Assembly: GCA_902787555.1 (NCBI GenBank)
Contig: CADAGO010000020.1
Coordinates: forward strand, 82,356-146,355
Length of the DNA stretch: 64,000 bases
Direction: 5' to 3'
Source: an uncultured Bacteroidales bacterium
Lineage (GTDB): Bacteria; Bacteroidota; Bacteroidia; Bacteroidales; Bacteroidaceae
In this document: positions 1 to 64,000 of the stretch, in pieces
How positions within the stretch are numbered: position 1 is the first letter of the stretch
How the letters are laid out: each line of letters opens with the position of its first letter
Position numbers and translations under genes: made by a program
The notes under the pieces: model-generated
Told to the model about the DNA's origin: nothing
Seen by the model: only the letters and a program-made list of their open reading frames with translations
Databases searched by the model: none

Positions 1-1
1 C

Positions 2-1030
2 GAAACGATAGTCGGCAAGGTGATTGTTCCTACTTACACGCAATTGGCTGACGAAACCGAGGCATTGGAGAAAACCCTCAATGGACTGACCGTCAGCACG
101 ATTACACAGGCTCAAATCAATAGTGCCTGTGATGAGTTCAAACAGGCTCGTAAATATTGGGAGCAGTCAGAAGCCTTCCTCATGGGAGCAGCCAGCGATT
201 TCGATGTTGACCCTACTATTGACTCCTGGCCTTTGAATCGCAGTCTGTTGCTCAACTATTTTAATAATGGAATGAACGAAGAAATGTTGGAAGATGCGAC
301 CATTCTTGGTTTTCACGCGCTGGAGTTCATTCTTTTCCGTAATGGCCAACCCCGTAAAGTGGCTGAGTTGAGAACAAATGATACTTATAAAAATTTTGAG
401 AGCATCAGTGGTGAGCAAGAGTTAGCCTATGCTCAGACCATTTGTAAACTATTAAAGGAGCGTTGCTTCCAATTGCAATGTGCATGGGATGAAGGTGCCA
501 ATCGTAGCCGTCTCAACGCCGTCAAGGCAGCAGGTCTGGACTACCAGACAGAAAAAGGTCTGTCGTATGCCGATAATCTGACAAAAGCAGGTGTCAGTGG
601 CTCTGGTAGTTCGTTCTCAACTTTGAAGGCTGCCGTTGCGCAGGTGTTGAGTAACGATGAAGGGTCATGTGTGGCTATCGCCAATGAGGTGGGAACTGCC
701 AAGATTGCCAATCCTTTCTCTGCTGGAGATGTATCGTACGTAGAATCACCTTATAGCTACAACTCGATTGCAGACTTCCGCGACAACATTCGTTCTATCC
801 GCAACGTATGGTTGGGTTCTACAGACAAGTCTGCCAACCAATACAGCTTCCATACTTTCTTTGCAAGTGTTGGGAGTGAATCTGTCAACCAAAGGGTGGA
901 GGAAGCTTACGTTTATGCCATAGATGCCATCAGCAATATGCCGTCTCCTTTCGTGAAATACTGTAGCATTGTATGGGGAAAGGATTTCGATGACCCGGAT
1001 AACTGGGACTCAATAACAGAGGAAGAATAA
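2..1030 (+). CDS. Imelysin-family periplasmic/lipoprotein, 5' truncated by window edge
   Basis: The open frame runs from base 2, so the visible GTG at 20 is not the start; the signal peptide and N-terminus lie outside the window. The family hallmark GxHxxE is visible as GFHALEF near base 308. Imelysin-like proteins (peptidase M75 / iron-regulated IrpA/EfeO-like group) are envelope proteins associated with iron uptake; peptidase activity is doubtful for most members. The gene is followed after 24 bases by a di-heme cytochrome lipoprotein and then a cytochrome c synthase, a neighbourhood that fits iron or heme handling at the cell surface. Family confidence is high; the substrate is unknown. 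Confidence 0.88.
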   Translation, partial: ETIVGKVIVPTYTQLADETEALEKTLNGLTVSTITQAQINSACDEFKQARKYWEQSEAFLMGAASDFDVDPTIDSWPLNRSLLLNYFNNGMNEEMLEDATILGFHALEFILFRNGQPRKVAELRTNDTYKNFESISGEQELAYAQTICKLLKERCFQLQCAWDEGANRSRLNAVKAAGLDYQTEKGLSYADNLTKAGVSGSGSSFSTLKAAVAQVLSNDEGSCVAIANEVGTAKIANPFSAGDVSYVESPYSYNSIADFRDNIRSIRNVWLGSTDKSANQYSFHTFFASVGSESVNQRVEEAYVYAIDAISNMPSPFVKYCSIVWGKDFDDPDNWDSITEEE

Positions 1031-1054
1031 TAAAGAACATTTAATTGTATTTTT

Positions 1055-2812
1055 ATGTTGAATATATCGAAACTATCAAGTATCGTATGTTTCGGAATGC
1101 TGTCAGCTACTATAGTGACAGCATGTTCCGATAATGACGACAGCCTGACCGAGTTAGGTCAGTTGGTGCCAGATGAGCAGTCTTTTGGCAAAGCTACAGG
1201 CAACTTTACTGCCGAAGAGTGGTATCCTGGTGGACAGTTAGGTACTACAGAGAAAGCCAGTTATTCTGCTATCACTCCAGCTGCTCAAGCTGCAGGAATG
1301 GAAGATGATTTCAATACAGGCGAGGGATTTTTTGAGAAACTTTATACCTTCGAGCAAGAGCCTCGCAAGGGGTTGGGACCTGCGTGGGTGCGTAACTCGT
1401 GTATAGCTTGCCATCCAAGTTACGGACATGGCAAACGTCAGACGGAGTACCGTGCCAACCAGATTGGAAACGGTTATCTGTTGGTTATTTATCATCCCGA
1501 CAACAATGCCTATATCAGTGAGGTGACGGGTATGCCTCAAACTCAGGCCATGTCACCCTTCAAGGCGCCAATCGACGAGAGCCAAATCAAGATTGAATGG
1601 AAACAAGTGACCGCCATGGAGAGTGGGCTGCCTATGCAGTTTGAGGATGGTGAGGAGTATGAACTCATCTATCCAGAAGTGACAATTCCTCAGTCGGCCT
1701 TCAATACTAATCCCAAACCAGAGAATTACGAGGTGCGTTTGGAGTCGACCATCGGCATTTATGGAACAGGTCTGCTCGATGCTCTTGACGATGAGGATAT
1801 AGAGGCGCAATGGGCTGCTGAAGCTGCTTACGTCGAATTGAATCCTGCCATGTGGGACAAGGAGACCGGTACATTTAAACCGTCAGCCTACTATTCAGCC
1901 GGCTATAATGATACCGGTTCGCATCGTGATGGCCATGGACCACTGAAGCGTTTTACCTATGCGATGACACGAGGAACGCTGCAAGATGGTGCTGGGGCTA
2001 ATGCTATTTGGAACATTACCAATGTAACGCGCAGCGATCGTCATTGGCTTTACACCACTCCTGCTTGGGCTAAAGCTCAGAGTCAGGATGCCGATGTTAT
2101 CCAATATATCAAGCAGCATGGGGCATCGGAGTGGAGTATCCTTCATCCCTATTATGCAGATGGGACAGACGAGGGGATTGCTGAACGTGTGAATGAGATT
2201 TTGGGCTGTTCGTCGATTGCCAAAAAGGACGCTTTTGACAAGTATTTGTTCAGTGGGGCTCCCTACAATGGGAAGGAAGAGATGAGCGACAAACAGTACT
2301 ATCAGTTCATGGTATGGCATCGCGGACTGGCTGTTCCTGCTGCCCGTAATTTGAATGACAAACAGGTGCAACGTGGCAAGGAATTGTTCTCACAGATGGG
2401 TTGCGCACAGTGTCATCGTCCTTCGTGGAAAACAGGTGAGGATGATATGTGGGTAGATGCTTCAACGAAAGCGTATGCGAGGAGCATCGGTAAGGATGCC
2501 GGTAAGATGTTGCCTAAATATCCCAACCAGACAATTTGGCCCTATACGGATATGGTGCAGCACCGATTAATGATGAAGAATGATATCCGCACGGGCTGGT
2601 GTCGTACAACACCGCTTTGGGGGCGTGGACTGAGCCGCATTCTTACAGGGGCTGATGACCGTCTGCATGATTGCCGCGCACGTAACGTTCTGGAGGCAAT
2701 CATGTGGCATGGCTACTCGAAAGAGTCGGATGGCTACCAGGCTACAGAGCGATTCTATAGACTGCCTAAACCAGACCGTGAGGCAGTTGTCAGATTTATT
2801 GAAGCGATTTAA
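1055..2812 (+). CDS. Di-heme oxidoreductase (DHOR/DUF1111-type c-type cytochrome) lipoprotein
   Basis: 585 residues. The N-terminus is a lipoprotein signal with a lipobox ending VTAC (Cys24) followed by SDNDD. There are two CxxCH heme-binding motifs: SCIACH (Cys116, Cys119, His120) and GCAQCH (Cys450, Cys453, His454). Spacing and length fit the di-heme oxidoreductase/putative peroxidase family related to MauG and cytochrome c peroxidases. It is likely outer-membrane anchored and facing the periplasm. It sits between an imelysin gene and a compact CcsBA cytochrome c synthase 15 bases downstream, which would attach the hemes. The actual substrate cannot be read from sequence. Confidence 0.87.
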   Translation: MLNISKLSSIVCFGMLSATIVTACSDNDDSLTELGQLVPDEQSFGKATGNFTAEEWYPGGQLGTTEKASYSAITPAAQAAGMEDDFNTGEGFFEKLYTFEQEPRKGLGPAWVRNSCIACHPSYGHGKRQTEYRANQIGNGYLLVIYHPDNNAYISEVTGMPQTQAMSPFKAPIDESQIKIEWKQVTAMESGLPMQFEDGEEYELIYPEVTIPQSAFNTNPKPENYEVRLESTIGIYGTGLLDALDDEDIEAQWAAEAAYVELNPAMWDKETGTFKPSAYYSAGYNDTGSHRDGHGPLKRFTYAMTRGTLQDGAGANAIWNITNVTRSDRHWLYTTPAWAKAQSQDADVIQYIKQHGASEWSILHPYYADGTDEGIAERVNEILGCSSIAKKDAFDKYLFSGAPYNGKEEMSDKQYYQFMVWHRGLAVPAARNLNDKQVQRGKELFSQMGCAQCHRPSWKTGEDDMWVDASTKAYARSIGKDAGKMLPKYPNQTIWPYTDMVQHRLMMKNDIRTGWCRTTPLWGRGLSRILTGADDRLHDCRARNVLEAIMWHGYSKESDGYQATERFYRLPKPDREAVVRFIEAI

Positions 2813-2827
2813 AACTGAGATTTTGTA

Positions 2828-4015
2828 ATGAAACGTATAGTTATAGTTTTTTATATTGTGGTGGTTGTCGTGATGGCAGCCGCCACTATCGTTGAAAACC
2901 GTTATGGTGCTGAGTTTGTTGCCGTTAATATCTATGGTGCCTGGTGGTTTATTGCTTTATGGGCTTTGCTGGCAACCGCCGGCATCGTGTATTTCATCAG
3001 GCGGAAAGTGCGCCGCCTTTCTGTGATGATGCTTCATCTCTCTTTCATCATCATTCTGTTTGGCGCCCTGCTCACTCATCTTACGGCTATTCGTGGAGTA
3101 ATCCCTTTGCGCAAAGGGATACCCACTAATCAGTATCTCACTCGTGACATGTGTCTCCACCAGTTGCCTTTCACCCTCTGCCTGGAGGATTTTGAAATCA
3201 AATATTATGAGGGCTCAGACGCCCCGTCCGACTATCTTTCGCGAATAACAATCGACGGTGAGTCTTTTACTATTAGTATGAACCAGATTGCTAGCCACAG
3301 CGGCATCCGCCTCTATCAGATGGATTACGATGCCGACTTGCAAGGAAGCATACTTGCTATGAATAGTGATCCTTGGGGCATCCCGTCTACTTATTGTGGT
3401 TATGCGTTGCTCTTCGTTTCGCTCCTTTGGATGCTCGTTGACCCATTTGGCAAGTTTCGCCAGCAGATTGCTCTGCTGAGGAAGCGTCGCTTCCCATTCT
3501 TGCTTTTTGTTATTCCCCTTTCCGCAGGTTTCGCCCTATTGCTGTGGCATTTCTTAGGGAAGTATTCCGAGGCTAATCACCCATTGCCAGTGCTTAATTC
3601 ATCCTTGCTTCCCATCCATGTTTCTGTCATTATACTAGCATATTTCCTGCTTTTACTGTGCTTTGTCACTTCGTTTGTTGCTCTCTTTTGGACAAAGAAG
3701 AGGCAAGGACTTCGTGTGCTTTCCCAATTCATGCTTTATCCTGCGCTGACTTTCCTTGGCTATGGTATATTCATCGGAGCCATTTGGGCAAACCTCTCTT
3801 GGGGTACCTATTGGTCATGGGACCCTAAAGAGACATGGGCACTCATTACTCTTATGATCTATGCTGTCCCTGCCCATAAGTCTTTTAGCAATCAGCATTA
3901 TAAACATCGCGCTTTCTTTTTCTATCATCTTTATATGGTCTTGGCGTTTCTCGCCATTCTCATGACCTATTTTGGTGTCAACTACTTCCTAGGAGGTATG
4001 CATTCATACGCTTAA
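2828..4015 (+). CDS. ccsA: Compact CcsB-CcsA (ResB-ResC) fusion cytochrome c synthase
   Basis: 395-residue multi-pass membrane protein. The N-terminal ~200 residues look like a shortened ResB/CcsB region (two early membrane helices, a soluble part, then another helix). The C-terminal half carries the CcsA tryptophan-rich WWD signature, with WSWDPKETWA beginning at Trp329, and flanking His residues (PIHVS, and HKSF/YHLYM near the end). System II synthases ligate heme to CxxCH motifs outside the membrane. Fused CcsBA proteins are normally much longer, so this is a reduced version. It lies directly behind a two-CxxCH cytochrome gene, suggesting a dedicated maturase. A hairpin plus U-run follows the stop codon. 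Confidence 0.85.
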   Translation: MKRIVIVFYIVVVVVMAAATIVENRYGAEFVAVNIYGAWWFIALWALLATAGIVYFIRRKVRRLSVMMLHLSFIIILFGALLTHLTAIRGVIPLRKGIPTNQYLTRDMCLHQLPFTLCLEDFEIKYYEGSDAPSDYLSRITIDGESFTISMNQIASHSGIRLYQMDYDADLQGSILAMNSDPWGIPSTYCGYALLFVSLLWMLVDPFGKFRQQIALLRKRRFPFLLFVIPLSAGFALLLWHFLGKYSEANHPLPVLNSSLLPIHVSVIILAYFLLLLCFVTSFVALFWTKKRQGLRVLSQFMLYPALTFLGYGIFIGAIWANLSWGTYWSWDPKETWALITLMIYAVPAHKSFSNQHYKHRAFFFYHLYMVLAFLAILMTYFGVNYFLGGMHSYA

Positions 4016-4040
4016 AGGGACCTTATGCGGTTCTTTTTTA
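4013..4040 (+). terminator. Rho-independent terminator after ccsBA
   Basis: AAGGGACC and GGTTCTTT flank the loop TTATGC and form an 8-bp stem (two G-U pairs), followed by a run of T. The stem overlaps the ccsBA stop codon and closes the imelysin-cytochrome-synthase operon. Confidence 0.6.
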
Positions 4041-4067
4041 TGAACTATTGGCTTTTTTCCTTCCTTT

Positions 4068-4101
4068 TTTGCCTTCGTATCCTTTTTTTTCATTAACTTT
4101 G
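4068..4101 (+). promoter_or_regulatory. Bacteroidetes-type promoter for the histidine acid phosphatase
   Basis: TTTG at 4068-4071 and TAACTTTG at 4094-4101, separated by 22 bases, match the -33/-7 consensus (TTTG / TAnnTTTG). Transcription would start about 35 bases before the ATG at 4141. Confidence 0.6.
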
Positions 4102-4140
4102 CAACACTATTTATGAACAGGGAAATATAAGCGACCCACC

Positions 4141-5472
4141 ATGATGAAAAATCTATTTACATTTGCAGCAATCCTCTTCATGGCTGTAGGGGCAAATGCC
4201 CAACTCGCACGTCAGGAAGTCTATGAGAACATCCATCGTGCAGGAGGAAACTATTACGACTACGATTATGAATTGCCGTTGCGGCCTTTGACCAAGGCGC
4301 CGAAAGGATACACTCCTTTTTATATCAGTCATTACGGACGTCATGGTTCGCGCTGGCTGTTGGACGACAACAACTACATGGGGCAGATTAATATCTTGCG
4401 CAAGGCAAACGGTTATGGTAAACTAACTGCTAAAGGTCAGGAAGTGTTGGCAAAGCTCGAGGCTTTCTATCCGACAACTATTAAGCGACTTGGAGATCTT
4501 ACCACAGTAGGTGAGCGTCAGCATCATGGTATTGGCCGCCGCCTCACTGAACATTTCCCCGAGGTATTCAAAGGGAAGGCAGAAGTTGATGCGCGTAGCA
4601 CAGTTGTTATCAGATGCATCCTAAGTATGGAGGCCGAGTGTGAAGAACTGATGGCATTTAATCCAAAGATGAAGATTCACAATGATGTGAGTGAGAGTTT
4701 CCAGTATTACTTAAACGCAGGAACTACAGGTGAAGTACGTCGTCAGAGTGGAAGCCGTGAGCGTCGTGATGCAGAGGCATGGGCGAGAAATGAGTACACC
4801 CACCCTGAGCGGTTCTGTGCGCTCTTGTTCAATGATTCCCAATATGTGACTGATAGTATTGATGCAGGCGGATTCATGCGCCATCTGTTTGAAGTAGCCA
4901 TTAATATGCAGAGTCACGATACTGACATTGACTTGCTCGACCTCTTCACCAAAGAAGAAGTATACGATCTGTGGCGCATTACCAACATTGGTTGGTATCT
5001 GGGCCATGGAGCAGCACCGCAGACCGGAGGCGTTATGCCATTCAGTCAGGCAAACCTTCTAAAGAACATTCTGTCAACTGCCGATACCATCGTGGATAAG
5101 AAACGATGGAATGGTGCCACTTTGCGCTTCGGACACGAGGTGTGTGTGCTCCCATTAGCCTGTCTGCTTGAACTTGATAGCTGCGGGCGCGTGGTATCGG
5201 ACCTCAGCAAACTTGATGAGCAGTGGGTTAACTACCGCATCTTCCCTATGGCGTGCAATATACAGCTTGTCTTCTATCGGCCGAAGAGAGGCAATGGTGA
5301 TATCCTTGTCAAGGCGTTGCTGAACGAAAAGGAAACTACCTTGCCGCTTCCATCGGACAAACATCCTTACTATCGTTGGACTGACTTCAAGCAGTATTAC
5401 GAGAAAAAACTGGCAGATTTCGAAGAAAAATACCCGCCTAATACACCGAGGACGCAGCAGCGTCCCAGATGA
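4141..5472 (+). CDS. Secreted histidine acid phosphatase (MINPP/phytase-like, clade 2)
   Basis: 443 residues with a type I signal peptide (hydrophobic core FTFAAILFMAV, cleavage near ANAQ). The catalytic RHGxR motif is present as GRHGSRW (Arg67-His68-Gly69-Ser70-Arg71), and the C-terminal proton-donor motif appears as GHEV (His332-Glu333). These features define the histidine phosphatase clade 2 family, whose gut Bacteroidetes members include inositol-polyphosphate phosphatases. It would act in the periplasm or outside the cell to release phosphate. It has its own promoter and is monocistronic; the next gene is convergent. The precise substrate is inferred only from family. Confidence 0.85.
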   Translation: MMKNLFTFAAILFMAVGANAQLARQEVYENIHRAGGNYYDYDYELPLRPLTKAPKGYTPFYISHYGRHGSRWLLDDNNYMGQINILRKANGYGKLTAKGQEVLAKLEAFYPTTIKRLGDLTTVGERQHHGIGRRLTEHFPEVFKGKAEVDARSTVVIRCILSMEAECEELMAFNPKMKIHNDVSESFQYYLNAGTTGEVRRQSGSRERRDAEAWARNEYTHPERFCALLFNDSQYVTDSIDAGGFMRHLFEVAINMQSHDTDIDLLDLFTKEEVYDLWRITNIGWYLGHGAAPQTGGVMPFSQANLLKNILSTADTIVDKKRWNGATLRFGHEVCVLPLACLLELDSCGRVVSDLSKLDEQWVNYRIFPMACNIQLVFYRPKRGNGDILVKALLNEKETTLPLPSDKHPYYRWTDFKQYYEKKLADFEEKYPPNTPRTQQRPR

Positions 5473-5487
5473 AGCAGCTTTCTATCT

Positions 5488-5778
5488 TTATTCGTACTTC
5501 CTTTTAGGATTCTTGGGGAACCATCCTTTCTCTACGCGTTTCTTCTGTGCGAAAAGCTCCCCGATGCCCCAAAGTGCAGATGCCCCAAATACGCCAAGGA
5601 ATGACGAAAGGTAGATGTTGCTTACGAACAGGGCAGCTATGCAGCACCCGATTCCAATAAACAGATAGATAATCCAAGGACGGGTGCCCCAGTGGTATTC
5701 TGTTTTGATGACGATGGGATGCCAGATGCCGATGGTAAGAAAGGTCATCATGGCGATGGTAATTCCTGTGAAGTTCAT
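5488..5778 (-). CDS. DUF4491 family small inner-membrane protein
   Basis: 96 residues with three likely membrane helices (MTFLTIGIW; IIYLFIGIGCCIAALFV; LGVFGASALWGIGELF) and a basic tail (KKRVEKGWFPKNPKRK). The pattern HPIVIKTEYHWG plus the tail matches the DUF4491 family, which is common in Bacteroidales and has no known function. It lies 7 bases downstream of, and in the same direction as, the DUF2809 gene, so the two are probably cotranscribed. Confidence 0.78.
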   Translation of the reverse strand: MNFTGITIAMMTFLTIGIWHPIVIKTEYHWGTRPWIIYLFIGIGCCIAALFVSNIYLSSFLGVFGASALWGIGELFAQKKRVEKGWFPKNPKRKYE

Positions 5779-5785
5779 GTGATGT

Positions 5786-6160
5786 TTAGTTATATCTGTT
5801 TTTTTCGAACCATAAGGCGCAGGTGTAGATGGTTGCTATGCCAATGGAGTAGGCTGCAATGTCTTTCCACAAGAACCCTTGCCCAAGTATCAGGTGACCG
5901 AGGGTGGTGGAGCGCAGCTGTGTTAGCCAGTTCCACTGAATCAGCTGAGAGGCTTCTACACAATACGATATTAGAAGACTGAGAAGAGCGATAATGGCCA
6001 AGCGTTTTCTGACCATGATGGCGCGGCACATGCAAAACACCATGACTGCCCATAGAGCGTCTCCTGTTTCTGCGGGAACGAATGGCAGTTTGCGTGATAG
6101 CAATCCTATGGCGATGGTTATTGACAGCGCAACAAGATAGTAGATTCTTCTTTTATCCAT
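5786..6160 (-). CDS. DUF2809 family membrane protein
   Basis: 124 residues, four predicted membrane segments. Family-type motifs are GDALWAVMVF, YCVEASQL and LGHLILGQGFLWKD. DUF2809 proteins are small integral membrane proteins of unknown function. It is transcribed away from dsbD and leads a two-gene unit with the DUF4491 gene. Confidence 0.78.
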   Translation of the reverse strand: MDKRRIYYLVALSITIAIGLLSRKLPFVPAETGDALWAVMVFCMCRAIMVRKRLAIIALLSLLISYCVEASQLIQWNWLTQLRSTTLGHLILGQGFLWKDIAAYSIGIATIYTCALWFEKNRYN

Positions 6161-6206
6161 ACTCTTACAAACGATAAAGCTGTCGTTTTATTGTCTTTTT
6201 CATTAA

Positions 6207-6242
6207 TTTGTTTGGTGGATTCGGAGAAAGTTGCTATCTTTG
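6207..6242 (+). promoter_or_regulatory. Promoter for dsbD
   Basis: TATCTTTG at 6235-6242 with TTTG at 6207-6210 or 6211-6214 (20-base spacer from the latter) fits the Bacteroidetes -33/-7 consensus, 46 bases before the TTG start. Confidence 0.6.
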
Positions 6243-6288
6243 CACAATGAATTAAAGAATAGTTTTACGCTTTTAAACAAGAAAGACC

Positions 6289-8418
6289 TTGAAAAAGATA
6301 TTTTTAATGACTTTGTTCTCCATGATGGCGCTGTGTATGACAGCACAGATGGCCAACCCTGTAAAAGTGCAGAGTCAACTAAAGGAAGTGTCTGCAACCG
6401 AAGCAGAACTGGTATTTAATGCGTCGATTGAGTCGGGTTGGCATATGTATTCTACCGAAGTGGTGGAATTTGGACCTACGCCAACATCGCTTAATGTTGA
6501 GAGTATCAGTGGTGCAACGTTAAAGGGTACATTAAAGCCGAAGAATACGCCTGTCAAGAAGTATGAAGAGATGTTCGGATCCGATGTATATTACTTTGAA
6601 CATACTGCAACATTTGTGCAGAAGCTAATTCTTGAGGGCGGAAAATACCATGTGGAGGGTTTTTTGGAGTATGGTGCATGTAACGATCAGAGCTGCACTC
6701 CTCCGACGAAGGTTGACTTCAGCTATGATGGTGAAGCGAAGAAAGTGGAAGCAGAAGTGAAGGAGGAAAAGACGGAGTCAGTAAAGGGTATAGTCGAAGA
6801 AGTAATACCAGAAACTCCTACAGAGGAGCAAAAAAGTGCATCTTCTGATACGCTAAACGCCGCTATAATCAATACGCCATCTGCTTCGGAGCTATGGGCT
6901 CCAGTGATTGATCAGCTGAAAGCCTTTGAAGAGAGTACCACTACCAACAATTCGTTGTGGCAAATATTTTTGTTGGGATTGTTGGGCGGACTGGTGGCGC
7001 TTGTAACACCTTGTGTGTGGCCCATTATCCCGATGACAGTCAGTTTCTTCTTGAAACGTTCTGGTGACAAAAAGAAAGGTATTCGTGACGCTATCATTTA
7101 CGGAATTTCGATTGTTGTGATTTACTTAGCACTTGGGCTGATCGTGACTGCCATCTTTGGCGCAAGTGCCCTGAACGCATTATCTACAAATGCTATCTTT
7201 AACATCTTCTTTTTCCTGATGTTGGTGGTGTTTGCTGCATCGTTCTTTGGCGCTTTTGAATTGCAACTCCCTTCTTCTTGGAGTAATGCTGTTGACAGCA
7301 AAGCAGAGAAAACAGGTGGTTTGCTTGGTATCTTTTTGATGGCATTTACCTTGACGCTAGTGAGTTTCTCGTGCACGGGTCCCATCATAGGATTCCTGCT
7401 TGTGGAGGTTTCTACATCGGGCGACTTGTTGGCTCCGGCAATCGGTATGCTGGGATTTGCTATTGCTTTGGCACTGCCGTTTACCATATTTGCTATCTTC
7501 CCCAGTTGGTTGAAATCGATGCCAAAGAGTGGGGGATGGATGAATACCGTGAAGGTGGTTTTGGGATTCATCGAGTTGGCATTTGCGTTGAAGTTCCTTT
7601 CTGTTGCTGACTTAGCTTATGGTTGGCACATCCTTGATCGGGAGACTTTTCTGGCTCTTTGGATAGGTTTGTCTTTGACCCTGAGCTTCTATTTGTTAGG
7701 ATGGATAAAATTCCCACATGACGATCCTGACGAGAAGAATATAGGAGTAACACGTTTTTTCCTGTCGCTCATATCGCTAGCTTTTGCCATTTACATGATT
7801 CCCGGTTTATGGGGGGCTCCATTGAAAGCTGTAAGTGCATTTGCTCCACCAATGTCGACACAGGATTTCAATTTGCAGTCGACAGAAGTAAAAGCAAAGA
7901 CAAACGACTATGATCTGGGTATGGAGATAGCTCGAGCCGCTAACAAACCCGTACTAATTGATTTTACAGGCTATGGCTGTGTAAACTGTCGTAAGATGGA
8001 AGCGGCTGTATGGACAGATCCACAAGTGGCTAGCATCATGACGAATGATTACGTTCTGATTCAGCTGTTTGTGGACGATAAAACACCTCTTCCTGCACCA
8101 ATTGTGGTAAAGATTAATGGACAGGAGCGGAAATTACGAACAGTAGGAGATAAGTGGAGCTATCTGCAAAGCAGCAAGTTCGGAGCAAATGCGCAACCGT
8201 TCTATGTGTTGCTTGACCATCAAGGAAATCCTCTTTCGCAGAGCTATGCTTTTGACGATGACGTTGATCACTATCTTCATTTCTTAAAACATGGATTAGA
8301 GCAGTATCGTAAGGCAACGTCAACCCCACTGATAGAAATGGGTATGGCCTTAGATGCCTCAGTGGAAGTGAACGGAGATAAGAAAGAGTTGCACATGAAA
8401 GTAGGTGAGTCGGATTAA
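6289..8418 (+). CDS. dsbD: Thiol:disulfide interchange protein DsbD
   Basis: 709 residues. Order: signal peptide, N-terminal DsbD-alpha domain with a cysteine pair (Cys131 and Cys136 in ACNDQSC), a membrane domain of about eight helices with the redox Cys of VTPCVWP (Cys242) and FSCTGP (Cys362), and a C-terminal thioredoxin-like domain with CVNC (Cys564, Cys567). DsbD moves electrons from cytoplasmic thioredoxin to periplasmic proteins, including those needed for cytochrome c maturation, which ties in with the ccs gene in this window. I choose the TTG at 6289 because it supplies the basic signal-peptide start MKKIF; the first ATG (6307) would lose it. Confidence 0.92.
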   Translation: MKKIFLMTLFSMMALCMTAQMANPVKVQSQLKEVSATEAELVFNASIESGWHMYSTEVVEFGPTPTSLNVESISGATLKGTLKPKNTPVKKYEEMFGSDVYYFEHTATFVQKLILEGGKYHVEGFLEYGACNDQSCTPPTKVDFSYDGEAKKVEAEVKEEKTESVKGIVEEVIPETPTEEQKSASSDTLNAAIINTPSASELWAPVIDQLKAFEESTTTNNSLWQIFLLGLLGGLVALVTPCVWPIIPMTVSFFLKRSGDKKKGIRDAIIYGISIVVIYLALGLIVTAIFGASALNALSTNAIFNIFFFLMLVVFAASFFGAFELQLPSSWSNAVDSKAEKTGGLLGIFLMAFTLTLVSFSCTGPIIGFLLVEVSTSGDLLAPAIGMLGFAIALALPFTIFAIFPSWLKSMPKSGGWMNTVKVVLGFIELAFALKFLSVADLAYGWHILDRETFLALWIGLSLTLSFYLLGWIKFPHDDPDEKNIGVTRFFLSLISLAFAIYMIPGLWGAPLKAVSAFAPPMSTQDFNLQSTEVKAKTNDYDLGMEIARAANKPVLIDFTGYGCVNCRKMEAAVWTDPQVASIMTNDYVLIQLFVDDKTPLPAPIVVKINGQERKLRTVGDKWSYLQSSKFGANAQPFYVLLDHQGNPLSQSYAFDDDVDHYLHFLKHGLEQYRKATSTPLIEMGMALDASVEVNGDKKELHMKVGESD

Positions 8419-8522
8419 CGTTATGCGCCACAATGCGATGTGTTTTTTCGTACACCTTATTTATTATTATGTGCGCGAGAGTATAAAGTATAACTAGAAT
8501 ATAATTATTAAAACAATATAAA

Positions 8523-8834
8523 ATGGAAAACGAAAAACAGAAACAACTGCAAATAGAACTGAAGCCCGAGGTCGCTGCAGGTGTCTATTCAAATCTCGCT
8601 GTCGTAGCGAATACACCATCAGAATTTGTCATGGATTTTATAGCTATGTTACCAGGCATACCAAAGGCTGAAGTACGTTCCCGAGTAATCATGACACCCG
8701 AGCATGCAAAGCGTTTACTTTTTGCTCTTCAGGAGAGGGTCAATGGGTACGAGCATCAGTTTGGTACCATCAACCTTCATCAGCCCGAACAGAAAGGACG
8801 GACTATCGCACCTTTTGGCACAGGAGAGGCATGA
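8523..8834 (+). CDS. DUF3467 family protein
   Basis: 103 residues, no signal peptide or membrane segment; visible motifs include ANTPSEFVMDFIAMLPG and VIMTPEHAKRLLFAL. This matches DUF3467, a small cytoplasmic protein that in many Bacteroidetes is encoded between rpoC and rpsL. Here it keeps its place ahead of rpsL, but the gene before it is dsbD, not rpoC. Function unknown; the association with the transcription/translation cluster is the only clue. Confidence 0.82.
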   Translation: MENEKQKQLQIELKPEVAAGVYSNLAVVANTPSEFVMDFIAMLPGIPKAEVRSRVIMTPEHAKRLLFALQERVNGYEHQFGTINLHQPEQKGRTIAPFGTGEA

Positions 8835-8934
8835 TTTTGAGTTAAATAAACTTAAATATTGCTGCTTTTTGCAAAAAACACGGCTTTTTGATAAAAAAAA
8901 TCGAAACAAAAGTCGCTGTTTCATTTATTTTTGC

Positions 8935-8942
8935 TAACTTTG
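8935..8942 (+). promoter_or_regulatory. -7 box of the main rpsL/ribosomal operon promoter
   Basis: TAACTTTG fits TAnnTTTG exactly. The -33 region has TTTC rather than TTTG. It lies about 145 bases before rpsL, which implies a long structured 5' leader. Confidence 0.55.
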
Positions 8943-8961
8943 CACCGCTTTTTGGACTTTT

Positions 8962-9030
8962 ATGCCCAAACTATGCCCTTTTGGGGGTGTGGAAAGGTAC
9001 GCCCTTAGGGGCGCAGGGCGAGGGTCCGAA
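8962..9030 (+). promoter_or_regulatory. Structured 5' leader upstream of rpsL
   Basis: Two hairpins are visible: CCCAAA (8965-8970) with TTTGGG (8980-8985), and CGCCC (9000-9004) with GGGCG (9009-9013) around TTAG. The stretch to 9030 is G-rich and unlike the A/T-rich spacers of the rest of the operon. A ribosomal-protein autoregulatory leader is inferred; no known family was recognised. Confidence 0.4.
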
Positions 9031-9087
9031 TATGCGTAGAAACGAATATTTAAAAAATAATATATAAATCATCAAAACAAAAACAAA

Positions 9088-9468
9088 ATGCCTACTATTC
9101 AACAACTAGTAAGAAAAGGTAGAAAGGTGTTGGTAGACAAGAGCAAGTCACCGGCTTTGGACTCATGTCCACAGCGTCGTGGCGTTTGCGTCCGCGTTTA
9201 CACAACTACACCTAAGAAACCTAACTCAGCGATGCGTAAAGTAGCACGTGTTCGCTTGACAAACAAAAAAGAAGTTAACTCCTACATTCCAGGAGAAGGT
9301 CACAACCTTCAGGAGCACTCAATTGTGCTTGTACGTGGTGGCCGTGTGAAGGACCTCCCAGGTGTACGTTACCACATCATTCGCGGTGCACTTGATACCG
9401 CTGGTGTCGAAAGCCGTACCCAACGTCGCTCTAAGTATGGAGCTAAGCGTCCTAAGGCAAAGAAGTAA
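9088..9468 (+). CDS. rpsL: 30S ribosomal protein S12
   Basis: 126 residues of uS12, which sits at the decoding centre of the 30S subunit. The loop [11 protein letters not shown] and the conserved [11 protein letters not shown] segment are intact. Lys43 and Lys88, sites where streptomycin-resistance changes occur in other bacteria, are unaltered. First gene of the str-type run rpsL-rpsG-fusA, after a long leader; the start follows AAAACAAAATG. Confidence 0.98.
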
Positions 9469-9581
9469 ACAAAGTTATTAACTGTTTGATGGACGCTAAG
9501 GAGGGTTGAGTAAATGTTCAAGAGAGAGCATTGAAGTAACACAATTTGCAACCTCAGACTAAAATTCAAACAAACAAAACA

Positions 9582-10058
9582 ATGAGAAAAGCTAAACCAA
9601 AGAAACGCGTGATCTTGCCAGATCCAGTTTATGGTGATGTAAAGGTGACAAAGTTCGTAAATCACCTGATGTATGACGGAAAGAAGAGTATCGCATACTC
9701 TATCTTCTACAACGCACTTTCAATTGTTGAGAAAAAGATGAAAGATGCAGACAAGCCTTCGCTTGAAATCTGGAAGAAGGCTCTTGATAACATTACTCCA
9801 CAAGTGGAGGTAAAGTCTCGCCGAATTGGTGGTGCTACATTCCAAGTGCCAACCGAGATTCGTCCTGATCGTAAGGAAGCCATTTCAATGAAGAATATGA
9901 TTTCGTTTGCTCGTAAGCGCTCTGGTAAAAATATGGCTGAGAAGCTGTCTTCAGAGATTATGGATGCTTATAACGAGCAGGGTGGTGCATTCAAGCGTAA
10001 GGAAGATATGCACCGTATGGCTGAAGCAAACCGTGCATTTGCACACTTCAGATTCTAA
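9582..10058 (+). CDS. rpsG: 30S ribosomal protein S7
   Basis: 158 residues of uS7, the primary assembly protein for the 16S 3' major (head) domain. I place the start at the ATG in MRKAKPKKR; an upstream in-frame TTG (9546) would add 12 residues (MQPQTKIQ...) not expected in S7. The 113-base gap from rpsL can fold weakly (GAGGGTTG near 9500 with CAACCTC near 9550), where E. coli S7 autoregulates; here that is only a possibility. Confidence 0.97.
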
Positions 10059-10113
10059 TATAAGTATTAATAAGGTAATAAGGTTAGTTTTAGGTTAAGT
10101 TAAGATATAGAAT

Positions 10114-12231
10114 ATGGCTAAACGTGATTTGCATTTGACGCGCAATATTGGTATCATGGCCCACATTGATGCGGGTAAGACAACTACTTCTGAGCGCATC
10201 CTTTTCTACACTGGATTGACTCATAAAATAGGTGAGGTTCATGATGGTGCTGCAACAATGGACTGGATGGAGCAGGAGCAGGAGCGTGGTATCACTATTA
10301 CATCAGCTGCTACAACAACATATTGGAACTGGAATAACGACAAGTACAAGATTAACTTGATTGATACTCCAGGACACGTAGACTTCACTGCAGAGGTGGA
10401 GCGTTCGTTGCGTGTGCTCGATGGTGCTGTGGCTGCTTATTGTGCTGTAGGTGGAGTTGAACCGCAGTCGGAGACAGTGTGGCGTCAGGCAGATAAATAT
10501 AATGTGCCACGTATGGGATATGTTAATAAGATGGACCGTTCAGGCGCTGATTTCTTTGAGGTGGTTCGCCAAATGAAAGAAGTGCTTGGCGCTAATCCGT
10601 GTCCAGTCGTTATCCCAATCGGTGCAGAAGAAAACTTCAAGGGTGTAGTTGACCTCATTAAGATGAAGGCGATTTACTGGCATGATGAGACAATGGGTGC
10701 AGACTACTCGGTCGAAGAAATTCCTGCAGCACTTCAGGCTGAAGCAGAGGAATGGAGAGATAAGTTGCTCGAGAAAGCCTCTGAAGCAGATGAAGCTCTC
10801 ATGGAGAAATACTTCGATGATCCTTCAACGATTACTGAGGATGAAATTATCGCAGCGATTCGCAAAGCTACAGTAAACATGGAACTTACTCCTATGCTGT
10901 GTGGCTCGTCATTCAAGAATAAGGGTGTTCAGACCCTGCTTGATTATGTTTGTGCATTCTTGCCATCTCCTCTTGATACTCCAAACGTAGTGGGTACTAA
11001 TCCTTCTACTAAGGAGGAAGAGGATCGTAGACCAGATGAGGATGATAAGACAGCGGCGTTAGCATTCAAGATCGCTACAGACCCATACGTGGGTCGTCTT
11101 ACCTTCATTCGTGTTTATTCAGGTAAGGTTGTAGCAGGTTCCTACGTTTATAACAGTCGTTCGGGAAAGAAAGAGCGTGTATCACGTCTCTTCCAGATGC
11201 ATTCTAATCATCAGAACCCTGTTGAAGAAATATGCGCAGGAGATATTGGAGCTGTCGTAGGTTTGAAGGACATCCATACCGGTGATACACTATGTGATGA
11301 AAGCGCGCCAATCGTACTCGAGTCAATGGACTTCCCAGAGCCAGTAATCGGTATTGCCGTAGAACCAAAGACTCAGAAAGACCTTGATAAGCTTTCTGTA
11401 GGTTTGGCCAAATTGGCAGAAGAAGACCCAACGTTCACAGTACGTACGGATGAGCAGAGTGGTCAGACTGTAATCTCAGGTATGGGTGAGTTGCACTTGG
11501 ATATTATCATTGACCGTCTGAAACGTGAGTTCAAGGTTGAATGTAACCAAGGTAAGCCACAAGTAAACTACAAGGAGGCTATAACCAAGGCGGTGAACCT
11601 CCGCGAGGTTTATAAAAAGCAGTCTGGTGGTCGTGGTAAGTTTGCAGACATCATTGTGGAAGTCGGTCCAGTGGACGATGATTACAAAGAAGGTGGTCTT
11701 CAGTTTGTTGACGAAGTGAAGGGTGGTAACATCCCTAAGGAGTTTATTCCTGCGGTACAGAAAGGATTCACCAATGCTATGACGAATGGAGTCTTGGGAG
11801 GATTCCCAATGGATTCGATGAAAGTGAGACTGATTGACGGTTCATTCCACCCAGTGGATTCAGACCAGTTGTCGTTCGAAATTTGTGCCCTTCAGGCATA
11901 CAAGAACGCATGTACACAGGCTAAGCCTGTTCTGATGGAGCCAATCATGAAACTAGAAGTCGTTACTCCAGAAGAAAACATGGGTGATGTAATCGGTGAC
12001 TTGAACAAGCGCCGTGGACAGGTGGAAGGAATGGATACTAGCCGTTCAGGAGCAAGAATCGTTAAAGCAATGGTTCCGCTTTCTGAAATGTTCGGATATG
12101 TAACAGCCCTTCGTACCATCACCTCAGGTCGTGCAACATCAACTATGACGTATGACCATCATGCTCCTGTTTCAAGTTCAGTTGCTAAGGCTGTATTGCA
12201 GGAGTGCGGTGGAAGAGCCGACCTAGTGTAA
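10114..12231 (+). CDS. fusA: Elongation factor G
   Basis: 705 residues. GTPase motifs are clear: [10 protein letters not shown] (P-loop), DTPGHVDF (G3) and NKMD (G4), followed by domains II-V. EF-G catalyses GTP-driven translocation and, with RRF, ribosome recycling. Normal length. tuf does not follow as in E. coli; rpsJ starts 87 bases downstream, so the str and S10 operons are fused in order. Confidence 0.98.
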
Positions 12232-12318
12232 AGAAAACATGGGCAAGGTGTAGGTTAGCAAACGACTCTTAATCTGCATACCCGCCTAATTCATTCATAA
12301 TTAATAAAAAAACAAAAC

Positions 12319-12624
12319 ATGAGTCAGAAAATTAGAATCAAACTCAAATCTTACGATCACAACTTAGTGGACAAGTCTGCTGAGAAAATCGTGAAGACGG
12401 TGAAAGCAACGGATGCTACTGTAAGTGGTCCAATTCCATTGCCAACGCACAAACGTATTTTTACAGTAAACAGAAGTACATTCGTAAACAAGAAGTCACG
12501 CGAGCAGTTCGAACTGAACACTTATAAGCGACTGATTGATATTTACAATGCAACTCCAAAGACAGTGGATTCACTGATGAAGCTTGAATTGCCAAGCGGT
12601 GTAGAAGTAGAGATTAAAGTTTAG
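12319..12624 (+). CDS. rpsJ: 30S ribosomal protein S10
   Basis: 101 residues of uS10, part of the 30S head and in other bacteria also the NusE antitermination factor. The conserved opening [17 protein letters not shown] and [14 protein letters not shown] are present. First gene of the S10 segment; A-rich start context. Confidence 0.98.
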
Positions 12625-12653
12625 AATTCAGAGAACATTAAACAAATTAAGAA

Positions 12654-13268
12654 ATGCCAGGATTATTAGGAAAGAAAATCGGAATGACATCCGTTTTCAG
12701 TGCCGAGGGAAAGAATCTTCCATGCACTGTTATCGAAGTAGGTCCTTGTGTTGTAACCCAGGTGAAGACCGTTGAGAAAGATGGCTACGCAGCTGTTCAA
12801 GTTGGTTTCGAAGAAGCCAAGGAGAAGAACACTACCAAGCCAATGATGGGACACTTCAAGAAAGCAGGTACAACACCAAAGAGACACTTGGCCGAGTTCG
12901 CATTTGATGAGGAGCATAACCTTGGAGATGTTATTACAGTAGAACTCTTCAACGATGCTGTTTATGTAGATGTTATCGGAACATCTAAAGGAAAAGGTTT
13001 CCAGGGCGTAGTTAAGCGTCATGGATTCGGTGGAGTTGGTCAGTCAACTCACGGTCAGGATGACCGTCTGCGTAAGCCAGGTTCAATCGGAGCTTGTGCC
13101 ACTCCATCACGTGTATTCAAAAACCTCAAAATGGGTGGTCAGATGGGTAATGTGCAGGTAACTACACACAACCTTCAGGTAATTAAAGTGATTCCAGAGC
13201 ATAACCTTCTTCTCTTGAAGGGTTCAGTGCCTGGATCAAAAGGTTCAATCGTAACAATCGTGAAGTAA
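12654..13268 (+). CDS. rplC: 50S ribosomal protein L3
   Basis: 204 residues of uL3. [12 protein letters not shown] at the N-terminus and the [20 protein letters not shown] loop that reaches the peptidyl-transferase centre are visible. Its last base is the first base of rplD's ATG (TAATG), so translational coupling is likely. Confidence 0.98.
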
Positions 13269-13897
13269 TGGAAGTATCAGTTTTAAACATTAAAGGTCAA
13301 GAGACTGGTAAGAAGGTTGAATTGAATGACGCTATCTTCGGAATTGAACCTAACGACCACGTAATTTATCTTGCAGTGAAGCAGTACTTGGCAGCACAGC
13401 GTCAGGGTACTCATAAGTCAAAAGAAAGAAGCGAAATCGCAGGTTCTACCCGCAAACTGATTCGTCAGAAAGGTGGTGGTGGTGCTCGTCGTGGTGATAT
13501 TAAGTCACCAGTGTTAAGAGGTGGAGGCCGCGTATTCGGTCCGCGTCCACGTGACTACTGGTTCAAGCTTAACAAGAAAGTAAAGAGTCTGGCTCGTAAG
13601 AGCGCCTTGTCTTACAAGGCACAACAGAATGCAATCGTTGTAGTCGAGGATTTCAATCTCGATGCACCAAAGACAAAAGCATTTGTTGAGATTCAGAAGA
13701 ACCTGAACATTGAAGGTAAGAAGTTACTTCTTGTTTTGCCAGGTATTAATAATAACATATATTTGTCAGCTCGTAATATTCAGCGTGTTGAAGTGATAAC
13801 AGCAAGCTCACTCAATACTTATAAAGTAATGAATGCAAATGTACTTGTTGTAACTGAAGACGCGCTCAAATTGGTTGATGAAACTTTTAATAAGTAA
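13268..13897 (+). CDS. rplD: 50S ribosomal protein L4
   Basis: 209 residues of uL4 with the exit-tunnel extension ([20 protein letters not shown]) intact. In gamma-proteobacteria L4 represses its own operon; no matching leader was identified here. Overlaps rplC by one base. Confidence 0.98.
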
Positions 13898-13908
13898 GGA
13901 GGTACAAT

Positions 13909-14202
13909 ATGGCATATATTATCAAACCATTGGTTACTGAAAAGATGACAGCTATCTCAGACAAGCAGAACAATAAGTTCGGCTTCATTGTGCATCCTAA
14001 GGCCAATAAAATCGAGATTCAGAAAGAAGTTGAAGCAAAGTATAATGTAAATGTAGTTTCAGTTAACACCATTAAGTACGCTGGTAAGCGTAAGAGCCGT
14101 TACACACGCTCTGGTGTTATCAAGGGTCAAACTAATGCTTTCAAGAAAGCAATCGTAACCCTGAAGGAAGGCGAAACTATAGATTTCTTTAGTAACATTT
14201 AA
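13909..14202 (+). CDS. rplW: 50S ribosomal protein L23
   Basis: 97 residues of uL23, located at the tunnel exit where trigger factor and SRP dock. YIIKPLVTEKM and NKIEIQKEVEAKYNV are typical. Preceded by AAGGAGG, one of few clear Shine-Dalgarno-like sequences in the window. Confidence 0.97.
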   Translation: MAYIIKPLVTEKMTAISDKQNNKFGFIVHPKANKIEIQKEVEAKYNVNVVSVNTIKYAGKRKSRYTRSGVIKGQTNAFKKAIVTLKEGETIDFFSNI

Positions 14203-14208
14203 TTAAAC

Positions 14209-15033
14209 ATGGGTATTCGTAAATTCAGACCAATTACACCAGGTCAAAGACACAAAGCTATTGGTACTTTCGATGATGTTACTACATCAGTACCAGAGAA
14301 GTCTCTTGTTTTCGGTAAGAAGAGCACAGGCGGTCGCAATAATTATGGTAAGATGACCGTACGTTACAGAGGCGGTGGCCACAAGAAACTGATGCGTATC
14401 ATCGATTTCAAGAGAGAGAAAGATGGAATCCCAGCTGTAGTGAAGACAATCGAGTACGACCCAAATCGTTCAGCTCGTATCGCACTTCTATTCTATGCAG
14501 ATGGTGAAAAACGTTACATCGTTGCTCCAAACGGATTGCAAGTAGGCTCAACCATTATGTCTGGTGAAAATGCAACACCAGACCTTGGTAACTCACTTCC
14601 ACTCCAGAACATCCCAGTCGGTACTGTCATCCACAATATCGAACTGCGTCCTGGTCAGGGTGCCAAGATGGTAAGATCTGCCGGTAATTTTGCTCAGTTG
14701 ACTTCACGTGAAGGACGCTATTGCGTAATTAAACTCCCTTCAGGTGAAATACGTAAAATCCTTTCAGTTTGTCGTGCTACAATTGGAAGCGTAAGTAATT
14801 CTGACCATGCACTTGAATCATCAGGTAAGGCTGGTCGTTCACGTTGGTTAGGACGTCGTCCTCACAACCGTGGTGTTGTAATGAACCCACACGATCACCC
14901 AATGGGTGGTGGTGAAGGCCGTCAATCAGGTGGACACCCACGCTCACGCAATGGTTTGTACTCTAAGGGTCTTAAGACTCGTGCTCCTAAGAAGGCATCA
15001 AGCAAGTACATTATTGAAAGACGTAAAAAGTAA
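14209..15033 (+). CDS. rplB: 50S ribosomal protein L2
   Basis: 274 residues of uL2, needed for subunit joining and peptidyl transfer. The C-terminal motif [13 protein letters not shown], including the conserved His region, is intact. Starts 6 bases after rplW. Confidence 0.98.
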
Positions 15034-15052
15034 TTAGTTAACGAAGTAAATT

Positions 15053-15322
15053 ATGAGTCGATCACTTAAAAAAGGTCCATATATCAACGTAAAGCTCGAA
15101 AAGAAAGTCCTTGCTATGAACGAGAGCGGTAAGAAGAGCGTTATCAAATCATGGGCTAGAGCTTCAATGATCTCCCCAGACTTTGTGGGACATACAATTG
15201 CAGTTCATAACGGTAATAAATTCATCCCTGTTTACGTTACAGAGAACATGGTTGGTCACAAGCTTGGTGAGTTTGCGCTCACACGTACTTTCCGTGGTCA
15301 CGCAGGTAACAGAAAGAAGTAA
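15053..15322 (+). CDS. rpsS: 30S ribosomal protein S19
   Basis: 89 residues of uS19 (30S head, partner of S13). Conserved SRSLKKGPY opening and the [10 protein letters not shown] ending are present. Confidence 0.98.
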
Positions 15323-15352
15323 ACAGATTCACGTAATTAAGCAAATTAAATA

Positions 15353-15757
15353 ATGGGATCAAGAAAGAAAATAATGGCCGATAGAATTAAAGAGGCCAAA
15401 AAGACTACCTACTTTGCTAGTCTTCGCAATGTCCCATCATCTCCACGCAAGATGCGCTACGTAGTTGATCTTGTAAGAGGTATGGAGGTAAGCAAGGCTT
15501 TGGCAACGCTTAAGTTCTGCTCAAAGGACGCTTCAAAAGATCTCGAGAAGGTAGTTCGCTCAGCGATTGCTAACTGGGAGCAGAAAAATGATAGAAAAGC
15601 TGAAAACGGTGAATTGTATATCTCTAAAATCTACGTTGACGAAGGTGCAACTCTCAAACGCATGAGACCAGCTCCACAGGGTAGAGGATATAGAATTCGT
15701 AAGCGTTCTAATCATGTAACAGTATTTGTGGACGCTTTAATTAAAGAGGAGAAATAA
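15353..15757 (+). CDS. rplV: 50S ribosomal protein L22
   Basis: 134 residues of uL22, whose beta-hairpin lines the exit tunnel ([18 protein letters not shown]). The MGSRKK start is kept because Bacteroidetes L22 commonly begins MGxRKK; an internal ATG (15374) is an alternative. No macrolide-type hairpin change was evident by eye. Confidence 0.96.
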
Positions 15758-15759
15758 CT

Positions 15760-16482
15760 ATGGGACAGAAATGTAATCCAATAAGCAACCGTCTCGGTAT
15801 CGTAAGAGGCTGGGATTCAAATTGGTTTGGTGGCAAAGATTTCGGTGATAACATCCTCGAAGATAGCAAAATCCGCAAATATTTGAACGCTCGTCTTTCA
15901 AAAGCTAGCGTTTCAAAAATTGTCATTGAACGTACACTCAAACTTGTCACTATCACTGTTTGTACTGCCCGTCCGGGTATCATCATCGGTAAGGGTGGTC
16001 AGGAAGTAGACAAACTGAAAGAAGAACTCAAGAAGTTGACGGACAAGGATGTTCAGATCAATATCTATGAGGTTAAACGTCCTGAATTAGATTCTGTGAT
16101 TGTTGCCAATAACATTGCACGTCAGATTGAAGGTAAGATTGCTTATCGCCGTGCAATTAAGACAGCTATCGCTAATACAATGCGTTCGGGTGCCGAAGGT
16201 ATTAAAGTACAGATTTCTGGTCGTCTCAATGGAGCTGAAATGTCTCGTTCTGAGATGTATAAGGAAGGAAGAACTCCACTCCACACTTTGCGTGCGGACA
16301 TAGACTATTGCCTTGCAGAAGCACTTACTAAGGTAGGCTTGCTTGGTATCAAGGTATGGATTTGTCGTGGTGAAGTGTTTGGAAAGAAGGATTTGGCTCC
16401 TAACTTCTCTCAGTCAAAAGAGACTGGTCGTGGTAATAACGGCGGCGGTAGAAGATTCAGAAACAGAAAGTCTAACCGTTAA
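15760..16482 (+). CDS. rpsC: 30S ribosomal protein S3
   Basis: 240 residues of uS3 with a KH-domain GxxG motif ([10 protein letters not shown]). It lies at the mRNA entry tunnel. A basic, Gly-rich tail ([16 protein letters not shown]) ends the protein. Starts 2 bases after rplV. Confidence 0.98.
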
Positions 16483-16493
16483 ATTCTAGGAAC

Positions 16494-16925
16494 ATGTTAC
16501 AGCCTAAAAGACAAAAATACAGAAGACCGCAAAAAGGACGCGGTCGTTTGAAAGGTGTTTCTCACAGAGGAACAGAATTGGCATTTGGCAGCTTTGGTAT
16601 CAAGGCATTGCAGACTCGTTGGATTTCTGCACAGCAGATTGAGGCTGCCCGTGTGGCCATCACACGTTATATGCAGCGTCAGGGTCAGGTATGGATTCGT
16701 ATCTTCCCTGATAAGCCAATCACAAAGAAACCTGCCGATGTACGAATGGGTAAAGGTAAGGGAGACCCATACAAGTATGTGTTCCCTGCAAAGCCAGGTC
16801 GTATCCTTTTCGAAATCGAAGGTGTTTCATATGAAATTGCCAAGGAAGCGCTCCGTCTTGGTGCACAAAAGCTTCCTACAACAACTAAGTTTATTGTAAG
16901 ACGTGATTACGACAAAAACGCTTAA
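16494..16925 (+). CDS. rplP: 50S ribosomal protein L16
   Basis: 143 residues of uL16, which contacts A-site tRNA. The basic N-terminus [17 protein letters not shown] and the [19 protein letters not shown] loop are typical. Confidence 0.98.
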
Positions 16926-16930
16926 GAGTC

Positions 16931-17125
16931 ATGAAAATTTCAGAAATAAGAGAATTGACAACAGCTGAACTCACAGAACGTGTAGAGGCTGAGGTAGTGA
17001 ACTATACAGACTTGAAGTTCAACCACCATATTTCTCCTGTAGAGAATCATTCACAAATTAAGAAGCTTCGTCGTGATATCGCTCGCATGAAAGGCGAATT
17101 GCGTCAGAGAGAACTTAACAAATAA
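16931..17125 (+). CDS. rpmC: 50S ribosomal protein L29
   Basis: 64 residues of uL29, near the tunnel exit next to L23. Helical two-helix layout with MKISEIRELTTAEL at the start and KKLRRDIARMKGELRQR at the end. Confidence 0.96.
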   Translation: MKISEIRELTTAELTERVEAEVVNYTDLKFNHHISPVENHSQIKKLRRDIARMKGELRQRELNK

Positions 17126-17137
17126 AATTGAGTCTAC

Positions 17138-17395
17138 ATGGAAGATAGAAATTTAAGAAAGCAAAGACAGGGTGTTGTAGTAAGCAATAAAATGGACAAG
17201 ACTATCGTTGTTCTTGCCAAGTTCAAAGAAAAGCACCCGATTTATGGTAAGTTCGTCACTAAAACGAAGAAGTACCATGCTCATGACGAGAATAATGAAT
17301 GCAATATCGGTGATACTGTATTGATTATGGAAACTCGTCCGTTGAGCAAAACAAAAAGATGGAGATTAGTTAACATCGTAGAAAGAGCTAAGTAA
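17138..17395 (+). CDS. rpsQ: 30S ribosomal protein S17
   Basis: 85 residues of uS17, an early-assembly 16S-binding protein. [19 protein letters not shown] and [14 protein letters not shown] are family hallmarks. Confidence 0.97.
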
Positions 17396-17397
17396 TT

Positions 17398-17763
17398 ATG
17401 ATACAGGTAGAATCAAGATTGACAGTTGCAGATAATAGTGGTGCACGTGAAGTACTCTGTATCCGTGTACTTGGCGGTACTCGCCGTCGCTATGCTACTG
17501 TAGGCGACGTGATTGTTGTCACGGTTAAAAACGTAATTCCTTCAAGCGAAATTAAGAAGGGCACAGTCTCTAAGGCGTTGATTGTTCGCACAAAGAAGGA
17601 AATTCGTCGTGCTGACGGATCTTATATCCGTTTTGATGATAATGCATGCGTTCTTCTGAGCAATACAGGTGAAATGAGAGGTAGTCGTATTTTCGGCCCT
17701 GTGGCTCGCGAACTCCGTGCTGCTAATATGAAGGTAGTTTCTTTGGCTACTGAAGTTCTTTAA
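17398..17763 (+). CDS. rplN: 50S ribosomal protein L14
   Basis: 121 residues of uL14, at the subunit interface. [17 protein letters not shown] and [14 protein letters not shown] are diagnostic. Starts 2 bases after rpsQ. Confidence 0.98.
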
Positions 17764-17781
17764 TTTTAGATTAATAAAGTA

Positions 17782-18099
17782 ATGAGCAAATTACATATTA
17801 AGAAAGGTGACACGGTTATCGTAAATGCTGGTAACTCAAAAGGTAAGACGGGTAAGGTCCTGTCGGTACTTGTTGATAAGCAGCGTGCCGTTGTCGAGGG
17901 TGTGAACATTGTTTCAAAGAGCACAAAGCCAACAGCACAGCACCCACAAGGAGGTATTATTAAGCAAGAGGCTCCTATCCACATATCTAACCTCAATGTA
18001 GTTGATCCTAAGACAGGTAAAGCAACTCGAATTGGTAGAAGAGAAGGAGCTAACGGCAAATTAGTTCGTTATGCTAAAAAATCAGGGGAGGAGATTTAA
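17782..18099 (+). CDS. rplX: 50S ribosomal protein L24
   Basis: 105 residues of uL24 with a KOW motif ([19 protein letters not shown]). An assembly initiator of the 50S subunit. Its last base is shared with the ATG of rplE, so coupling is likely. Confidence 0.97.
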
Positions 18100-18653
18100 T
18101 GAGTACTACTGCAAATCTTAAAAATGTATATGCAGAGCAGATTGCTCCTGCATTGATGAAACAGTTCAACTATTCTTCTCCTATGCAGATTCCTGTGTTG
18201 AAGAAGATAGTAGTCAACCAAGGTCTTGGTATGGCGACTGCCGATAAGAAGGTAATTGAAGTTGCAATGACCGAAATCGCACAGATTACAGGTCAGAAGC
18301 CAGTTGCTACATTGTCAAAGAAAGACGTGTCAAACTTCCATCTTCGTAAGAAAATGCCTATCGGTGTTATGGTCACTCTACGTCGTCAGAGAATGTATGA
18401 GTTCCTTGAGAAGTTGATTCGTGTGTCATTACCACGTATCCGTGACTTCAAGGGAATCGAAAGCAAATTCGATGGTCGTGGTAACTATACTCTTGGTATT
18501 CAAGAGCAGATTATCTTCCCAGAAATCAATATCGACCAAGTTGATAAGATTATGGGTATGAATATAACATTTGTTACATCTGCACAGACAGATGAAGAAG
18601 GCTACGCACTTCTCAAGGCATTTGGATTACCATTTAAAGACGCTAATAAATAA
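18099..18653 (+). CDS. rplE: 50S ribosomal protein L5
   Basis: 184 residues of uL5, which binds 5S rRNA in the central protuberance. Conserved VVNQGLG and the [18 protein letters not shown] stretch are visible. Overlaps rplX by one base. Confidence 0.98.
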
Positions 18654-18658
18654 TTGAT

Positions 18659-18958
18659 ATGGCAAAAGAGTCAATGAAAGCACGTGAAGTTAAACGTGCG
18701 AAGCTGGTAGCAAAATATGCTGCAAAGCGTGCAGCGTTGAAGAAGATTGTTGCAACAGGTGATCCTATGGAAGCTTATGAGGCAGCTCGAAAGCTTCAGT
18801 CCATCCCTGCAAATGCAAATCCTATCCGTCTTCACAACCGTTGTAAGCTTACAGGTCGTCCAAGAGGTTATATCCGCCAGTTCGGTATCTCTCGTATTCA
18901 ATTCCGTGAGATGGCTTCTGCAGGATTGATTCCTGGGGTAAAGAAGGCCAGCTGGTAA
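18659..18958 (+). CDS. rpsN: 30S ribosomal protein S14 (zinc-free form)
   Basis: 99 residues of uS14. The C-terminal RNA-binding part [17 protein letters not shown] has a single Cys, so this is the long, zinc-independent (C-) form rather than the four-Cys zinc form. Confidence 0.97.
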
Positions 18959-18988
18959 AATAGAGTTATTTTTCATTGTTAAATATTG

Positions 18989-19002
18989 TCGGGGAGTCCC
19001 GA
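18989..19002 (+). repeat. Small hairpin in the rpsN-rpsH spacer
   Basis: TCGGG and CCCGA form a 5-bp stem around GAGT in the 58-base spacer before rpsH. In E. coli, S8 controls the spc operon near rplE; a similar role here is speculative. Confidence 0.35.
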
Positions 19003-19016
19003 TTAATTTAAGTAGT

Positions 19017-19412
19017 ATGACAGATCCAATAGCAGATTATCTGACGAGACTTAGGAATGCTATCCAGGCTAAACACAAAGTCGTGGAAATTCCAGCCTCA
19101 AATTTGAAGAAAGAGATCACAAAGATCCTTTTCGACAAAGGCTATGTACTGAATTACAAGTTCGTAGAAGACGGTCCTCAGGGAACCATCAAAATCGCAC
19201 TTAAGTACGATGCCGCAACAAAGACAAGCGCTATTCAGTGCTTGAAGCGCGTGTCAAGACCAGGTCTTCGTAAGTACACTGGTTACAAGGACATGCCAAG
19301 TGTTATTAACGGATTAGGTATAGCAATTATATCTACATCTAAAGGTGTAATGACAGACAAGGAGGCTTCTGACCTTAAGATAGGTGGAGAAGTGCTTTGT
19401 TATGTATATTAA
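19017..19412 (+). CDS. rpsH: 30S ribosomal protein S8
   Basis: 131 residues of uS8 (16S central-domain binder). TDPIADYLTRLRNA and the C-terminal STSKGVMTDKEA are conserved. Confidence 0.98.
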   Translation: MTDPIADYLTRLRNAIQAKHKVVEIPASNLKKEITKILFDKGYVLNYKFVEDGPQGTIKIALKYDAATKTSAIQCLKRVSRPGLRKYTGYKDMPSVINGLGIAIISTSKGVMTDKEASDLKIGGEVLCYVY

Positions 19413-19426
19413 TAGGAGGATATATA

Positions 19427-19996
19427 ATGTCTAGAATTGGTAAGTTGCCTATTAGTATTCCTGCAGGAGTAACAATTACTCATAAGGATGACATTGTAAC
19501 GGTAAAAGGTCCAAAAGGTGAACTTTCACAGTATGTAAACCCCGCAATCAAGGTTACGGTTGAAGAAGGTCAAATGACTTTGGAAGAGAACACTGAATTG
19601 ATGACAGACAACACGAAGCAGCGCCATGCATTTCATGGTCTCTATCGTGCGCTCTTGAACAACATGGTTGTTGGTGTTTCAGAAGGTTACAAGAAAACGC
19701 TTCAGTTGGTGGGTGTTGGATATCGTGTGTCAAATACTGGTAATGTACTTGAGTTTGCCATTGGTTATTCACACGCAATCCTGTTTGTCCTTCCTAAAGA
19801 AGTTAAGGTTGAGACAAAATCTGAACGTAACCAAGATCCTCTTATTATGCTTGAGTCATGCGACAAACAGTTGTTGGGTCAAGTATGTGCTAAGATTCGT
19901 TCATTGCGCAAGCCTGAGCCATATAAAGGTAAGGGTATTCGCTTCCAGGGCGAAGTTGTTCGTAGAAAGTCTGGTAAGTCAGCTAGTGCTAAATAA
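19427..19996 (+). CDS. rplF: 50S ribosomal protein L6
   Basis: 189 residues of uL6. Start set at MSRIGKLPI, preceded by AGGAGGA (19414-19420), an unusually good Shine-Dalgarno for this genome. A longer reading from 19397 would add MLCILIGGYI and overlap rpsH, so it is rejected. The C-terminal RKPEPYKGKGIR binds the sarcin-ricin region. Confidence 0.97.
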   Translation: MSRIGKLPISIPAGVTITHKDDIVTVKGPKGELSQYVNPAIKVTVEEGQMTLEENTELMTDNTKQRHAFHGLYRALLNNMVVGVSEGYKKTLQLVGVGYRVSNTGNVLEFAIGYSHAILFVLPKEVKVETKSERNQDPLIMLESCDKQLLGQVCAKIRSLRKPEPYKGKGIRFQGEVVRRKSGKSASAK

Positions 19997-20014
19997 TTTT
20001 AAATTGTACGAATT

Positions 20015-20356
20015 ATGATAACTAAGATAGAAAGACGTATCAAAATCAAATATAGAGTACGTAATAAAGTTTCCGGTACTGCTGCACGTCCACGTATGTC
20101 TGTATTCAGAAGTAATAAGCAGATTTACGTTCAAGTAATTAATGATGACGAAGCTAAGACACTCGTTGCAGCATCTTCACTTGGATTAGAGAAATGTAAT
20201 AAATGCGAACAAGCAGCAAAAGTAGGCGAACTTATTGCAAAGAAGGCTCTTGAGGCTGGTATTTCAACAGTAGTGTTCGACCGCAACGGCTACTTGTATC
20301 ATGGTAGAGTTAAAGAGGTAGCAGAAGCTGCCCGTAAAGCAGGACTTAAATTTTAA
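20015..20356 (+). CDS. rplR: 50S ribosomal protein L18
   Basis: 113 residues of uL18, a 5S rRNA binder. [20 protein letters not shown] and the [20 protein letters not shown] ending are typical. Confidence 0.97.
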
Positions 20357-20364
20357 TTAGGATT

Positions 20365-20874
20365 ATGGTTAATAGAGTTAAAATAGGAAACGACGTCGAG
20401 CTTAAAGATCGATTGGTTGCTATTAATCGTGTTACCAAGGTGACAAAGGGTGGTAGAACATTTACGTTTGCTGCTATCGTTGTTGTTGGTAATGAAAACG
20501 GTGTAATTGGATGCGGTCTTGGTAAGGCAGGTGAAGTTACCGCTGCAATCGCTAAAGGTGTAGAGGCAGCAAAAAAGAACTTAGTAAAAGTTCCTGTCCT
20601 CAATGGTACATTACCTCATGAGACCTATGCAAAGTTTGGCGGTGCTCGTGTTTTGATTATGCCGGCTTCTGAAGGTACAGGAGTAGTAGCAGGCGGCGCT
20701 ATGCGTGCCGTTCTTGAAAGCGTTGGTATTACTGACGTTCTTGCAAAGTCTAAGGGTTCTTCTAACCCACACAATCTTGTTAAGGCTACAATCGCTGCAT
20801 TGACAAGTATTCGTGACCCAAAGACTGTTGCACAGAACCGTGGTGTAAGTTTAACAAAGGTGTTTAGAGGATAA
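20365..20874 (+). CDS. rpsE: 30S ribosomal protein S5
   Basis: 169 residues of uS5, at the mRNA entry and accuracy centre. [20 protein letters not shown] and [14 protein letters not shown] are conserved. Ends RVFRG-type (KVFRG). Confidence 0.98.
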
Positions 20875-20885
20875 GGAGGATTATC

Positions 20886-21062
20886 ATGGCTACAATTAAA
20901 ATAAAGCAAGTTAAGAGTCGTGCAAATCGACCAATCGATCAAAAGCGTACTTTGAACTCTCTTGGTTTGACTAAGTTGAATCAAGTAGTTGAGCATGAAG
21001 ACACTCCTTCAGTGAGAGGAATGATTAAAAAGGTGAATCACCTTGTTAAGGTTGTAGATTAA
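20886..21062 (+). CDS. rpmD: 50S ribosomal protein L30
   Basis: 58 residues of uL30, in the usual position between rpsE and rplO. It begins MATIKIKQVKSRANRP and contains QKRTLNSLGLTKLN, the family core. Its ATG follows TAAGGAGGATTATC, a clear Shine-Dalgarno-like sequence. Confidence 0.96.
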   Translation: MATIKIKQVKSRANRPIDQKRTLNSLGLTKLNQVVEHEDTPSVRGMIKKVNHLVKVVD

Positions 21063-21089
21063 AGTTATTTATTTCAAAAAATTGAAACA

Positions 21090-21536
21090 ATGGAATTACA
21101 TAATTTAAAACCAGCTGAAGGCTCTACTCATACAGGTAAACGTGTCGGACGTGGTTACGGCTCTGGAAAGGGACGTACAGCAACCCGTGGTCATAAAGGA
21201 GCTAAAGCACGCTCTGGTTACAAGAAGAAAATTGGTTTCGAAGGAGGTCAGATGCCTTTGCAGCGTCGTGTACCTAAGTTCGGCTTTAAGAATATCAACC
21301 GTGTAGAGTACAAGGCAATCAACCTGTCAACACTCCAGAAATTGGCAGATGATAAGAACCTCTCAAAGATTGGTATCGCTGAACTGATAGAAGCTGGTTT
21401 TGTGAATTCAAAACAGTTGGTTAAGATTCTTGCTAATGGAGAGTTGACTTCAAAGTTAGAAGTTGAGGCTCATGCCTTCTCTCAGAAAGCAGAAGCTATC
21501 ATAACTGAAAAAGGTGGTAATGTTGTAAAACTCTAA
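21090..21536 (+). CDS. rplO: 50S ribosomal protein L15
   Basis: 148 residues of uL15. N-terminal LKPAEGSTHTGKRVGRGYGS and GFEGGQMPLQRRVPKFGF are typical. Ends 4 bases before secY, so export-channel synthesis is coupled to ribosome synthesis. Confidence 0.98.
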   Translation: MELHNLKPAEGSTHTGKRVGRGYGSGKGRTATRGHKGAKARSGYKKKIGFEGGQMPLQRRVPKFGFKNINRVEYKAINLSTLQKLADDKNLSKIGIAELIEAGFVNSKQLVKILANGELTSKLEVEAHAFSQKAEAIITEKGGNVVKL

Positions 21537-21540
21537 GCAA

Positions 21541-22896
21541 ATGGGAAAAGCAATAGATAAACTTAAGAACATTAAGTTAGTAAAGACGATATCTAATATT
21601 TGTAAGATTGAAGATTTGCGTACGCGTATCTTGATCACAATCGCTTTTGTCGCAGTATACAGGTTTGGGTCGTATATCGTACTTCCTGGTGTGGATACTG
21701 CTGCTTTGGAAAGTTTGTCTAAGCAGACAGAAGGTGGATTGATGTCTTTGCTTGATATGTTTTCAGGTGGCGCATTCTCCAAGGCATCCATTTTTGCACT
21801 TGGTATCATGCCATACATCTCTGCATCTATCGTTATGCAGTTGTTAGGTATTGCTGTCCCATATTTCCAGAAAATGCAACGTGAAGGAGAAAGTGGAAGA
21901 AGGAAAATGAACCAATATACCCGTTATCTTACTGTGGGTATCCTTATTCTGCAAGCTCCTACATATTTGTTTAATCTTTACAAAACCACAAATGGAACTG
22001 CTATCTACTCGAGCATTGATTGGACGATGTTCTACATCACTTCAACCATTATTTTGGCAGCAGGCAGTATGTTCATCTTGTGGTTGGGCGAAAGAATTAC
22101 AGACAAAGGTATTGGTCAAGGTGTATCACTCATCATCATGATTGGTATTATCGCACGATTCCCGCAAGCAATTACTCAGGAATTCCTGACACGTTTCGAA
22201 TCTATTGGTCAAGGAGGTTTGATCGGCTTCTTGGTTGAGTTCGTAGTATGGCTTGCAGTGATAGCTGCCGCAATCTTGTTGGTTCAAGGTGTTCGCCGAG
22301 TGCCAGTTCAATATGCTAAACGCGTTGTAGGTAACCGTCAGTATGGAGGTGCACGTCAGTACATTCCGCTTAAACCATATGCTGCGAATGTGATGCCTAT
22401 CATCTTTGCACAGGCAATCATGTTTATCCCTATTACGGTTGCACAGTTCATGGGAGCTAATCAGAATGCATTTATGATGCAGCTGCTCGACAACACAAGT
22501 GTAGTTTACAATGTGATCTTCGCAGCATTAATCATCATATTTACATATCTGTATACGGCTATTACTATCAATCCTACTCAAATGGCAGAGGACATGAAGC
22601 GCAATAATGGATTTATTCCAGGTGTGAAACCAGGAAAGAGTACGGCTGATTATCTTGATGGTATCATGTCTCGTATTACATTCCCAGGTTCATTGTTCTT
22701 GGCCTTAATTGCTGTCTTGCCTGCATTTGCAAGCTTGTTTAATGTGCAGCGTGAATTCGCTCAGTTCTTTGGAGGCACGTCATTGCTGATTCTTGTTGGT
22801 GTTGTATTAGATACGCTTCAGCATATTGAGAGTCATCTGTTGATGAGGCATTACGACGGTCTTTTGGATTCTGGTCGTATCCGTGGCGCACATTGA
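21541..22896 (+). CDS. secY: Protein translocase subunit SecY
   Basis: 451 residues, ten membrane helices. The central channel of the Sec translocon. Hallmarks: the FSGGAFSKASIFALGIMPYI plug/TM2 region, GERITDKGIGQGVSLIIM, and the cytosolic loop NNGFIPGVKPGKST. Normal length, within the spc segment as usual. Confidence 0.98.
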   Translation: MGKAIDKLKNIKLVKTISNICKIEDLRTRILITIAFVAVYRFGSYIVLPGVDTAALESLSKQTEGGLMSLLDMFSGGAFSKASIFALGIMPYISASIVMQLLGIAVPYFQKMQREGESGRRKMNQYTRYLTVGILILQAPTYLFNLYKTTNGTAIYSSIDWTMFYITSTIILAAGSMFILWLGERITDKGIGQGVSLIIMIGIIARFPQAITQEFLTRFESIGQGGLIGFLVEFVVWLAVIAAAILLVQGVRRVPVQYAKRVVGNRQYGGARQYIPLKPYAANVMPIIFAQAIMFIPITVAQFMGANQNAFMMQLLDNTSVVYNVIFAALIIIFTYLYTAITINPTQMAEDMKRNNGFIPGVKPGKSTADYLDGIMSRITFPGSLFLALIAVLPAFASLFNVQREFAQFFGGTSLLILVGVVLDTLQHIESHLLMRHYDGLLDSGRIRGAH

Positions 22897-22915
22897 TTTG
22901 TAAAGCATTTTTAGG

Positions 22916-23704
22916 ATGATTTATCTTAAAACAGATGATGAAGTAGAACTTCTGCGAGAGGCCAATCTCTTAGTGGGAAAGACCCTCGCAGAATTAGCCA
23001 AAATAATAAAGCCAGGTGTTACCACCCGCCAGTTGGATGTTTTAGCGGAAACATTTATAAGGGATCACGGTGCAGTTCCAACATTCAAGCACTTCCCAAA
23101 TCCCTATGGCGACCCTTTTCCTGCCAGCATTTGTACTTCTGTGAATGAACAGGTCGTACATGGCATTCCTAATGATGTTCCACTTAAAGACGGAGATATC
23201 GTGTCTGTGGATTGTGGAACGAAGTTGAATGGCTTTTGTGGTGATTCTTGTTATACCTTTGCTGTAGGTGAAGTTTCTGACGAGGTCAAGGCTTTGTTGA
23301 AAACGACGAAAGAAGCATTATATAAAGGTATAGAGCAGGCAGTCGTAGGACACCGATTAGGAGATATTTCCTATGCTGTCCAGAATCATTGCGAGAGTCA
23401 CGGATATGGTGTTGTAAGAGAATTTGTGGGGCATGGCATTGGAAAAGAAATGCACGAAGATCCTCAAGTGCCCAATTATGGGAAACGCGGTAATGGCATT
23501 ATGCTCAAGAATGGATTGTGCATTGCAATCGAGCCGATGATTACGCTCGGTCAGAAAGAAATCTATATGCAACAGGATAAATGGGGTATAGTGACGCGTG
23601 ATTCGAAAGTTGCCGCACATTATGAGCATACAATTTGTGTGCGAAAGGGTAAGGCAGATATTTTGTCATCGTTTAAAGAAATAGAAGAAATTATTCAAGA
23701 ATAA
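22916..23704 (+). CDS. map: Type I methionine aminopeptidase
   Basis: 262 residues. Removes the initiator Met from nascent proteins. The metal ligands of the pita-bread fold are visible: Asp in [10 protein letters not shown] and CGDSCYTF, His in [11 protein letters not shown], Glu in AIEPMITLG and Glu in HYEHTICV. It sits between secY and infA, a common arrangement; adk is absent. Confidence 0.96.
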
Positions 23705-23714
23705 TCATTTTAAT

Positions 23715-23933
23715 ATGGCTAAGCAGTCAGCAATAGAGCAAGATGGAACAATTGTAGAAGCATTGTCTAATGCAATGTTCCGGGTTGAATTAGAAAATGG
23801 TCATGAGATTATAGCGCATATCTCTGGAAAAATGAGAATGCACTACATCAAAATCTTGCCAGGCGATAAAATCAGGGTTGAGATGTCTCCTTATGACCTT
23901 TCAAAAGGAAGAATCGTTTTTAGATATAAATAA
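23715..23933 (+). CDS. infA: Translation initiation factor IF-1
   Basis: 72 residues, OB fold. The sequence [20 protein letters not shown] and the ending [15 protein letters not shown] are diagnostic. Confidence 0.97.
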
Positions 23934-23943
23934 TCAACTGCAT

Positions 23944-24060
23944 ATGAAAACAAAAGCATCTTTAAAGAAACGTACTCCTGATTGCGTTATAGTAAGACGT
24001 AAGGGTCGTCTGTTTGTAATTAATAAGAAGAACCCTAAGTATAAGATGCGTCAGGGATAA
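23944..24060 (+). CDS. rpmJ: 50S ribosomal protein L36 (zinc-free form)
   Basis: 38 residues of bL36: it starts [14 protein letters not shown] and ends NPKYKMRQG. Of the four zinc ligands in C+ L36 (three Cys and one His), only Cys14 remains; the others align with Thr, Asn and Tyr, so this is the zinc-independent form. Located between infA and rpsM as expected. Confidence 0.95.
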
Positions 24061-24097
24061 AATTCAAGCCAAGTAGATAAGTAAAACAATTTAAGAT

Positions 24098-24478
24098 ATG
24101 GCAATAAGAATTGTAGGTGTAGACCTCCCACAAAACAAGAGAGGCGAAATTGCGTTAACATACATCTTTGGTATCGGACGCAGTAGCTCCGCAAAAATAT
24201 TGGAAAAGGCAGGAGTTGATAAAGATTTGAAAGTAAAAGACTGGTCAGACGATCAGGCAGCAAAGATTCGTGAAATCATTGGTGCTGATTATAAGGTAGA
24301 AGGTGACCTTCGTTCAGAGATTCAGCTAAACATCAAGCGTTTGATGGATATCGGCTGTTATCGTGGAATCCGTCACCGTATCGGACTTCCTGTTCGTGGT
24401 CAGAGCACAAAGAATAATGCTCGTACCCGTAAAGGAAAGAAAAAGACTGTTGCAAACAAGAAAAAGGCTACTAAATAA
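24098..24478 (+). CDS. rpsM: 30S ribosomal protein S13
   Basis: 126 residues of uS13, which forms inter-subunit bridges. [20 protein letters not shown] and [14 protein letters not shown] are conserved. First gene of the alpha segment. Confidence 0.98.
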
Positions 24479-24487
24479 TAAATAATT

Positions 24488-24877
24488 ATGGCAAAGAAAA
24501 CAACTTCTGCTAAGAAGAGAAATGTCAAAGTTGGTGCTCAGGGACAGCTTCATGTTCACTCATCATTCAACAACATTATTGTTACTTTGGCAAACAGTGA
24601 GGGCCAGGTTATTTCATGGTCTTCTGCAGGTAAAATGGGCTTTAGAGGTTCCAAGAAGAATACTCCTTATGCAGCACAGATGGCCGCTCAAGATTGTGCC
24701 AAGGTTGCATACGACTTGGGCTTGAGAAAAGTCACCGCTTATGTTAAAGGTCCAGGCAATGGACGAGAGTCTGCTATTCGTGGCTGTTGTGGTGTTGGAA
24801 TTGAAGTGACAGAAATTGTTGACGTTACTCCACTGCCACACAATGGTTGTCGTCCTCCTAAGAGAAGAAGAGTATAA
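24488..24877 (+). CDS. rpsK: 30S ribosomal protein S11
   Basis: 129 residues of uS11 on the 30S platform. [18 protein letters not shown] and [15 protein letters not shown] are diagnostic. Followed by an unusually long, foldable 102-base gap before rpsD. Confidence 0.98.
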
Positions 24878-24891
24878 ACATTAAGTAAATT

Positions 24892-24961
24892 GCATTACGG
24901 AGTGTATTTGTAAGACGGCATCATTCCTTTCTGCCGTTGCGGCTGCACACGAAGTAAATGC
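24892..24961 (+). promoter_or_regulatory. Candidate structured leader before rpsD (possible S4 site)
   Basis: The rpsK-rpsD gap folds into nested stems: GCATTAC (24892-24898) with GTAAATGC (24954-24961, one bulge), GTGT (24902-24905) with ACAC (24947-24950), and GACGGCA (24914-24920) with TGCCGTT (24932-24938). Other alpha-segment gaps are 6-37 bases. S4 autoregulates alpha-type operons in E. coli and rpsD in Bacillus, so an S4-binding role is inferred. Confidence 0.45.
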
Positions 24962-24979
24962 CAAAAATAAAGATTTAAT

Positions 24980-25585
24980 ATGGCAAGATATATTGGCCCT
25001 AAATCAAGAATCTCTCGTCGTTTCGGAGAGGCAATATTTGGACCTGATAAGGTGTTATCAAAGAGAAACTATCCTGCAGGTCAACATGGCAACAATCGCC
25101 GCAAGAAGTCTTCAGAATATGGACTTATGCTTGCTGAGAAGCAGAAAGCAAAGTACACTTATGGAGTCCTTGAGCGTCAGTTCCGTAATCTGTTTGAAAA
25201 GGCTGCATCAACCGATGGAGTAACAGGTGAAGTCCTGCTCCAGAGCCTTGAGGCACGACTTGATAACGTTGTATATCGTCTTGGAATAGCTCCAACAAGA
25301 GCTGCTGCTCGCCAGTTGGTAAGCCATAAGCACATTACAGTTGATGGACAGGTTGTGAATATTCCTTCATATTCTGTAAAACCAGGTCAACTGGTTGCTG
25401 TTCGCGAAAAGTCTAAGTCTCTTGAAGTGATTGCCGCATCATTAGCAGGCTTTAACCACAGCAAGTACCCATGGATTGAGTGGGACGAAAATGCCAAAGG
25501 TGGCAAGCTTCTGCATATGCCAGAGCGCGCAGACATTCCAGAGAATATTAAAGAACAGATGATAGTCGAGTTGTACTCTAAATAA
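24980..25585 (+). CDS. rpsD: 30S ribosomal protein S4
   Basis: 201 residues of uS4, a 16S 5'-domain assembly initiator. [16 protein letters not shown] at the start; S4 RNA-binding domain [20 protein letters not shown] near residue 95. The N-terminus lacks the zinc-binding Cys set. Preceded by the structured spacer. Confidence 0.98.
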
Positions 25586-25594
25586 TAATTAACA

Positions 25595-26587
25595 ATGGCG
25601 GTATTAGCATTTCAAAAACCCGAGAAAGTAATAATGTTGGAAGCCGACGACAAGTGCGGAAAATTCGAATTTCGCCCTTTGGAGCCAGGTTTTGGTATTA
25701 CTATAGGTAATTCGCTGCGCCGCATCTTATTGTCTTCATTAGAGGGCTTCGCCATCAATACAATTCGTATTGCCGGGGTAGAACACGAGTTTTCTACAGT
25801 CCCAGGAGTCAAAGAAGATGTAACCAACATTATTTTGAATCTTAAAAAAGTAAGATTCAAACAAAATGCCGATGGAATAGAGTCCGAAAGAGTCTCTATT
25901 GTAATCGAGAAAGAAACAGAGTTTAAAGCTGGGGATATTAACAAATATCTTACAGGATTTGGAGTGTTAAATCCTGAATTGGTCATTTGTCATTTAGATC
26001 CAAAAGCGACATTAGAGATTGAACTTAACATCAATAAAGGTCGAGGATATGTTCCTTCAGAGGAGAACAGGCAGTATTGTAAGGAAATCAACGAACTGGC
26101 TATCGACTCCACTTATACTCCAATACGCAATGTCAAGTTTTCTGTAGAGCCCTATCGTGTTCAGCAGAAGACTGACTATGACAAATTGGTGATTGAGATA
26201 TTAACTGATGGTTCTATTCATCCAAAAGACGCATTGAAAGAAGCTGCGAAGATTCTGATTTACCACTTCATGCTCTTCTCTGATGAGAAGATTACATTAG
26301 ATAATAATGATTTGGATGGTACAGAAGAGTTTGATGAGGAAATATTGAGAATGCGTCAGCTGCTGAAGACTAAGCTTACAGACATGAACCTTTCTGTTCG
26401 TGCTCTTAATTGCTTGAAGGCAGCGGAAGTCGACACGCTTGGTGATTTGGTTAAATTCCAAAAGAGCGATTTGCTCAAATTCCGTAATTTTGGTAAAAAA
26501 TCTCTTACTGAATTAGATGATCTTCTCGAGCATCATGGATTGTCATTCGGAACAGACACTTCTAAGTATAAATTAGAAAAAGATTAA
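25595..26587 (+). CDS. rpoA: DNA-directed RNA polymerase subunit alpha
   Basis: 330 residues. N-terminal assembly domain ([20 protein letters not shown]) and C-terminal DNA/activator-binding domain ([39 protein letters not shown]). Normal length, in the usual position between rpsD and rplQ. Confidence 0.98.
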
Positions 26588-26593
26588 GCAAAG

Positions 26594-27094
26594 ATGAGAC
26601 ATAATAAAAAATTCAATCATCTGAGTCGTACAGCATCACACAGAGCTGCAATGTTGTCAAATATGGCAACCTCATTAATTCTTCACAAGAGAATTACGAC
26701 GACTCTTCAAAAAGCAAAAGCTCTTCGTGTTTATGTGGAGCCATTGATTACAAAGGCAAAGGACGATACGACAGCTTCTCGTCGAGTAGTATTTAGCTAT
26801 TTGCAGAACAAGTATGCTATCACTGAGTTGTTTGGTCCAGTAGCAACTAAGGTTGGAAATCGTCCAGGTGGCTATACACGAATTATTAAGCTCGGCAAAC
26901 GTGCTTCTGACGATGCAGATATGGCATTCATCGAGTTAGTTGACTTTGATGAGAATATGGCAAAGACTGCTAAGAAGGCTACACGTACACGCCGTTCTAA
27001 GAAGTCTGCACCAAAGGCAGAGACTCCGGAAGCAGTAGCTACAGAAACTGCAGCAGATGCAGCAGCTCCAGCCGAAGAAAAAGCAGCAGAATAA
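26594..27094 (+). CDS. rplQ: 50S ribosomal protein L17
   Basis: 166 residues of bL17. The core ([39 protein letters not shown]) ends near residue 117 and is followed by a ~50-residue Lys/Ala/Glu/Pro-rich tail, as in other Bacteroidetes. Last gene of the ribosomal run. Confidence 0.97.
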
Positions 27095-27118
27095 GTTTTG
27101 CCACAAACTTTTCAATAG

Positions 27119-27152
27119 AAAGCTATGCATGATTTGTGCATAGCTTTTTTTT
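27119..27152 (+). terminator. Rho-independent terminator of the ribosomal operon
   Basis: AAAGCTATGCA (27119-27129) pairs perfectly with TGCATAGCTTT (27137-27147) around TGATTTG, followed by a run of T. Strong terminator 24 bases after rplQ. Confidence 0.9.
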
Positions 27153-27220
27153 GTCTGCCATTTAAACCAAGAAATATGCTAACGTCTTTTTCTTAACTCT
27201 ACACGAAACTCTAAACTTTT

Positions 27221-27386
27221 AACCCAAATCGGTCATTAGCGTTATGAGATAATAGTTTTTAATTTTTGAATAGATGTTTCGCTGATTTGAGGGCGCAATG
27301 GGGTACCATTGTAACCGAAAAGCGGTGAAACAGATGACAAAAAGAAAACATATTTGCGCGTAACAGCCTAATGACCAATTTGGGTT
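27221..27386. repeat. 166-bp unit bounded by 19-bp inverted repeats
   Basis: AACCCAAATCGGTCATTAG (27221-27239) and CTAATGACCAATTTGGGTT (27368-27386) are inverted copies with one mismatch. Inside is a perfect CAATGG-GGTA-CCATTG hairpin (27296-27311). The size and ends suggest a MITE-like remnant or a pair of operators; there is no coding capacity and no obvious target duplication. Confidence 0.5.
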
Positions 27387-27407
27387 TAAATATAGGTGTT
27401 CAAAATT

Positions 27408-27463
27408 TGAATCGATTCATTCGATCGATTGAATCGATTCAACTCATCCATTGAATCGATTCA
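27408..27463. repeat. Palindrome array A: three TGAATCGATTCA units, 22-bp period
   Basis: The 10-bp core GAATCGATTC occurs at 27409-27418, 27431-27440 and 27453-27462, exactly 22 bases apart. The flanking T and A are also kept in all three. Two helical turns of spacing would put the centres on one face of DNA. Spacer sequences differ. Confidence 0.85.
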
Positions 27464-27548
27464 AATTTCTGACAGTATTAATTGTGTTTCAGTTAGTGAC
27501 TGGAAACAACGTCTAGAAAACCAGGATAAAATGCACCCTCAAAAACCG

Positions 27549-27604
27549 TGAGTTAACTCAAATCATCGATCGAGTTAACTCAGAAGACAAATCGAGTTAA
27601 CTCA
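27549..27604. repeat. Palindrome array B: three GAGTTAACTC units, 22-bp period
   Basis: GAGTTAACTC occurs at 27550-27559, 27572-27581 and 27594-27603, again exactly 22 bases apart, each followed by A. A different palindrome from array A but the same architecture and copy number, 87 bases further on. Confidence 0.85.
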
Positions 27605-28058
27605 CGTATTTTATACACTGATTTATATACTGACGAAAAGGGCTGAAACTCCAAATAGATTCCAGCCTAAATCTTTATTCCGGCTTAATATTTTGCGGAT
27701 AGTAGTTCTCTCGAAATAGCGTATTAGTTTAATCTCTTTTCTGTTGATAATTTGTATAAAAACTGTAATTGATTTTACACATCTTTCGGCATTTGGAATC
27801 CAGCTGATTGTGACAACTCTTTTTGAAAAAAGCCTATATTGTTTTTCTAAACGTGCTTTTTGAGGTTTCGCTTTCTATAAGAAAGCAGAATGCTGTCAAT
27901 TATATGCTTTTTGTTTGTGAATGAATAATTCCTCCTTTTCATGATTAAAGACTATGTCTTTGATGCTAAAGCGATACTTTTTAACTATTTTATGAATAAA
28001 ATAGAGGCAGACAAGCATTTTTTTGTTAAAATATATTATCTATTCAAAAAAAAATAGC

Positions 28059-28066
28059 TAAGTTTG
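28059..28066 (+). promoter_or_regulatory. -7 promoter box for the CotH/SusCD locus
   Basis: TAAGTTTG fits TAnnTTTG, 52 bases before the ATG at 28118. No TTTG is seen at the normal -33 distance, so an activator may be needed. Confidence 0.5.
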
Positions 28067-28117
28067 TACACCAATAAATGCTAAAGGTACCAAATATTTA
28101 TTAACAACGGATTTAAA

Positions 28118-30571
28118 ATGAGACTTGCAAGCAAAATTTTATTCTTTTTGACAGCCATAGTGATGGCTTGTCCTTCCGTTGCTCAAAATTGGTATATGAT
28201 AAACACTCATTCCGACTCTAAGTACAATTATAATTGGAGTTTCCCTTATGAAATAAGTCAGTTCCCTTATTCCGATTTCTCGTCTGACGGCCGCTCTTTC
28301 CGTATGTTTGCAGGAGAGTCTGATGAAGATGCAGCAAACTATGTCCCCTATGCTATTTCAATGATTGATAGTGTAACATTCGTTGATGAAATGCCTGAAG
28401 AGCTTCAGTCGCATAACAAGTATCAGGTTTATACATTAAGTGTTACGACTAAGGGTCAAGTGGGAGTTCATTCAAGGGAACAGTACGTAGATTGCGTCGT
28501 TTCTTTGGATGGTAAAGATGGCTATAATTGGTATTCTGGCACTGGTAGCATTCGTGGACGAGGAAATTCAACTTGGAGTATTTACCCCAAAAAGCCTTAT
28601 CGTATTAAGTTGAATGAAAAGCATAAGGTTTTGGGATTGGCAAAGGCAAAGAGTTGGGTGCTGTTGGCTAACTATCGCGACCTTACAAGTATGATGAATA
28701 CATATGTATTTGAGGTTGCACGTTGGATGGGTATGCCTTATGTGAATCATACTCGTTTTGTGGAGTTGTTTATTGATGGTAAATATGAGGGCTTGTATCA
28801 ACTGACAGAACAAGTACAGCAAGGCGCTAATCGTGTAGATGTGTCAGATACGAAAGGTATTTTGCTGTCTATGGATAAGGACGACGGTCCAGAGCTTAGT
28901 CCGGAGTCGACCGACAACTTCTGGTCAACAGTTTATAATTTGCCTATGTGTGTGAAGCACCCAGATGAAGTGACCGCAGTTCAGCTTGATTCCATCAAGG
29001 CTGTGTTTGCAGAGTTGGAGAGTGTTATTAAGGCAGTTGATTATCAAGCACTTGATTCACTGATGGATATGCGTTCGTTCATGACAATGGCAATGATTCA
29101 GGAACTTGTTGAGAATGTCGAGATTTGTGCACCACGTAGCATTTTTATGTACAAAGACGGCACAGGCAAGTGGGCTATGGGCCCGTTCTGGGATTGGGAT
29201 GCAGGCTTCGACTTTGACTGGGGGACATTCTATGATGGCAACATCTTCCGTTATTTCAACGATTATCGCGAATTGGTTTTGGGCACAGATCCTGCAAACC
29301 GTAAAGGACAATATGGTGCTACTCCACGATTCTTCACTGATATGTTTAAATCAGATCGTTATACCAAAGAGTATAAAGAGCTGTGGAATTCTGTGAAAGA
29401 TTCGATTGTTGATCACAGTTGGGCTATAGTGGAACAATATGTGGTAGAACTCAACAAGGGTGCATACAATCGCAATAAAATGCGTTGGCCAATTGTGGAA
29501 AACTCTTCTTGGTGGCAACCAGCGACCTATGATGTGAACCAAGAGCTGTCGAAGATGAAGACATGGCTCGATAATCGTGTTGCGTATCTCGATCAGGTTA
29601 TCAATGCTTACCCTCAGACGGGGTCTGAAGAAATTGAGGAGCAACCAGAGTATGGCATCTTGAATACGTTCATTTCTGGTAACAATATTGACATTTATGC
29701 AATGTTGAGTCTTGCCGATGGTTATTCTCAGGCGGCGTATATCGAGATCAGTCCAAATACGTTGGCAGAAATGTTAGGTCTGTCAATAAATGATTTTAAC
29801 AACGCACAGGTTAGGTTGAGCGCACTCAATGCCAACGGTTCAACAGGCGGCCATACTGCACAGGGCGCGTGGGGTGCTTGGTTTGATGATAAAGGCAATG
29901 TGGAAAATTATGGTGGCAATTCTCGCGTGTTTATAGAACCGAAGAATCTCAGTACCAGCGATGTGTATAGCTGGAACTATGGTTGTCATCCGAATAATTG
30001 CCAAAAAGGAGACCAATATGTTGCTACCATGCGTTATGCTATAACACGAAACAGACAGACAGCATACGTGACAGTATCTGTTCATTTCGGTATTGACTGC
30101 ATACCTACAGGCACTTATGATGATGTCAACGTAGACCCATCGCTTTATTCATGGCGTAATATGCAGAAAGTTGGTGAAGAAACTATTACTAAGTCATTTG
30201 ACATGGGTTCTGTGGACGCCTACAGCAAACAGCCGATTTCTATCAACCTGAATGCCATACAGGCAAAGTTCCCCGAAGGAGCAACGGTTGATGACCTTAA
30301 ATACATGGCATGCACAGATATCAAGACGGGTGAGCTGACCTCAAGCTTAACTTCTTCTAACGGTTTTTACTTGATGTTTGACGGAACCGCCACTTCCTGG
30401 GGCAAAAGTGAGTGTAAAGTGGGATACAATCCAAGTACAAGTACTTTGGATTTTGCCTATACTTCAGATCTTGAAGCACCAGCCAGCGGCAGTAAATGCA
30501 CTGCGAGTGTCTTTCTCGTATACGATGATCGATACTATTATAAGTTCAAAATGGATATCACATTGAATTAA
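28118..30571 (+). CDS. Secreted CotH-family protein kinase-like protein
   Basis: 817 residues. N-terminal export signal, either lipoprotein type (IVMAC, Cys18) or type I (PSVAQ). The CotH domain spans about residues 105-500: GRGNSTWSIYPKKPYRIKL from Gly147, ANYRDLTSMMNTYVFEVAR, LFIDGKYEGLYQLTEQV and the acidic WDWD motif (Trp358-Asp361). CotH proteins are atypical secreted kinases. The C-terminal ~290 residues resemble the DUF4859-type beta-rich domain (tentative). It is upstream of, and in the same direction as, the FAS1/SusCD genes with a 185-base gap, so coexpression is possible but not certain. Confidence 0.82.
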   Translation: MRLASKILFFLTAIVMACPSVAQNWYMINTHSDSKYNYNWSFPYEISQFPYSDFSSDGRSFRMFAGESDEDAANYVPYAISMIDSVTFVDEMPEELQSHNKYQVYTLSVTTKGQVGVHSREQYVDCVVSLDGKDGYNWYSGTGSIRGRGNSTWSIYPKKPYRIKLNEKHKVLGLAKAKSWVLLANYRDLTSMMNTYVFEVARWMGMPYVNHTRFVELFIDGKYEGLYQLTEQVQQGANRVDVSDTKGILLSMDKDDGPELSPESTDNFWSTVYNLPMCVKHPDEVTAVQLDSIKAVFAELESVIKAVDYQALDSLMDMRSFMTMAMIQELVENVEICAPRSIFMYKDGTGKWAMGPFWDWDAGFDFDWGTFYDGNIFRYFNDYRELVLGTDPANRKGQYGATPRFFTDMFKSDRYTKEYKELWNSVKDSIVDHSWAIVEQYVVELNKGAYNRNKMRWPIVENSSWWQPATYDVNQELSKMKTWLDNRVAYLDQVINAYPQTGSEEIEEQPEYGILNTFISGNNIDIYAMLSLADGYSQAAYIEISPNTLAEMLGLSINDFNNAQVRLSALNANGSTGGHTAQGAWGAWFDDKGNVENYGGNSRVFIEPKNLSTSDVYSWNYGCHPNNCQKGDQYVATMRYAITRNRQTAYVTVSVHFGIDCIPTGTYDDVNVDPSLYSWRNMQKVGEETITKSFDMGSVDAYSKQPISINLNAIQAKFPEGATVDDLKYMACTDIKTGELTSSLTSSNGFYLMFDGTATSWGKSECKVGYNPSTSTLDFAYTSDLEAPASGSKCTASVFLVYDDRYYYKFKMDITLN

Positions 30572-30612
30572 TATAAATATTAACATTAATAACCAATTAA
30601 ACAATTCAAAAA

Positions 30613-30666
30613 ATGAACAAAGAAACAAAAACAAGATGGTTTTACATACCCATAGACGATAGCTGA
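30613..30666 (+). CDS. Possible 17-residue micro-ORF
   Basis: ATG to TGA encodes MNKETKTRWFYIPIDDS. It follows CAATTCAAAAA, an A-rich start context like that of the real genes around it. A hairpin (CGATA 30657 with TATCG near 30680) overlaps its end. No homolog was recognised; it may be a leader peptide for the FAS1-SusC-SusD genes or chance. Confidence 0.25.
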   Translation: MNKETKTRWFYIPIDDS

Positions 30667-30756
30667 AGTTCAGTAAGTTATCGAAGAGTGATAAAAATGA
30701 TGTTGAATAATCAAAAAATTATATATCAAAATCAATAATTAATAATTCTAAAAATT

Positions 30757-33681
30757 ATGTTGTTTAACTTTCAGAGTAACAAACTACGCAAGCATCTTCT
30801 AATAGGAAGTGCTGTGTGTGCTGCAACTCTTGGTTTCTTTGGCTGTACGCCAGATTATAACCTTGATGAAGATCAGCCTTCAGGACTGAACACCATCTAT
30901 GGTTATATGGAAGACCAGGGAAACTACAAGAATTTCTTGCGGCTTATTGATGACCTGGGTGAGAAGGCAACTCTCTCAAAGACAGGTAGTAAAACCCTGT
31001 TTATTGCAGACGATGACGCTTTTGCGAAATTCTATGCAAACAATAAATGGGGTGTGAAAAGTTATGATCAATTGTCAGAAGCACAGAAGAAACTGATTCT
31101 TCGTTCTTCGATGATTGATAATCCAGCGACAATCAGTTTGCTTTCAAGCGTTCAAGGACCAATTGAAGGCGAATGTATGCGTCGTACCGCTTCTTTGCAG
31201 ACTTATGACTCCGTTTTGGTTGTAAGTGCTACAGACCCTCAGATTCCAAGATTGGCAGGCGAACTGACAAAGTACTGGAAGAATTTGGCACAGACACATG
31301 ATACGATTGTGCTCTTCAAAGACTTCTCGGGTGCAGCTCCTATGATTCACTTCTTGCCACGTTTCTTGGAGCAGAACATGATTACAGGTCATGACGTAGA
31401 CTTCCTCTACAACGACCCAATTGGAACTCATGTTTCTGATGATGCTTATGTAAACGACTGTAAGGTCATCGAACCTAACATCTTCTGTAAGAATGGTTTC
31501 TTGCATAAGGTAAATAAGGTGATGTTGCCACTCGACAACATGGCAGAGCTGATCCGTGTCAGACCACAGTTTAGCATCTACTCATCTTTGTTGGAGCGTT
31601 TCGCAGCACCTTATTACAACTATGACATCACTCGCGAATATAATCGTATTTACAAGACAGATGTCGATTCTGTTTACCAGAAAGCTTATTTTGCTACGCG
31701 AGGAAGCGAAAGCCAAGGTATCACTTCTACAGCGCGTAACCAAGATAAGGACAGGTTGTATTCACTCCAGTTGACTGAGTTGCTGAAATTCGACCCAGGA
31801 TGGAACCGTTATAGTCCAGGTACCCTGAACGACCGTGACCGCGATGAGGTGATGGAAGACATGGGTTGTATGTTGGTTCCTACTGATGCTGCCCTCACTG
31901 AGTGGTGGAATAACGGTGGCGGTAAAGTTCTCAAGGACAACTTTGGTACATGGGACAATATTCCTGACCGCGTTATCGTAGAACTTATCAAAAATAATCA
32001 GCTTTACTCATTGGTTGGTTCCGTTCCTTCAAAGTTCAAGTCAGTATTGAATGACGCTGCGATGGAAATGGGCATCACCACATCTGATGTTGACAGCGTA
32101 TTCCTTGCATGTAACGGTGCAGTTTATCAGACTAATAAGGTGTTCTCGCCAATGTCTTATTCATCAGTGCTCTTCCCAGCAGTGGTTACAGATAACCTCA
32201 GCGTTATTTATAATGCAATCTCATTGTTGGAGTATCAGGCATATTTGAACTCAATGGTTTCTCGCTATAGTTTCTTCATCCCAGTTAATGAAGGCTTGCT
32301 GACTTATATCGACCCAGTTTCCCTCGGTCAGGCAGAAACCCATATTTGGAAGTTCATGATGAATCCTAATCCAGGTAGCAACATGTTCTCACATATTCAG
32401 GCAGTTGTTTACAAGGCAGAGAAACAGGAAGACGGATCATGGCTTCAGACCGACTCTTTGAGAACAATCGTTGGTAGTTCTTCTACCGACCAGCTGTTCG
32501 ACCGTCTTGAGGACCTCCTTGATAACATTATCGTGATAGGTGATGTTGTTGAAGGTAAGGAGTATTATCAGACTAAGGGAAGAAACTTCGTAAGGGTTGG
32601 TGGTACAATTAATGTACCAGGCCAGATGACAGTTTCTGGTGGTTTCCAGATTGAGAATAATGCACCTCTGACCGTGTCGAATGTCTATAATATGGAGAAC
32701 GGTAAGTCTTATATCGTTGATACTCCAGTTTATACAGCACACAGAGCTGTCAGCGATGTGCTTGCTGATCATGAAGCAAAGGACGGTGAGTTCTCAGAAT
32801 TCTATGAGTTGCTTCGTGAGTGCGGTGCTTTGGCTGTAAGTACTGGTTCTAAGGTGAACTGGTCGGCTACCTCAAGAAATGGTAACCTGATTTACATTCC
32901 AGAGAATGATTCCAAGGAGAGTGTCAACTATCTGTTGAACACCTATCATTATACCATTTACGCTCCTACTAATGCTGCTATGGATGAAGCTCGTGCAATG
33001 GGTCTTCCAACAATGGAAATGCTTGATGAGGCGCTTGCTATTGATGAAGATGATTCAACAAAGATCAAGATTCCAACTGATCCAAGCGAGAATCCTATGC
33101 TGTATAAGATGATTCAGTATCATTTCATTGACACGTTGGGCGATTCAATTGCCTTTGATACTGTCAGCCTTACTGCTTCTCGTATCCGCAAGGTGATGCT
33201 CGACTTCGTTAAATACCACATCCAGGATAATTCAATCTTTATCGACGAAGTAGGCGAACTCTTTGAGAAGGATGAGCAAGGCAATCTCAAGGTGACGCCT
33301 GATTTTGCCAGTGGTAGATACGAAACAGCAAAGACCAATCCTTCAACAGGTCGTTCATACAGACTGACGATTAATAATGATGGTAAAAACCTTACGGTTA
33401 CAGGCGTTAACTCTAACGTGCAGACCGTCAATAAGGACATAATGTTTAATGAAATCGCTCGTGAGTATTGGTTGAATAATTCGAAGGCAGAGAGTGCAAC
33501 GATGATTGAAACCTCTTCAAGTGTTGTACTTCATGCCATTGATCATCCTCTCCTATATAAATATAAAATAGGTGCAGATTTGGCATTACCAGAAAACAAT
33601 CAGTTCATCTATTCTCCATTTGAGATTTATAATCCTGATGAAGAGGAGGCTGCAGCTGAAACAAAACGTAGACGTAAATAA
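30757..33681 (+). CDS. Large multi-FAS1 (fasciclin) domain lipoprotein
   Basis: 974 residues. Lipoprotein signal ending LGFFGC (Cys30) followed by TPDYN. FAS1-like segments can be seen from about 45 (TLFIADDDAFAKFYANN), in the middle (SRYSFFIPVNEGLLTYI) and near 720 (YTIYAPTNAAMDEA), up to four in total. FAS1 domains mediate adhesion or ligand binding in surface proteins. It ends 2 bases before a susC gene, so it is probably a surface lipoprotein working with that transporter. Ligand unknown. Confidence 0.85.
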   Translation: MLFNFQSNKLRKHLLIGSAVCAATLGFFGCTPDYNLDEDQPSGLNTIYGYMEDQGNYKNFLRLIDDLGEKATLSKTGSKTLFIADDDAFAKFYANNKWGVKSYDQLSEAQKKLILRSSMIDNPATISLLSSVQGPIEGECMRRTASLQTYDSVLVVSATDPQIPRLAGELTKYWKNLAQTHDTIVLFKDFSGAAPMIHFLPRFLEQNMITGHDVDFLYNDPIGTHVSDDAYVNDCKVIEPNIFCKNGFLHKVNKVMLPLDNMAELIRVRPQFSIYSSLLERFAAPYYNYDITREYNRIYKTDVDSVYQKAYFATRGSESQGITSTARNQDKDRLYSLQLTELLKFDPGWNRYSPGTLNDRDRDEVMEDMGCMLVPTDAALTEWWNNGGGKVLKDNFGTWDNIPDRVIVELIKNNQLYSLVGSVPSKFKSVLNDAAMEMGITTSDVDSVFLACNGAVYQTNKVFSPMSYSSVLFPAVVTDNLSVIYNAISLLEYQAYLNSMVSRYSFFIPVNEGLLTYIDPVSLGQAETHIWKFMMNPNPGSNMFSHIQAVVYKAEKQEDGSWLQTDSLRTIVGSSSTDQLFDRLEDLLDNIIVIGDVVEGKEYYQTKGRNFVRVGGTINVPGQMTVSGGFQIENNAPLTVSNVYNMENGKSYIVDTPVYTAHRAVSDVLADHEAKDGEFSEFYELLRECGALAVSTGSKVNWSATSRNGNLIYIPENDSKESVNYLLNTYHYTIYAPTNAAMDEARAMGLPTMEMLDEALAIDEDDSTKIKIPTDPSENPMLYKMIQYHFIDTLGDSIAFDTVSLTASRIRKVMLDFVKYHIQDNSIFIDEVGELFEKDEQGNLKVTPDFASGRYETAKTNPSTGRSYRLTINNDGKNLTVTGVNSNVQTVNKDIMFNEIAREYWLNNSKAESATMIETSSSVVLHAIDHPLLYKYKIGADLALPENNQFIYSPFEIYNPDEEEAAAETKRRRK

Positions 33682-33683
33682 CT

Positions 33684-36600
33684 ATGAGTATGAAAAGAAT
33701 ATTATCAATATTAATGCTTATGGCTTGTTTCTGTGGAATGGCACAGGCACAGGTTCAGGCTGGCGACATTATTTCTGGTACTGTCTCAGACGAAACAGAA
33801 CCATTGATGATGGTGAATGTTGTCGAAATAGACGCAAATAAGCGTATTGTTGCCCATGGAGTTACAGATATCAATGGTAACTTCTCTTTCAAGGTAGTGA
33901 ATCCAAAGGACCATATCCAGGTTTCATATATCGGTTACAAGACGCAAAGTCTTCCTATTAATAAAAAGGTGTTCAAGATTGTGATGCAAAGTGCAACTAC
34001 AATCACACCAATCGTTATTGAAGCAACAAAGAGAACTGAAAGCGAAGGTCTGAAAATCCCTATCACAGAGATTTCTACTGCACAGCAGACAATCGATATG
34101 AAGGAATTCGAAGGTTTGGCAATGACTTCTGTTGATGAAGCTTTGCAGGGACGTATCGCAGGTCTCGATATCGTAATGAACTCAGGTAACCTCGGTGCTG
34201 GTTCAACCATGCGTCTTCGTGGTGTTGGTACCATTACAGGTGATGCAGAACCGCTGATTGTTGTAAACGGTAACGCCAGCGACTTGAGAATCGATATGAA
34301 CCAGAAGGATGACTACAACGAAGAAAAGTTTGCAGAACTCCTCCAGGTTAACCCTGAAGATATCGAAAGTATCACAGTCCTCAAGGATGCTGCTGCAACA
34401 GCAATCTGGGGTAGCCGTGGTGCAAATGGTGTAATTGAAATCCGTACGAAGCGTGGTCAGCGTGGTAAGACACGTGTGACTTATTCATATCGTTTCAGTG
34501 GTACTTGGTCTCCACGTGGTATGAAGATGCTCAATGGTGACGACTATACCATGTTCTTGAAAGAGGCATACTACAACCCAACGTTGAAGAGCTCAATTGC
34601 TGATAATACCGCATCTGATTACATTCCTGAAATCAACTACGACCCGAACTACTCTCAGTATCACATGTTCAACAACAACACTGACTGGGAGACAATCATC
34701 AACCAAACAGGACAGAATCATTCACACTATGTTTCTTTGTCAGGTGGTGGTGATAAGGCGCGTTTCCGTGTAGCAGGTGGTTATGACCATCAGATCGGTA
34801 CCGTTATTAACCAGAAGCTCGACCGTTACACTACTCGTGTTGCTCTCGACTACTACGTATCAACAAAGATTCAGGTATCTACCAACTTCTCATTGACCTA
34901 CACGGAAAACAAGAGAACGGCTACATCAAGTGGTGGTCTTGCTGACCTCGCTTATGAAATGATGCCTAACCTTGCTCCTTACGAGGAAGATGAGAATGAG
35001 CAATCTACAGGTGATTTCTACATCATGCAGAAAGAGTATACTTCTTCTCAGTTGAATGACCGTTTGAGTAAGGGTAACCCATTGGCAGCAGCCTATCTTG
35101 GTAAGAGACTGACTAACGACTTGTCATTGAATCCGGAATTCATTTTCCGTTATGACATTTTGGGTACTGAGCCTAAGGAGCACCGTTTGCAGTATCAGGG
35201 TCAAGTATCCTTCAGCGTTTCTGCAAACGATAGTCACAACTTCACTCCTTCTGCTCTTCAGTCAGATGGTTGGAATGGTGGAAATGCCAACGTGGCATCT
35301 ACCAGCCAGAGTAAGAGCAACCGCTTCAGTACTCGTCACAGTTTGACTTACACACCACACTTCAACAATGAAGACCATTCATTGATGTTCATGGTACGTG
35401 GTGAGTATAGTACTGGTAACAGTTCTAACCAGAGTGTGTCACGCAAGTGGTTGCCAACAGGCGATATTACTTCTGCACTCGCAGGTGGTGTGCTCAGTAG
35501 TGCCAATGGTAGTGTAAGTGCTCCTTCTAAGTCAGAGAACTTCGCATTCCAGACTCACTACTCTTTCAGAGGTAAGTATAGCTTCGACTTCACAGCTCGT
35601 TTCGATAAGTCAAACGGTAACCCAAAGAAGTGGGGTGCATACTATGGTATCTCAGGACGTTGGAATATTTCCGATGAGACATTTATCAAAGAAAAGCTGA
35701 AATGGATCAACATGTTGTCACTCAGCCTCGGTTGGGGACGTTCAGGTCGTCCATCAGGTGGTTCAACCTCAATGTATAGTACATATAGTTCAGACGGTTC
35801 ATACCTTGGTGTGACAGCCGTTGCTCCTCAGCAGATTCGTTTGAAGATTATCCGTCCTGCAAACAACGATACATGGAACCTCGGTTCTCACTTTGCATTC
35901 TTCCGCAACAAGATTTCCGGAGACGTTCAGGTTTATACCAGTAGAAATGAGCAGGTACAAAGTTATCCTATTCCTACTTCTTCTGGTTACAGCAACCTTC
36001 CTGCTAAGTTGCAAGGTATCGTTCGTAATAACGGATGGGAATTCAACCTTAACATTAATAACTTCATCCGTCGTGGAAAGTTCTCTGCATCATTCAATAT
36101 GGCATTCTCGAACAACCGTAACCAAATCCTCGAGATGGATGCAATGGTGCTCGATCAGATGAACAATGAGTTCAATCATGAAAACGGTCAGTACCTCTCT
36201 CGTGTACAGATTAAGAACCCAATCGGTTCTATCTATGGTTTCCGTTACAAAGGTGTTTATGCATACTCAGAATGGAGTGCAACCGAGATTCCAGGCGTCA
36301 GCGGTCCTGATGCACCAGTAGCACGCAATGCTGCAGGTGAAGTTATCTTGAACGAGAACGGTCGTTCAAAACCAATGATGTTCGACTACGGAGGCATTCA
36401 GTATGAGTTCAAGGGCGGTGATGCCAAGTATGAAGATATCAACCATGATGGTAACATCAACGAACTCGATATCGTTTATCTTGGTTCGTCTCTTCCAAAG
36501 CTGACTGGTGGTTTCGGTATCCAGCTCAACTATGGCCGATTCAATGTGAACATGCGTTTCAACTATCGTATTGGTCAGAAGGTTGTCAATGGAGCACGTA

Positions 36601-36983
36601 TGACGGCTGAAAACATGTATGAAAACAACAACCAGTCACGTGCGGTTAACTGGCGTTGGCATAATGAAGGTGACATTGCTGTTATTCCTCGCGCACTTCA
36701 CGATTTCGGATACAACTGGTTAGGTTCAGACCGCTTCATGGAAGACGCTTCATTCCTGCGAATGAACTTCATCACCATGTCTTATAGCGTTCCTACCAAG
36801 CAGTTGACCCAGTTCGGTATCAAGAGTTTGAGTCTCAACCTCAACTTCAACAATGTATTCGTTCTTACGAAATATTCTGGTGCTGACCCAGAAGTTTCTC
36901 AGGGTGGATATAGCGCAGCAAGAGACAATGGTCGTACACCTCGATCAAAGCAGTTTACTTTAGGTATAAATATCGGATTCTAA
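33684..36983 (+). CDS. SusC/RagA-family TonB-dependent outer-membrane transporter (first)
   Basis: 1099 residues. Signal peptide ending GMAQAQ, an N-terminal carboxypeptidase-regulatory-like beta-sandwich (IISGTVSDETEPLMMVNVVE), a plug domain (VDEALQGRIAGLDIVM; ATAIWGSRGANGVIEIRTKRG) and a 22-strand-type barrel ending in Phe (GINIGF). SusC proteins import oligosaccharides or other large ligands with energy from TonB. Paired with the SusD-like gene 12 bases downstream. No hydrolase is nearby to hint at substrate. Confidence 0.95.
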   Translation: MSMKRILSILMLMACFCGMAQAQVQAGDIISGTVSDETEPLMMVNVVEIDANKRIVAHGVTDINGNFSFKVVNPKDHIQVSYIGYKTQSLPINKKVFKIVMQSATTITPIVIEATKRTESEGLKIPITEISTAQQTIDMKEFEGLAMTSVDEALQGRIAGLDIVMNSGNLGAGSTMRLRGVGTITGDAEPLIVVNGNASDLRIDMNQKDDYNEEKFAELLQVNPEDIESITVLKDAAATAIWGSRGANGVIEIRTKRGQRGKTRVTYSYRFSGTWSPRGMKMLNGDDYTMFLKEAYYNPTLKSSIADNTASDYIPEINYDPNYSQYHMFNNNTDWETIINQTGQNHSHYVSLSGGGDKARFRVAGGYDHQIGTVINQKLDRYTTRVALDYYVSTKIQVSTNFSLTYTENKRTATSSGGLADLAYEMMPNLAPYEEDENEQSTGDFYIMQKEYTSSQLNDRLSKGNPLAAAYLGKRLTNDLSLNPEFIFRYDILGTEPKEHRLQYQGQVSFSVSANDSHNFTPSALQSDGWNGGNANVASTSQSKSNRFSTRHSLTYTPHFNNEDHSLMFMVRGEYSTGNSSNQSVSRKWLPTGDITSALAGGVLSSANGSVSAPSKSENFAFQTHYSFRGKYSFDFTARFDKSNGNPKKWGAYYGISGRWNISDETFIKEKLKWINMLSLSLGWGRSGRPSGGSTSMYSTYSSDGSYLGVTAVAPQQIRLKIIRPANNDTWNLGSHFAFFRNKISGDVQVYTSRNEQVQSYPIPTSSGYSNLPAKLQGIVRNNGWEFNLNINNFIRRGKFSASFNMAFSNNRNQILEMDAMVLDQMNNEFNHENGQYLSRVQIKNPIGSIYGFRYKGVYAYSEWSATEIPGVSGPDAPVARNAAGEVILNENGRSKPMMFDYGGIQYEFKGGDAKYEDINHDGNINELDIVYLGSSLPKLTGGFGIQLNYGRFNVNMRFNYRIGQKVVNGARMTAENMYENNNQSRAVNWRWHNEGDIAVIPRALHDFGYNWLGSDRFMEDASFLRMNFITMSYSVPTKQLTQFGIKSLSLNLNFNNVFVLTKYSGADPEVSQGGYSAARDNGRTPRSKQFTLGINIGF

Positions 36984-36995
36984 AAAACAGGAACA

Positions 36996-38855
36996 ATGAA
37001 ACTAATAAATATTATAAAGTCAATAGGTTTGGCAACACTTTCCAGCCTGTCATTGGTTTCGTGCGATGTTGAGGTTTTACCATTGAACCAGATTATTGCG
37101 CAGAACTATTGGACCAGTAAGGCTGACGTTGAGAGTGTCGTATTCTCATGCTATACAGGCTTGACATCGAGTGATGTTCTTAACCGTATGATTATCTGGG
37201 GCGAAGTCCGCTCCGATAACATCAAGGAAGGACAGCAAATCTCTCAAGCAAGCAAAGACCTTCAGTATTTGCTCAATGGAAATATCCTTGAAACAAATTC
37301 TTTTTGTAGTTTTAGTGCATTCTATAAATTGATCAACCGCTGTAACACTGTTGAACTGTATGCTCCAGTGATTCAGGAACGTGACCCTAACTATACAGAA
37401 TCTGACCTTCGTCAGAATTTGGCAGAAGTAAAGGCCATTCGAGATTTGTGCTATTTCTACTTGATTCGTACATACGGAGATGTTCCTTTCACTTTCGTTG
37501 CGTCCATTGATGATGATCAGAATTACTATCTTGGTGCAACAAAGCAGGAACTGATTCTTGATACGCTGATTATGGATTTGGAAGCAAATGCCATTTACGC
37601 TCCAAAGCGTTATGTCAACGATATTGAGAATACTGCCCGTATTTCCCGTAATGCTATCTATGCCATCTTGGCTGATATGTATCTTTGGAGAGCTTCGAAT
37701 GCTAACGTGGCTCCAGCAACTCGTAACGCTGACTATCTCAAGTGTATAGAGTATTGCGATAAGATAATCGATGCTAAGATTGCAGAGTATAAGGAAGACC
37801 GTTATGGAAACTTGAAGCCACAGGTCAGCCGCGATATTTATGCTAAGTATGGTTTCCCTCTGCTTGAAGAATGGACAGAATCAGATCAGACTTCTGGTCA
37901 GGGAACGGTAGCCAAAGCATCTACCAAAATCTTCGGTGGAGATGGCAATTCATTCGAAAGTATTTTCGAGTTGAATTTTGAAGAGGAAAGTCACCGATAT
38001 GGTAGCTCAGCATCCAATTCTGCTATTGGTAGTCTCTATGGAGGCCGTAATAGTAGTGAGAGTGGTGCGCAGTTGGCTGCAAACGATGTCATGATGTCAC
38101 AGAAGCCAGGTCAAAACTATGAGGCAAACGGCTTGTTCTCATCCTATGACTTCCGTAGTCAGACAAGTTTCTTATGGCATGAAAGTAATCCTTATACGAT
38201 TCAGAAATATGTTGTGGAAAGTTCTAGGGTAAGAGTTGGTTCAAGTACGAACTGGAGTGTGGATGGATTGAGCAATAGCGCACGTCAGGAGAACTATGCA
38301 AACTGGATTCTCTATCGACTCACCGACGTCATGTTGATGAAGGCAGAGGCAGAAGTTCAGGTTGCCGGTTATCTTGATGACAATGCAGCTGCTGCAGCTA
38401 CAGATGAAACGACTCCAGCACCTCGTCGAATTGCTCCTACTGGCAACGTTTACACAACAGCGAAGGAGTATTACGATGATGCATTCAATATCGTCATCGC
38501 TATTTATGAGCGCTCTGCTCCACAGGCCATCGCATCAGCAAAACCTCAGCGCACGAATTTCAATATCAAGAAAGACTTTGATCTTCTTGTAGAGAACGAG
38601 CGTCGTAGAGAGCTGCTGTTCGAAGGCAAGCGATATTATGATTTGGTTCGTCGTGCTCGTCGTGAAGGCAGTACAACATACGTATCTGGTTTGCTCAGCA
38701 GCAAGTTCACTCAGAACGCTTCTGCTATGCGAATCAAGATGGCGATGATTGAGTTCTTGTACATGCCATTCGCTGAGGACGAACTGAAGCGCAATCCTCT
38801 TTTGAAGCAGAATCCTGCATACGACAAAGAAAAGAAAAATGAAAGAAACTATTAA
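36996..38855 (+). CDS. RagB/SusD-family nutrient-binding lipoprotein (first)
   Basis: 619 residues. Lipobox LVSC (Cys23). TPR-like SusD fold with the typical C-terminal signature ENERRRELLFEGKRYYDLVR. It forms the lid of the adjacent SusC transporter. Starts 12 bases after susC and ends 8 bases before the next FAS1 gene, so it is in one operon. Confidence 0.94.
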   Translation: MKLINIIKSIGLATLSSLSLVSCDVEVLPLNQIIAQNYWTSKADVESVVFSCYTGLTSSDVLNRMIIWGEVRSDNIKEGQQISQASKDLQYLLNGNILETNSFCSFSAFYKLINRCNTVELYAPVIQERDPNYTESDLRQNLAEVKAIRDLCYFYLIRTYGDVPFTFVASIDDDQNYYLGATKQELILDTLIMDLEANAIYAPKRYVNDIENTARISRNAIYAILADMYLWRASNANVAPATRNADYLKCIEYCDKIIDAKIAEYKEDRYGNLKPQVSRDIYAKYGFPLLEEWTESDQTSGQGTVAKASTKIFGGDGNSFESIFELNFEEESHRYGSSASNSAIGSLYGGRNSSESGAQLAANDVMMSQKPGQNYEANGLFSSYDFRSQTSFLWHESNPYTIQKYVVESSRVRVGSSTNWSVDGLSNSARQENYANWILYRLTDVMLMKAEAEVQVAGYLDDNAAAAATDETTPAPRRIAPTGNVYTTAKEYYDDAFNIVIAIYERSAPQAIASAKPQRTNFNIKKDFDLLVENERRRELLFEGKRYYDLVRRARREGSTTYVSGLLSSKFTQNASAMRIKMAMIEFLYMPFAEDELKRNPLLKQNPAYDKEKKNERNY

Positions 38856-38863
38856 TTAACACT

Positions 38864-40918
38864 ATGATAACTAAGTTTATAAATAATAAATGCCTTGCAG
38901 TCGTGATAGCGCTTACGGCGACCTTGTTGGTTGGCTGTGACGATGATCCAGGCGTGGAGAACTATTACACTGCAAAAGGAGATATGGCTAATACATATCT
39001 CACCAGCCGTCCTGAGACGTTCAGTAAGTTCGTCGATATCATCAATAAGTCAAAGTTGGTTAATCTTGACTTGCTCGGAACTTACGGCTCTTATACCGTC
39101 TTCGCACCTACCAATGAAGCTGTAGATGCTTACTTGGCAGGCCGATCTATGAGTTCTGTTGATGATTTGTCAGTTGCCGATTGTGACACAATTGCTTGTA
39201 CTCACATCATTGAGCAATCATATTTCACAACCGACTTCTCCGATGCAACTCTTCCGACTCAGAACATGTTGGATCGTTATCTGACAATTACCTGTGACTC
39301 TGATGTTACTTCAGAACCAGGTAAGGTACAGATTGTCTATCAAATCAATCAGTCGGCAAAGGTTATCCATCGTGACGACTCAGTGGAGAATGGTGTGGTT
39401 CATACCGTCGATAGAGTTATCGATGCAACCACAGAAATGCTCCCCGACTTGATGAAGAAAGACTCTACGATTTCGTTGTTCTATAATGCGATGAAACTCT
39501 GTAAACTTGATGAACTGATGCGCGAATACAAGGATGAGAATTATACTTTGGGTATAGACTCAATCGACCAGTGGTTCGCTCAGAAAACTGCAGTCGAGCG
39601 CGACATTGTAGGATACGCAGAGAGCCGTTTCTATGGATATACAGGTTTCGTCGAGCAAAATGATGTCTATGCCGAGCATGGTATTAATAACCTCGAAGAC
39701 TTGAAAGCTTACGCTAAGCAAGTGTACGACGAGGTTTATCCTGAGGATGCAGATGTGACTGACTACACAGACCGTCGAAATTCACTCAACAGGTTTGTGT
39801 CCTATCACTTCCTGCCAGCACGTATAGTTTACAACATGTTGACTGCAGATAATGTGCTCTTGAAGTGTTTTGACCGTCGTCACTGGGATGTCGCAGACTG
39901 GTACGAGACGATGCTTCCTTATTCTATTATGAAGATTTCCTTCCCTTCTGGTTCACAGGCAGGACGTTACGTCAATCGCCGTGGTGTTCAGAACCGTAAG
40001 GACAATCGTGGCGTATTTGAACCAGGTGCTAAAATCAAGTCTCCTTCAGAGGCTGGTCGAGACCTTGTGGCAGTGAATGGAGTTTATCACTACATCCAAG
40101 ACATTATCACTTATGGTGAAGTTACTCAGACGGTGGTGCTGAACGAACGTATGCGAATCGATGCAACGACGTTGTCACCTGACTTCTTGACAAGCGGTGC
40201 CCGTGGTCATAGTGTTGTTGGCACAGGAGGTGTACCTTCTTATCCTGGTCAGTATGGACGCTCAAGTGACTCTGCCGACCCGAATGTGAATCCTAATCAC
40301 TGTCTTGGTTTCAAGCGTGGCTTTGTAACGAATTTCGAGTTTACGCAGAAGACCCATATGCATGTCCGCAACCGTTATTTGAACTTCTGGTCTTATCAGG
40401 GTGATGAGTTGCTGATTTCGGGTATGTTCGATATCACCTTCCGTATTCCTCCAGTACCAGAGGGCGACTATGAGTTCCGAATTCAGACCTGTCTCGGATT
40501 CGATAACCGTGGTATCTTGCAGGTTTATTTCGACGACAAACCTTGCGGTATCCCTCTTGATATGAGAAAACAAGGAACTGACCCGTCAATCGGAAACAAG
40601 CCTGATTCAGACCTCGGTGACCAAGAAGCCATTGCAGCTTATGATAAGTCTCTGCACAACCGTGGCTGGATGAAGGGACCTGCTTCCTATGGAAGTATTG
40701 GTCAGGATGGTACAGGTAACCCATTCTGGATGCGTGATGGCATGACAGAGATGAGACGTATATGGACAACCTTCCATTCAGACGGTAAGACCGATCACTA
40801 TGTAAGAGTTCAGCAGAAACTTGATATGGGCGACATGGGAACATTTGCATTCGACTATATCGAACTCTGCCCTCGTAGTGTTTATAACAATGAATACTAT
40901 CCAGAAGATAAGTACTAA
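38864..40918 (+). CDS. FAS1-domain surface lipoprotein with C-terminal beta-rich domain
   Basis: 684 residues. Lipobox LVGC (Cys25). A clear FAS1 motif, YTVFAPTNEAVDAYL, lies near residue 77, with a second, weaker FAS1 region from about 200 to 400. The last ~170 residues (LISGMFDITFRIPPVPEGDY, LQVYFDDKPCGIPLDM) look like a carbohydrate-binding-like jelly-roll; this is inference. Between susD and another FAS1 gene. Confidence 0.82.
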   Translation: MITKFINNKCLAVVIALTATLLVGCDDDPGVENYYTAKGDMANTYLTSRPETFSKFVDIINKSKLVNLDLLGTYGSYTVFAPTNEAVDAYLAGRSMSSVDDLSVADCDTIACTHIIEQSYFTTDFSDATLPTQNMLDRYLTITCDSDVTSEPGKVQIVYQINQSAKVIHRDDSVENGVVHTVDRVIDATTEMLPDLMKKDSTISLFYNAMKLCKLDELMREYKDENYTLGIDSIDQWFAQKTAVERDIVGYAESRFYGYTGFVEQNDVYAEHGINNLEDLKAYAKQVYDEVYPEDADVTDYTDRRNSLNRFVSYHFLPARIVYNMLTADNVLLKCFDRRHWDVADWYETMLPYSIMKISFPSGSQAGRYVNRRGVQNRKDNRGVFEPGAKIKSPSEAGRDLVAVNGVYHYIQDIITYGEVTQTVVLNERMRIDATTLSPDFLTSGARGHSVVGTGGVPSYPGQYGRSSDSADPNVNPNHCLGFKRGFVTNFEFTQKTHMHVRNRYLNFWSYQGDELLISGMFDITFRIPPVPEGDYEFRIQTCLGFDNRGILQVYFDDKPCGIPLDMRKQGTDPSIGNKPDSDLGDQEAIAAYDKSLHNRGWMKGPASYGSIGQDGTGNPFWMRDGMTEMRRIWTTFHSDGKTDHYVRVQQKLDMGDMGTFAFDYIELCPRSVYNNEYYPEDKY

Positions 40919-40930
40919 AAACAAATTATT

Positions 40931-42673
40931 ATGAATAAGAATATAAATAAATCAATCCGCACAGGCGTCTTGGTGTTCGCTGGCTTGCTGGTGAGCTATG
41001 CCTGTTCAGATACATGGGATGAGCACTACGATGCAAACCTTGCAACTGGAAATGTAGTAGATGCCACCATCTATCAGCAGCTTAAGACTGAAGGGTTAAC
41101 GGATTTCGTAGAAATTCTTGACGCAACAGGCTATAATGCACTTCTCGATGAAAGTCAATTAGTAACGGTATTTGCTCCAGTGAATGGCTCGTTCAATAAA
41201 GACAGCCTTCTCACCGAGATTAAAAATGGTCACAAGGATTTGGTGATTACCAGATTCGTGAAGAACCACATTGCACGTTACAACTTCTCAAATAACACCA
41301 ACAAGCAAGATGTCATGCTTCTCAACCAGAAGAAGACTACAATGCTCAATGGTGTTGTGGGTGTTGACTCTGTTCACATGAAGAAAGACAATACTGTATG
41401 TAACAATGGTATCCTACATATCATGAATTCAGAACTTCCATTCCACCCAAATATCTATGAGTTGTTGGAAACGGATCCTGATATCGATTCGATGTACACC
41501 ATTATCCGTTACTACGATGATGACTCTTTGGACGTTAACCGAAGTGTTTATCGTGGTGTTGACGGCGATGGTAACCGCATCTATGTCGACTCTGTAATGA
41601 TTAAGGCAAACCGTCTGTTGCAGCGTCTCGATTCTTACATCTATCGTGAAGACTCCAACTACTTGGTGATTGCTCCTCGTAAGGAAGCTTACAATGAGCG
41701 TTACAACCTGGTGAAGGATTATTTCAACTTTAATATTCACGAGGACGACCGCGACTCTTTGCAGCAGTACTATTCAAACTACTTTACTTTGAATTCGTTG
41801 TTCTATAACCGCAATGCAAATATCTACTCTGACGACTCTTTGGTAACTACGACTTACAGCCGTTGGGACCCAGAGCACAATGTGTTCTACAAACCATTTG
41901 AAGAGGGTGGACTCCTTGCTCCGGATAAGTATTACGAGAAAGTGACTTGTAGTAATGGTATTGTTTACAAGACTGATTCGTTCCCAACGTCTATCTATGA
42001 TGCGTTCTTCCACGAAATCAAGTTGGAAGCAGAAAACACTGGTAATGTAAACGTAGAGGAAGACGAAAAGGGTGCTCAGCTCTTCACAAAGAACTGTGAT
42101 TATACAGTGAGAACAGACAATATCCACCCAGGTATTGCAGAACGTGCTTATCTGGATGTCATGCCTAAAACTGCTTCAGCTCAGCCATATATTGCATTCA
42201 ATGTTCCTGGCACGCTGTCAGGAGAGTACGATGTATATCTGGTGACTATTCCTCTGAAGTGGGGTAGAAACTTGGCTTCTGAGGCCGACTCAACGAAGGC
42301 TTATCAGTTCCGTGTCAATATGTTCTATCGTACCAACAAGGAGACAGATACCGGTTCGCAGTGGCCAAAGACCCGTAATGAAGTCTTGAAGAACCCTGCC
42401 GACCCATCTGGTAAGGAAACGAACTTCCAAAGCAACCCAGAAAAGATTGACTCTATCTTCTTGGGTACATTGAAGTTTACTGAGTGCTATTATCGTACTA
42501 GCAGAGCTGGTGTGATGATTCAGATTCAGTCTTATGTGTCTACTGCACAGACTAAGGATTTCTCTCGTCGTATGTTGTTTGACCGTCTGATTCTCCGTCC
42601 ACACGGAATGCCGGTGAAAGTTGACGAGGACGATCTTCCAGTCGTTGCTCCCGATCCTGAAAACGAAGAATAG
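40931..42673 (+). CDS. FAS1-domain surface lipoprotein
   Basis: 580 residues. Export signal ending VSYAC (Cys25) followed by SDTWDEHYD. N-terminal FAS1 domain with VTVFAPVNGSFNKDS near residue 80 and the closing NNGILHIMNSELPF. C-terminal ~220 residues form another beta-rich region (PYIAFNVPGTLSGEYDVYLV). Third fasciclin protein of the locus, 12 bases after the previous one and 13 before the second susC. Confidence 0.82.
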   Translation: MNKNINKSIRTGVLVFAGLLVSYACSDTWDEHYDANLATGNVVDATIYQQLKTEGLTDFVEILDATGYNALLDESQLVTVFAPVNGSFNKDSLLTEIKNGHKDLVITRFVKNHIARYNFSNNTNKQDVMLLNQKKTTMLNGVVGVDSVHMKKDNTVCNNGILHIMNSELPFHPNIYELLETDPDIDSMYTIIRYYDDDSLDVNRSVYRGVDGDGNRIYVDSVMIKANRLLQRLDSYIYREDSNYLVIAPRKEAYNERYNLVKDYFNFNIHEDDRDSLQQYYSNYFTLNSLFYNRNANIYSDDSLVTTTYSRWDPEHNVFYKPFEEGGLLAPDKYYEKVTCSNGIVYKTDSFPTSIYDAFFHEIKLEAENTGNVNVEEDEKGAQLFTKNCDYTVRTDNIHPGIAERAYLDVMPKTASAQPYIAFNVPGTLSGEYDVYLVTIPLKWGRNLASEADSTKAYQFRVNMFYRTNKETDTGSQWPKTRNEVLKNPADPSGKETNFQSNPEKIDSIFLGTLKFTECYYRTSRAGVMIQIQSYVSTAQTKDFSRRMLFDRLILRPHGMPVKVDEDDLPVVAPDPENEE

Positions 42674-42686
42674 TAACTCCTAAACA

Positions 42687-45600
42687 ATGAATTATATGAA
42701 GACATATTTTGAAAATAATATGCTGCGTTTCTGCAAGGCAGGAATTGCAACTATGATATTCTGCATAGGAGTTCTCCCTATGTCTGCACAAGATGATGAT
42801 GCAGAATCCACGGAGGAGATTGAAGCTCCTGTAAAGAAGAAAGTACAGAAGCCAATCAAGAAATATCCAATGAAGGAAGTTTCTGGTAAGGTAGTTGATG
42901 CAACAACAGGTGAACCACTTGCCGGTGTTAAAGTGAAGTCGTTCAACAACAGTTTCTATGCTGCGATGACTGACGAAGACGGAACATATACTATTAGCGT
43001 TCCTACATTCGTTACTTCACTCTCTGCGGATCTTGAAGGTTACAACTTCACACAAGTTGCCATCAACGATCGTTCAGAAGGTGTTGACATCAAATTGTTC
43101 TCCGATTTGTATCTTGAGGATTATGTGACGAAGACATCTGCTGCAAGAACTGTGGCAACCAAAGACTTTGGTACAACAACCGCTCTGACTTTAGACCAAG
43201 AGGTGCAGAACCGCTTTGGCGGTGATGTACGTTCAATTTCACGTACAGGTATCCCTGGCATGGGTGTTAGTATGTTCGTTGAAGGTTTCCACTCAATCAA
43301 TGCCGCTTCTCAGCCGCTCATCGTTATCGATGGAGTAATTCATGATATGATGTATAACTCATCCATGTTGCACAATGGCTATTGGAACAATCCATTAGCT
43401 AATATCAATATGGACGATGTGGCTGAAATCAAGATAATGAAGAATGCTACTGCTATTTATGGTGCTCAGGGTGCTAATGGTGTGATTCTCATCAAAACCA
43501 AGCGTAACACCAGCATGAAGACTGTCATCGATGTAAATATCAGTGGCGGTGTGGAACTGGTGCCTGCATCTGTTGATATTATGGATGCCGATCAGTATCG
43601 TGCATACGCATCAGGTCTCTTGAAGACTGCAGGTAGTAAACTGGAGAACTTTAAGTTCTTACAGACCGATCCTACCTATTATTATTATAATATGTATCAC
43701 AACAATACGGATTGGAAAGACATTGTATTCGACGAGGCATTCTCTCAGAACTATGGTATTCACATCCAAGGTGGTGACGAAGTAGCAAACTACAACCTCT
43801 CTGTAGGTTATATCGAGTCTCAGTCTACATTGAAGAAGAATGACGTCAATCGTTTCAATATCCGATTCAACTCAGATATTATCCTGACTGATAAGTTGAC
43901 TACTCGTTTCGACGTGGCTTATGCAAACTTGAAGCGTAACTTGAGAGATGATGGTTTCACTCCTGAGTTCCAGGCAAATGCCATTTCTTCTCCTAACGTA
44001 CTTGCGCTTTTGAAGTCTCCATTTGTTGCTCCATACGACTTCTCAACCGATGGTAAGATCTCAACCTTCGTATCTGATGCTGACGATTACCTCGCAGAAG
44101 CACTTGGCAGCAAGGCTTCATTGGCTAACCCTCTCGGTATCTTGAAATATGCTGATGCATTGAACAAGAACCGTGTGGATAACACCGACGTAAATATTGT
44201 AGTTACTCCAGTATGGCACGTCAATCGTGACTTCACCATTCAGGAGCAGTTTGCTTACTCTCAGCTCAGCTGCAGTGAAATCTATTATACACCAGTTCAG
44301 GGTATGCCAAACTACTATGTGAAGAACATCGGTACTGTTCAGAACTCTACAGGTACTAGCTTCTACAAGCATAAGGCTTTGATGAGTGACACTCGTATCG
44401 ACCTTGCTCTTCCATTGGGTAAGCATCGCTTTGATATCTTCGCTGGTGTTCGCTACCTCAATGATAACTTCAAAGACTCTTACACCCATGCTTACGACTC
44501 AGGTAACGATAAGACACCTGACCAGGCAACACGTAACCGTCACGCAGAAGGTGTAGATGAGACATGGAAGTCAATCAACTGGTATGCAAATATCGATTAT
44601 AACTATCGCGAGAAGTACTATCTCCAGGGTTCGTTCGCATTCCAGTCTTCTTCACGCTTTGGTAAGCAGGCAGATGCTGGTATTAAGTTGTTCGGTGTAA
44701 CATGGGGATTCTTCCCATCTATCCAAGGTGCTTGGGTGATCAGCAACGAAAACTGGTTCCGTCCAAATCGTAGCGTCAACATGTTGAAGCTCAACGCTGG
44801 ATTCGAATCGTTGGGTAACGACTCATACGATAACAACGCTGCATTCACTTATATGGCTGCTCGTAGCTTCCTCAAAGAATATGCAGTAGGTATCGGTCTT
44901 GAGAATATCGGTAACTCTAAACTCCGCTGGGAGAGCACAAACCGTTTCAATGTCGGCTTGGAAGGTAACTTCTTCAATAACCGTCTGAACGTGAAGCTCA
45001 ACTACTTCTATGCTAAGACAAGCAATCTTGCTACACTTGGTGCAATTTCTTATCCTACCGGAACTAAGCAGTACTGGACCAATGACGGTGCAATGAAGAA
45101 TGAAGGTTACGATGTTGCAGCTCTTGCAAAGGTTGTCAACAGTAAGAAGTTTAAATTCGAACTCGGGGCCAGTGTAGGTCACTACAAGAACGAAATCACT
45201 CAGCTTCCTAATAACGTACCTTCTATTGAAACCGAAGTTTACAACGGAACAATCCGGACTGCTGTTGGAAGTCCTCTCGCTATGTTCTATGGATATAAGA
45301 CTGATGGTGTTTTCTCAACTACTGCAGAGGCACAGGCAGCTAATCTTGGTATCCTTGACAAAGCAGGCAACAAGATTGACTTCAAGGCAGGTGATATGAG
45401 GTTTGTTGACATGAACAACGACCAGCTCATCACAGAAGCTGACCGTACTGTCATTGGTGATCCTAACCCAGACATCTACGGAAACCTCCATGCCAACTTC
45501 CACTTCGGTAAGTCATTAAGCTTAGCTGTTAATTTCAACTACAGCCTTGGCAATGACATCTACAACTACCAGCGTGCAGTTCTTGAGGGTGGTAGCGAGT

Positions 45601-45965
45601 TTGTTAATCAGACTACAGCAGTTTGCCGCCGTTGGATTGCAGAAGGCCAGACCACTGATATTCCTCAGGCTACTTATGGTGACCCAATGGGCAACAGCCG
45701 TTTCTCTGACCGCTGGATCGAAGATGGTTCTTACCTCAAGTTGAAGAATATCACTTTGAGTTATAAGCTTCCTCTCTCTCCTGAAAACAAGTTCTTACAG
45801 GGTATCACTATTTGGGCAGCAGCCAACAACTTGTTGACATTCACCAAGTACTTAGGTGCAGATCCAGAAGTGTCTTGCTCTAACAGTTCATTGTTACAGG
45901 GTATCGATGCAGGATTTACTCCTTCAGGTCGTAGTTTCACACTCGGAGTTAAGTTTAACTTGTAA
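42687..45965 (+). CDS. SusC/RagA-family TonB-dependent outer-membrane transporter (second)
   Basis: 1092 residues. Signal peptide ends LPMSAQ; starts at 42696 (MKTYFENN) or 42720 (MLRFCKAG) are alternatives to 42687. After an acidic then Lys-rich linker (EEIEAPVKKKVQKPIKK) come the regulatory-like domain (VSGKVVDATTGEPLAGVKV), plug (ATAIYGAQGANGVILIKTKR) and barrel ending LGVKFNL. Not a close copy of the first SusC. A hairpin separates it from its SusD. Confidence 0.93.
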   Translation: MNYMKTYFENNMLRFCKAGIATMIFCIGVLPMSAQDDDAESTEEIEAPVKKKVQKPIKKYPMKEVSGKVVDATTGEPLAGVKVKSFNNSFYAAMTDEDGTYTISVPTFVTSLSADLEGYNFTQVAINDRSEGVDIKLFSDLYLEDYVTKTSAARTVATKDFGTTTALTLDQEVQNRFGGDVRSISRTGIPGMGVSMFVEGFHSINAASQPLIVIDGVIHDMMYNSSMLHNGYWNNPLANINMDDVAEIKIMKNATAIYGAQGANGVILIKTKRNTSMKTVIDVNISGGVELVPASVDIMDADQYRAYASGLLKTAGSKLENFKFLQTDPTYYYYNMYHNNTDWKDIVFDEAFSQNYGIHIQGGDEVANYNLSVGYIESQSTLKKNDVNRFNIRFNSDIILTDKLTTRFDVAYANLKRNLRDDGFTPEFQANAISSPNVLALLKSPFVAPYDFSTDGKISTFVSDADDYLAEALGSKASLANPLGILKYADALNKNRVDNTDVNIVVTPVWHVNRDFTIQEQFAYSQLSCSEIYYTPVQGMPNYYVKNIGTVQNSTGTSFYKHKALMSDTRIDLALPLGKHRFDIFAGVRYLNDNFKDSYTHAYDSGNDKTPDQATRNRHAEGVDETWKSINWYANIDYNYREKYYLQGSFAFQSSSRFGKQADAGIKLFGVTWGFFPSIQGAWVISNENWFRPNRSVNMLKLNAGFESLGNDSYDNNAAFTYMAARSFLKEYAVGIGLENIGNSKLRWESTNRFNVGLEGNFFNNRLNVKLNYFYAKTSNLATLGAISYPTGTKQYWTNDGAMKNEGYDVAALAKVVNSKKFKFELGASVGHYKNEITQLPNNVPSIETEVYNGTIRTAVGSPLAMFYGYKTDGVFSTTAEAQAANLGILDKAGNKIDFKAGDMRFVDMNNDQLITEADRTVIGDPNPDIYGNLHANFHFGKSLSLAVNFNYSLGNDIYNYQRAVLEGGSEFVNQTTAVCRRWIAEGQTTDIPQATYGDPMGNSRFSDRWIEDGSYLKLKNITLSYKLPLSPENKFLQGITIWAAANNLLTFTKYLGADPEVSCSNSSLLQGIDAGFTPSGRSFTLGVKFNL

Positions 45966-45975
45966 TCAAACTCAT

Positions 45976-46001
45976 CTGTTTCTCCCTTCGGGGAGGAACA
46001 G
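45976..46001 (+). promoter_or_regulatory. Stable UUCG-loop hairpin between susC and susD
   Basis: CTGTTTCTCCC and GGGAGGAACAG form an 11-bp stem (one G-U) around TTCG. No T-run follows, so it is not an intrinsic terminator. Likely an RNA-stability or processing element that sets different SusC and SusD levels. Confidence 0.55.
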
Positions 46002-46022
46002 AGAAAACAAAACAGTAAATAT

Positions 46023-48098
46023 ATGAAAACAAAATCAATCATATTTTCAGGCTTGCTCCTTCTTACACTTGGAGCTGCTACTACTTCGTGCGAAGATATG
46101 CTTTCTGTAGAAGATGAGTTGCATACAACGAATCTTGCTCCACAGGATACGGTGCACCAGCTCATGGGTATTATCAATCGCATGCAGAGTTTGGTCGATC
46201 GTACTGTTGTCCTCGGTGAACTCCGTGCCGACCTCGTTGATATCGACCCTTCTGTGGCTAAAACATCTTTGCAGGATGTTATGAATAATAACATTCCAAT
46301 AGAGAATGAGTACAACCAGGTATCTGACTACTATGCTGTTATCAATGCATGTAATGTTTATCTGGCGTACGTTGACTCTAACTATGTGTCTCACAATCGT
46401 AAGCATTTCGAGAAAGAAATCCAGGCCGTTCGTGTATTCCGTGCATGGACTTATCTGGAACTCGCTAAGATGTATGGAAAGGTTCCATTCGTTCTCGATC
46501 CTGTGCTCAAATCAGGTGATGCTGACGATATTCTTGCAGATAACTCCAACCGTGCAGACATGAATACCATCTGTACATACTTCATTAATGAATTGATGCC
46601 TTACGCATCAAAGGTGATCGAATCGCCTAATTACGCTACGATGTACGGTATGGCAAGTTCTACATTCTTCATTCCTTCTCGTCTGATGTTGGCTGAACTG
46701 TATCTCTGGAGAGGTTGCTTCACACAGGCTCAGAGCGATTTTGTAGAGGCCTGCCGCTACTATCACGACTATTTCACCTTTACCAACCATGAAGTGACAA
46801 CAGGAACCTCATCAGTTACTTGGGGCGACCGTCGTATGCGTAACACAAGCGGTTCTTATTCTATCACAGACGATAAGATAGCTATCATTCCTCTTGATAC
46901 TTGTGCTTATGATGGAACATGGAGTGAGCTCTATGGTTTCTTCAACTCACAGTTCGAGAACAACTACTACGTACCTGTAGTTCCTTCTAAGTATATTCGT
47001 GAGTTGTCACAAGAGCAAATCTGGTGTGGATACTTCGAGGAGATGGGTAACCGTGATACTATCTATAGTGTTGATAAGGTAGAATGGGAGGATTCTCTTG
47101 AAATGGGTGACCTCCGTTTGCAGGCTGTTTACGACCGCTCTCAGGTGAGCGACCGTTATACCGACCGCTTTGCAAAGGATCGTCAGCACATTATGAAGTA
47201 TGCAACTTCAAGGTCCAACGAAGGCCCGGACAGCAAGTTGCGGTCATACACATTGTATCGTAAGAACATTGTATGGCTCCACTTCGCTGAGGCTCTCAAC
47301 CGTGCTGGATTCCCACAGACAGCATTCGCTGTCCTCAAGTATGGTCTCTCGTCAAATACTATAAGTAATTTCGTGTCACGTGTTGAACGTAACAACTTAT
47401 ACAAAGTCGGTACTTACTTCTTGGGCGATCTTGGCTCATGGTCAAGTACAGTATTTGTTGACAGACACTCTCCAATGGCTGCCCAGCCAAATGTCACTGT
47501 CTCTATGCAAGGTATCCATTCTCGTGGTTGCGGCGACTCATACTATAACAAGTACTATGTGCTTCCACGCGATTCAGCAATCTGGGCAGAGTTTGATTCA
47601 CTCGAAGTGCGTTACGCCCTGTTGACAGATAGTCTTGAAAAGGTAAAGGATGCGCATGAGATTCATGTAATCCCAGATGATAGTGTTGATTGGTATTATG
47701 ATAACTACCCTGGATACATAGATAGTGAATACAACAGAGTTCTTAATAAAGCTCAGTACTTTGTTTATGTGTATGAGTCTGAATCCGATTCAATTGCATT
47801 CTTGCAGCTTAATGCAGAAGAAGCTTTAACATACTCACGTGCGTATAATGCTGAGGATGCTGCATATAATGCAAGCGTTCCTCTTTATCAGACAGCACTT
47901 GAGAAGATGATTCTCGACGAGGAAGCACTCGAAGGTATGTTCGAAGGTCATCGCTTCTTCGACCTGATGCGCTATGCAATGTATCACAACGATCCTAATT
48001 TCATTGCTACTCAGGTTGCTCGTCGTAAGGGTGCATCAGAGTACGATACTCGTGCCGATGCACTCAAGGGCGGTAAGTGGTATCTGCCATTGCCATAA
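46023..48098 (+). CDS. RagB/SusD-family nutrient-binding lipoprotein (second)
   Basis: 691 residues, longer than typical SusD. Lipobox ATTSC (Cys23). The SusD-type C-terminal signature reads EEALEGMFEGHRFFDLMRYA. It would cap the second SusC. Last gene of the locus; an intrinsic terminator follows 22 bases later. Confidence 0.93.
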   Translation: MKTKSIIFSGLLLLTLGAATTSCEDMLSVEDELHTTNLAPQDTVHQLMGIINRMQSLVDRTVVLGELRADLVDIDPSVAKTSLQDVMNNNIPIENEYNQVSDYYAVINACNVYLAYVDSNYVSHNRKHFEKEIQAVRVFRAWTYLELAKMYGKVPFVLDPVLKSGDADDILADNSNRADMNTICTYFINELMPYASKVIESPNYATMYGMASSTFFIPSRLMLAELYLWRGCFTQAQSDFVEACRYYHDYFTFTNHEVTTGTSSVTWGDRRMRNTSGSYSITDDKIAIIPLDTCAYDGTWSELYGFFNSQFENNYYVPVVPSKYIRELSQEQIWCGYFEEMGNRDTIYSVDKVEWEDSLEMGDLRLQAVYDRSQVSDRYTDRFAKDRQHIMKYATSRSNEGPDSKLRSYTLYRKNIVWLHFAEALNRAGFPQTAFAVLKYGLSSNTISNFVSRVERNNLYKVGTYFLGDLGSWSSTVFVDRHSPMAAQPNVTVSMQGIHSRGCGDSYYNKYYVLPRDSAIWAEFDSLEVRYALLTDSLEKVKDAHEIHVIPDDSVDWYYDNYPGYIDSEYNRVLNKAQYFVYVYESESDSIAFLQLNAEEALTYSRAYNAEDAAYNASVPLYQTALEKMILDEEALEGMFEGHRFFDLMRYAMYHNDPNFIATQVARRKGASEYDTRADALKGGKWYLPLP

Positions 48099-48120
48099 AC
48101 CTCCATTGAGTTTTCTTAAG

Positions 48121-48153
48121 GGGTGTCCGACAATGAGTCGGGCACCTCTTTTT
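48121..48153 (+). terminator. Rho-independent terminator of the FAS1/SusCD locus
   Basis: GGTGTCCGAC (48122-48131) pairs with GTCGGGCACC (48137-48146, one G-U) around AATGA, followed by TCTTTTT. Confidence 0.9.
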
Positions 48154-48250
48154 GTAAACCGAAATGACCGATTAGAGATCATGCAATACCAAAAAAATGA
48201 CGGCTTTGTAGCATAAAGACAGTAAAAAGCGCAAATTCTTTGCCATTTAT

Positions 48251-48281
48251 TTTGTGGAATGAACAAAAAAGTGTAATTTTG
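48251..48281 (+). promoter_or_regulatory. Promoter of the leucine operon
   Basis: TTTG at 48251-48254 and TAATTTTG at 48274-48281 with a 19-base spacer match the Bacteroidetes consensus fully. Transcription should begin near 48288, just ahead of the leader peptide. Confidence 0.75.
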
Positions 48282-48303
48282 CATCCAAAATCAAAGGTAT
48301 AGT

Positions 48304-48381
48304 ATGAAATCTATTAGCATTATCGGCATTTTGTTGTCACTACGACTTAGTAAGCTCGGAGTGAGAGAGGCCTGTATGTAA
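48304..48381 (+). CDS. leuL: Branched-chain amino acid leader peptide of the leu attenuator
   Basis: 25 codons, starting MKSISIIGILLSLRLSKL and ending REACM. Ten of 25 residues are Ile (4), Leu (5) or Val (1), with consecutive Leu codons at 48331-48336. It ends 42 bases before a terminator hairpin and 138 bases before leuA. Stalling on Leu or Ile codons when charged tRNA is scarce would prevent termination. Confidence 0.8.
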   Translation: MKSISIIGILLSLRLSKLGVREACM

Positions 48382-48457
48382 TGCATAATTGATAAAGTCA
48401 AATGTATAACTGAAACGAAATATAAGCCTTTCTTGCTCCGAGCGAGAGGGGCTTTTT
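48354..48457 (+). promoter_or_regulatory. Transcription attenuator: antiterminator and terminator of the leu operon
   Basis: Terminator: AAGCCTTTCTTGC (from 48424) pairs with the facing strand ending GGGGCTT (to 48453), then TTTTTG. Competing structure: 48354-48373, beginning GCTCGGAG within the leader-peptide gene, is complementary to 48424-48443 (16 Watson-Crick and 3 G-U pairs of 20). The two folds are mutually exclusive, as in E. coli-type leu/ilv attenuation. Confidence 0.8.
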
Positions 48458-48519
48458 GTAATAGGATGAAGGTGGAATGATAATAGAAAATAGTAAATCG
48501 TTAAATAGTAAATATAAAG

Positions 48520-50019
48520 ATGGATCGTTTATTTATTTTTGACACAACATTGCGTGATGGCGAGCAAGTACCCGGATGCCAGCTCAACACGGTAGAGAAA
48601 ATTCAAGTTGCCAAGCAACTCGAGATGTTGGGAGTCGATGTCATCGAAGCAGGATTCCCTATATCCAGTCCAGGCGACTACAACTCTGTCATCGAAATCT
48701 CGAAGGCTGTGACATGGCCTACTATCTGTGCACTGACTCGTGCCGTCGAGAAAGATATTGATGTGGCTGTTGAGGCTCTGCAGTATGCGAAGCGTAAGCG
48801 TATTCATACCGGTATCGGTACGAGTGATTCGCACATCAAGTACAAATTCAACAGCAACCGTGAGGAAATCATCGAGCGTGCTGTCGCAGCAGTGAAGTAT
48901 GCACGTCGCTTTGTTGACGATGTAGAGTTCTATGCCGAGGATGCAGGTCGTACTGACAACGAGTATCTGGCTCGTGTGATCGATGCTGTATGTAAGGCTG
49001 GTGCTACCGTTTGTAACATCCCAGACACAACGGGTTTCCGCGTGCCGAACGAATATCATGAGAAGATCAAGTATCTTTATGAGCATGTCGATGCCTTCGC
49101 TGCTGGTACGTCTGTTCTTTCAACTCACTGCCATAACGACCTTGGTATGGCTACCGCCAATACCGTAGCGGGTGTGTTAGCAGGAGCACGTCAGGCAGAG
49201 GTAACGATTAATGGAATCGGTGAGCGTGCTGGCAATACCTCGCTCGAGGAGATTGCTATGATTTTCAAGACTCATCCCGATCTTGGCATCGAGACCAATA
49301 TCAACACGACGAAGATTTATCCTACCAGCCGTATGGTGTCGAGCCTCATGAATATGCCTGTTCAACCCAACAAGGCAATCGTGGGACGTAATGCTTTTGC
49401 TCATTCCAGTGGCATCCATCAGGATGGCGTGTTGAAGAATGCATCGACCTACGAAATCATGGATCCAAAGGATGTAGGTATCGACGAGGCATCAATCGTG
49501 CTGACTGCTCGTTCAGGACGAGCCGCCCTCAAGCATCGTTTGCATATCAACGGTGTGGATGTCGATGAAGAAAAGCTCGACAAGGTATATCAGGCATTCC
49601 TCGAACTGGCAGATAAGAAGAAAGAGGTGACTGACGATGACATCCTCGTTCTCGCAGGTGCTGATCGTACAGAGGCACACAACATCAAACTCGACTACTT
49701 GCAAGTGACTACTGGTAAGGGTGTACGTAGTGTGGCATCCATCGGCCTGCAGATTGCAAACGAGCACTTTGAAGCAGCTGCAACAGGTAACGGTCCTGTC
49801 GACGCTGCTATCAAGGGTCTGAAGCGAATTATCAAGCGTGATATGACCCTCAAGGAATTCACTATCCAAGCAATCTCGAAAGGTTCTGACGACCTCGGTA
49901 AGGTTCACATGCAGGTGGAATACAACAACCACATCTATTATGGATTTGGTGCCAACACCGACATCGTAACAGCTTCTGTTGAAGCATATATTGATTGTAT
50001 CAATAAATTTAAAGATTAG
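48520..50019 (+). CDS. leuA: 2-isopropylmalate synthase
   Basis: 499 residues. Condenses acetyl-CoA with 2-oxoisovalerate, the first committed step of leucine synthesis. HMGL-like TIM barrel: [12 protein letters not shown] at the N-terminus, [14 protein letters not shown] (metal-binding HxH) and the [13 protein letters not shown] motif. The C-terminal ~110 residues form the LeuA regulatory (leucine-feedback) domain. First gene after the attenuator. Its stop codon (50017-50019) is followed after one base by the left repeat of the first DUF559 element. Confidence 0.96.
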
Positions 50020-50020
50020 A

Positions 50021-50522
50021 AGACCCCCTCTGCCCGCTGGGCATCTCCCCCTCTATGGGGAGATTGGGCTTGCTTACTCTATGTTGCGTGATTTCCAGAC
50101 AGCAAGTTCTGACAGGTATTCTTTGTTGAAAGAGTATGCTCGGAAGAACAGAAATAATCCAACGACAGCAGAAGTGTGTTTATGGCAACGGTTGCGTGGA
50201 AAAGTGTTAGGGGAAAAGTTTAAGCGCCAACATGTTATTTATGACTATATTGCAGATTTTGTTTGCTTAGACCGAAAGTTAGTGGTTGAGGTAGATGGGG
50301 CATACCATTTTACGGAGAAGCAGTCAGAAGAAGATATTTATAGAACAAAGAATTTGGAGCAGTTCGGTTTTCGTGTAATACGATTTACCAATGATGAAGT
50401 GATCAGTAAAACAGAAGAAGTAATACAAATAATAAAGGAAACAATGGAAGAAAACAAAAGTGTTAACATCCCGAATGGTTCTCCCCATAGAGGGGGAGAT
50501 GTCCGTAGGACAAAGGGGGTCT
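50021..50522 (+). mobile_element. DUF559 element 1 (complete) in the leuA/leuC junction
   Basis: 502 bp bounded by 43-bp terminal inverted repeats: 50021-50063 (begins AGACCCCCTC) and 50480-50522 (ends AGGGGGTCT), 37 of 43 identical. Each arm contains a small hairpin (TGCCC-GCT-GGGCA on the left, TGTCC-GTA-GGACA on the right) whose differences are compensatory, plus a CTCCCC/GGGGAG hairpin. The only gene inside is a DUF559 endonuclease. The element starts 1 base after the leuA stop and its right end replaces the leuC start codon. No target duplication is evident. Confidence 0.8.
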
Positions 50523-51904
50523 GCCTCTTCGACAAAATATGGGATGCCCATGTAGTGCAGCAGGTGGAAGATGGACCTACTCAGTTGTACATCGACCGTT
50601 TGTATGCACACGAGGTGACAAGCCCTCAGGCATTCGACACATTGAGAGATAAAGGTATCAAGGTGTTCCGCCCTGACCACGTGGTGGCAATGCCCGACCA
50701 CAACACACCAAGTGACCAGCAGGAACGTATTGACGACCCTGTAGGCCGCAAACAAGTAGAGACCCTCAAGTCTAATTGTGAAGAGTATGGTATCAAGCAC
50801 TTCACGATGGGCACTAAGGATAATGGTATCATCCATGTGGTAGGTCCGGAAAAGGCCCTGTCTCTGCCTGGTATGACTATCGTCTGTGGTGACTCTCACA
50901 CCAGTACCCATGGTGCAGTAGGTGCTATCGCAATGGGTATCGGTACCAGCGAAGTGGCTCAGGTATTGGCTTCTCAGTGTATCCTGCAAGCCAAACCAAA
51001 GACCATGCGTATCAACATCGAAGGCGAGTTGCGCCCGAATGTGACTGCCAAGGATGTGGCACTCTATATCATGGCCCAGATGACGACCAGTGGTGCAACA
51101 GGTTATGCCGTTGAGTATGCAGGTAGTACCATCCGCAACATGTCGATGGAAGGCCGTCTCACCCTGAGCAATCTCAGCATCGAGATGGGTAGCCGTGCAG
51201 GAATCATCGCCCCTGATGAAACGACATTTGCTTACCTCAAAGGACGTGAATATGCACCCAAAGGAGCAGAATGGGATAAGGCCGTCGAAGAGTGGCGTAA
51301 GTTGAAGAGTGACCCAGATGCTGTGTTCGACAAGGAAGTAACCTATCGTGCTGAAGATATTGCACCACGCATTACCTACGGAACTAATCCAGGTGCCGGC
51401 ATTGCTGTCGATGAGTGTATTCCAACCCTTGAGCAGATTGCTGAGGCCGATCGTGGTCAGTTCCTCAGTATGTTGGATTACATGCAGTTCAAGCCTGGGC
51501 AGAAGCTCGAAGGTACACCTGTCGATTATGTCTTCCTTGGCGCTTGTACCAATGGACGTATCGAGGACTTCCGTGCCTTTGCTTCTGTCGTGAAAGGCAA
51601 GAAGAAAGCCGATAACGTAGTTGCTTGGCTTGTTCCTGGTTCATGGCTTGTTCGTCAACAGATTATCGATGAGGGTATTGATAAGATTCTTGAGGAAGCA
51701 GGTTTCGAACTCCGTTTGCCGTCATGTTCAGCTTGTCTGGCCATGAATCCCGACAAGGTACCTGCAGGCAAACTCGCTATTTCGACCAGTAACCGTAACT
51801 TTGTGGGACGTCAGGGACCTGGTGCACGCACCATCCTTGCTTCACCACTCACCGTTGCGGCAAGTGCAATCATAGGAAAAATAACCGACCCAAGAAAGAT
51901 TTAA
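50081..51904 (+). CDS. leuC: DUF559 endonuclease fused in frame to LeuC (isopropylmalate isomerase large subunit)
   Basis: 607 residues from the ATG at 50081. Residues 1-121 are a DUF559 (Vsr-like, PD-(D/E)XK type) domain: [22 protein letters not shown] (Asp59) and [10 protein letters not shown] (Glu70, Asp72), then VIRFTNDEV. Residues ~134-148 ([15 protein letters not shown]) are encoded by the element's right repeat. LeuC begins at Leu149 ([13 protein letters not shown]) and is complete, with Fe-S cysteines in FLGACTNGR and [11 protein letters not shown]. No start codon exists at the normal LeuC start; internal Met122, preceded by A-rich AATAAAGGAAACA, could give LeuC with a 27-residue extension. 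A longer reading from TTG 49979 overlaps leuA and is less likely. Confidence 0.85.
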
Positions 51905-51947
51905 AGACCCCCTCTGCCTGTTAGGCATCTCCCCCTCTATGGGAAGA
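51905..51947 (+). repeat. Solo terminal repeat of DUF559 element family 1 (leuC/leuD junction)
   Basis: 39 of 43 bases match the left repeat of element 1, beginning immediately after the leuC stop codon. Its hairpin reads TGCCT-GTT-AGGCA: one C-G pair has become T-A on both sides relative to element 1. No nuclease gene or second repeat is left. The remaining 49 bases to leuD are ordinary A-rich leader. Confidence 0.8.
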
Positions 51948-51996
51948 GAATTACCCAAACAGAGATGTATCAATAAGTTGAAAGATATAGAGTAAA

Positions 51997-52632
51997 ATGG
52001 CAAAAGAAAAATTTAACATCATACAGTCAACCTGTATCCCCATTCAGATTGACAATTGCAATACCGACCTGATTATCCCAGCCAGGTATCTTGCAAGTAC
52101 AACGCGCGACCCAAAGTTCTTCGGAGATGCTTTTATGCACGATCTTCGCTACGATGCCGATAACAAACCAGTTGCCGACTTCGTGATGAATCAGCCTGCA
52201 TTCTCAGAGGCACCTCATGAGGGGGTACATGAAATCATCGTAGGAGGACAGAACTGGGGCTCTGGTTCCAGCCGTGAACATGCCGCATGGGCCATTGCAG
52301 GCTATGGTGTGCGTGTGGTTATCAGCAGCAGCTTTGCGGATATCCATCGCAACAACCTCCTCAACTGCTTCGTGCTGCCTGTCATCGTGTCACCAGCATT
52401 CCAGCAGGAACTCTTCGCCAGCATCGCTGCCGACCCACAGACCAAGGTCAAAGTCGATGTGCCCAACCAGACAGTCACCAACTTGGCAACTGGTCACAGC
52501 GAGCAGTTCGAAATCAACTCTTACAAGAAGTACTGTCTGATGAATGCCTTCGACGACATCGATTTCTTGTTGGACAATAAAGATAAGATAGAGAAATATG
52601 AGGAGACCCACCCCCTGAACCCCTCCCTGTGA
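51997..52632 (+). CDS. leuD: 3-isopropylmalate dehydratase small subunit
   Basis: 211 residues. With LeuC it isomerises 2- to 3-isopropylmalate. The swivel-domain motif GSGSSREHAAWA is intact, and CIPIQIDNCNTDLIIPARYL is typical. The native protein likely ended near KIEKYE; the final THPLNPSL and the stop codon are encoded by the left repeat of element 2, so the C-terminus has been rewritten by the insertion. Confidence 0.94.
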   Translation: MAKEKFNIIQSTCIPIQIDNCNTDLIIPARYLASTTRDPKFFGDAFMHDLRYDADNKPVADFVMNQPAFSEAPHEGVHEIIVGGQNWGSGSSREHAAWAIAGYGVRVVISSSFADIHRNNLLNCFVLPVIVSPAFQQELFASIAADPQTKVKVDVPNQTVTNLATGHSEQFEINSYKKYCLMNAFDDIDFLLDNKDKIEKYEETHPLNPSL

Positions 52633-52914
52633 GTGAGGGGAGTGGTTACCAATCAGCGATAAGCGATATGGGGTTCAAGACAGCGTCAGATCATTCTGAA
52701 CGTCAACAGGAAGAAGATGACGAACGAAGAACCAGAGAATGAAAAGCTAAGGGGTTTGATGTAATACGTTTCACCAATGAAGAGGTTCTATATACAAACA
52801 AGGTGATAGAAGATATTATTCAAAAACTGCAAGAATATGAATAATCAGCAGCAAACAACATCTAACGGAGTATATACTCCCCTCCTTTGCAGGGAGGGGC
52901 AAGGGGGTAGGTCT
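52604..52914 (+). mobile_element. DUF559 element 2 (internally deleted) in the leuD/leuA2 junction
   Basis: 311 bp. Left repeat from 52604 (AGACCCACCCCCTG..., with CCCTCCCTGT) and right repeat 52876-52914 (ACTCCCCTC...CAGGGAGGGG...GGTCT) are inverted copies of one another, about 40 bp with some differences. They differ in sequence from the family 1 repeats. Between them is only the C-terminal part of a DUF559 gene. The left end supplies the leuD stop codon; the right end runs into leuA2. Confidence 0.75.
52668..52844 (+). pseudogene. DUF559 endonuclease remnant
   Basis: In one frame the sequence reads SDHSERQQEEDDERRTRE, a stop codon (52740-52742), then KAKGFDVIRFTNEEVLYTNK and a helical end. 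This matches the C-terminal half of DUF559 (compare [12 protein letters not shown] in element 1). The N-terminal half with the catalytic Asp and Glu-x-Asp is deleted. The last codons overlap the ATG of the next gene. Confidence 0.8.
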
Positions 52915-54426
52915 ATAGAAATCATGGACACTACACTTCGCGATGGTGAACAGACCAACGGAGTGTCGTTTGTGCCGCATGAGAAACTCATCGTAGCGCG
53001 TATGCTACTTCAAGACCTGAATGTAGACAGGATTGAGGTGGCATCAGCACGTGTGTCCGATGGTGAGAAAGAGGCTGTTCGCAGCATCTGTAAGTGGGCC
53101 AACATGGCAGGAAAACTCGATAGGGTGGAAGTGCTGGGATTTGTCGACGGTCATACCTCTATCGACTGGATCAACGATTGTGGCTGCAAGAACATAAACC
53201 TACTCTGTAAAGGTAGTGAGCGCCATTGTGTCTACCAGCTGAAGAAAACCCTCGACGAGCATCTTGCCGATATCCGTCAGTCCATCGACTATGCCCACCA
53301 GATGGGTATTGCCGTCAATATCTACTTAGAGGATTGGAGCAACGGCATGAAAGATTCTCCGCAGTATGTACATGATTTTGTTGACGCGCTGAAGGATTGT
53401 GGCGTATTGCGTTTCATGCTGCCCGACACCTTGGGTGTGCTCAATCCTATGCAGACACAACAGTATGTCCATCAGATGGTTCAGTGGTTCCCTGACTTGC
53501 ATTTTGACTTCCATGCCCACAACGACTACGACCTGGCAACATCGAACGTGATGTATGCCGTGCTCGAAGGTTGTCGAGGCATCCATACCTGCATCAACGG
53601 TTTGGGCGAACGTGCTGGTAATGCACCGCTCAGCAGTGTGCAGGCCATCCTGAAGGACCAGTTGAAGGTACAGACTTCCATCAACGAAGTGAAGCTTGGT
53701 GAGGCAAGCCGTCTCATTGAAAGCTATTCAGGAATTGCCATTCCGTCCAACAAACCTATCATCGGTGAGAACGTCTTCACCCAAGTGGCAGGCGTACATG
53801 CCGATGGTGACAATAAGAACAACCTCTATTGCAACGACCTGCTTCCAGAGCGGTTCGGACGTAAACGTGAATATGCATTGGGTAAGAACAGCGGTAAGGC
53901 CAACATCTTGAAGAACCTCGAGGAACTTGGACTTGAACTCACGCCCGAACAGACACGCCGCGTTACCGATCGTATCATCGAGTTGGGCGACAAGAAGCAG
54001 ATAGTCACTCAGGAAGACCTTCCCTATATCGTCAGCGATGTGCTCAAACACACCACACCCGACGAGAAGGTCAAACTGCTCAGCTATATGGTCAGCACCG
54101 CCTATGGACTCAAACCGATGGCGAGTGTGAAGCTCGAAGTTAATGGTGAGGTCTATGAAGAGTCAGCAATGGGTGACGGTATGTACGATGCTTTCGTGCA
54201 TTGTGTGCGCCACATCTATCGTGACCGTCTCCACCGCACCTTCCCATGGCTTACCAACTACGTGGTCAACATCCCGCCAGGCGGACGTACCGATGCCCTC
54301 GTTCAGACGACCATCTCATGGACATACGAGGACAAAGCTTATCGTACTCGCGGACTTGATGCCGACCAGACCGAAGCAGCCATCAAGGCAACCATTAAAA
54401 TGTTGAATCTCATAAACCTCCCCTAA
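52837..54426 (+). CDS. Second 2-isopropylmalate synthase-family protein (LeuA/CimA-like)
   Basis: 529 residues as read from ATG 52837. The enzyme proper starts at about Ile29 ([19 protein letters not shown]), with DFHAHNDYDLATSN (metal HxH) and NGLGERAGNAPLSS, and a LeuA-type C-terminal domain. Acetyl-CoA condensation with a 2-oxo acid is expected; citramalate synthase is an alternative to isopropylmalate synthase. Residues 1-28 come from the decayed DUF559 3' end and the right repeat (TPLLCREGQGGRS). ATG 52924 would give a protein lacking the IEI strand. The last residues (NLP) and stop lie in element 3. Confidence 0.85.
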   Translation: MNNQQQTTSNGVYTPLLCREGQGGRSIEIMDTTLRDGEQTNGVSFVPHEKLIVARMLLQDLNVDRIEVASARVSDGEKEAVRSICKWANMAGKLDRVEVLGFVDGHTSIDWINDCGCKNINLLCKGSERHCVYQLKKTLDEHLADIRQSIDYAHQMGIAVNIYLEDWSNGMKDSPQYVHDFVDALKDCGVLRFMLPDTLGVLNPMQTQQYVHQMVQWFPDLHFDFHAHNDYDLATSNVMYAVLEGCRGIHTCINGLGERAGNAPLSSVQAILKDQLKVQTSINEVKLGEASRLIESYSGIAIPSNKPIIGENVFTQVAGVHADGDNKNNLYCNDLLPERFGRKREYALGKNSGKANILKNLEELGLELTPEQTRRVTDRIIELGDKKQIVTQEDLPYIVSDVLKHTTPDEKVKLLSYMVSTAYGLKPMASVKLEVNGEVYEESAMGDGMYDAFVHCVRHIYRDRLHRTFPWLTNYVVNIPPGGRTDALVQTTISWTYEDKAYRTRGLDADQTEAAIKATIKMLNLINLP

Positions 54427-54961
54427 CCCCTCCCTCAGTCTTCCCCCTTTGGGGGACTGAGGGGGGACAAGAACGAATTTCTCCCCCTTCGCACTCCCCC
54501 CAAGGGGAGAGAGAGGGGAATTCCTGATGCAATGGGAAAGCAACGGTATCATTACGAGACTTCGACAACAGGTACTTATCATTTGATGAAGGAGTTTGCT
54601 CAGAGGAATCGAAGTAATCCCACTGAAGCAGAGAGTGCTTTATGGAATATGCTAAGGGGGAAGCGGTTGAAGGTTAGATTTCGACGACAACATCCTATTG
54701 GCAATTATATTGCTGATTTTGTATGCTTGAAGGCTCGACTAATCATAGAAGTTGATGGTGAGTATCATTTTAGGGGGGATATGCCTGAGAATGATCAGGA
54801 GAGAACAGACATATTAAATAGCATGGGGTATGTTGTGATGCGGTTTTTAAACGAGGAGATTATCTCAGGCGCAGAAAGAGTAGTATTAACAATTAAAAAT
54901 AAATTAGAAGAAATGAAGGAATTAGAATCTTCTCCCCTTGGGGGAGATAAGAGAGGGGTTT
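54414..54961 (+). mobile_element. DUF559 element 3 (complete) in the leuA2/leuB junction
   Basis: About 548 bp. Left side: two G/C-rich hairpin units, 54414-54468 (CCTCAGTC...CCCCC TTT GGGGG...ACTGAGG) and 54478-54518 (CTCCCC-CCAA-GGGGAG). Right side: 54931-54961, starting with TCTCCCC-TTG-GGGGAGA and ending GAGAGGGGTTT. The inner left unit and the right end are inverted relatives (about 16 of 20 over the hairpin). These repeats differ from those of elements 1 and 2. Contains one DUF559 gene. Left end provides the leuA2 stop; right end stands where the leuB start should be. Confidence 0.72.
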
Positions 54962-56019
54962 CCTTAAAAATTGCAGTCCTTTCTGGTGACGGTATCGGAC
55001 CAGAGATTATGGAACAAGGCGTGAACGTGATGAGCGCCGTGTGTGAGAAATTCGGACATGAGGTCAGCTACAAGGAAGCACTCTGTGGTGCTCACGCCAT
55101 CGATGAGGTAGGCGACCCATTCCCAGAGGAAACATTCCAAACCTGTATGGAGGCTGATGCAGTCCTTTTCGCCTCAGTGGGCGACCCAAAGTTCGACAAC
55201 AATCCCAATGCCAAGGTGCGTCCTGAGCAGGGCTTGCTGGCCATGCGTAAGAAACTCGGCCTCTTTGCCAACATCCGTCCCGTTGAGACCTTCGATTGTC
55301 TCATCCACAAGTCACCATTGAAGGACGAACTCGTACGTGGTGCCGACTTCATTTGCATCCGTGAGCTGACAGGCGGTATGTATTTCGGAGAGAAGAAAGA
55401 AGGTACCGATGTGGCTTACGACACCAACTACTACACCCGCAAGGAAGTAGAGCGTATCCTCCGTGTAGCTTATCAGTATGCCATGCAGCGTCGCAAGCAC
55501 CTCACCGTAGTCGATAAGGCTAACGTCCTTGCATCCAGCCGTCTGTGGCGTGCCGTTGCTCAGGAGATTGCTCCTCAGTATCCTGAGGTAACAACTGACT
55601 ATATGTATGTCGATAATGCTGCTATGCGTATGATTCAAGAGCCAACCTTCTTCGATGTGATGGTTACCGAGAACACCTTTGGTGATATCCTCACCGATGA
55701 AGGTTCATGCATCACAGGTTCTATGGGACTTCTCCCATCAGCCTCTACAGGCGAGCATACTCCAGTGTTCGAACCTATCCACGGTTCATGGCCACAAGCA
55801 AAGGGACTCAATATCGCCAACCCATTGGCACAGATTCTTTCAGTTGCCATGTTGTTCGAGTACTTCGACCTCAAGGCTGAAGGGGCACTTATCCGCGAGG
55901 CAGTCAATGCCAGTCTCGATGCCAATGTGCGCACTCCAGAGATACAGGTGGAAGGAGGTGCCAAATATGGTACACGGGAAGTGGGGCAGTGGATCGTCGA
56001 CTATATCAAAGCCAAGTGA
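54532..56019 (+). CDS. leuB: DUF559 endonuclease fused in frame to LeuB (3-isopropylmalate dehydrogenase)
   Basis: 495 residues. Residues 1-127: DUF559 domain with [23 protein letters not shown] (Asp62), [10 protein letters not shown] (Glu73, Asp75) and [10 protein letters not shown]. Residues ~132-144 ([12 protein letters not shown]) are translated from the right repeat. LeuB starts at Leu145 ([16 protein letters not shown]) and is full length (351 residues), with the [10 protein letters not shown] and TVVDKANVL-type motifs ([13 protein letters not shown]). LeuB oxidatively decarboxylates 3-isopropylmalate with NAD+. No ATG exists at the native start; Met128, preceded by AATAAATTAGAAGAA, is a good internal start giving a 17-residue extension. 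DUF559 here is only moderately similar to that in element 1. Confidence 0.85.
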
Positions 56020-56042
56020 GCGCATATAAATACAGAAACAAC

Positions 56043-56078
56043 GAGGGTATGCTAAGCGATTAGCATACCCTCTGTTTA
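56043..56078. terminator. Terminator between convergent leuB and acyltransferase genes
   Basis: GAGGGTATGCTAA (56043-56055) pairs perfectly with TTAGCATACCCTC (56060-56072) around GCGA. The T-run on the plus side is weak (TGTTTA). It probably serves both converging units. Confidence 0.75.
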
Positions 56079-56106
56079 TCTTTGCGAAGTGTGACAAACG
56101 AGTTTG

Positions 56107-57291
56107 TCACCCAACAAGATATTTTCCAATCTTTGGAATACGCTGAATGATGATTGACACAAATGCAGTCAGCAAGAATGTGAAAACAGCGGTAGAGAGG
56201 ATAATGGTAGGAGTGGTCATAAAACCAAGTTTGCCTTCTGTGCCCACGCCTAATGCTTGACGCAGAGCTGTGCATACCACAGGGAGCAGCATCAGGTGCA
56301 TCAAGTACATGCCATAGCTGGCCTTTGATATCGGGACAATCAACATTTGATAGAACTTACCGTCAGACTTTATTTTCTTCAACAGCATGACAGTTCCCAG
56401 TGTCATAAGTGCAACGCCAAGCGAGTCGTTGTGCCAGGTGGTCTCTATCCATATCGTGGTCTCCCAGTCACCATGAATAGGGAAGGTGCTGCCTGAAGTA
56501 GCTAGAGATTTGAGCAGAAATCCACCTTCGATGATGGCAAAACCTATGAGTATTAGTGGCAATGCTATACATAGGACTTTCTTCCAGCGCATGTCGCCAA
56601 CAAACCTGCGGAGATAGAGACCTGTGAATAGATATCCTATGCATCCGCTGATATAGTAGAAGGTGCCGTAGGCATTCCAGCTACATTCGCCCCAAAGCGG
56701 ATAATCTGCCTGACGAGGAATATAGTCCGATCCTGTGATGTAACTCACGTTGCCTAAAGTCATGATGTCGCGAACCAGTGGTAGGATGGTTGTAATCAGC
56801 CATAACACAAGATATATCCTGAGTTCCTTGCGGCTTACTTGCTTTGCCCATGGAGAGAGCAACGGCATGATGATGTAGATGCCTATCAGCATATAGATGA
56901 ACCAAAGGTGCGCTGCAGAGAAGTTGAAGTTGAGCAGCAGCAACGGAAGGTTTTTCGTGGGGTTTCCATAGCATAGTGCATAAGCAACTGACCAGATGAA
57001 GAAAGGAATGAGAATTCTGACGGCTCTTCTTCTGAAAAACTCACCAACAGAATAGCGCAGCGGGAAGAGCAGGTAGGAGGAAGCAATCACAAATAGAGGT
57101 ACACTCATCCTCGATGCCGAGTCTATGGCTGAAGCCCATATCAGATCAGCGTCGGTCAGTATCAGTGTGTCGTAGCCGTCGAGGTAGAACGGTTCTGAAC
57201 TATGAACTACCATCACCAATAGGCAGGCTAGCACCCTGAGCCAGTCTACCCACACTTCGCGTTCTGTGTTTCTGTCAGTTTGCTGCATCAT
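56107..57291 (-). CDS. Acyltransferase family 3 membrane protein
   Basis: 394 residues, about ten membrane helices. N-terminal VWVDWLRVLACLLVMVVHSSEPF carries the acyltransferase-3 (OafA/NodX type) pattern, including the catalytic-type His and RVL. Such enzymes O-acetylate surface sugars. I start at 57291, where the ATG overlaps the TGA of the upstream small gene (ATGA), rather than at the TTG 57312. Confidence 0.85.
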   Translation of the reverse strand: MMQQTDRNTEREVWVDWLRVLACLLVMVVHSSEPFYLDGYDTLILTDADLIWASAIDSASRMSVPLFVIASSYLLFPLRYSVGEFFRRRAVRILIPFFIWSVAYALCYGNPTKNLPLLLLNFNFSAAHLWFIYMLIGIYIIMPLLSPWAKQVSRKELRIYLVLWLITTILPLVRDIMTLGNVSYITGSDYIPRQADYPLWGECSWNAYGTFYYISGCIGYLFTGLYLRRFVGDMRWKKVLCIALPLILIGFAIIEGGFLLKSLATSGSTFPIHGDWETTIWIETTWHNDSLGVALMTLGTVMLLKKIKSDGKFYQMLIVPISKASYGMYLMHLMLLPVVCTALRQALGVGTEGKLGFMTTPTIILSTAVFTFLLTAFVSIIIQRIPKIGKYLVG

Positions 57292-57473
57292 AGCTTGGGT
57301 TCCCACTTGCAACGAACGGGTGATACGATGGCACCCTCTTTCTTTAACTCGGCAAATGCCTTGTCTACTTCCTTACGGTCGGCACCCAGTGCCTTTGTTA
57401 CGTCGCCAGCAGAGACAGGCTTACCAGCCTCACGCATAGCTTTTAATACTTGTTCTTTCATACGATAATACAT
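57288..57473 (-). CDS. Small winged-helix-like putative transcriptional regulator
   Basis: 61 residues, or 57 if the internal Met5 (57461) is the start. Sequence MKEQVLKAMREAGKPVSAGD, then GADRKEVDKAFAELKKEGAI and the ending SPVRCKWEPKL. The helix-turn-helix-like layout resembles a short protein family common in Bacteroidales and annotated as regulator. Overlaps the acyltransferase gene by 4 bases (ATGA), so coupled translation is likely. Confidence 0.7.
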   Translation of the reverse strand: MYYRMKEQVLKAMREAGKPVSAGDVTKALGADRKEVDKAFAELKKEGAIVSPVRCKWEPKL

Positions 57474-57573
57474 TTAAATACGTTAATAACTCAATGGTTC
57501 GATTCTATTGCTTCTGTTTTTTCGTTGGTTTACCCCATCACCACATCAAGTACCATCATCAATACAAAGCCAA

Positions 57574-57590
57574 CTCAGGCCGAACGGAGC
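57574..57590 (+). repeat. Partial copy of the 40-bp dispersed repeat
   Basis: CTCAGGCCGAACGGAGC matches the 3' part of the 58357 repeat with one mismatch. It lies in the 290-base gap between divergent genes, which otherwise holds only the promoter box at 57726. Confidence 0.55.
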
Positions 57591-57725
57591 ATTGTGCCCA
57601 GCAATGGGATGAACAGACCGATTGCTATTGTTTCCATAAATGCAAAGGAACAAGGGTTGTTAGTATCCTTGTACTTAATTTGCGATTTTTATTTGCAAAT
57701 TTAGCAATAATTTCCGAATTATCAC

Positions 57726-57733
57726 TATATTTG
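57726..57733 (+). promoter_or_regulatory. -7 box for the secreted flavin-reductase-like gene
   Basis: TATATTTG fits TAnnTTTG, 31 bases before the ATG at 57764. The -33 element is imperfect. Confidence 0.5.
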
Positions 57734-57763
57734 TACCCACATTTGGAATAAATAGAATAAATT

Positions 57764-58351
57764 ATGCAGAAAAGAAGCTTTATCACAGTATTGATGGCCA
57801 TTATGATGATGGCAGTTACGCCTGCGTTTGCACAAGAGGACAATGGTTTTAAGAAGTTCGACGTTAAGGTAGATTTTACGGAGAATGGTTTCCAATGGTT
57901 TCAGGATGCCGAACTGCTTGCAGCAGGCGACAAGAAAAAGAGTAATGCCATGACGATTGGCTGGGGTGGAATCGGAACACTTTGGGGACGCACAGCCCTG
58001 ACAGTCTATGTGGCTGAGAAACGATATACCAAGGAGTTTATGGATAAGGCTGAATACTTCACTGTGATGGCGTTTGACGTAGAGCAGAGCAAGGTGCTGA
58101 ACTACATGGGAACGAAGAGTGGACGTGATGGTGACAAGGCGAAGGCGCTTGGACTCCATACGGCCTATACTGCTAATGGAACGCCATATTACACTGAAGC
58201 TACGATGGTGATAGAATGCAAGATAATGTATGCAGCCCCCTTCGATCCTCAGTATTTCAAGAGCGATGTGCCCAAGAGGATGTATGCTAATTTCCCCGCC
58301 GGCATCCATTCCATGTATATCGGTGAGGTTGTTAATGCCTGGAAGAAATGA
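57764..58351 (+). CDS. Exported flavin reductase-like (FMN-binding split barrel) protein
   Basis: 195 residues. A type I signal peptide (VLMAIMMMAVTPAFAQ) precedes a flavin-reductase-like domain: KKKSNAMTIGWGGIGTLWGR followed by LTVYVAEKRYTKEF and SGRDGDKAKALGL. Homologous split-barrel proteins bind FMN and are usually cytoplasmic; the signal peptide here puts this one in the periplasm or envelope. Located just upstream of another split-barrel (Nim-like) gene. Confidence 0.8.
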   Translation: MQKRSFITVLMAIMMMAVTPAFAQEDNGFKKFDVKVDFTENGFQWFQDAELLAAGDKKKSNAMTIGWGGIGTLWGRTALTVYVAEKRYTKEFMDKAEYFTVMAFDVEQSKVLNYMGTKSGRDGDKAKALGLHTAYTANGTPYYTEATMVIECKIMYAAPFDPQYFKSDVPKRMYANFPAGIHSMYIGEVVNAWKK

Positions 58352-58356
58352 CGAAC

Positions 58357-58396
58357 GAAGCAAGAGCAGCCTTCGTCGTGAGCTCAAGCCGAACGG
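58357..58396 (+). repeat. 40-bp dispersed repeat, copy 1
   Basis: Begins GAAGCAAGAGCAGCC and ends GCCGAACGG; 38 of 40 bases match 58945-58984. It starts 5 bases after the flavin-reductase-like stop codon. The following GCTTGAGC (58407-58414) pairs with GCTCAAGC (58382-58389) to make a hairpin. Confidence 0.8.
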
Positions 58397-58453
58397 AGCC
58401 AAGCTTGCTTGAGCTTTGCCTTGTAAGGAGGAATTCGATGTAAATCAAATAGA

Positions 58454-58969
58454 ATGATGGAGAATCCAATGTTCCGTCAAATGAGACGCAAGCGTCAGCA
58501 GCTTGCAGAGGAAGAATGTGTCGCTATTTTGCAGAAGGCTACGTCAGGTACTTTGGCATTGCTTGGCGACGATGACTATCCGTATGCCGTTCCCATTAGC
58601 TATGTCTATCACGAAGGGAAACTATACTTCCATAGTGCTTTGGAGGGCCATAAGATCGATGCCATCCGTAAGTGTGACAAGGCGTCTTTCTGTGTCATCG
58701 AACAAGATAATGTTCAGCCGGAGAACTATACAACTTTCTTCCGTAGCGTGATAGCTTTCGGCAGAATTCATATCATTGAGGACGCGCAGGAGAAGTTGGA
58801 AATTGCCAGAATGCTGGGCAATCGTTATAATCCAAATCAAGATGAAGCTCTCCAGAAAGAGCTCGAAAGCGGATTATCCCGTATGTTGGCAATCCGTTTT
58901 GATATCGAACATCTGACAGGTAAAGAAGCGATAGAACTGATGAGGAAGCGAGAGCAGCCTTCGTCGTGA
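58454..58969 (+). CDS. Pyridoxamine 5'-phosphate oxidase-family protein, NimA-like
   Basis: 171 residues. FRQMRRKRQQLAEEECVAIL, GTLALLGDDDYPYAVPISYV and YFHSALEGHKIDAIRK follow the pattern of 5-nitroimidazole reductase (Nim) and related FMN-binding proteins. A resistance role cannot be concluded from sequence. The last residues (REQPSS) and stop are encoded by copy 2 of the 40-bp repeat, so the C-terminus has been altered by that repeat. Met2 is an alternative start. Confidence 0.82.
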   Translation: MMENPMFRQMRRKRQQLAEEECVAILQKATSGTLALLGDDDYPYAVPISYVYHEGKLYFHSALEGHKIDAIRKCDKASFCVIEQDNVQPENYTTFFRSVIAFGRIHIIEDAQEKLEIARMLGNRYNPNQDEALQKELESGLSRMLAIRFDIEHLTGKEAIELMRKREQPSS

Positions 58970-58984
58970 GCTCAGGCCGAACGG
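58945..58984 (+). repeat. 40-bp dispersed repeat, copy 2
   Basis: Begins GAAGCGAGAGCAGCC and ends GCCGAACGG; two differences from copy 1. It overlaps and terminates the Nim-like gene. Confidence 0.8.
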
Positions 58985-59007
58985 TGATGGAGATAAGATG
59001 ACACTGA

Positions 59008-59511
59008 CTACACAGGTTGTTTTAGTTTCTGATAGGCTAGCCGCTCATCTCCAGACAGCAGATAGATGATGCCGCAATAGGTGAAGCCGTGCTTCATGAT
59101 ATTGTGCTGCATAATCTTGTTATCACGATGGGTATCGATACGGATATTCGTTTCGTGGGCGAAACAGAAGTCCATGATACTGCTGAATATACCGCTAACT
59201 TGTGGAAAGCTGGCAATCCGGTGGATGACATGATACGGTTTAGTGTCGTCCAGCCATTTACCCTCGTAGATTGTGTTGTAAGTAGGTTCTGGGGAGGGCA
59301 GGAATGCAAAATATGCCACTACTTCAGCATTCTCTTCAATGACAAAGCCACCATGCTTTTCTATGTCAGCCATAATCACTGCCTCTGATGGGTAGCCTTC
59401 TCCCCATTGGTGCATATTGCCCGACTGTCGCATAATACCCTTTGCGGCATCCATCACCTGCATGATTGCAGCCATGTCCGTCGGTATTGCTTCTCTGATA
59501 ATCATATCCAT
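59008..59511 (-). CDS. GNAT-family N-acetyltransferase
   Basis: 167 residues. IIREAIPTDMAAIMQVMDAA at the start and IRIDTHRDNKIMQHNIMKHG near the end follow the GNAT fold (acetyl-CoA-binding region, then the NxxMQ-type helix). Substrate unknown. 16 bases downstream of the DUF418 gene, probably the last gene of the minus-strand operon. Confidence 0.8.
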   Translation of the reverse strand: MDMIIREAIPTDMAAIMQVMDAAKGIMRQSGNMHQWGEGYPSEAVIMADIEKHGGFVIEENAEVVAYFAFLPSPEPTYNTIYEGKWLDDTKPYHVIHRIASFPQVSGIFSSIMDFCFAHETNIRIDTHRDNKIMQHNIMKHGFTYCGIIYLLSGDERLAYQKLKQPV

Positions 59512-59527
59512 TTCTGTATAAAGCCTT

Positions 59528-60649
59528 TCATCTATTAATCCATGTCATTTTTCGCCATAAGCTCTCCATTGGTCCTCGTTGGTGGTTACTGAACCAATAA
59601 CGGCAGAATAGGTATTGGCATATGACCATACCTAACCCAATGAGGACAGCGTATGTGATGCCGACATGACGATAGCAGGCCAGTCCATAGCCGTAGAAAA
59701 TGAAGCAGCCAATGATGGACTGGAGTAGGTAGTTGGTGAGACTCATACGACCAAAGAAACACAGGTGATGCAATACATTACGCACACTCTTACAGGCATA
59801 CCATGCTGAAACCACGGCTGCGACGATCATCAATAAAATGAAGAGGTTGTAAATGGGAGTGAGCCAAGGTTTCAGTATGCCAAAGTCCACAAAACTAAAT
59901 GCGATGACGATGATGACCGACAACGCAAGGATGCAGTGCCATGTCTGTAAGTTGCGTCCCTCATTGTAGAAGAGACGTTGTCTGCCTAACTGCATACCAA
60001 GGATAAAAAGGCATAGTAGTTGTGTCAGTCGCCCACTAAAAACGTTGTAGCGTAAGTTCAGTTCGAATCCATATCTCAGGTTGTTCACGGCATTCTCCCA
60101 GAATGTACCGTGCTCATGAAAGGCGATGGTCTGATTGTAAATGTCAAAGAGCCTGGTATGATCGAGGGGGGTATCCGTCAGCAGGCAGAACAGCTCAATA
60201 GGCTGGATGGCCAGCAAACCAATAATGCACCACACTATGCCAGACGGCAGATAACTGACAGGTATGAGCAGTAAGCCGTAGGCGGCATAGAGCATCAGAA
60301 TGTCGCCGTCGTAGAAAGCGACATTAACTAGACCGAACATGAACAGCAGACACATGCGCCAGGCAAAACGGCCAGAAAACGAGCAGCCTTTCTGCTGTTG
60401 GTTGTCATTCATGATGAAGAAACTCAGTCCGAAAAGCATGGCGAAGATTCCGTACATCTTGCCACTCAAAAGCCAGGCTAGCACATTGCCTACCATTTGG
60501 TCGCATGGCAGTGTGTAAGTGATTGGTTCCTCTGTGAAGACATCAAAATGCTCCACGGCATGATACAATATGATGCCTGCTACAGCGATTCCCCGTAAAG
60601 CATCTGCCACATCGATTCGGACGTTTTGCTCGCGTCGAGTGTGATACAT
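59528..60649 (-). CDS. DUF418-family polytopic membrane protein
   Basis: 373 residues, about nine to ten membrane helices. N-terminal RIDVADALRGIAVAGIILYH resembles acyltransferase-3-like proteins; the C-terminal FGRMSLTNYLLQSIIGCFIF is the DUF418 signature. Function unknown. 60 bases after the flavodoxin-fold gene. Confidence 0.8.
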   Translation of the reverse strand: MYHTRREQNVRIDVADALRGIAVAGIILYHAVEHFDVFTEEPITYTLPCDQMVGNVLAWLLSGKMYGIFAMLFGLSFFIMNDNQQQKGCSFSGRFAWRMCLLFMFGLVNVAFYDGDILMLYAAYGLLLIPVSYLPSGIVWCIIGLLAIQPIELFCLLTDTPLDHTRLFDIYNQTIAFHEHGTFWENAVNNLRYGFELNLRYNVFSGRLTQLLCLFILGMQLGRQRLFYNEGRNLQTWHCILALSVIIVIAFSFVDFGILKPWLTPIYNLFILLMIVAAVVSAWYACKSVRNVLHHLCFFGRMSLTNYLLQSIIGCFIFYGYGLACYRHVGITYAVLIGLGMVICQYLFCRYWFSNHQRGPMESLWRKMTWINR

Positions 60650-60709
60650 TGTTTCCCTTACCTTAAGAATGTCAATGATAACTTACTCTCTGGACTTACA
60701 ACAACCGAA

Positions 60710-61354
60710 TTACGCTAAGATCTTTTCTGCCATTTGTCGGCCAGCATCATAGGCTTTCTGCAAATCCTGCTCCCAATGTTCGTCTCGCCACTGACGTTTG
60801 GCTTCTTCTGAGAATCCTGCAAGTTCGAAACGGTCGTAGTTTTTTACTTGGTATGTGTTGTATGCGACCAAGTGTTTTGGTTCTCCGAGAGCTGCTGTGA
60901 TGCAGTATTCCATCGAGCCGTAGCCCTGACTATTGTTCCTTTCAGGCGTTCCGTTCATGGTCTCTATCAGTACTACTGGCATACGCTTGGGAGCCGTCAT
61001 GCTGTAGTCATTGTAGGAGAGCCATGGAAATGCCAGACGTTCGAGGAACGTACGCATCTGACCTGTCACGTCACCAAAGTAAATGGGTGAGCCCAGTACC
61101 AGTCCGTCTGCTTCAGCAATCTCTTCCAGCATGGGAGTCAGTGCATCCTTGAATTTGCATACGTTTGATGCCTTTCCTTTCATCTTACATGCCATACACG
61201 ACATGCATCCCTTGTAGTCAAGAGTATAAAGGCGCACCGTCTTTACTTCAATTTCGCTGCTCACTGAACTTGCTCCATCAGCAAACTTCTGCAGCATCGA
61301 GGCCGTATTGAAATTCTTTCTAGGGCCTCCGTCGATAATGATAATCTTCTTCAT
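60710..61354 (-). CDS. Flavodoxin-fold NAD(P)H-dependent oxidoreductase
   Basis: 214 residues. MKKIIIIDGGPRKNFNTASM is the FMN-phosphate loop; GCMSCMACKMKG has the clustered Cys typical of iron-sulfur flavoprotein-like members; GSPIYFGDVTGQMRTFLER is the second flavin loop. Likely reduces quinones or other electrophiles in the cytoplasm. 16 bases after the MBL hydrolase gene. Confidence 0.85.
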   Translation of the reverse strand: MKKIIIIDGGPRKNFNTASMLQKFADGASSVSSEIEVKTVRLYTLDYKGCMSCMACKMKGKASNVCKFKDALTPMLEEIAEADGLVLGSPIYFGDVTGQMRTFLERLAFPWLSYNDYSMTAPKRMPVVLIETMNGTPERNNSQGYGSMEYCITAALGEPKHLVAYNTYQVKNYDRFELAGFSEEAKRQWRDEHWEQDLQKAYDAGRQMAEKILA

Positions 61355-61370
61355 GAGTCAGAATGTTTCT

Positions 61371-62114
61371 TTACAGCTTCATCACGCGTTTCATCTCCAG
61401 ATTCTCGTAGCCTTCCGGACAATGTGTGGAGAGATATACGGTAGGGTTTTCCTTGATGAACTGGCGCACACGGTCGAGTGTTTCACGTGCTGCATCCTTA
61501 TCCTCGAACACAATGCTCAGTTTGTTGGCTTTCAGAGCTGCATCGCAATAGGTCACATCACCATGGAACATATAATAGAGACCGTCGCATTCGACAATGA
61601 TGATGCTGTTGCCCTTGGTGTGCCCCTTCGCTTCGATAAACCAGATGCCAGGGATTACCTGCTGGGCATTGGGGAAGTTCTTGTATGCCTCGCCATATTG
61701 AGCGCGGACGATGTTTTCACCCTCCAACTTCATGGCATCAGCATCCTCTGGACCAATGAATACCTTGGCATTGGGGAAATATTGCAAAGCTGCTGTGTGG
61801 TCGGGATGTTTGTGGGTGACGAGAATTTTAGTTACTTGCTCTGGCTTGTAGCCTGCTGCCGCAAAGGCATCCATATAGTCGGCTATCTTTTCGCCCATGT
61901 AGAGCGGGGCACCTAGTTTCTTCTCAGGTGCTTTCATGTCGTTTTGAAAGCCAGTATCAATAAGGATGACCTCGTCGCCCGTGTCAATCAGGAAATTCTG
62001 GAGGCTGCTGCGGTAGATGATTTGTTCGTCTGTGCCTTCTTTTGATTCACCGCCAAAGGCAAACTGCTGGTTCATGAAACCGCCGTCGAACATTCGGATT
62101 GCTTTAATTGTCAT
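61371..62114 (-). CDS. MBL-fold metallo-hydrolase
   Basis: 247 residues from MTIKAIRMFDGG. Metal ligands: HKHPDHTAAL (HxHxDH), His in AKGHTKGNS, Asp in FHGDVTYC and His in LSTHCPEG. Lactonase/glyoxalase-like in appearance; substrate not predictable. An in-frame upstream start (62192) would overlap the glutathione peroxidase gene and is rejected. Confidence 0.87.
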   Translation of the reverse strand: MTIKAIRMFDGGFMNQQFAFGGESKEGTDEQIIYRSSLQNFLIDTGDEVILIDTGFQNDMKAPEKKLGAPLYMGEKIADYMDAFAAAGYKPEQVTKILVTHKHPDHTAALQYFPNAKVFIGPEDADAMKLEGENIVRAQYGEAYKNFPNAQQVIPGIWFIEAKGHTKGNSIIIVECDGLYYMFHGDVTYCDAALKANKLSIVFEDKDAARETLDRVRQFIKENPTVYLSTHCPEGYENLEMKRVMKL

Positions 62115-62154
62115 CGTCGTAGGTTTAGTAATAAAGTAATTATAGTAATATGCC

Positions 62155-62763
62155 TTATCGGATTTCTTTGCTGATGTCGGCCTCGATGTCACTCATCTTG
62201 TCGGTCGGCTCATAGCGCTTCAGCACTTTTCCTTCGCGGCTGACGAGGAACTTGGTGAAATTCCACTTGATATCGTTCTTCTTGTCGAAATCGGCATCGC
62301 GCTTGCGAAGCATGTCGTCCATCATCTTACCACGCTGGTCGTTGACGTCAAATCCGCCAAAGCCTTTCTGCGCCTTTAGCCAGGTGTAGAGCGGATGGGC
62401 ATTCTCACCATTCACATCAATCTTGTCGAACTGTGGGAACTTGATGTCGTAGTTCGCTGTGCAAAACTGATGAATCTCCTGAATCGTGCCGGGAGCCTGT
62501 GCGCCGAATTGGTTGCAGGGGAAGTCGAGAATCTCCAGCCCTTTACCTTGATACTTCTCGTAAAGAGCCTCTAAATCCTTATACTGAGGTGTGAATCCGC
62601 AACGTGTAGCTGTATTCACAATCAGCAGCACTTTTCCTTTGTAGTTTGAGAGAGACACGTTCTTACCTGCGTCGTCCTTTACTTTGAAATCATAAACATT
62701 CTGTGCGTTCATGGTTAGCACACTTGTAACTGCCAATAGGCAGATTGTCATTAGTTTCTTCAT
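62155..62763 (-). CDS. Exported glutathione peroxidase-family thiol peroxidase
   Basis: 202 residues. Type I signal peptide (ICLLAVTSVLTMNAQ). Catalytic Cys in NTATRCGFTPQY, followed by LDFPCNQFGAQAPG and WNFTKFLVSREG, the Gpx signatures. Being Cys-based and exported, it probably uses thioredoxin-like partners in the periplasm. First gene of the minus-strand operon; its promoter carries a palindromic operator. Confidence 0.92.
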   Translation of the reverse strand: MKKLMTICLLAVTSVLTMNAQNVYDFKVKDDAGKNVSLSNYKGKVLLIVNTATRCGFTPQYKDLEALYEKYQGKGLEILDFPCNQFGAQAPGTIQEIHQFCTANYDIKFPQFDKIDVNGENAHPLYTWLKAQKGFGGFDVNDQRGKMMDDMLRKRDADFDKKNDIKWNFTKFLVSREGKVLKRYEPTDKMSDIEADISKEIR

Positions 62764-62852
62764 ACTCTGTGATAATTTATGGTAATGCTATTTGTCAAAC
62801 AAATTAGTGAGTTATTAATGCAAAGACGTTGTGCACGGTAGCAGTGCAAGTG

Positions 62853-62860
62853 CAAAGATA
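62853..62860 (-). promoter_or_regulatory. -7 box of the gpx operon promoter (minus strand)
   Basis: On the minus strand this reads TATCTTTG, matching TAnnTTTG, about 90 bases before the gpx ATG. The -33 position falls on the palindrome at 62876-62887. Confidence 0.55.
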
Positions 62861-62873
62861 AGCAGAAATAATT

Positions 62874-62931
62874 ATATCGCAAGCGATTTATGCTAAAGTT
62901 TAAGGTTGTTTAACTAAATCGCATGCGATAT
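62874..62931. promoter_or_regulatory. Paired palindromic operators upstream of the gpx operon
   Basis: ATCGCAAGCGAT (62876-62887) and ATCGCATGCGAT (62918-62929) are near-identical palindromes 42 bases apart. The longer ATATCGCAAGCGATTTA and TAAATCGCATGCGATAT are inverted copies with one mismatch. The first overlaps the -33 region of the gpx promoter, so a dimeric repressor (MarR-like or similar) is inferred. Confidence 0.65.
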
Positions 62932-63026
62932 GACTTGTCGTAAGCCTGTCGAATCGGTGGAAAGTGATAGCCATTAGTCGCTTAACGGACGTTTGGCTGT
63001 AATCTTAGGAAGAACTGTCCGATGAA

Positions 63027-63995
63027 TTACTTCAGCTTATTATACACCTCATCCGTTACAGACTCTAACCACTCGTTGGAGGCTCCTTCCTGCACATCTT
63101 TGTGGTAAGTGAGGTGTTGGAACCATGAGTCTTTTGCTGCTCCGTGCCAGTGCTTCACCTCGGCAGGGATGGCGATGACGGTGCCGGGAGTCATTGGGAT
63201 AGGAGCCTTGCCCCATTCCTGATACCAACCGCGACCGGCAACGCAAATCAGTACCTGCACCTGCTTGTGGTGGATGTGCCAATTGTTGCGGCAGCGAGGT
63301 TCAAACGTGACATTTATCACACCACCACCAACATCAGCCAGATAGCTCTGGCCTATGAAGTACTTGCCGTAAGGATTAGGATCGCCCTTTGACCATTTGG
63401 TGTCCAGGGTGTAGCCCTCTTTGCAGAGCCATGCGCAGAGTTCATCCACTAGCTGCTGCGAGTTACCCATATTTACGGCACCCTGCTTGTGGGCGGCGAG
63501 TTGTGCTGAGAGCTGGTCGCCAGCGAAGATGTCACCAAAGAGGTGTGACTTCAAATAGTAGTCGTCCTGCGGACAGAATTCATAGTTGAAGGGCTTTCCT
63601 GAGAGCTGCGTCTGATTCTTAGTTCCCAGTTCGTAGGCCTTCTTGGCATCATCCCACTCAGCAGGACGTGTCCAAGGCTTTCCTTCCTGCCAATTCGCCT
63701 GCTTGCTTTCCAAAACCTTACTCAAAACCCCCAGCGCATTCAGACTTCGTGGGAAACCTGTGTAGGCATAGAGTTGCGAGAAAGCCTCCTTCAGCTCGTT
63801 GATGGTTACACCATTGTCGAGTGCCATACGCACGGCAGGCTCCAAACGGTTCATATCTCCCTGTGCCATCAGGCAGGCACATGCTGCCAATCCCTTTTGA
63901 CGCTCCGTCAGCGTCTGTGCATTTGCTGTTACCATAGTCATCATCATGATTAATAGAGCAAAAAATAATCTTCTCATATATAAAGACCTTTTCAT
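63027..63995 (-). CDS. Exported carboxymuconolactone decarboxylase-like plus cupin fusion
   Basis: 322 residues as read from ATG 63995; ATG 63977 (MRRLFFALL) is an alternative, and the frame is open to the window edge, so the start is uncertain. Signal peptide ends VTANAQ. Residues ~25-110 resemble an AhpD/CMD domain (LEPAVRMALDNGVTINELKE, FPRSLNALGVL), residues ~205-310 a cupin (NWHIHHKQVQVLICV, HWHGAAKDS) with metal-type His. Same strand as the gpx operon and 263 bases upstream of it. Likely redox or small-molecule detoxification; reaction unknown. Confidence 0.82.
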   Translation of the reverse strand: MKRSLYMRRLFFALLIMMMTMVTANAQTLTERQKGLAACACLMAQGDMNRLEPAVRMALDNGVTINELKEAFSQLYAYTGFPRSLNALGVLSKVLESKQANWQEGKPWTRPAEWDDAKKAYELGTKNQTQLSGKPFNYEFCPQDDYYLKSHLFGDIFAGDQLSAQLAAHKQGAVNMGNSQQLVDELCAWLCKEGYTLDTKWSKGDPNPYGKYFIGQSYLADVGGGVINVTFEPRCRNNWHIHHKQVQVLICVAGRGWYQEWGKAPIPMTPGTVIAIPAEVKHWHGAAKDSWFQHLTYHKDVQEGASNEWLESVTDEVYNKLK

Positions 63996-64000
63996 TCTTC

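Follow-up and report, generated by a model that had tools for sequence, protein, structure and literature searches.

Organization of the leu operon

The window, i.e., the whole 64-kb stretch of DNA which was analysed, contains a leu operon with the gene order leuA, leuC, leuD, leuA2 and leuB. A preliminary description had reported DUF559 elements or their remains at all four junctions of this operon, and sequence, repeat and Pfam analyses confirmed this. The source genome (G000) contains three DUF559 matches, every one within the leu operon.

At leuA/leuC, inverted repeats of 43 nt (family A) enclose a PF04480 domain (E 2.4e-31); the left repeat (50021–50063, + strand) is 86% complementary to the right repeat (50480–50522, +). 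The domain is part of a single ORF (50081–51904, +), in which Pfam recognized DUF559 (residues 16–122) and, with PF00330 (E 2e-160), the aconitase domain of LeuC (residues 151–599); the right repeat is translated into 14 residues ahead of LeuC. At leuC/leuD, inverted-repeat comparison revealed a solo left repeat of family A (51905–51947, +), contained in a stretch of 53 nt which is 89% like the left repeat at leuA/leuC.

The leuD/leuA2 junction carries a degraded element. Its left repeat, of family B (about 52604–52645, +), was recognized as an inverted repeat and contains the leuD stop codon; it is followed by a DUF559 remnant (52668–52844, +; PF04480, E 2.4e-7) with one TGA and an internal deletion of about 200 nt, which are retained in the related genome G004. 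The longer relative of the remnant in G004 (L019) likewise has one TGA. The stop of the remnant overlaps an ATG at 52837, which starts a leader of leuA2 (MNNQQQTTSNG), and after this leader the leuA2 frame is open across the right repeat of family B (about 52876–52914, +). At leuA2/leuB, the left repeat (about 54414–54519, +) contains the leuA2 stop codon and, nested in it, a palindromic insert of about 80 nt, which is not at that place in G004. A single ORF (54532–56019, +) then encodes DUF559 (residues 20–125; PF04480, E 1.3e-33) and LeuB (Iso_dh, residues 146–486; PF00180, E 5.9e-118), and the right repeat (about 54928–54963, +) is read through into LeuB. That the right repeat links DUF559 in frame to both LeuC and LeuB, so that the elements would be translated, had been overlooked previously, as had the position of the leuD and leuA2 stop codons within repeats.

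Inspection by eye and inverted-repeat comparison agreed with the earlier distinction of three repeat families in the operon. Family A serves two of the junctions, and a C-rich/G-rich hairpin core is common to all three families. A single insertion which was duplicated within the operon was rejected for the window, since three families are present; in G004, closely related family B elements occupy two junctions.

DUF559 elements in other genomes

A survey was made of 106 high-scoring loci, which are not a random draw. Both neighbours were co-directional with the element or fused to it at 100 loci and were not so at two; four loci were missing one flank. Control genes also had mostly two co-directional neighbours (15 of 22 at the surveyed loci; 46 of 51 within the window), and thus neighbour orientation alone is weak proof. 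Inverted arms with scores of at least 30 were found at 78 of the 104 loci with flanks, as compared with 0% of 201 shifted and 14% of 400 mismatched control pairs. A long frame was open through the right arm in 70 of the 78, and in 45 cases there was no Met in the next 15 residues; at the etfA/acyl-CoA dehydrogenase junction, a Met was mostly kept behind the arm. Of the 62 among these 78 which are not fused, 18 have an ATG which begins no more than 12 nt upstream of the last base of the DUF559 stop codon.

Ten of the 106 elements are situated in frame within one long ORF, and the host Pfam domain was matched in two stretches in six of seven such ORFs scanned. A loop of wecB, compared at 25 loci, contained three full elements, five longer versions without DUF559 and 17 short versions; full elements, short versions and repeat-like versions without DUF559 all occur at this loop in one genus. 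In other phyla, repeat-framed DUF559 genes were present at four of seven plasmid loci examined, so that the association with palindromic repeats there, as given in the preliminary description, applies to part of these loci.

The DUF559 domain matches the homing endonuclease I-Bth0305I (PDB 3r3p) by profile comparison (E 1.8e-8) and by Foldseek (E 1.2e-4, TM 0.72/0.77); the match to 1vsr is weak (E 0.024). Residues E14, Q33, D42, E53, D55 and H59 are invariant in 40 DUF559 sequences. E53 is kept in 3r3p, and D55 and H59 align to N and W of I-Bth0305I. Over nine pairs, six of which come from just four loci, dN/dS had a median of 0.11 and a maximum of 0.42. Within the element portion of the scanned ORFs, Pfam matches were limited to DUF559 and a model overlapping it, MTES_1575, with no extended DNA-binding region, although short unannotated regions of the proteins could still bind DNA. 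Homology to a homing endonuclease, invariant residues and a dN/dS near 0.1 make the earlier notion of a nuclease-driven system plausible at the sequence level, but the movement proposed below is one which we infer.

The Vsr-like fold, as suggested by the weak match to 1vsr, would also suit a defence or repair nuclease, and, since many of the genomes are incomplete drafts, fusions and repeats could be assembly accidents. We regard this explanation as most improbable: identical junction fusions recur in many genomes, and the ORFs, in which both domains are recognized, run for hundreds of codons without interruption.

Hairpin repeats with and without DUF559

A strict hairpin pattern occurred in 76 copies in the source genome, versus one for the reversed-pattern control. 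Four of the copies fall within the window, and the leu operon contains all four. When three hairpin patterns were searched outside the operon in the window, the sole match was at 45982 (susC/susD), a palindrome without the C-rich outer arm. The statement that the other co-directional junctions of the window are free of elements holds with this exception; co-directional junctions in the window number 54, as counted by a codon-scored gene caller, whereas the earlier figure was about 35.

Among 42 hairpins examined in the source genome, 24 are in coding frame. Palindromic repeats in frame were found within the protein-coding genes valS, wecB and miaB; valS contains two of them in two of 14 loci. 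The proposed restriction of the elements to stop-to-start junctions had to be abandoned, since elements as well as solo repeats are also located in frame inside genes.

Over 399 genomes the numbers of repeats and of DUF559 matches correlate (Spearman 0.65), as was expected if repeats track DUF559 genome-wide. The relation is imperfect, however: 29 genomes have at least 10 hairpins but no strong DUF559 match, among them the incomplete genomes G006 and G013 from the same genus, and in 12 others DUF559 is present with fewer than two hairpins. Solo copies which remained after loss would explain repeats without DUF559. Yet, given the 29 genomes, something other than DUF559 may move the repeats. The repeats themselves could be the mobile unit (REP- or MITE-like, with host functions or an undetected enzyme responsible for their movement), with DUF559 as a passenger or a separate gene. 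Besides these genomes, the excess of hairpins in the source genome (76 vs three DUF559 matches) and the different placement of repeat-only insertions in close genomes, e.g., the nested insert of G000 and G004, are in favour of this possibility. We nevertheless consider it unlikely in view of the correlation of the counts, the better match between arms of one element (median 51) than between arms of different elements (median 19), the low dN/dS of DUF559 and the similar framing in other phyla. In addition, a Y1 transposase of the RAYT type (Y1_Tnp, PF01797) was not found in the source genome nor in G003, G006, G012, G014 and G015, all of which are hairpin-rich.

Other drivers were considered. 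REPs driven by RAYT are unsupported, as the source genome lacks a Y1_Tnp match; PF01797 was present in G004, G007 and G013. For GIY-YIG nucleases there was no support, with one match each in 15 of 16 genomes, hairpin-rich or hairpin-poor; the matching ORFs of 580–680 amino acids are presumably UvrC. Of 12 hairpin-rich genomes lacking a strong DUF559 match, 10 contained the 23S_rRNA_IVP family (PF05635), as compared with none of four hairpin-poor genomes. This family was not taken as the same element, because AT-rich tandem inverted repeats, and not the hairpins described here, frame it at the 12 loci examined.

Comparison of insertion sites between relatives

Comparison of leu operons across relatives, as had been suggested, revealed empty sites. 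Within one genus, leuA/leuC is either empty or occupied by family A, B or C. Between G000 and G004 the elements at this junction are different, with flanks which are 94–95% identical, and the two genomes differ at three of five places compared in the operon. Beside the swapped element no co-conversion tract was seen; identity in the 100 nt closest to it was 94% and 100%. The solo family A repeat at leuC/leuD is present in G012 and not in G004, G006 and G013; G007 has a different repeat there, of family C. The insertion at leuA2/leuB is common to G004 and absent in G006, G012, G013 and G007. Family B repeats are retained at leuA/leuC in G013, which has no strong DUF559 match, around a partial element. 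TAG flanks one insertion on both sides in G004 and G012, possibly a target-site duplication, at this one place only, and several insertions substituted host sequence instead of adding to it.

In a tree of DUF559 sequences, elements cluster by insertion site across genera (26 changes vs a mean of 54.2 after shuffling; none of 200 shuffles was as low), which supports recurrent junctions of certain operons as sites. Clustering is incomplete: leuA/leuC and argG/argC need four changes each, porA/porB shows hardly any clustering (28 of 500 shuffles were as low), and leuD/leuA2 shows none. The leuA/leuC element of G004 (L013) groups with the leuD/leuA2 elements L008 and L019 (SH-aLRT 97); by its position in the tree, this implies a jump between junctions. 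Mobility and association with repeats, as stated in the preliminary description, are borne out by this jump, by the variety of families which a single site has in one genus and by presence or absence between genomes which are 94–95% identical over the operon.

Site-wise clustering could be due to old vertical inheritance and losses. One may then think of domesticated, immobile insertions, kept for separating or regulating operon messages, e.g., by RNase III processing of the long stem formed by the repeats; many sites are junctions of biosynthetic operons, and pairing between the repeats of the leuA/leuC element was obtained for the predicted mRNA (z −5.9). Such a role appears quite improbable to us, given the variable occupation of leuA/leuC within one genus, the differences between G000 and G004, and the repeats and elements inside genes without evident operon role.

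Proposed mechanism

Taking together the observed anatomy, in-frame ORFs, orientation, site clustering, presence or absence and conserved nuclease residues, the best reading would be a homing-like selfish element with REP-like ends, which persists where reading frames survive. It is fairly probable, judging from the sequences, that the elements are selfish, mobile DNA through which the ribosome reads. In its complete form an element consists of a REP-like GC-rich repeat, a DUF559 nuclease gene (a relative of I-Bth0305I, EDxHD family) and the same repeat in inverted orientation. Many elements supply a start codon which overlaps the DUF559 stop or comes shortly after it; a downstream gene deprived of its own start would thereby still be translated, with a short N-terminal tail derived from the repeat. 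Others lie wholly in frame inside a gene.

DUF559 may nick or cut an empty site, either directly or aided by the hairpins. Repair off the element-bearing copy would then install the element there by homing; now and then a new site could be reached. Site-wise clustering and the occurrence of empty and filled sites are the observations which bear on this step. Surviving insertions would be those which leave both neighbours readable, i.e., at operon junctions in sense orientation, or in frame in variable loops. Later deletion of DUF559 could produce paired or solo repeats, still in frame.

Comparison with known systems

In REPtrons, a gene for a RAYT, which is a Y1 transposase, is flanked by inverted REPs, and many solo REPs occur. 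The elements described here resemble them by a gene between inverted repeats and by many solo repeats; the difference lies in the nuclease, which is DUF559, and Y1_Tnp was not found in the source genome. With inteins they share in-frame insertion together with a homing-type nuclease inside conserved enzymes; a splicing domain was not recognized by Pfam in any of the 10 ORFs scanned. The repeats of the window end without the tag of either GTAG or CGTC REPs; as read by eye, their ends are AGACCC and AAACC. The insertion before leuA in G004 and G012 ends in ..GGGGAGTAG. The ends of GTAG REPs often provide a TAG stop codon, according to the accounts drawn on here (PMC10969869, PMC3733652).

The nearest known thing are the Rickettsia palindromic elements (RPEs). 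In the portions of the literature considered, RPEs and intragenic REPs are described as many short palindromic copies in frame in unrelated genes, some near the termini; RPEs encode a conserved peptide, and these portions describe no nuclease for them (PMC10969869, PMC3733652). The present repeats are likewise dispersed, palindromic, in many copies and in frame in protein-coding genes. Unlike RPEs as portrayed there, they have a full-length form in which DUF559 is encoded between two inverted copies, and this form often provides a start codon.

A DUF559 gene has been assigned to the EDxHD family already, in the section consulted (PMC9403480). The homologous catalytic domain and the site-wise clustering, as in homing, are shared with the EDxHD homing endonuclease I-Bth0305I, for which the excerpt used reports a long multi-domain DNA-binding structure (PMC3943268). 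In contrast to it, the present proteins are short, have no recognized intron or intein, are framed by palindromic repeats and are open into host genes.

Implications

In-frame palindromic repeats in proteins are known already from RPEs and intragenic REPs. The RPE accounts, as far as considered here, name no spreading enzyme, and for one repeat system of this kind DUF559 is a specific candidate nuclease which can be tested; relatives provide matched empty, full and repeat-only sites. Possibly, and we put this forward tentatively, DUF559 elements are an autonomous "coding" class of mobile elements in at least four phyla, homing into operon junctions and protein loops without splicing, with host genes kept translated by open frames and a replacement start, and a source of in-frame palindromic repeats in bacterial proteins. 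This would be a route by which a selfish gene could inhabit operons, and also conserved enzymes, with no need for splicing. Caution is advisable with annotated N-terminal tails, internal loops and fusion proteins containing DUF559, some of which may be translated mobile DNA.

Leucine Operon

The preliminary description placed DUF559 elements or their remains at all four junctions of the leucine operon, and this was borne out when the window was read again. An element consists of a DUF559 (PF04480) gene between inverted G/C-rich repeats ("arms"). Three sequence-distinct repeat families occur at the four junctions; the letters A, B and C below name repeat families in the genus. The operon comprises leuA (48520–50019), leuC, leuD (51997–52632), a second leuA-like gene (leuA2) and leuB (ending at 56019). 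The DUF559 open reading frames starting at 50081 and 54532 continue without a stop across the right repeat into LeuC and LeuB, respectively, and Pfam matched both DUF559 and the host domain within each single frame; the elements of this operon are more than intergenic. The left repeats contain the stop codons of leuD and leuA2. The leuA2 frame starts inside a DUF559 remnant as MNNQQQTTSNG, followed by translated repeat; this N-terminal extension is uncertain, because translation could natively begin at an in-frame ATG further downstream.

The genome carrying the window (G000; 2.69 Mb, about 82% complete) contains three PF04480 matches, all within the leucine operon. Across the genus, 10 of the 17 genomes had a match. 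Of 23 matches on the list, at least 10 sit inside the operon, a count that refers to the contexts read, outside which three weak matches (L012, L022, L023) fall. The strict hairpin CTCCCC-loop-GGGGAG, a search pattern for the repeat core irrespective of a neighboring DUF559 gene, occurs 76 times in G000, versus once for the reversed pattern; all four copies in the window are in the leucine operon.

Several other repeats were noted in the window. A hairpin 5' of leuA (about 48424–48457, AAGCCTTTCTTGCTCCGAGCGAGAGGGGCTT), near-identical across the six genomes compared, may serve the operon as a leader or attenuator. The susC/susD gap holds a nearly perfect 26-nt palindrome (about 45976–46001, CTGTTTCTCCCTTCGGGGAGGAACAG) which has no C-rich outer arm typical of DUF559 repeats. 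Outside the operon, a 40-nt direct repeat (58357–58396 and 58945–58984, 95% identity) has related 17-nt copies near 57574.

Empty and Filled Sites in the Genus

Of the 17 genomes available for the genus (relatives of G000 carry other G numbers), 14 yielded LeuC. The leuA/leuC junction is empty in G006, where the stop nearly abuts the start. It is filled by family A in G000, by a family B element in G004, by partial family B sequence in G013 and a small family B remnant in G012, by family C in G007 and by a decayed element in G014, while G015 and G003 have a left-end relic followed by a native-looking start. In G001, G005, G008, G009 and G011 the leuA end was not found upstream of leuC, and the leuC ATG is kept. 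Beside their differing elements, G000 and G004 are 95% identical in leuA and 94% in leuC.

The leuA2/leuB element is common to G000 and G004 and absent from G006, G012, G013 and G007; G006 has a short left-end-like stretch there. The solo repeat at leuC/leuD is present in G000 and G012 and absent from G004, G006 and G013, and G007 carries a family C repeat at this junction. At leuD/leuA2, G007 has two family C repeats and the leader MSVNNNSQK with no DUF559; G006 has just a relic of the right end. A repeat 5' of leuA, flanked on both sides by TAG, occurs in G004 and G012 and is absent from G000; in G004 its hairpin contains a nested palindromic insert. Another such insert lies in the left repeat at leuA2/leuB in G000 and is missing in G004. 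Several fillings replaced host bases, among them the start codons of leuC and leuB.

Orientation, Arms and Reading Frames

PF04480 matches were present in 151 of 399 genomes of the family. The 106 loci analyzed comprise 2 elements of the window, 17 loci drawn from the genus and 87 high-scoring family entries. They are biased to well-preserved copies, since neither the third, decayed element of the window nor the three genus matches with weak scores were included. Both neighbors were co-directional with, or fused to, the element at 100 loci, the two window elements W1 (leuA/leuC) and W4 (leuA2/leuB) being fused; one flank was missing at four (L016, L056, L099, L103), and two were exceptions (L061, on a deep side branch of the DUF559 tree, and L106). 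Control genes mostly had two co-directional neighbors as well (15/22 in the loci, 46/51 in the window), and co-directional surroundings alone are therefore unremarkable; the near-constant orientation of the element itself would not be expected from randomly oriented insertion.

Inverted arms (local score ≥30) surround 78 of 104 elements; this score was reached in 0% of the shifted windows used as controls (n = 201) and in 14% of arm pairs drawn at random (n = 400). A long open frame crosses the right arm in 70 of the 78 and is closed in eight; in 45 of the 70 no Met follows within the next 15 residues. The open cases include 62 that are non-fused; an in-frame ATG lies upstream of the right arm in 47 of these, and in 18 of the 62 the start of the ATG precedes the end of the DUF559 stop codon by no more than 12 nt. 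Replacement of the start is not universal, since Met is mostly retained behind the arm at the etfA/acyl-CoA dehydrogenase junction (gene names beyond leu were assigned by eye). L043 and L044 have, besides a DUF559 element upstream, an extra translated repeat in the N-terminal region of an apparent acyl-CoA dehydrogenase.

Genes of the 23S_rRNA_IVP family (L346–L357, from the same bacterial family) also lie close to junctions between genes. AT-rich tandem inverted repeats frame them, with local scores ≥30 at 10 of 12 loci, which low complexity may inflate. One, L348, is at an etfA/acyl-CoA dehydrogenase junction (named by eye), a site of many DUF559 elements, too. These genes may be a second kind of junction element in the same niche.

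Insertions within Genes

The proposal that the elements target, or are tolerated only at, stop-to-start junctions did not hold, since elements and repeats also occur in frame inside genes, including wecB and miaB. DUF559 lay within one long frame at 10 of 106 loci. In six of seven such frames scanned, the host Pfam domain was split into two matched stretches, of which the position is known for the best one: SpoIID (three times), radical SAM (a MiaB-like protein), UDP-GlcNAc 2-epimerase and a polysaccharide synthesis C-domain; in L110 it was matched in one stretch.

In genus g21, wecB was matched in 25 of 44 genomes. Its loop EVFG...NMFF holds a full element at three of 25 loci, is longer without DUF559 at five and short at 17; the five longer loops resemble translated repeats, as read at the DNA level for L275. 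In G381, which has a full element in wecB, a second match was not found, in an assembly that is only 74% complete. For miaB (30 loci from 81 genomes), the loop was recovered in 28: one has a full element, three are repeat-like (L311, L319, L333), L320 is long and of other make-up, and the remainder are shorter. Of 42 hairpins examined among the 76 in G000, 18 fell outside any scored frame; the others were in a coding frame, at an internal position in 9, N-terminally in 12 and C-terminally in 3. valS (named by eye) has two hairpins in G000 and G004 and none in 12 other loci compared.

Repeats and DUF559 Genes

Tracking of DUF559 by the repeats holds as a genome-wide trend (Spearman 0.65, 399 genomes), although not strictly. 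The median hairpin count was 1 in 274 genomes without strong DUF559, where 26 genomes with weak matches alone (best E above 1e-10) were scored as negative, and 85 in 11 genomes with at least five DUF559 genes. Yet 29 genomes had at least 10 hairpins and no strong DUF559, and 12 had DUF559 and fewer than two hairpins, possibly because the strict pattern missed other hairpin forms. Among named records, apparently Bacteroidota, arms were found in 57 of 77 scored from the best 80 of 583 loci, a set in which some genomes may overlap the family sample. In other phyla, four of seven plasmid loci examined (of 39 records) had inverted arms (Picosynechococcus, Pseudanabaena, Deinococcus, Sinorhizobium); those of Azospirillum, Photobacterium and Methylobacterium did not.

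Nuclease Domain and Phylogeny

E14, Q33, D42, E53, D55, H59, D68 and R71 are unchanged in 40 DUF559 domains, and the median dN/dS is 0.11 (nine usable pairs). A predicted structure (pLDDT 84.7) gave matches to 3hrl and to the homing endonuclease I-Bth0305I in its catalytic domain, which the sequence profile matches likewise. A rapid phylogeny of 105 domains (107 alignment columns; 48 of 100 inner branches unresolved) grouped them by insertion site, with 26 site changes over 18 multi-member groups versus 54.2 in shuffles; porA/porB barely clustered and leuD/leuA2 not at all. One leuA/leuC clade spans four genera (SH-aLRT 98) and a gmd/fcl clade two (SH-aLRT 100); the leuA/leuC elements L014 and L092 are elsewhere. 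L013 from G004 clusters with leuD/leuA2 elements (SH-aLRT 97), a placement that points to a jump between junctions.

In-frame palindromes are known as RPE and intragenic REPs (PMC10969869, PMC3733652), the EDxHD homing family is known separately from them (PMC9403480, PMC3943268), and a DUF559 gene is assigned to this family (PMC9403480). No title or abstract opening among those covered connects DUF559 with palindromic repeats or with insertion in frame, many subscription journals lying beyond that coverage; the parts are known, and the combination seen here did not appear in this literature. Most likely, this is a putative homing-like element with a predicted nuclease, which persists anywhere translation can pass through. 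The observation at the leu junctions was correct, and it is of more interest than the interpretation first put on it.
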